The position numbers and the translations under genes were made by a program. From Candidatus Firestoneibacteriota bacterium (GTDB lineage: Bacteria; Oederibacteriota; JAAXVQ01), in the NCBI GenBank assembly GCA_013335425.1, contig JAAXVQ010000029.1:1-11854 (forward strand): a stretch of 11,854 nt of DNA, in the 5' to 3' direction. Shown here piece by piece: positions 1 through 11,854 of this stretch. Each line of letters begins with the position of its first letter. The stretch's first letter is position 1. The notes beneath the pieces are model-generated. The model saw only the letters and a list, made by a program, of their open reading frames with translations, did no database searches and was not told the DNA's origin.

Positions 1-139
1 CGAAAAAGTCCGCGGCGCCTATGCCGACGGCTTAAATCGGAAAAACATTTCATCATTCATCAGCCACACCCACCGCACGACGGCCCCGCCCGGGCCGGCA
101 ATCGCCGCATTGAGCAACATTTATTTTGAGGAGGCACAC
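1..139. other. Left-edge sequence and fhs leader, no gene identified
   Basis: No recognisable gene lies here. On the + strand one frame ends in TAA at 33-35 and could be the last residues of an upstream gene, but only ten codons are visible. The frame of fhs is open from position 2 right through to its ATG with no stop, so the sequence alone does not formally exclude an N-terminal extension of Fhs. The strong Shine-Dalgarno at 128-134 argues against it. A short GC-rich inverted repeat (GGCCC/GGGCC, about 82-96) is not followed by a T tract, so I do not call a terminator. No convincing promoter was seen. Confidence 0.5.
128..134 (+). promoter_or_regulatory. Ribosome binding site that fixes the fhs start
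   Basis: GAGGAGG lies 5 bases before ATG 140 and matches the anti-Shine-Dalgarno sequence well. It decides in favour of ATG 140 over the in-frame TTG at 110, which has no such site in front of it. Confidence 0.85.
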
Positions 140-1858
140 ATGCCCGCAGCTCAAACGCCCATGCCCAGCGACTTGGAGATCGCCCAGGCCGCCGCTTTGC
201 GCCCCATCACGGAAATCGCCCGGACACTGGGGCTTAACGAGGATGATTTGGAGCCCTACGGCAAATACAAAGCCAAGGTGCATCTGGACGTGATCACACG
301 CCTGCAAAATCGGCCCTTGGGGAAATATATCGACGTTACCGCCATCACCCCCACGCCCTTGGGCGAGGGCAAGACCGTGACCACGCTCGGGCTTTCGCAG
401 GCGCTGGGCAAAATCGGTAAAAAGGTGGCGACCTGCATCCGCCAGCCTTCCCTGGGTCCCGTGTTCGGCATCAAAGGCGGGGCCGCCGGCGGCGGTTACG
501 CCCAGGTGGTGCCCATGGAGGATTTCAACCTGCATTTGACCGGAGACATTCACGCCGTTTCCCTGGCCAACAACCTGCTGGCGGCCTATATCGATTCGCA
601 TCTGCTCCACGGCAATGCCCTGAAGCTCGACCCCAACTCCATCACTTGGCGCCGCGTGGTGGACATTTCCGACCGGGCCCTGCGCCAGATCGTGGTGGGC
701 TTGGGCGGCAAGGAAAACGGTGTTCCCCGCGAAACCGGGTTCGACATTGCCGTGGCGTCGGAGGTCATGGCCATTTTGGCCCTGGCCACGGACTTGCAGG
801 ACATGCGCCGCCGGCTGGGAAAAATCGTGGTGGGCATGAACACGGAAGGCAAACCCGTCACGGCCGAAGATCTAAAGTGCGCCGGGGCCATGGCCGTGCT
901 CATGAAGGACGCGCTCATGCCCACGCTCATGCAGACGCTCGAGCACACGCCGGTGTTTGTGCACGCGGGTCCGTTCGCCAACATCGCGCACGGCAACTCC
1001 TCCATCATCGCGGACCAAATGGCCCTGCGCTTGGCCGACTACGTGGTGACCGAGAGCGGCTTCGGCGCGGACTGCGGCTGCGAGAAGTTCATGAACATCA
1101 AGTGCCGGGTTTCGGGTTTGCGCCCCGATGCCGTGGTTTTAACCTGCACGGTGCGCGCGCTCAAAATGCACGGCGGCGCCTTTGCGGTCGCGCCGGGCAA
1201 GCCCCTGGACCCCGCCCTGGTGGCGGCGCCCAACGAAGAAGCCCTGCTCCGCGGCTGCTCCAACTTACAAAAGCATATCGAGTCCGTGCGTTTGCACGGC
1301 GTGCCCGTGGTAGTGGCCGTCAACCGCTTTGCTTCCGACTCGGAGCAGGAACTGGCCCTGATTAAAAAACAGGCCCTTACCTTCGGCGCCTGCGCGGCCG
1401 TGACCATGGAAGTTCACGCCCGCGGCGGGGAGGGCGGGCGGGAATTGGCCGCGGCGGTAGTGGCTGCGGCTGCGGAAAAAAGCGAATTTAAATTTCTTTA
1501 CCCGGACGAGGCTGCCATCAAGGAAAAAATAGAAACCATTGCCCGCGAAATTTACGGCGCCGATGGCGTGGATTACCTGCCCGAAGCGGAAAAGAAAATC
1601 AAACTCTACACGGAGTTGGGCTACGCCCGCTTGCCTATTTGCATGGCCAAGACGCACCTCTCGCTTTCGCATGACCCCAAGCTCAAGGGGCGGCCGAAAA
1701 ATTTCCGCGTCCCGGTTCGCGATGTTCGGGCCTCCATCGGCGCCGGATTTCTATATCCGCTGTTGGGAGACATGCGCACCATGCCGGGTTTGCCTTCCGT
1801 ACCGGCCGGCAATTTTATCGATCTGGATGCAAACGGTAAAATCAGAGGGTTGTTTTAA
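140..1858 (+). CDS. fhs: Formate--tetrahydrofolate ligase (10-formyl-THF synthetase)
   Basis: This cytosolic enzyme makes 10-formyl-tetrahydrofolate from formate, tetrahydrofolate and ATP. It feeds purine and formyl-Met synthesis and, in some anaerobes, the methyl branch of the Wood-Ljungdahl pathway. From ATG 140 the protein has 572 residues, slightly longer than the usual 555-560, the excess being at the N-terminus. Direct signs are the P-loop PTPLGEGKT (residues 71-79), the glycine-rich GGAAGGGYAQVVPMEDFN block (about 113-130) followed by LTGDIHA, and the family C-terminus with MPGLPSVPAGN. No frameshift or missing motif was seen. The stop is only 3 bases before the next start, so the two are probably cotranscribed. 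One-carbon metabolism is not obviously related to the glycan genes further right. Family assignment is very secure; the physiological direction of the reaction cannot be read from one gene. Confidence 0.97.
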   Translation: MPAAQTPMPSDLEIAQAAALRPITEIARTLGLNEDDLEPYGKYKAKVHLDVITRLQNRPLGKYIDVTAITPTPLGEGKTVTTLGLSQALGKIGKKVATCIRQPSLGPVFGIKGGAAGGGYAQVVPMEDFNLHLTGDIHAVSLANNLLAAYIDSHLLHGNALKLDPNSITWRRVVDISDRALRQIVVGLGGKENGVPRETGFDIAVASEVMAILALATDLQDMRRRLGKIVVGMNTEGKPVTAEDLKCAGAMAVLMKDALMPTLMQTLEHTPVFVHAGPFANIAHGNSSIIADQMALRLADYVVTESGFGADCGCEKFMNIKCRVSGLRPDAVVLTCTVRALKMHGGAFAVAPGKPLDPALVAAPNEEALLRGCSNLQKHIESVRLHGVPVVVAVNRFASDSEQELALIKKQALTFGACAAVTMEVHARGGEGGRELAAAVVAAAAEKSEFKFLYPDEAAIKEKIETIAREIYGADGVDYLPEAEKKIKLYTELGYARLPICMAKTHLSLSHDPKLKGRPKNFRVPVRDVRASIGAGFLYPLLGDMRTMPGLPSVPAGNFIDLDANGKIRGLF

Positions 1859-1861
1859 TCC

Positions 1862-2647
1862 ATGTCCGCCGCCAAGCGTACCCGCTTACCCACCGGCCGC
1901 GAGGCCGCCCGTTTCTTGGATGCGGCTTTGGACGTGAAGCGCTTTTCCGACAGCGCCTTGAACGGTTTGCAGGTGGAGGGCACTCGACCCGTGCGCCGGG
2001 TGGCGGCGGCCGTGGACGCTTCCCTGGAAACGTTTCAAGCAGCCGCCCAAGCCGAGACGGATTTGCTGGTCGTGCATCATGGGCTTTTTTGGGGAAAACC
2101 TTATGCCTGGACCGGCCCGCAGGCCCGCCGTCTGCGGGTTTTAGTGGAAAGCGGCATGAGTTTATACGCCGCGCACCTGCCCCTGGATGCGCATCCCAAG
2201 CTGGGCAATAACGCCTGCCTGGCGCATGCGTTGGGTTTGAAGGCCCTAAAACCCTTCGGCGCATACCACGGCCAGACCATTGGTTGGTCCGGCATATTGC
2301 CGAGCCCGGTTTCACGGGAGGGCTTGGCGAAAAAGCTGTCGAAAATTTTAACCGTTCCGCCCCGGGTGCTGCCTTGGGGTCCGGAATCCATCCGGACCGT
2401 AGCCGTGGTTTCAGGCGGTGGCGGCGATATGGCGGAGCAGGCCTGGGAAGGGGACAATCCCATGGAGGCTTTCATCACCGGGGAAGCCTCGCACGTCATT
2501 TATCACCCTTGCCGGGAAGCGGGTTTGAATTTGTTCCTGGGCGGTCACTACGCCACCGAGACGCTGGGCGTGCAGGCCGTGGCCGAGTTGTTGGTAAAAA
2601 CTTATGGTGTGAAGAGTTTGTTTTTAAAATTACCCACGGGTCTGTGA
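1862..2647 (+). CDS. Nif3/YbgI-family dinuclear metal-centre protein
   Basis: The protein has 261 residues, close to E. coli YbgI (247), and matches the Nif3-like family. Visible motifs are NGLQVEG (34-40), VVHHGLFWG (70-78), HLPLDAHP (105-112) and GGHYATETLGV near the C-terminus (227-237). H72, H73, D109, H229 and E233 correspond to the ligands of the two-metal centre known in this family, so the site appears intact. Family members form toroidal hexamers in the cytosol. Their role is unsettled: they are often labelled GTP cyclohydrolase 1 type 2 homologues, but a real folate activity is doubtful. The ATG is 3 bases after the fhs stop, with a modest AGAGGG at 1844-1849 (12-base spacing), so translation may be partly coupled. 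The metal-binding fold is secure; the reaction is unknown. Confidence 0.92.
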   Translation: MSAAKRTRLPTGREAARFLDAALDVKRFSDSALNGLQVEGTRPVRRVAAAVDASLETFQAAAQAETDLLVVHHGLFWGKPYAWTGPQARRLRVLVESGMSLYAAHLPLDAHPKLGNNACLAHALGLKALKPFGAYHGQTIGWSGILPSPVSREGLAKKLSKILTVPPRVLPWGPESIRTVAVVSGGGGDMAEQAWEGDNPMEAFITGEASHVIYHPCREAGLNLFLGGHYATETLGVQAVAELLVKTYGVKSLFLKLPTGL

Positions 2648-2694
2648 TACCTGCTGAACCCTAGATATCGCTGCGGCACATCCTGGAGGAGCGT

Positions 2695-3630
2695 ATGACT
2701 GGGACAGCCAAAATTCATCTCCTGCAAGAAGTCTCTCTCGGATTTATTTTCCTGACTTTTTTTTCAACGGGTTTGGTCTCCGTCGTTGCCGCGGCAACGC
2801 CTACGCCGGTTGTCCCCACCTTGATTACCAATGGAGAGTTAACGGGCGCGGGCACTTACCCATCCGGGTGGTACGGCTGGCGGGATGATCATCATGACCC
2901 GGATGCGACGGTTTACCTGGGCGCCGCCGGAAATTCGTGGGTGGTTTGGGATGAGGCGGGCATCTACCAGGATGCTTTCACGGGTTTTTCAGCGGGAGAC
3001 CTGATTTATTTTGGCGCGTATTTGCTGACGCCCTCCGGCGACCGCCTGCAGGACGGCTTTGAATACGGCTATGTTGCCCTGGAGTTTTGGGACAGTTCCA
3101 ATAATCTGCTCTCGGCGGTAACCGCTTCTCCGGTGATTAATTCTTTAAGCTCGGCCGACACCTGGATTTTTTCCGGCGGCGTTGTGAACGTTCCGCCCAA
3201 CACCGACCACGTGAGAATTTTAATCCGCATGGGCAACGGCAATTTATCCGCGGGGAAATTCAATGCGGATCAGGCATTTATGCGCAACCTGGCCACTTAC
3301 CCTTTGGCGCCCACGGTTACGCCCACACCGACGGTTTCTGCCGAACCCACCGAGGTGCGCTTCGTTCCGGAACGTTATGGTGCGGCCCGGCCGAATCCCT
3401 TCATGCCCGGAAGAGGGCAGAAAACGTTTTTTCTGCCGGAGAGTGCGGCATCGCCTCGGCCGAGCATACGTATTGTGAACCTGCGCGGAGAAAAAGTCCG
3501 AGTCCTGGAAAACGCCCGGAGCTGGGACGGGCGCGATGATTCAGGGCGTCTCTGCGAGGGGGGGATTTATTTTTATCAGATTGAAACCGGCGCCAAGCCT
3601 GTTTCCGGCAGCGTGGTGCTGATTCGATGA
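2695..3630 (+). CDS. Secreted CBM-like protein with FlgD-type Ig tail
   Basis: This 311-residue protein has a hydrophobic signal peptide (about 1-34). A jelly-roll-like domain follows (about 43-198, beginning ITNGELTGAG and rich in Trp, Tyr and Gly), then a Thr-Pro linker (about 206-218). It ends in a domain resembling FlgD Ig-like or type IX secretion C-terminal domains (about 228-311), with RPNPFMPG, LRGEKVRVL, SWDGRDDSGR, GGIYFYQI and terminal VVLIR. The first domain is homologous to the N-terminal domain of the GH5 gene at 9813, sharing TNGELTG, GIxQD and YFGxYL, which suggests carbohydrate binding. I see no catalytic motif, so it is probably a surface or periplasmic glycan-binding protein. 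A strong GGAGGA (2685-2690) precedes the ATG. Its stop overlaps the histidine kinase start, implying a shared job in signalling. No promoter was found in the 47-base gap before it. The domain layout is seen; glycan binding and sorting are inferred. Confidence 0.8.
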   Translation: MTGTAKIHLLQEVSLGFIFLTFFSTGLVSVVAAATPTPVVPTLITNGELTGAGTYPSGWYGWRDDHHDPDATVYLGAAGNSWVVWDEAGIYQDAFTGFSAGDLIYFGAYLLTPSGDRLQDGFEYGYVALEFWDSSNNLLSAVTASPVINSLSSADTWIFSGGVVNVPPNTDHVRILIRMGNGNLSAGKFNADQAFMRNLATYPLAPTVTPTPTVSAEPTEVRFVPERYGAARPNPFMPGRGQKTFFLPESAASPRPSIRIVNLRGEKVRVLENARSWDGRDDSGRLCEGGIYFYQIETGAKPVSGSVVLIR

Positions 3631-4967
3631 CCGCTCAGCGGATCCCGGTACCCGACCGCCGTTGGTTGGGGAGAGGTTATCGATTTCTAGCCGGAGGGCT
3701 GGCGGCTGCGGGCATCATGCTGGCGGCGTTGGGCGCGATTCACGCCAACCTGCTTGAATTGGAAGCCACGCGGGTTATCGAGTATGGAAAATTGGCCGAG
3801 CAAATAGGCAAACTGGCGGCGAGTTACAGCGCCCTTAAGCAGTACGATCATCTTCTGGACCTGATGCAGCTGCTCACCCGGACCCCCGCCATCCGCTTCA
3901 TGGCGCTGGAAGTCAATGGCGCCAAAGTGCTCCAAGCCGGACGCGAAGCGATTGCCGGGCAGACAAAGCCTTGGCGCTCCGGAGGGAAGGCGATGTCCAT
4001 CGGCAGCGACCTGCTGTTTTGGATCCCCCTGGACCCGGGCGCTTCCCGGCTTCAGGAAAAATCGGGTTTGAGGATGTTGTTTTCCTTGGGTGACCTCAAG
4101 GAACGACGACGGAACATATTATGGATAAGCGGGTTAATCGCGCTTCTGCTTGCGGCCTTAACGGCTCTGCTGCAGACGTTGGATCAGACCCGGCGCCGCC
4201 TCAAGCAGCAAAACCAGGCTTTGTTGCAAACCCAGGAACAACTGCGCCGGGAAGAAGAGACCCGCTCTTTGATGGTTCGATACCTGGCGCACAATGCCAA
4301 TAATCATCTAAACGTGGTGGCCGTCCGGCTTGCCAATCTGCAGGCCAAACAGGCGGTCCGCCAACCTTCGGTGGGCCTGGAAAAAGATCTGGCGGTCATG
4401 GATGAAAACCAAAAAGCTGTCGGGTATTTAATCCGAAATTTGTATGATTATGATTTGTTGAAGCGCGGCGAGTTTCCCCTCGACTGCCGCCTGGAGGATT
4501 TGGCGGAATTGCTCCGACGCGGTGCGCGCAGCATTGAAACTTTGGCCGCCGAAAAACAAATCCGCGTTGTCTGCGGGACGTTTACCCCCCAATGGCTCAA
4601 GGTGGATGCCCGTTTGCTGGAGCAGGTTATCATGAACTTGCTGGTGAATGCCGTGCGTTATTCTCCGCCGGGGTCGACCGTGGACATCACGCTCGCGCCT
4701 GAGCCTGAACGCGTGGTGGTCGGCATACGCGATCAAGGACGCGGCATTGCGCCGGAAGATCGGGAACGGATTTTTGAACCTTTTGTCCGCTTGCAGACCC
4801 ATGGGCCCAAAGGCTCGGGATTGGGGTTGTCCAATGCCCGTCTGCTGCTTAAGCAGCTCGGGGGCGAGATTTGGGTGGCACAGAGCCGCCTGGGCGAAGG
4901 TTCAACTTTGGCTTTTTCCCTGCCCGCCCCTTTGACGGAAACGATCAGCGGAGGCCGCCTGCCATGA
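3627..4967 (+). CDS. Membrane sensor histidine kinase with atypical H-box
   Basis: This 446-residue protein autophosphorylates, or modulates phosphorylation, to control the response regulator encoded next. An Arg-rich cytoplasmic N-terminus leads to a first membrane segment (about 19-40), a periplasmic sensor region (about 41-163, no family recognised) and a second membrane segment (about 164-184). A Gln/Arg-rich coiled coil follows (about 186-214), with no clear HAMP. The H-box LAHNANNHL (220-228) aligns with the LAHEINNPL type, making H222 the phospho-acceptor, but the usual Glu/Asp after the His is Asn223. The ATPase domain is complete: N-box LEQVIMNLLVNAVRYSP (331-347), DQGRGI (369-374), FEPF (383-386) and GSGLGL (396-401). 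The start lies in an ATGA overlap with the preceding stop and has no strong Shine-Dalgarno, so translation is probably coupled. Kinase output may be weak, or phosphatase-biased, because of Asn223; that is inference. Confidence 0.93.
   Translation: MTAQRIPVPDRRWLGRGYRFLAGGLAAAGIMLAALGAIHANLLELEATRVIEYGKLAEQIGKLAASYSALKQYDHLLDLMQLLTRTPAIRFMALEVNGAKVLQAGREAIAGQTKPWRSGGKAMSIGSDLLFWIPLDPGASRLQEKSGLRMLFSLGDLKERRRNILWISGLIALLLAALTALLQTLDQTRRRLKQQNQALLQTQEQLRREEETRSLMVRYLAHNANNHLNVVAVRLANLQAKQAVRQPSVGLEKDLAVMDENQKAVGYLIRNLYDYDLLKRGEFPLDCRLEDLAELLRRGARSIETLAAEKQIRVVCGTFTPQWLKVDARLLEQVIMNLLVNAVRYSPPGSTVDITLAPEPERVVVGIRDQGRGIAPEDRERIFEPFVRLQTHGPKGSGLGLSNARLLLKQLGGEIWVAQSRLGEGSTLAFSLPAPLTETISGGRLP
4950..4954 (+). 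promoter_or_regulatory. Ribosome binding site that fixes the response regulator start
   Basis: GGAGG sits 9 bases upstream of ATG 4964, inside the last codons of the kinase gene. With the typical receiver N-terminus MKKILIVDDE it settles the start. The longer in-frame reading from 4871 would add residues encoded by kinase sequence. Confidence 0.75.
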
Positions 4968-6355
4968 AAAAAATTCTGATTGTGGACGATGAAAAGGAAT
5001 TTGCCGCCGCCTTTGCCGAGTTTTTGGAATTGCATGGTTATGCCGCGGCCTGGGCGCCCGAGGTTGGACGGGCCTTGGAGCAGGTGGATGCGTTTCAGCC
5101 GGATCTTGTGACTTTGGATTTGGAGCTCGGCGCCCAAGCTGATCAAAACGGCATTGATTTTCTAGGCGCTTTGCGCAAGAAACCGGCGTATAAAGACCTG
5201 CCGGTGCTGGTCATCAGCGGAACGGGGGGCACGCACGACTATTTTCAGGTCATGGAACTCGGCGCCGGGGATTACGTGATAAAGCCGATCGACTTCCGTC
5301 AAATTTTGGAAAAGATCGAAAGGTTGACGCCGGGTGTTTCGGGCCGGAAAATCCCGGCAGCCGGAGGCTGGGAAGAACGCCTGGTGGGAAAATCCAAGGT
5401 GATGCTGAATTTGGCCAGGACGATTTATCAAGCCGCCCAAGCCGGCAGCGACACCTTGATTTTGGGTGAAACCGGGACCGGTAAGGGCCTGGTGGCGAAA
5501 ACCTATCACCGTCTCAGTTCCCGGAAGACGGGGCCTTTTTACCGGATCGATTGCACCCGGATTCCTCCCAACCTTTTTGAAACTGAAATTTTCGGGTGCG
5601 CGCCCGGAGGGCATTCCCAGGCTTTTCAGGAAAAAAAAGGCATGATCGAGGAAGCCCCCCAGGGAATTATTTTCTTGGACGAAATCGGAGAAATGCCTCT
5701 CGAGCAGCAATCCAAGTGGTTGACGCTGCTGGAAACCAAACGGTATACGCGCGTGGGAGAAAATCGGGAACGGGAGCTCACCAGCATAATTTTGTCCGCC
5801 ACCAATTGCGACCTTTATGCCATGGTTCAGGCCGGCCGTTTCCGTAAAGATCTGTATTACCGTTTATGCAACACGATCATCCTCAACCCTCCTCTGCGGG
5901 ATCATGCTGAAGATCTGCCTGAGCTGACGGAGCATTTTATCCGGAAATACAACAGTGAACGCGGTACTCGGATTGAGGGCGCCGAACCGGAAGTGTTGGA
6001 AGGGTTTAAAACCCTGCCTTGGGAAGGCAACGTACGCCAGCTTATGCAGGTCATTGAGATCGGCTTAAAGCAGGCGCATTCACGGTTGACCTGGGCGGAC
6101 GTACGGGCGGCGTTGACCCCGCCGAGTCTCGGCGGGGAAACGGCGGGACGGGGGCCTAAGTCCCCAATACCCCCGGACATGCCCTATGCGGAATTCAAGG
6201 AAAAGGTTTTGCTGGCCCTCAAAAGGGATTTTTTCATTTACCATTTGGAAAAGCACCAATGGAACGTGACGCGGGCCGCTCAGGCCTTGGGGTTTGCCCA
6301 TCGCCAGCAACTGCGTCAATTTATGGAACAATTGCAAATTGAGAAGCCCAAATGA
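4964..6355 (+). CDS. NtrC-family response regulator with degenerate GAFTGA loop
   Basis: This 463-residue regulator has the classic three domains. The receiver (about 1-118) has acidic D8/D9, phospho-acceptor D52, S85 and K107. The AAA+ domain (about 138-385) has Walker A GETGTGKG (168-175), Walker B IIFLDE (235-240), sensor I ATN (279-281), arginine fingers R294 and R300, and sensor II R358. A Fis-type helix-turn-helix closes it (about 414-463, NVTRAAQALGF). ATP binding and hydrolysis look intact. In the L1 loop the stretch FGCAPGGHSQA stands where family members have FGHEKGAFTGA, so GAFTGA is replaced by GGHSQA (215-220). The Phe and Thr of GAFTGA contact sigma54, so direct sigma54 activation is doubtful. 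R. capsulatus NtrC and E. coli TyrR are known relatives that lack the motif and work with sigma70. ATGA overlaps at both ends place it in one unit with the kinase and the barrel fusion. Confidence 0.93.
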   Translation: MKKILIVDDEKEFAAAFAEFLELHGYAAAWAPEVGRALEQVDAFQPDLVTLDLELGAQADQNGIDFLGALRKKPAYKDLPVLVISGTGGTHDYFQVMELGAGDYVIKPIDFRQILEKIERLTPGVSGRKIPAAGGWEERLVGKSKVMLNLARTIYQAAQAGSDTLILGETGTGKGLVAKTYHRLSSRKTGPFYRIDCTRIPPNLFETEIFGCAPGGHSQAFQEKKGMIEEAPQGIIFLDEIGEMPLEQQSKWLTLLETKRYTRVGENRERELTSIILSATNCDLYAMVQAGRFRKDLYYRLCNTIILNPPLRDHAEDLPELTEHFIRKYNSERGTRIEGAEPEVLEGFKTLPWEGNVRQLMQVIEIGLKQAHSRLTWADVRAALTPPSLGGETAGRGPKSPIPPDMPYAEFKEKVLLALKRDFFIYHLEKHQWNVTRAAQALGFAHRQQLRQFMEQLQIEKPK

Positions 6356-8373
6356 AAAAAAGTTTCGGATGGAATTTTTTGTTTTTGCGATGGGGGAGCG
6401 CCTGCTTGGGATTGGCTGCCGCGCTGGCGCTTTGGGGAACCCCTGCCCCGGCGTATTTTCAGGAACCGGCCCCGGGTGTCCGGCCCAAAAGCATGGGGGA
6501 AGCGTTCACGGCGGTGGCCGATGACGTGAATGCCTTGGCCTACAATCCGGCGGGGTGTGCGCAACTGAGTGCTTGGGAAATCAGCGGCATGTATGCCGCG
6601 TTGTTTGCCGGGATGGATCCCGCGTTGTATACGGGCGAAATGGACCGTACCGGTTTCAACCTGGTTCAGGTGGCCGCGCCCTTGCCCGAAGTTCACGGCG
6701 GTCTGGGCTTGGCCTGGAGCCGGTTGTTTTCGGCGTTTTATCAGGAAAACGTCGCCGCGCTCGCCTACGGCCAAGCTTGGGGCCCGTTCGCCTTCGGGGT
6801 TGCGGCCAAAGTGCTGCAATGGGAGGTGGCTTCGACCGAGTACACCAACGATCCGGAACTTTTTCCCGCGCTGGCACGCCGGACCTGGACCATGGACGCG
6901 GGGTTGTTGGCATATCCTTGGAAAAATTTGCGGCTCGGCGCCGGCCTGCAAAACCTACTTCCCGCCGATGCCGGGCTTTTGGAGCGCGAAGAAATCCCGG
7001 CCGTCTACCGCTTGGGCGCCGCCTATCTGTTCCCGGCGCCTTTGCCTGGGCTGCAATCCCTCCAGGCTTCACTGGAAGGGGTTTGGCGTTTAAACCGGTG
7101 GGACTGCAAATTGGGGGTGGAAACGCTCTTGCGGGATCGCTGGCTGGCCGTACGCGCCGGAGTCAACCGCGAGGAAGCTAGTTGCGGTTTCGGGATAAGG
7201 ATACGCCGACCGGAGATGCCCCTGGCGATGACGTTGGATTATGCGTTCAGCTATCCTTTCGAGCTCCGGGCAACCGCCGGTTCTCACTGGGCGGGACTTT
7301 CCGTTTTCTGGGAACCTCCGGCTCCGCGAGGTCCCGCGCGACCGGCCTCCCCCACGGCTTCGGCTTTGGACACTCCGGCGGCGAAGGCCGCCACGACAAC
7401 CGCGGAAGCCGATTCGGCTTTGGTGCAGTCCGCCGCGTTTCAAGAATTCTTGGCGTTTAGGGAATTTGTGGCCCGGCACTCGGCCGTCACCGCCACGGCG
7501 GAAAACCAGACGTTTCCGGCAACGAATCCGGCTGCGCCGGCAAGGCCGCCCGCGATAGCCGGGACCGTTCCCGCAGACCGTCAAAAGCAAATCCTGGTAG
7601 GGTTTGAACAAATCCTTTTATCCGATGCGGCCAATCCCCGCGAAGCCCGCGAGCGGGTCGCAGCCTTTCAAAAATATATCGAGCAAAAAACCGGTATTGC
7701 CCTTGTCGGCAGGGCGTTTGACAATTATGAGGAATTGGACCGCGCTTTTCGGCAGGGAGAGCTGGATGCGGTCGTTTCCTCACAAGGGTTGTTTAAACTC
7801 CTGTATCGGGAAAACTTGGCCGAACCGTTGCTGACCGCGCAAGTTAGGGGGCGGGATTTCCAATCCGCCTGCCTGCTGGTCCGCGACTCTGGGGAAATTC
7901 AGGAGTTGGGCCAACTGCAGGGCAAACGTCTGGGCTATATCGCCATGGAGGATTTGGAAGGACTAAACCGGCATTTTTTCAATGACAACCCCAAGTTCAA
8001 ACCCGAAATATTCTTTAAGGAACTTAAAAAGATCCAACAAGCCCGCGTGGGCGTGCTGGCGTTGATGGTGCAAGACGTGGATGTGCTGGTGGGCTATGAT
8101 TACATGTTGAAAGTGGCCGCGGACGTCTCCCGGGAGCAGAACCTCCCCAATCCCATTCGTTGTTTGGCCCAGGTTTCGTCAATCCCCAACACGCCGATTT
8201 TTGCCCGCAAAACCCTGCCGCCGGAAAAACGCGCCGCCGTGTCCCGCTTGGAAACCGCCCTGCTGCAAGCCGACCGCGATGAAGCCGGGAAAGCCTTTCT
8301 GACATTTTTCCACTTTGATTGTTTTTCGAAATTCAAGGAGAAGAAGTACCGGGCATATTTTCAAAAAGAATAA
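6352..8373 (+). CDS. PorV/UPF0164-like outer-membrane barrel fused to PhnD-type binding protein
   Basis: This 673-residue protein starts with a signal peptide (APA|YF, cleavage near 34). Residues about 43-320 resemble PorV/UPF0164 barrels: SMGEAFTAVADDVNALAYNP near the start, alternating strands, and an aromatic end LSVFW (316-320) like a beta-barrel terminal strand. A Pro/Ala/Thr-rich linker follows (about 321-410). Residues about 411-673 resemble the phosphonate-type (PhnD/Phosphonate-bd) periplasmic binding fold: a start ILVGFEQI, EELDRAFRQGELDAVVSSQG, LQGKRLGYI, and IPNTPIFARKTLPPE before the last helices. Both ends of a barrel face the periplasm, so the binding domain would be tethered there, where it could meet the kinase sensor region. 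No ABC transporter genes are present, so a signalling or capture role is as likely as uptake. The ATG overlaps the regulator stop (ATGA). Domain calls rest on motif and pattern recognition; the ligand is unknown. Confidence 0.85.
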   Translation: MKKSFGWNFLFLRWGSACLGLAAALALWGTPAPAYFQEPAPGVRPKSMGEAFTAVADDVNALAYNPAGCAQLSAWEISGMYAALFAGMDPALYTGEMDRTGFNLVQVAAPLPEVHGGLGLAWSRLFSAFYQENVAALAYGQAWGPFAFGVAAKVLQWEVASTEYTNDPELFPALARRTWTMDAGLLAYPWKNLRLGAGLQNLLPADAGLLEREEIPAVYRLGAAYLFPAPLPGLQSLQASLEGVWRLNRWDCKLGVETLLRDRWLAVRAGVNREEASCGFGIRIRRPEMPLAMTLDYAFSYPFELRATAGSHWAGLSVFWEPPAPRGPARPASPTASALDTPAAKAATTTAEADSALVQSAAFQEFLAFREFVARHSAVTATAENQTFPATNPAAPARPPAIAGTVPADRQKQILVGFEQILLSDAANPREARERVAAFQKYIEQKTGIALVGRAFDNYEELDRAFRQGELDAVVSSQGLFKLLYRENLAEPLLTAQVRGRDFQSACLLVRDSGEIQELGQLQGKRLGYIAMEDLEGLNRHFFNDNPKFKPEIFFKELKKIQQARVGVLALMVQDVDVLVGYDYMLKVAADVSREQNLPNPIRCLAQVSSIPNTPIFARKTLPPEKRAAVSRLETALLQADRDEAGKAFLTFFHFDCFSKFKEKKYRAYFQKE

Positions 8374-8432
8374 ACCGGACAGGCAAAACGCAGCCAAGCG
8401 GCAGGCGAAGCAGGCCCTGCTTTAGGTTTCCG

Positions 8433-8447
8433 CAGACCGCGGGTCTG
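8433..8447. repeat. Short GC inverted repeat
   Basis: CAGACC and GGTCTG form a 6-base-pair stem around GCG, about 60 bases after the barrel-fusion stop. There is no T tract behind it, so it could be part of a factor-dependent terminator, an mRNA 3' end protector or an operator half. No decision is possible from the sequence. Confidence 0.4.
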
Positions 8448-8578
8448 AGAACACAAAAATCGCAGCCGTCATCGGGGTAAAAGCGCTTTCGCGGCGGACA
8501 CAAAACTGAAAATAAAGAATCCATGGTTTCTAATTGCCCGCTGCGAAATTTAGAGCGAGGCAAGGTTCACTTTTGTAA

Positions 8579-8603
8579 AAAAATATTTCAGAGAAATATT
8601 TTT
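8579..8603. promoter_or_regulatory. Perfect inverted repeat, candidate enhancer for an NtrC-family activator
   Basis: The arms AAAAATATTTC (8579-8589) and GAAATATTTTT (8593-8603) are exact reverse complements around AGA. The centre at 8591 lies about 127 bases before the predicted sigma54 start point, within the usual -80 to -150 range for upstream activator sites. The stem is nearly all A/T, so it is a poor intrinsic terminator and more plausibly a protein-binding site. The binding protein is unknown; the response regulator at 4964 is the obvious candidate. Confidence 0.6.
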
Positions 8604-8691
8604 ATTTCATTTTTCCTCCCGTTCCGCCAACTCTAATATTAAAAAACCTTATAATCCCACAATTTTTGGCTTGAGGCAAAATGTGAACTTA

Positions 8692-8707
8692 TGGCATGAA
8701 ATTTGCG
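8692..8707 (+). promoter_or_regulatory. Sigma54 (-24/-12) promoter for the barrel-GH5 unit
   Basis: TGGCATGAAATTTGCG matches the RpoN consensus TGGCAYRN4TTGCW at every defined base except the last. GG at 8693-8694 and GC at 8705-8706 have the exact 10-base spacing, which predicts a start point near 8718 and a leader of about 113 bases. The gene direction and the upstream palindrome fit. Confidence 0.75.
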
Positions 8708-8718
8708 AGTATGAAGTG

Positions 8719-8735
8719 CTGCCGGAAAACGGCGG
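8719..8735 (+). other. Stem-loop at the predicted 5' end of the transcript
   Basis: CTGCCG (8719-8724) pairs with CGGCGG (8730-8735), with one G-U pair, around the loop GAAAA. It would sit at the very 5' end of an RNA begun near 8718 and could protect it from 5'-end decay. If the start point is elsewhere this meaning is lost. Confidence 0.4.
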
Positions 8736-8819
8736 TAACATGAGATCGGATAGTTTGCGTTGGCATGCCTGCAAAAGCGTTATGTCGGGGAAAAAACAGG
8801 GAAGTCCATTTAAACCTTC

Positions 8820-8826
8820 AGGAGGG
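8820..8826 (+). promoter_or_regulatory. Ribosome binding site that fixes the second barrel start
   Basis: AGGAGGG stands 4 bases before ATG 8831. It favours this start, which opens directly into a signal peptide, over the in-frame ATG at 8765. That start would put 22 polar residues in front of the signal sequence. Confidence 0.85.
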
Positions 8827-8830
8827 AAGC

Positions 8831-9769
8831 ATGAACCGGGGAAAAGGGAAGTTGGCTTTTTTAATTTTACTATTGGGCGCGATAGGGTTGGCAGGCGGCC
8901 CGGCTTGGGCGGCACAAAAGGGTGCCGCTGAATTAACTATGGAACTGGGGCCGCGTCCGGTGGGTATGGGCGGTGCTTTTGTGGCCTTGGCCGATGACCA
9001 AAACGCGACCACCTGGAACCCGGCAGGTTTGGCGCAAATGCAGGGATATGGTCTGAGTGTACTGCATAGTTTTTATGTACAGGATATTTCTTGGGAACAT
9101 GCGGCCTTTGGGCAAGCGTTGGGGAACAAGTCGGGCTGGGGCGTTCAAGTGCTCTACTTAAATTATGGGAGCATGGACAAATATCTGGAAGTCGACGGCC
9201 AACCGGAAAAAGCCGGTACGTTTTCTCCGCATGCGGTTTTGGGGGCCTTGGGATACGGCCGGGAAGTCATGGCCAACCTGGCAGCGGGTGCGACGGTTAA
9301 ATTGCTTTCCCAAAACATTGACGGGCAAACCTATAACGGCGGGGCGCTGGATGCGGGTTTGCAGTTTGACCAGGCGCTTCCCGGGCTTAAGCTCGGTGCC
9401 GCGCTTTACAATTTGGGCCCAAAATTGGCGGAGGTTGATTTGCCCGCGGCGGTGCAGGTGGGGGGCGTTTATGCCTTGCCTTGGAGGGTGCAAGCGGCCG
9501 ATACCTGGCAAATGCTTTTGGACGTCAAATTGCCGTTTGCGGATTTCGCCGGCGGCACGGCGCGTTTGGGGACGGAGTACGGCTTCGGTCCTTACCTGGC
9601 CGTGCGGGCCGGTTATCAGGCCCGGCAAGATGTGGGGCTGGGGAAGGTCAACGGGTTGGCTTTCGGCGCCAGCCTAAAGCTCTCGCTTTTCCAATTGGAT
9701 TATGCGCTCGCTTCCCTGGGTGATCTGGGGATGAGCCATCAGGTCGCACTCGTGGTTGCCTGGAAGTAG
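8831..9769 (+). CDS. PorV/UPF0164-like outer-membrane barrel, stand-alone
   Basis: This 312-residue protein begins with a clear signal peptide (Lys/Arg-rich start, Leu/Ile core, AWA|AQ cleavage near 27). The family N-terminal signature GMGGAFVALADDQNATTWNP lies at about 45-64. The rest alternates short polar turns and amphipathic strands and ends in VALVVAWK, as expected for an outer-membrane barrel of the PorV/PorQ or UPF0164 type. It is homologous to the N-terminal half of the fusion at 6352 but has no binding-protein domain. It is first in the sigma54-preceded unit and is followed 43 bases later by the secreted GH5 enzyme. It may therefore move or anchor that enzyme, or pass its products. 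Known relatives include PorV, which handles type IX secretion substrates, and uncharacterised spirochaete proteins. The fold is well supported; transport versus anchoring is open. Confidence 0.85.
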   Translation: MNRGKGKLAFLILLLGAIGLAGGPAWAAQKGAAELTMELGPRPVGMGGAFVALADDQNATTWNPAGLAQMQGYGLSVLHSFYVQDISWEHAAFGQALGNKSGWGVQVLYLNYGSMDKYLEVDGQPEKAGTFSPHAVLGALGYGREVMANLAAGATVKLLSQNIDGQTYNGGALDAGLQFDQALPGLKLGAALYNLGPKLAEVDLPAAVQVGGVYALPWRVQAADTWQMLLDVKLPFADFAGGTARLGTEYGFGPYLAVRAGYQARQDVGLGKVNGLAFGASLKLSLFQLDYALASLGDLGMSHQVALVVAWK

Positions 9770-9812
9770 ATACCCGCAATAAAATCAGAATAAAATTATA
9801 CGGAGGGGCAAA

Positions 9813-11854
9813 ATGAATTTTCTGTCATGGAGAAATTTGGGCATGATCATGTTGCTGGGCGCGGCGGTTGCGCTGCAAGGCCTGGCGTTGCCGGCGCGGG
9901 CTGCTGCCGTGAATTTGTTGACCAACGGGGAGCTGACGGGCAGCGGCAGCGCGCCGACGGGATGGATGCAGTGGGGAGAGGCCAATCATGATGCGGAGAC
10001 GGCGCTGAGGCGCGGATCTTCGGGCAATGCCTGGAAATTTTGGTATGAAGGCGGAATTTTCCAGGATGTCACCGGTGGTTTTACCGTCGGCGCCAAAGTC
10101 TATTTCGGCGGTTATCTGTATCAAGCTTCCTCCGACGCCATGCGCAACGGCAATAAAAACGGCCGGGTGGAGGTTGAATTCCGCACTTCCTCGGATGTCC
10201 TAATTTCCACAGTGGCGGCCCAGCCGATCCTCAATGCCTCGGCGCCCAAAGATTTATGGGTTTTGGCGGCAATGTCGGCCACGGTTCCGGCCAATACCGG
10301 GAAGATCAGGCTGGTGATTAAAATCGACAGCGCTTCTTCCGGGGCGGGTATGTTTTATGCCGATGACGCTTTTTTGGAAACCGGCGGAAGTTTGACCGCC
10401 GGCAATTATTACCGCCGGGTGAACGCGGACATCAAAGCCCCGAACGGGAATCAAAATTTCTTCATCCGCGGCATGAACCTGAGCGGTTGGATTTATCCGG
10501 AAGCGTACATGCTTCAAATTCCCGGCGGGACCTACAGCCAGATTACCGCGGCGGTTAAAAACATCATGGGTTCGCAAAGCGACAGTTTTTGGAGCACCTA
10601 CCAGGCCAATCAACTCAGCATCGGCGATTTGGCGAATTTTAAAAGCAAAGGGTTCAACACGGTCCGTGTGCCGTTTCATTATCGGACGGTCTGTCCGCAG
10701 GATAATCTGGGAGTTTTGGATTTTCAAAAACTGGACCAGATAACCGATTGGTGCGAGGCTCAAGGGCTGGGGGTGATTTTGGATATGCATGCCTCCCCCG
10801 GGGGGCAATCCTCGGACAGCACGTCGGACCCGAATTTTGACCCGGTCTCGGGGCAGCGGGTGGCCGGGCTTTGGACCTCAACCGCCGGCGCGCAAAACCA
10901 ACTGCGCACCGTGGAAATTTGGAAAAACCTGGCCCGCCATTTTCGGGACCGTACGGTTATTGTCGGGTACGAGCTGCTCAATGAGCCGGAATTGCCGGTC
11001 GGCACGGCCAACAGCGCGCTGTGGACTTTTTACCAAAATGCCATCAGCGCCATACGCACTTCCGACCCGTTCCACTTGATCATGGTGGAAGGCGATCGGG
11101 AAGTCAATGGCCGCTATACCTATGATTTGGAAGGATTTGACCGTTGGGACGACAACCTGTCCTTGGCCTTCCATTATTATTGGCAGCCTTTGGCCGCTTC
11201 CTACCTCCAGGTTTTTTTAGATGTCCGCAGCGCCAAGAATCTTCCCCTGGTGATGACCGAATCCGGCGAGAATTCCAATCCGTGGAGTTTTGACGCAGTC
11301 AAATTTTTTGAAAATCCGGGCAACAATGTCGGGTGGTGCTGGTGGGGATGGAAAAAAGTGGACAACATCGCCGTGGCCGAGTCCGCGCCCATGACCCCGG
11401 ACTACCGGTGGACCGCAGAGCATTTTTATGATGCTTCTTTCCCGGACATCACCCGCGGACGTTTGGGACTCAACCAAATGGCGGAAAATCTCAAGACCGT
11501 CAATTGCGCCCACGACGCCAACTATTATTTGACCTTGTTTGATTCGGGGAGCGTGTTTAATACGGCCAGACCCTATAAATCCATTGCCTTGCCCGGCGTA
11601 ATACACGCCTCTAATTACGACGAGGGCAATCAAGGCACAGGTTCTTTTGATTCTGATTATCAAGCCGAGACTTATCCGCCGGCCTGGAACCATGGGAGTT
11701 CCGGCCGCAATGACGGCGTGGATATCACTCGCGCGGATGACTCGTGCGATACGAACAGCAACGGTTATTACCTCAGTTGGCTGGCAGCCGGCGAATGGGT
11801 GCGTTTTTCGTCTGTGCAGGTGGCGCAGGCGGGCAACTATTACCTTTCCTACCG
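9813..11854 (+). CDS. Secreted GH5 glycoside hydrolase with CBM-like and CBM6 domains, partial
   Basis: The gene starts at ATG 9813 behind GGAGGGG (9802-9808) and is open to the right edge, giving 680 residues with the C-terminus missing. Order: signal peptide (about 1-31, ARAAA); CBM-like domain (35-189) homologous to that of the gene at 2695; GH5 (beta/alpha)8 catalytic domain (about 205-545); then a CBM6-like start (about 590 on), with IALPGVIHASNYDEGNQG, DGVDITRADD and LAAGEWVRF. GH5 residues visible are R285 (TVRVPF), H326 (DMHASPGG), N390 with acid/base E391 (LLNEPE), H454 and Y456 (FHYYWQ), nucleophile E483 (TESGE), and the Trp cluster WCWWGW (508-513). All key residues are present, so it should be active, by the retaining mechanism known for the family, on a beta-glucan or related polysaccharide. 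The subfamily and exact substrate cannot be told. It is cotranscribed with the barrel at 8831 in all likelihood. Confidence 0.93.
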   Translation, partial: MNFLSWRNLGMIMLLGAAVALQGLALPARAAAVNLLTNGELTGSGSAPTGWMQWGEANHDAETALRRGSSGNAWKFWYEGGIFQDVTGGFTVGAKVYFGGYLYQASSDAMRNGNKNGRVEVEFRTSSDVLISTVAAQPILNASAPKDLWVLAAMSATVPANTGKIRLVIKIDSASSGAGMFYADDAFLETGGSLTAGNYYRRVNADIKAPNGNQNFFIRGMNLSGWIYPEAYMLQIPGGTYSQITAAVKNIMGSQSDSFWSTYQANQLSIGDLANFKSKGFNTVRVPFHYRTVCPQDNLGVLDFQKLDQITDWCEAQGLGVILDMHASPGGQSSDSTSDPNFDPVSGQRVAGLWTSTAGAQNQLRTVEIWKNLARHFRDRTVIVGYELLNEPELPVGTANSALWTFYQNAISAIRTSDPFHLIMVEGDREVNGRYTYDLEGFDRWDDNLSLAFHYYWQPLAASYLQVFLDVRSAKNLPLVMTESGENSNPWSFDAVKFFENPGNNVGWCWWGWKKVDNIAVAESAPMTPDYRWTAEHFYDASFPDITRGRLGLNQMAENLKTVNCAHDANYYLTLFDSGSVFNTARPYKSIALPGVIHASNYDEGNQGTGSFDSDYQAETYPPAWNHGSSGRNDGVDITRADDSCDTNSNGYYLSWLAAGEWVRFSSVQVAQAGNYYLSY

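Follow-up and report, generated by a model that had tools for sequence, protein, structure and literature searches.

A predicted PorV-like outer-membrane barrel fused to an AioX-like domain recurs beside a histidine kinase in one order of candidate phylum FCPU426

Introduction

Why are an outer-membrane barrel and a binding-protein domain joined in one chain beside a two-component system? To our knowledge, a signal at the outer surface of a cell has few known routes to a histidine kinase in the inner membrane, and the locus analyzed here suggests an unfamiliar one. The window, by which we mean the whole stretch of DNA that was analyzed, comprises positions 1 to 11,854 of contig JAAXVQ010000029.1 (assembly GCA_013335425.1, Candidatus Firestoneibacteriota bacterium; genome 84% complete). 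In one chain, the original prediction recognized a barrel of PorV/UPF0164 type together with a two-lobed binding-protein domain, and predicted folds and profiles support this. It missed the gene at 2695-3630, whose secreted product ends in a T9SS-type tail and so links the barrel to the shuttles of type IX secretion. On balance, we favor reading the locus as an AioXSR-like three-component system in which a shuttle-type barrel that carries a dedicated surface protein also serves as the anchor of sensor X.

Gene Layout of the Window

The features of the window, all on the forward strand, are as follows.

2695..3630, +, secreted surface protein (cargo), 311 aa, with an N-terminal region of ~190 aa, a Pro/Thr-rich linker, and a T9SS-type C-terminal tail
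3376..3627, +, C-terminal sorting-type tail of the cargo, 84 aa, from an alignment with six relatives
3627..4967, +, histidine kinase, 446 aa (HATPase_c E 9e-27)
4967..6355, +, response regulator with a receiver (Response_reg E 6e-21), an AAA+ domain of NtrC/AtoC type (Sigma54_activat E 5e-52), and a weak C-terminal HTH; the start is our choice, and the mechanical frame starts at 4871
6352..8373, +, fusion protein, 673 aa, consisting of barrel, linker, and binding-protein domain
6454..7317, +, barrel half of the fusion, residues 35-322, 14 strands
7318..7566, +, linker of the fusion, residues 323-405, with a predicted helix at 351-384 and pLDDT mostly under 50 in the model
7567..8370, +, AioX/ArrX-type binding-protein domain of the fusion, residues 406-673
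8765..9769, +, second PorV/PorQ-type barrel, unfused, 334 aa (NF033709 139.8 bits, cut-off 90); identity to the barrel of the fusion 28% (E 2e-10)
9813..11852, +, GH5 cellulase-family protein (PF00150 E 1e-25), incomplete at the window end

Within one gene run, the cargo is the third gene before the barrel; the end of its reading frame overlaps the start of the kinase gene, and the fusion start overlaps the regulator stop by 4 bases. Scans of the window returned no RNA families or tRNAs and named no arsenic genes.

The Barrel Half and Its Sister Barrels

A structure model of the fusion gave high-Z fold matches for both halves. The N-terminal half models as a 14-strand outer-membrane barrel fold, in agreement with its original assignment to the PorV/UPF0164 barrels, a group within the FadL superfamily, and a search of its sequence against solved structures gave no match. 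Its family scores are modest: against the UPF0164 profile (cut-off 21.4) the barrel half alone reaches 21.9 bits and the whole protein 19.4, and the PorV_fam profile gives the fusion 40 bits against a cut-off of 90. Sister barrels carry OmpA or TPR domains where the fusions have their PF12974 domain, and such barrels are also found within the clade that holds the fusions. "OmpA-like" and "TPR-like" are names of BLAST clusters here; when members were tested with Pfam, OmpA was confirmed in two of two and TPR in one of two (L069, not L042). The even strand number and the OmpA domains at the same place in sister barrels fit a periplasmic location for the binding domain, as had been proposed.

Linkage to a Histidine Kinase

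Fusions of this barrel to a PF12974 domain are found repeatedly within a single order of the candidate phylum FCPU426. The survey behind this statement covered 59 stretches, rather than whole genomes, chosen for a match to the window's fusion protein; a simple script called the frames, keeping the longest non-overlapping ones, and kinases and regulators were identified by phmmer with the window's own proteins as queries (E 1e-5). It found 62 barrels, and with L014 (120 aa) under the 150-aa limit, 61 entered the linkage counts, 9 with PF12974 and 52 without. A histidine kinase lies at most two genes away in the same run in all nine PF12974 barrels and in none of the 52 others (Fisher p 6e-11), so the proposed link to a two-component system stands well beyond the window. 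An AAA+ regulator is also present in eight of nine fusion modules, which have X, S, and R genes together; the exception is L068, where no response regulator is visible. A single periplasmic region can be aligned across the twelve module kinases compared. Three operons in the same order (L047, L051, L052) encode homologous X, kinase, and regulator with X unfused; they lack this barrel, and two of them adjoin TolC-like genes.

A GAFTGA loop is the hallmark of sigma-54 activators. It is replaced in the window regulator, and only one of the 12 module regulators has it in exact form, which makes sigma-54 activation by these proteins doubtful. The gene rpoN is present in the window's genome. A sigma-54 promoter scan of the window gave 5 matches against 7.0 expected, that is, no signal; one of these matches, at 8692-8707, precedes the second barrel. 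PorX carries a PglZ domain, and the response regulators of the PorXY system and of the fusion modules belong to different families.

The Cargo Protein and Type IX Secretion

The matches of the cargo to CHU_C (E 2.6e-4) and TIGR04183 (16.7 bits, cut-off 23) both lie below the cut-offs. Its tail shares 45-57% identity with the counterparts in six other modules, with 21 of 88 alignment columns invariant. The N-terminal region is 37% identical to the GH5 protein at 9813 over 191 aa (E 1e-40); the structure model of the cargo has a mean pLDDT of 39, too poor to use. A tail gene belongs to the cluster in seven of nine fusion modules, and its gene overlaps the start of its neighbor in the window, L063, L064, and L068. 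No tail protein is visible in L009; the closest one in L070 is ~3.3 kb upstream, with other genes in between.

The pairing extends across the surveyed barrels. A tail protein is encoded immediately upstream of 31 of 58 barrels compared with 5 of 311 other genes (p 5e-24), a count that sets aside 3 barrels and 55 other genes with no upstream neighbor in view. The five non-barrel genes are three kinases that lie between cargo and barrel (window, L058, L063) and two tandem tail genes in L065. Distances among barrels and among tails covary with r 0.88 over 34 pairs, namely the 31 immediate ones plus three modules with the cargo before the kinase, and none of 2,999 permutations reached this value, also when permuted within genomes; r is 0.89 with 32 pairs when L020 and L040 at 10105 are left out. 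In the 15-row clade that holds all fusions, the correlation is not significant (r 0.24, 12 pairs, 305 of 2,999 permutations as high), and it is absent in the seven PF12974-type pairs alone (r -0.32). The covariation is a matter of subfamilies. Among ten tails, TIGR04183 (type A) scores above TIGR04131 (type B) in all six for which both were reported. Gene linkage and this subfamily-level covariation point to the barrel as a putative shuttle for the C-terminal domains of its cargo.

The translocon of type IX secretion, SprA, is present in the order. Two fusion-bearing genomes score above the curated cut-off of 200 for SprA/Sov (263.9 and 228.5 bits), and the full-length protein is found in G001, from the same genus as the window, and in G004. 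The window's own genome shows only a contig-end piece, 64% identical; a TIGR04189 search of that genome was uninformative since its control gave no signal.

The Binding-Protein Domain and Its Pocket

The C-terminal half has the expected two-lobed fold and scores as a member of the curated family PF12974. Its nearest solved relatives, by sequence profile and by fold, are ArrX and AioX, both sensors. The oxyanion pocket of AioX comprises Y88, C106, Y131, S161, S163, H192, and D210, five of which are common to PhnD (PMC5908839). An alignment of the nine fusions retains 1 of 63 such residues; shifted by one column, L058 would contribute a Cys in addition. The ArrX row reads Ala at the Tyr131 position because that entry is, by its title, a Y138A mutant; another ArrX entry has Tyr there. 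With the pocket lost, sensing of phosphonate or arsenic by the X domain appears unlikely from these sequences. The proposal that the domain samples phosphonate-like solutes passing through the barrel therefore fares poorly, given a pocket that is all but gone and nearest relatives that are sensors.

Three other readings of the domain were weighed against an X anchored on a cargo-carrying barrel. The one that survives best is plain small-molecule sensing, in which X binds a soluble periplasmic ligand and informs the kinase, the barrel serves as an anchor or entry pore, and the cargo is incidental. AioX and ArrX as nearest folds speak for it, as do the barrel-free X-S-R operons of the order with their TolC-like neighbors, whereas the cargo gene that accompanies most modules, with its overlapping starts, and the lost AioX residues speak against it; we judge it unlikely, with some weight left to it. 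Another reading, that X is a structural spacer or a kinase-independent part, as OmpA and TPR may be, while the kinase regulates expression of cargo and barrel without touching them, is quite improbable. Same-clade barrels with OmpA or TPR instead, binding-site residues that are not kept, and related X domains with no kinase in view (L075, L077) would suit such a spacer, but none of the 52 other barrels adjoins a kinase of this kind, and the three unfused X proteins do have one beside them. Six more distant stand-alone PF12974-like proteins (L087, L088, L090, L095, L098, L103) likewise showed no kinase in stretches of 2.8 to 3.7 kb. Least probable of all is a transport relay in which the barrel admits a solute that the tethered domain hands to an ABC transporter, with the kinase as a regulating neighbor: PF12974 is named for ABC substrate-binding proteins and a FadL-type fold can act as a channel, but the oxyanion pocket is lost, every fusion has its kinase, the window's genome has only three PF12974 places, and a search for PhnE, the one permease sought, gave two hits there, neither over the cut-off. 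This agrees with the original statement that an ABC transporter is absent from the window, although at 84% completeness a permease could be missing from the genome. Compared with the phosphonate- and phosphite-binding proteins PhnD and PtxB, the X domain shares the Pfam family and the fold and differs in having no such pocket, no permease over the cut-off, and a PhnD equivalog score (36 bits) far under the cut-off of 261.

Proposed Mechanism and Known Systems

In the three-component system that we favor, the PorV-like barrel would hold the tail of the surface protein from its own cluster in the outer membrane, as a type IX shuttle does, and the AioX/ArrX-like domain would hang from it by the linker into the periplasm. 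Since X is tethered to the barrel, the sensor component of an X-S-R system would be attached to the outer membrane. X would change state on binding a putative small ligand, or when the surface protein is loaded or engaged; the nearby histidine kinase would perceive this change through its periplasmic region and phosphorylate the AAA+ regulator. A more specific version is an outside-in receptor, in which the T9SS-exported surface protein seated in its own shuttle barrel acts as extracellular sensor and the fused domain as periplasmic transmitter engaging the kinase; we advance it tentatively, as somewhat short of an even bet. A polysaccharide surface is our guess for the sensed target, since the outer region of the cargo is common to the neighboring GH5 protein.

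The AioXSR, ArrXSR, and ArxXSR systems likewise combine a periplasmic sensor of PF12974 type with an adjacent histidine kinase, and AioR and ArxR are AAA+ AtoC-type regulators, as in our modules, while ArrR differs (PMC5908839). X is a separate protein in those systems and is fused to an outer-membrane barrel here, where the pocket residues are lost and a secreted cargo gene travels with the module. The AioX-like sensing group thus reaches beyond the arsenic pocket.

A second comparison is with PorA, a cargo with a C-terminal sorting domain that, according to PMC7712824, interacts with PorV and acts upstream of PorXY-SigP, which includes a kinase in the inner membrane and an ECF sigma factor. 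The authors state there that other factors should mediate between PorA at the surface and PorY in the inner membrane. The trans-outer-membrane link missing in that system has a candidate in the barrel-sensor fusion, and such a mediator may be written in one gene, a shuttle-fold barrel with a kinase-linked AioX-like periplasmic domain. If the outside-in receptor is correct, it is the kind of missing outer-membrane link that PorA-PorXY signaling calls for. ECF sigma genes lie near four of nine fusion modules; six candidates for this class were picked by eye and all six tested positive, a sample that was not systematic.

The cargo-PorP-PorE complex provides a precedent for the architecture (PMC9143113). 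In type B cargo-PorP/SprF-PorE systems, a dedicated cargo is likewise encoded beside its shuttle barrel and a periplasmic partner (TPR/OmpA) sits on the inner side of the barrel (PMC9143113, PMC12618676). The FCPU426 proteins differ in that the periplasmic part is fused to the barrel and a sensor domain with its kinase replaces the wall anchor. PorV-like barrels appear to be used as a platform with exchangeable periplasmic ends, and since OmpA or TPR takes the place of the X domain in sister barrels, the same cargo-barrel platform would be put to use for anchoring in some proteins and for signaling in others.

Distribution and Origin of the Fusion

A scan of genome contigs with the single fusion protein found no relative, and a scan with an alignment did. 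Only two candidates per genome were scored across 384 genomes, so the fusion may also exist outside the order. The barrel tree shows four label changes for SBP-type barrels, of which starred branches force only one, and the sensor-domain tree is poorly resolved, with 5 of 18 inner branches starred; either one or several origins of the fusion are compatible with these trees. Further protein-database searches yielded additional barrels whose C-terminal domains are of other types, together with a single weak stand-alone PF12974 protein.

The proposed sensor module and its genes

The frame at 6352-8373 encodes one protein of 673 residues, the fusion of a PorV-like barrel to an AioX/ArrX-like binding-protein domain (PF12974), and it belongs to a set of four co-directional genes with overlapping ends that also supply a secreted protein, a histidine kinase and an AAA+ response regulator. 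The genes are as follows.

110-1858: frame upstream of the module, presumably formate-tetrahydrofolate ligase-like
1862-2647: DUF34/NIF3 protein, upstream of the module
2695-3630: secreted protein (the cargo)
3627-4967: kinase
4967-6355: response regulator, its start chosen by us at MKKILIVDDE (the mechanical frame runs from 4871)
6352-8373: fusion protein
8765-9769: second PorV/PorQ-type barrel, unfused, 3′ of the fusion (139.8 bits; cut-off 90)
from 9813: GH5 cellulase-family protein, 3′ of the fusion and the second barrel

Whether the kinase belongs with the binding domain was assessed in 59 stretches of DNA (the window, 18 from its genome and 40 from relatives), a survey skewed toward barrels resembling that of the window. 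Sixty-two barrels of its family were found, 44 with a C-terminal extension of at least 100 residues. BLAST grouping of these 44, with representatives checked, gave 12 TPR-like, 10 OmpA-like and nine PF12974 members, an unnamed group of six and small groups holding seven. Among the 61 barrels of at least 150 residues, a kinase homologous to that of the window is found no more than two genes away, in a run whose gaps are all shorter than 350 bases, at all nine PF12974 barrels and at none of the 52 others (Fisher p 6e-11). The regulator is present as well at eight of the nine and at none of the 52, which include a contig-end-cut barrel in stretch L073 whose regulator is two genes off but past a 700-base gap. 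Three stretches (the window, L058 and L063) have the order kinase-regulator-fusion, five (L009, L064, L065, L070 and L074) have fusion-kinase-regulator, and L068 has fusion-kinase. Judged by eye, one common periplasmic region can be aligned across the kinases. In G007, a genome of the same order, a barrel is cut at one contig end (L073:3466-4614) and an AioX-like domain at another (L076:4200-5036); the two are possibly a single gene, unjoined here.

The binding domain also occurs without the barrel. Three stretches from the same order encode it as a separate protein, followed by the homologous kinase and regulator:

L051:5714-10912: unfused operon; TolC-like outer-membrane efflux gene (PF02321, E 3e-37) just before the binding protein
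L052:6828-12107: unfused operon; the same gene (E 2e-32) in the same place
L047:3-4439: unfused operon; truncated frame ahead of the binding protein, unscanned and read by eye as TolC-like

In L075:2875-5283 and L077:221-2674 the domain stands behind a long N-terminal region other than the barrel, which on visual inspection looks beta-sandwich-like, and neither stretch shows a kinase; a Pfam scan of the last 541 residues of the L075 protein named PF12974 alone. Because the domain is found both unfused and behind other N-terminal regions, binding protein, kinase and regulator are a module in their own right, and the barrel fusion is one form of its binding protein.

The GAFTGA motif is missing from the window regulator (4967-6355), and rpoN is present in the same genome. 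Across this regulator and 11 relatives the loop is degenerate, exact in only one of the 12, and given this degeneracy these AAA+ proteins may not work through sigma-54. ECF sigma genes, candidates picked by eye, lie near four of the nine fusion modules (L009, L063, L064, L074) and two of the three unfused ones (L047, L051), an arrangement reminiscent of SigP that has no proof value.

What the module might sense

PMC5908839 gives the AioX pocket as seven residues. In a distant alignment, where a one-column shift would give an extra Cys in L058, the nine fusions between them retain a single one of these residues, the Tyr88 of the window protein. At the Tyr131 position seven of the nine have Gln, and at the Asp210 position four have Tyr. 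With the pocket residues nearly gone, recognition of arsenite, phosphate or phosphonate through the known contacts is unlikely. Our guess is a polysaccharide, because the surface protein and the GH5 protein have similar N-terminal regions (2713-3285 against 9813-10379, 37% identity over 191 residues, E 1e-40); Pfam names nothing in this common region of about 190 residues in either protein.

Cargo and barrel

Seven modules (those of the window, L058, L063, L064, L065, L068 and L074) are immediately preceded by a gene for a secreted protein with a common C-terminal tail, and 21 of 88 columns are invariant in the alignment of these seven tails. The type A model for type IX sorting (cut-off 23 bits) accepts L058, L063, L064 and a more distant L070 gene, which lies about 3.3 kb off beyond three frames of at least 100 residues; the window, L065 and L068 tails fall under the cut-off, L074 was not reported, and no tail gene is in view in L009. 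With a profile built from the seven tails, a tail protein stands immediately upstream of 31 of 58 barrels versus five of 311 other genes (p 5e-24), and of the five exceptions three are kinases that sit between cargo and barrel (window, L058 and L063) and two are tandem tail genes in L065. Barrel and tail distances correlate (r 0.88, 34 pairs); all 2,999 permutations gave lower values, and the same held when tails were permuted only within genomes. The correlation is 0.85 in a 22-row barrel clade (19 pairs, 0 of 2,999), 0.24 in the inner clade containing the fusions (12 pairs, 305 of 2,999 as high) and absent among the seven PF12974-type pairs (r -0.32). The link is thus one between subfamilies that weakens in the inner clade.

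According to three reports, in Bacteroidota a PorP-like barrel holds the type B cargo and binds periplasmic PorE, with its TPR and OmpA-like domains (PMC9143113), type B substrate genes often lie beside those of their shuttles (PMC12618676), and type A tails contact the extracellular loops of PorV (PMC10994853). In the candidate phylum FCPU426, by contrast, barrels carry the TPR or OmpA part in the same chain. Pfam-checked examples in L010, L039 and L069 have OmpA or TPR at the barrel C-terminus, and a secreted protein bearing the tail is encoded just ahead of each; this layout parallels the cargo-PorP-PorE set of Bacteroidota in fused form. The PF12974 fusions differ further in having the AioX-like domain in the TPR/OmpA place and a kinase added to the cluster. 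A midpoint-rooted barrel tree places the nine fusions in a supported 15-member group (99/97) with three TPR-like barrels, two OmpA-like barrels and one truncated barrel, so the periplasmic end has been swapped among barrels that are near relatives. The simplest interpretation is that the barrel carrying the surface protein also serves as the anchor for a sensor.

Full-length SprA/Sov, the translocon of the type IX secretion system (T9SS), scores 263.9 bits in G001, of the same genus (L184:3162-9572), and 228.5 bits in G004, of the same order (L185:1989-8390), against a curated cut-off of 200; the window's genome has it as a contig-end piece. The two full-length copies are from FCPU426 genomes, outside Bacteroidota.

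Distribution

Searches of open-access full texts listed no paper that we recognized as describing a barrel-PF12974 fusion. FCPU426 corresponds to the Goldbacteria clade; cellulose degradation has been reported for it (PMC7031533). A search of 5.8 billion proteins, in which the 7,993 candidates with the most words in common were scored, returned nine sequences: the window protein, six more fusions (P0003-P0008, one of them a second copy from the window's genome), a barrel carrying OmpA (P0009) and one distantly related barrel. Among relatives, G001 contains frames matched by both halves, as do G004, G006 and G007, of the same order. When 45 genomes of the phylum were searched with the sensor domain only, strong matches (E under 1e-30) came solely from six of the eight genomes of the order (G000, G001, G003, G004, G006 and G007). 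A related domain lies inside a 592-residue frame in G304, a one-contig genome outside the phylum (G304:C1:1110520-1111242).
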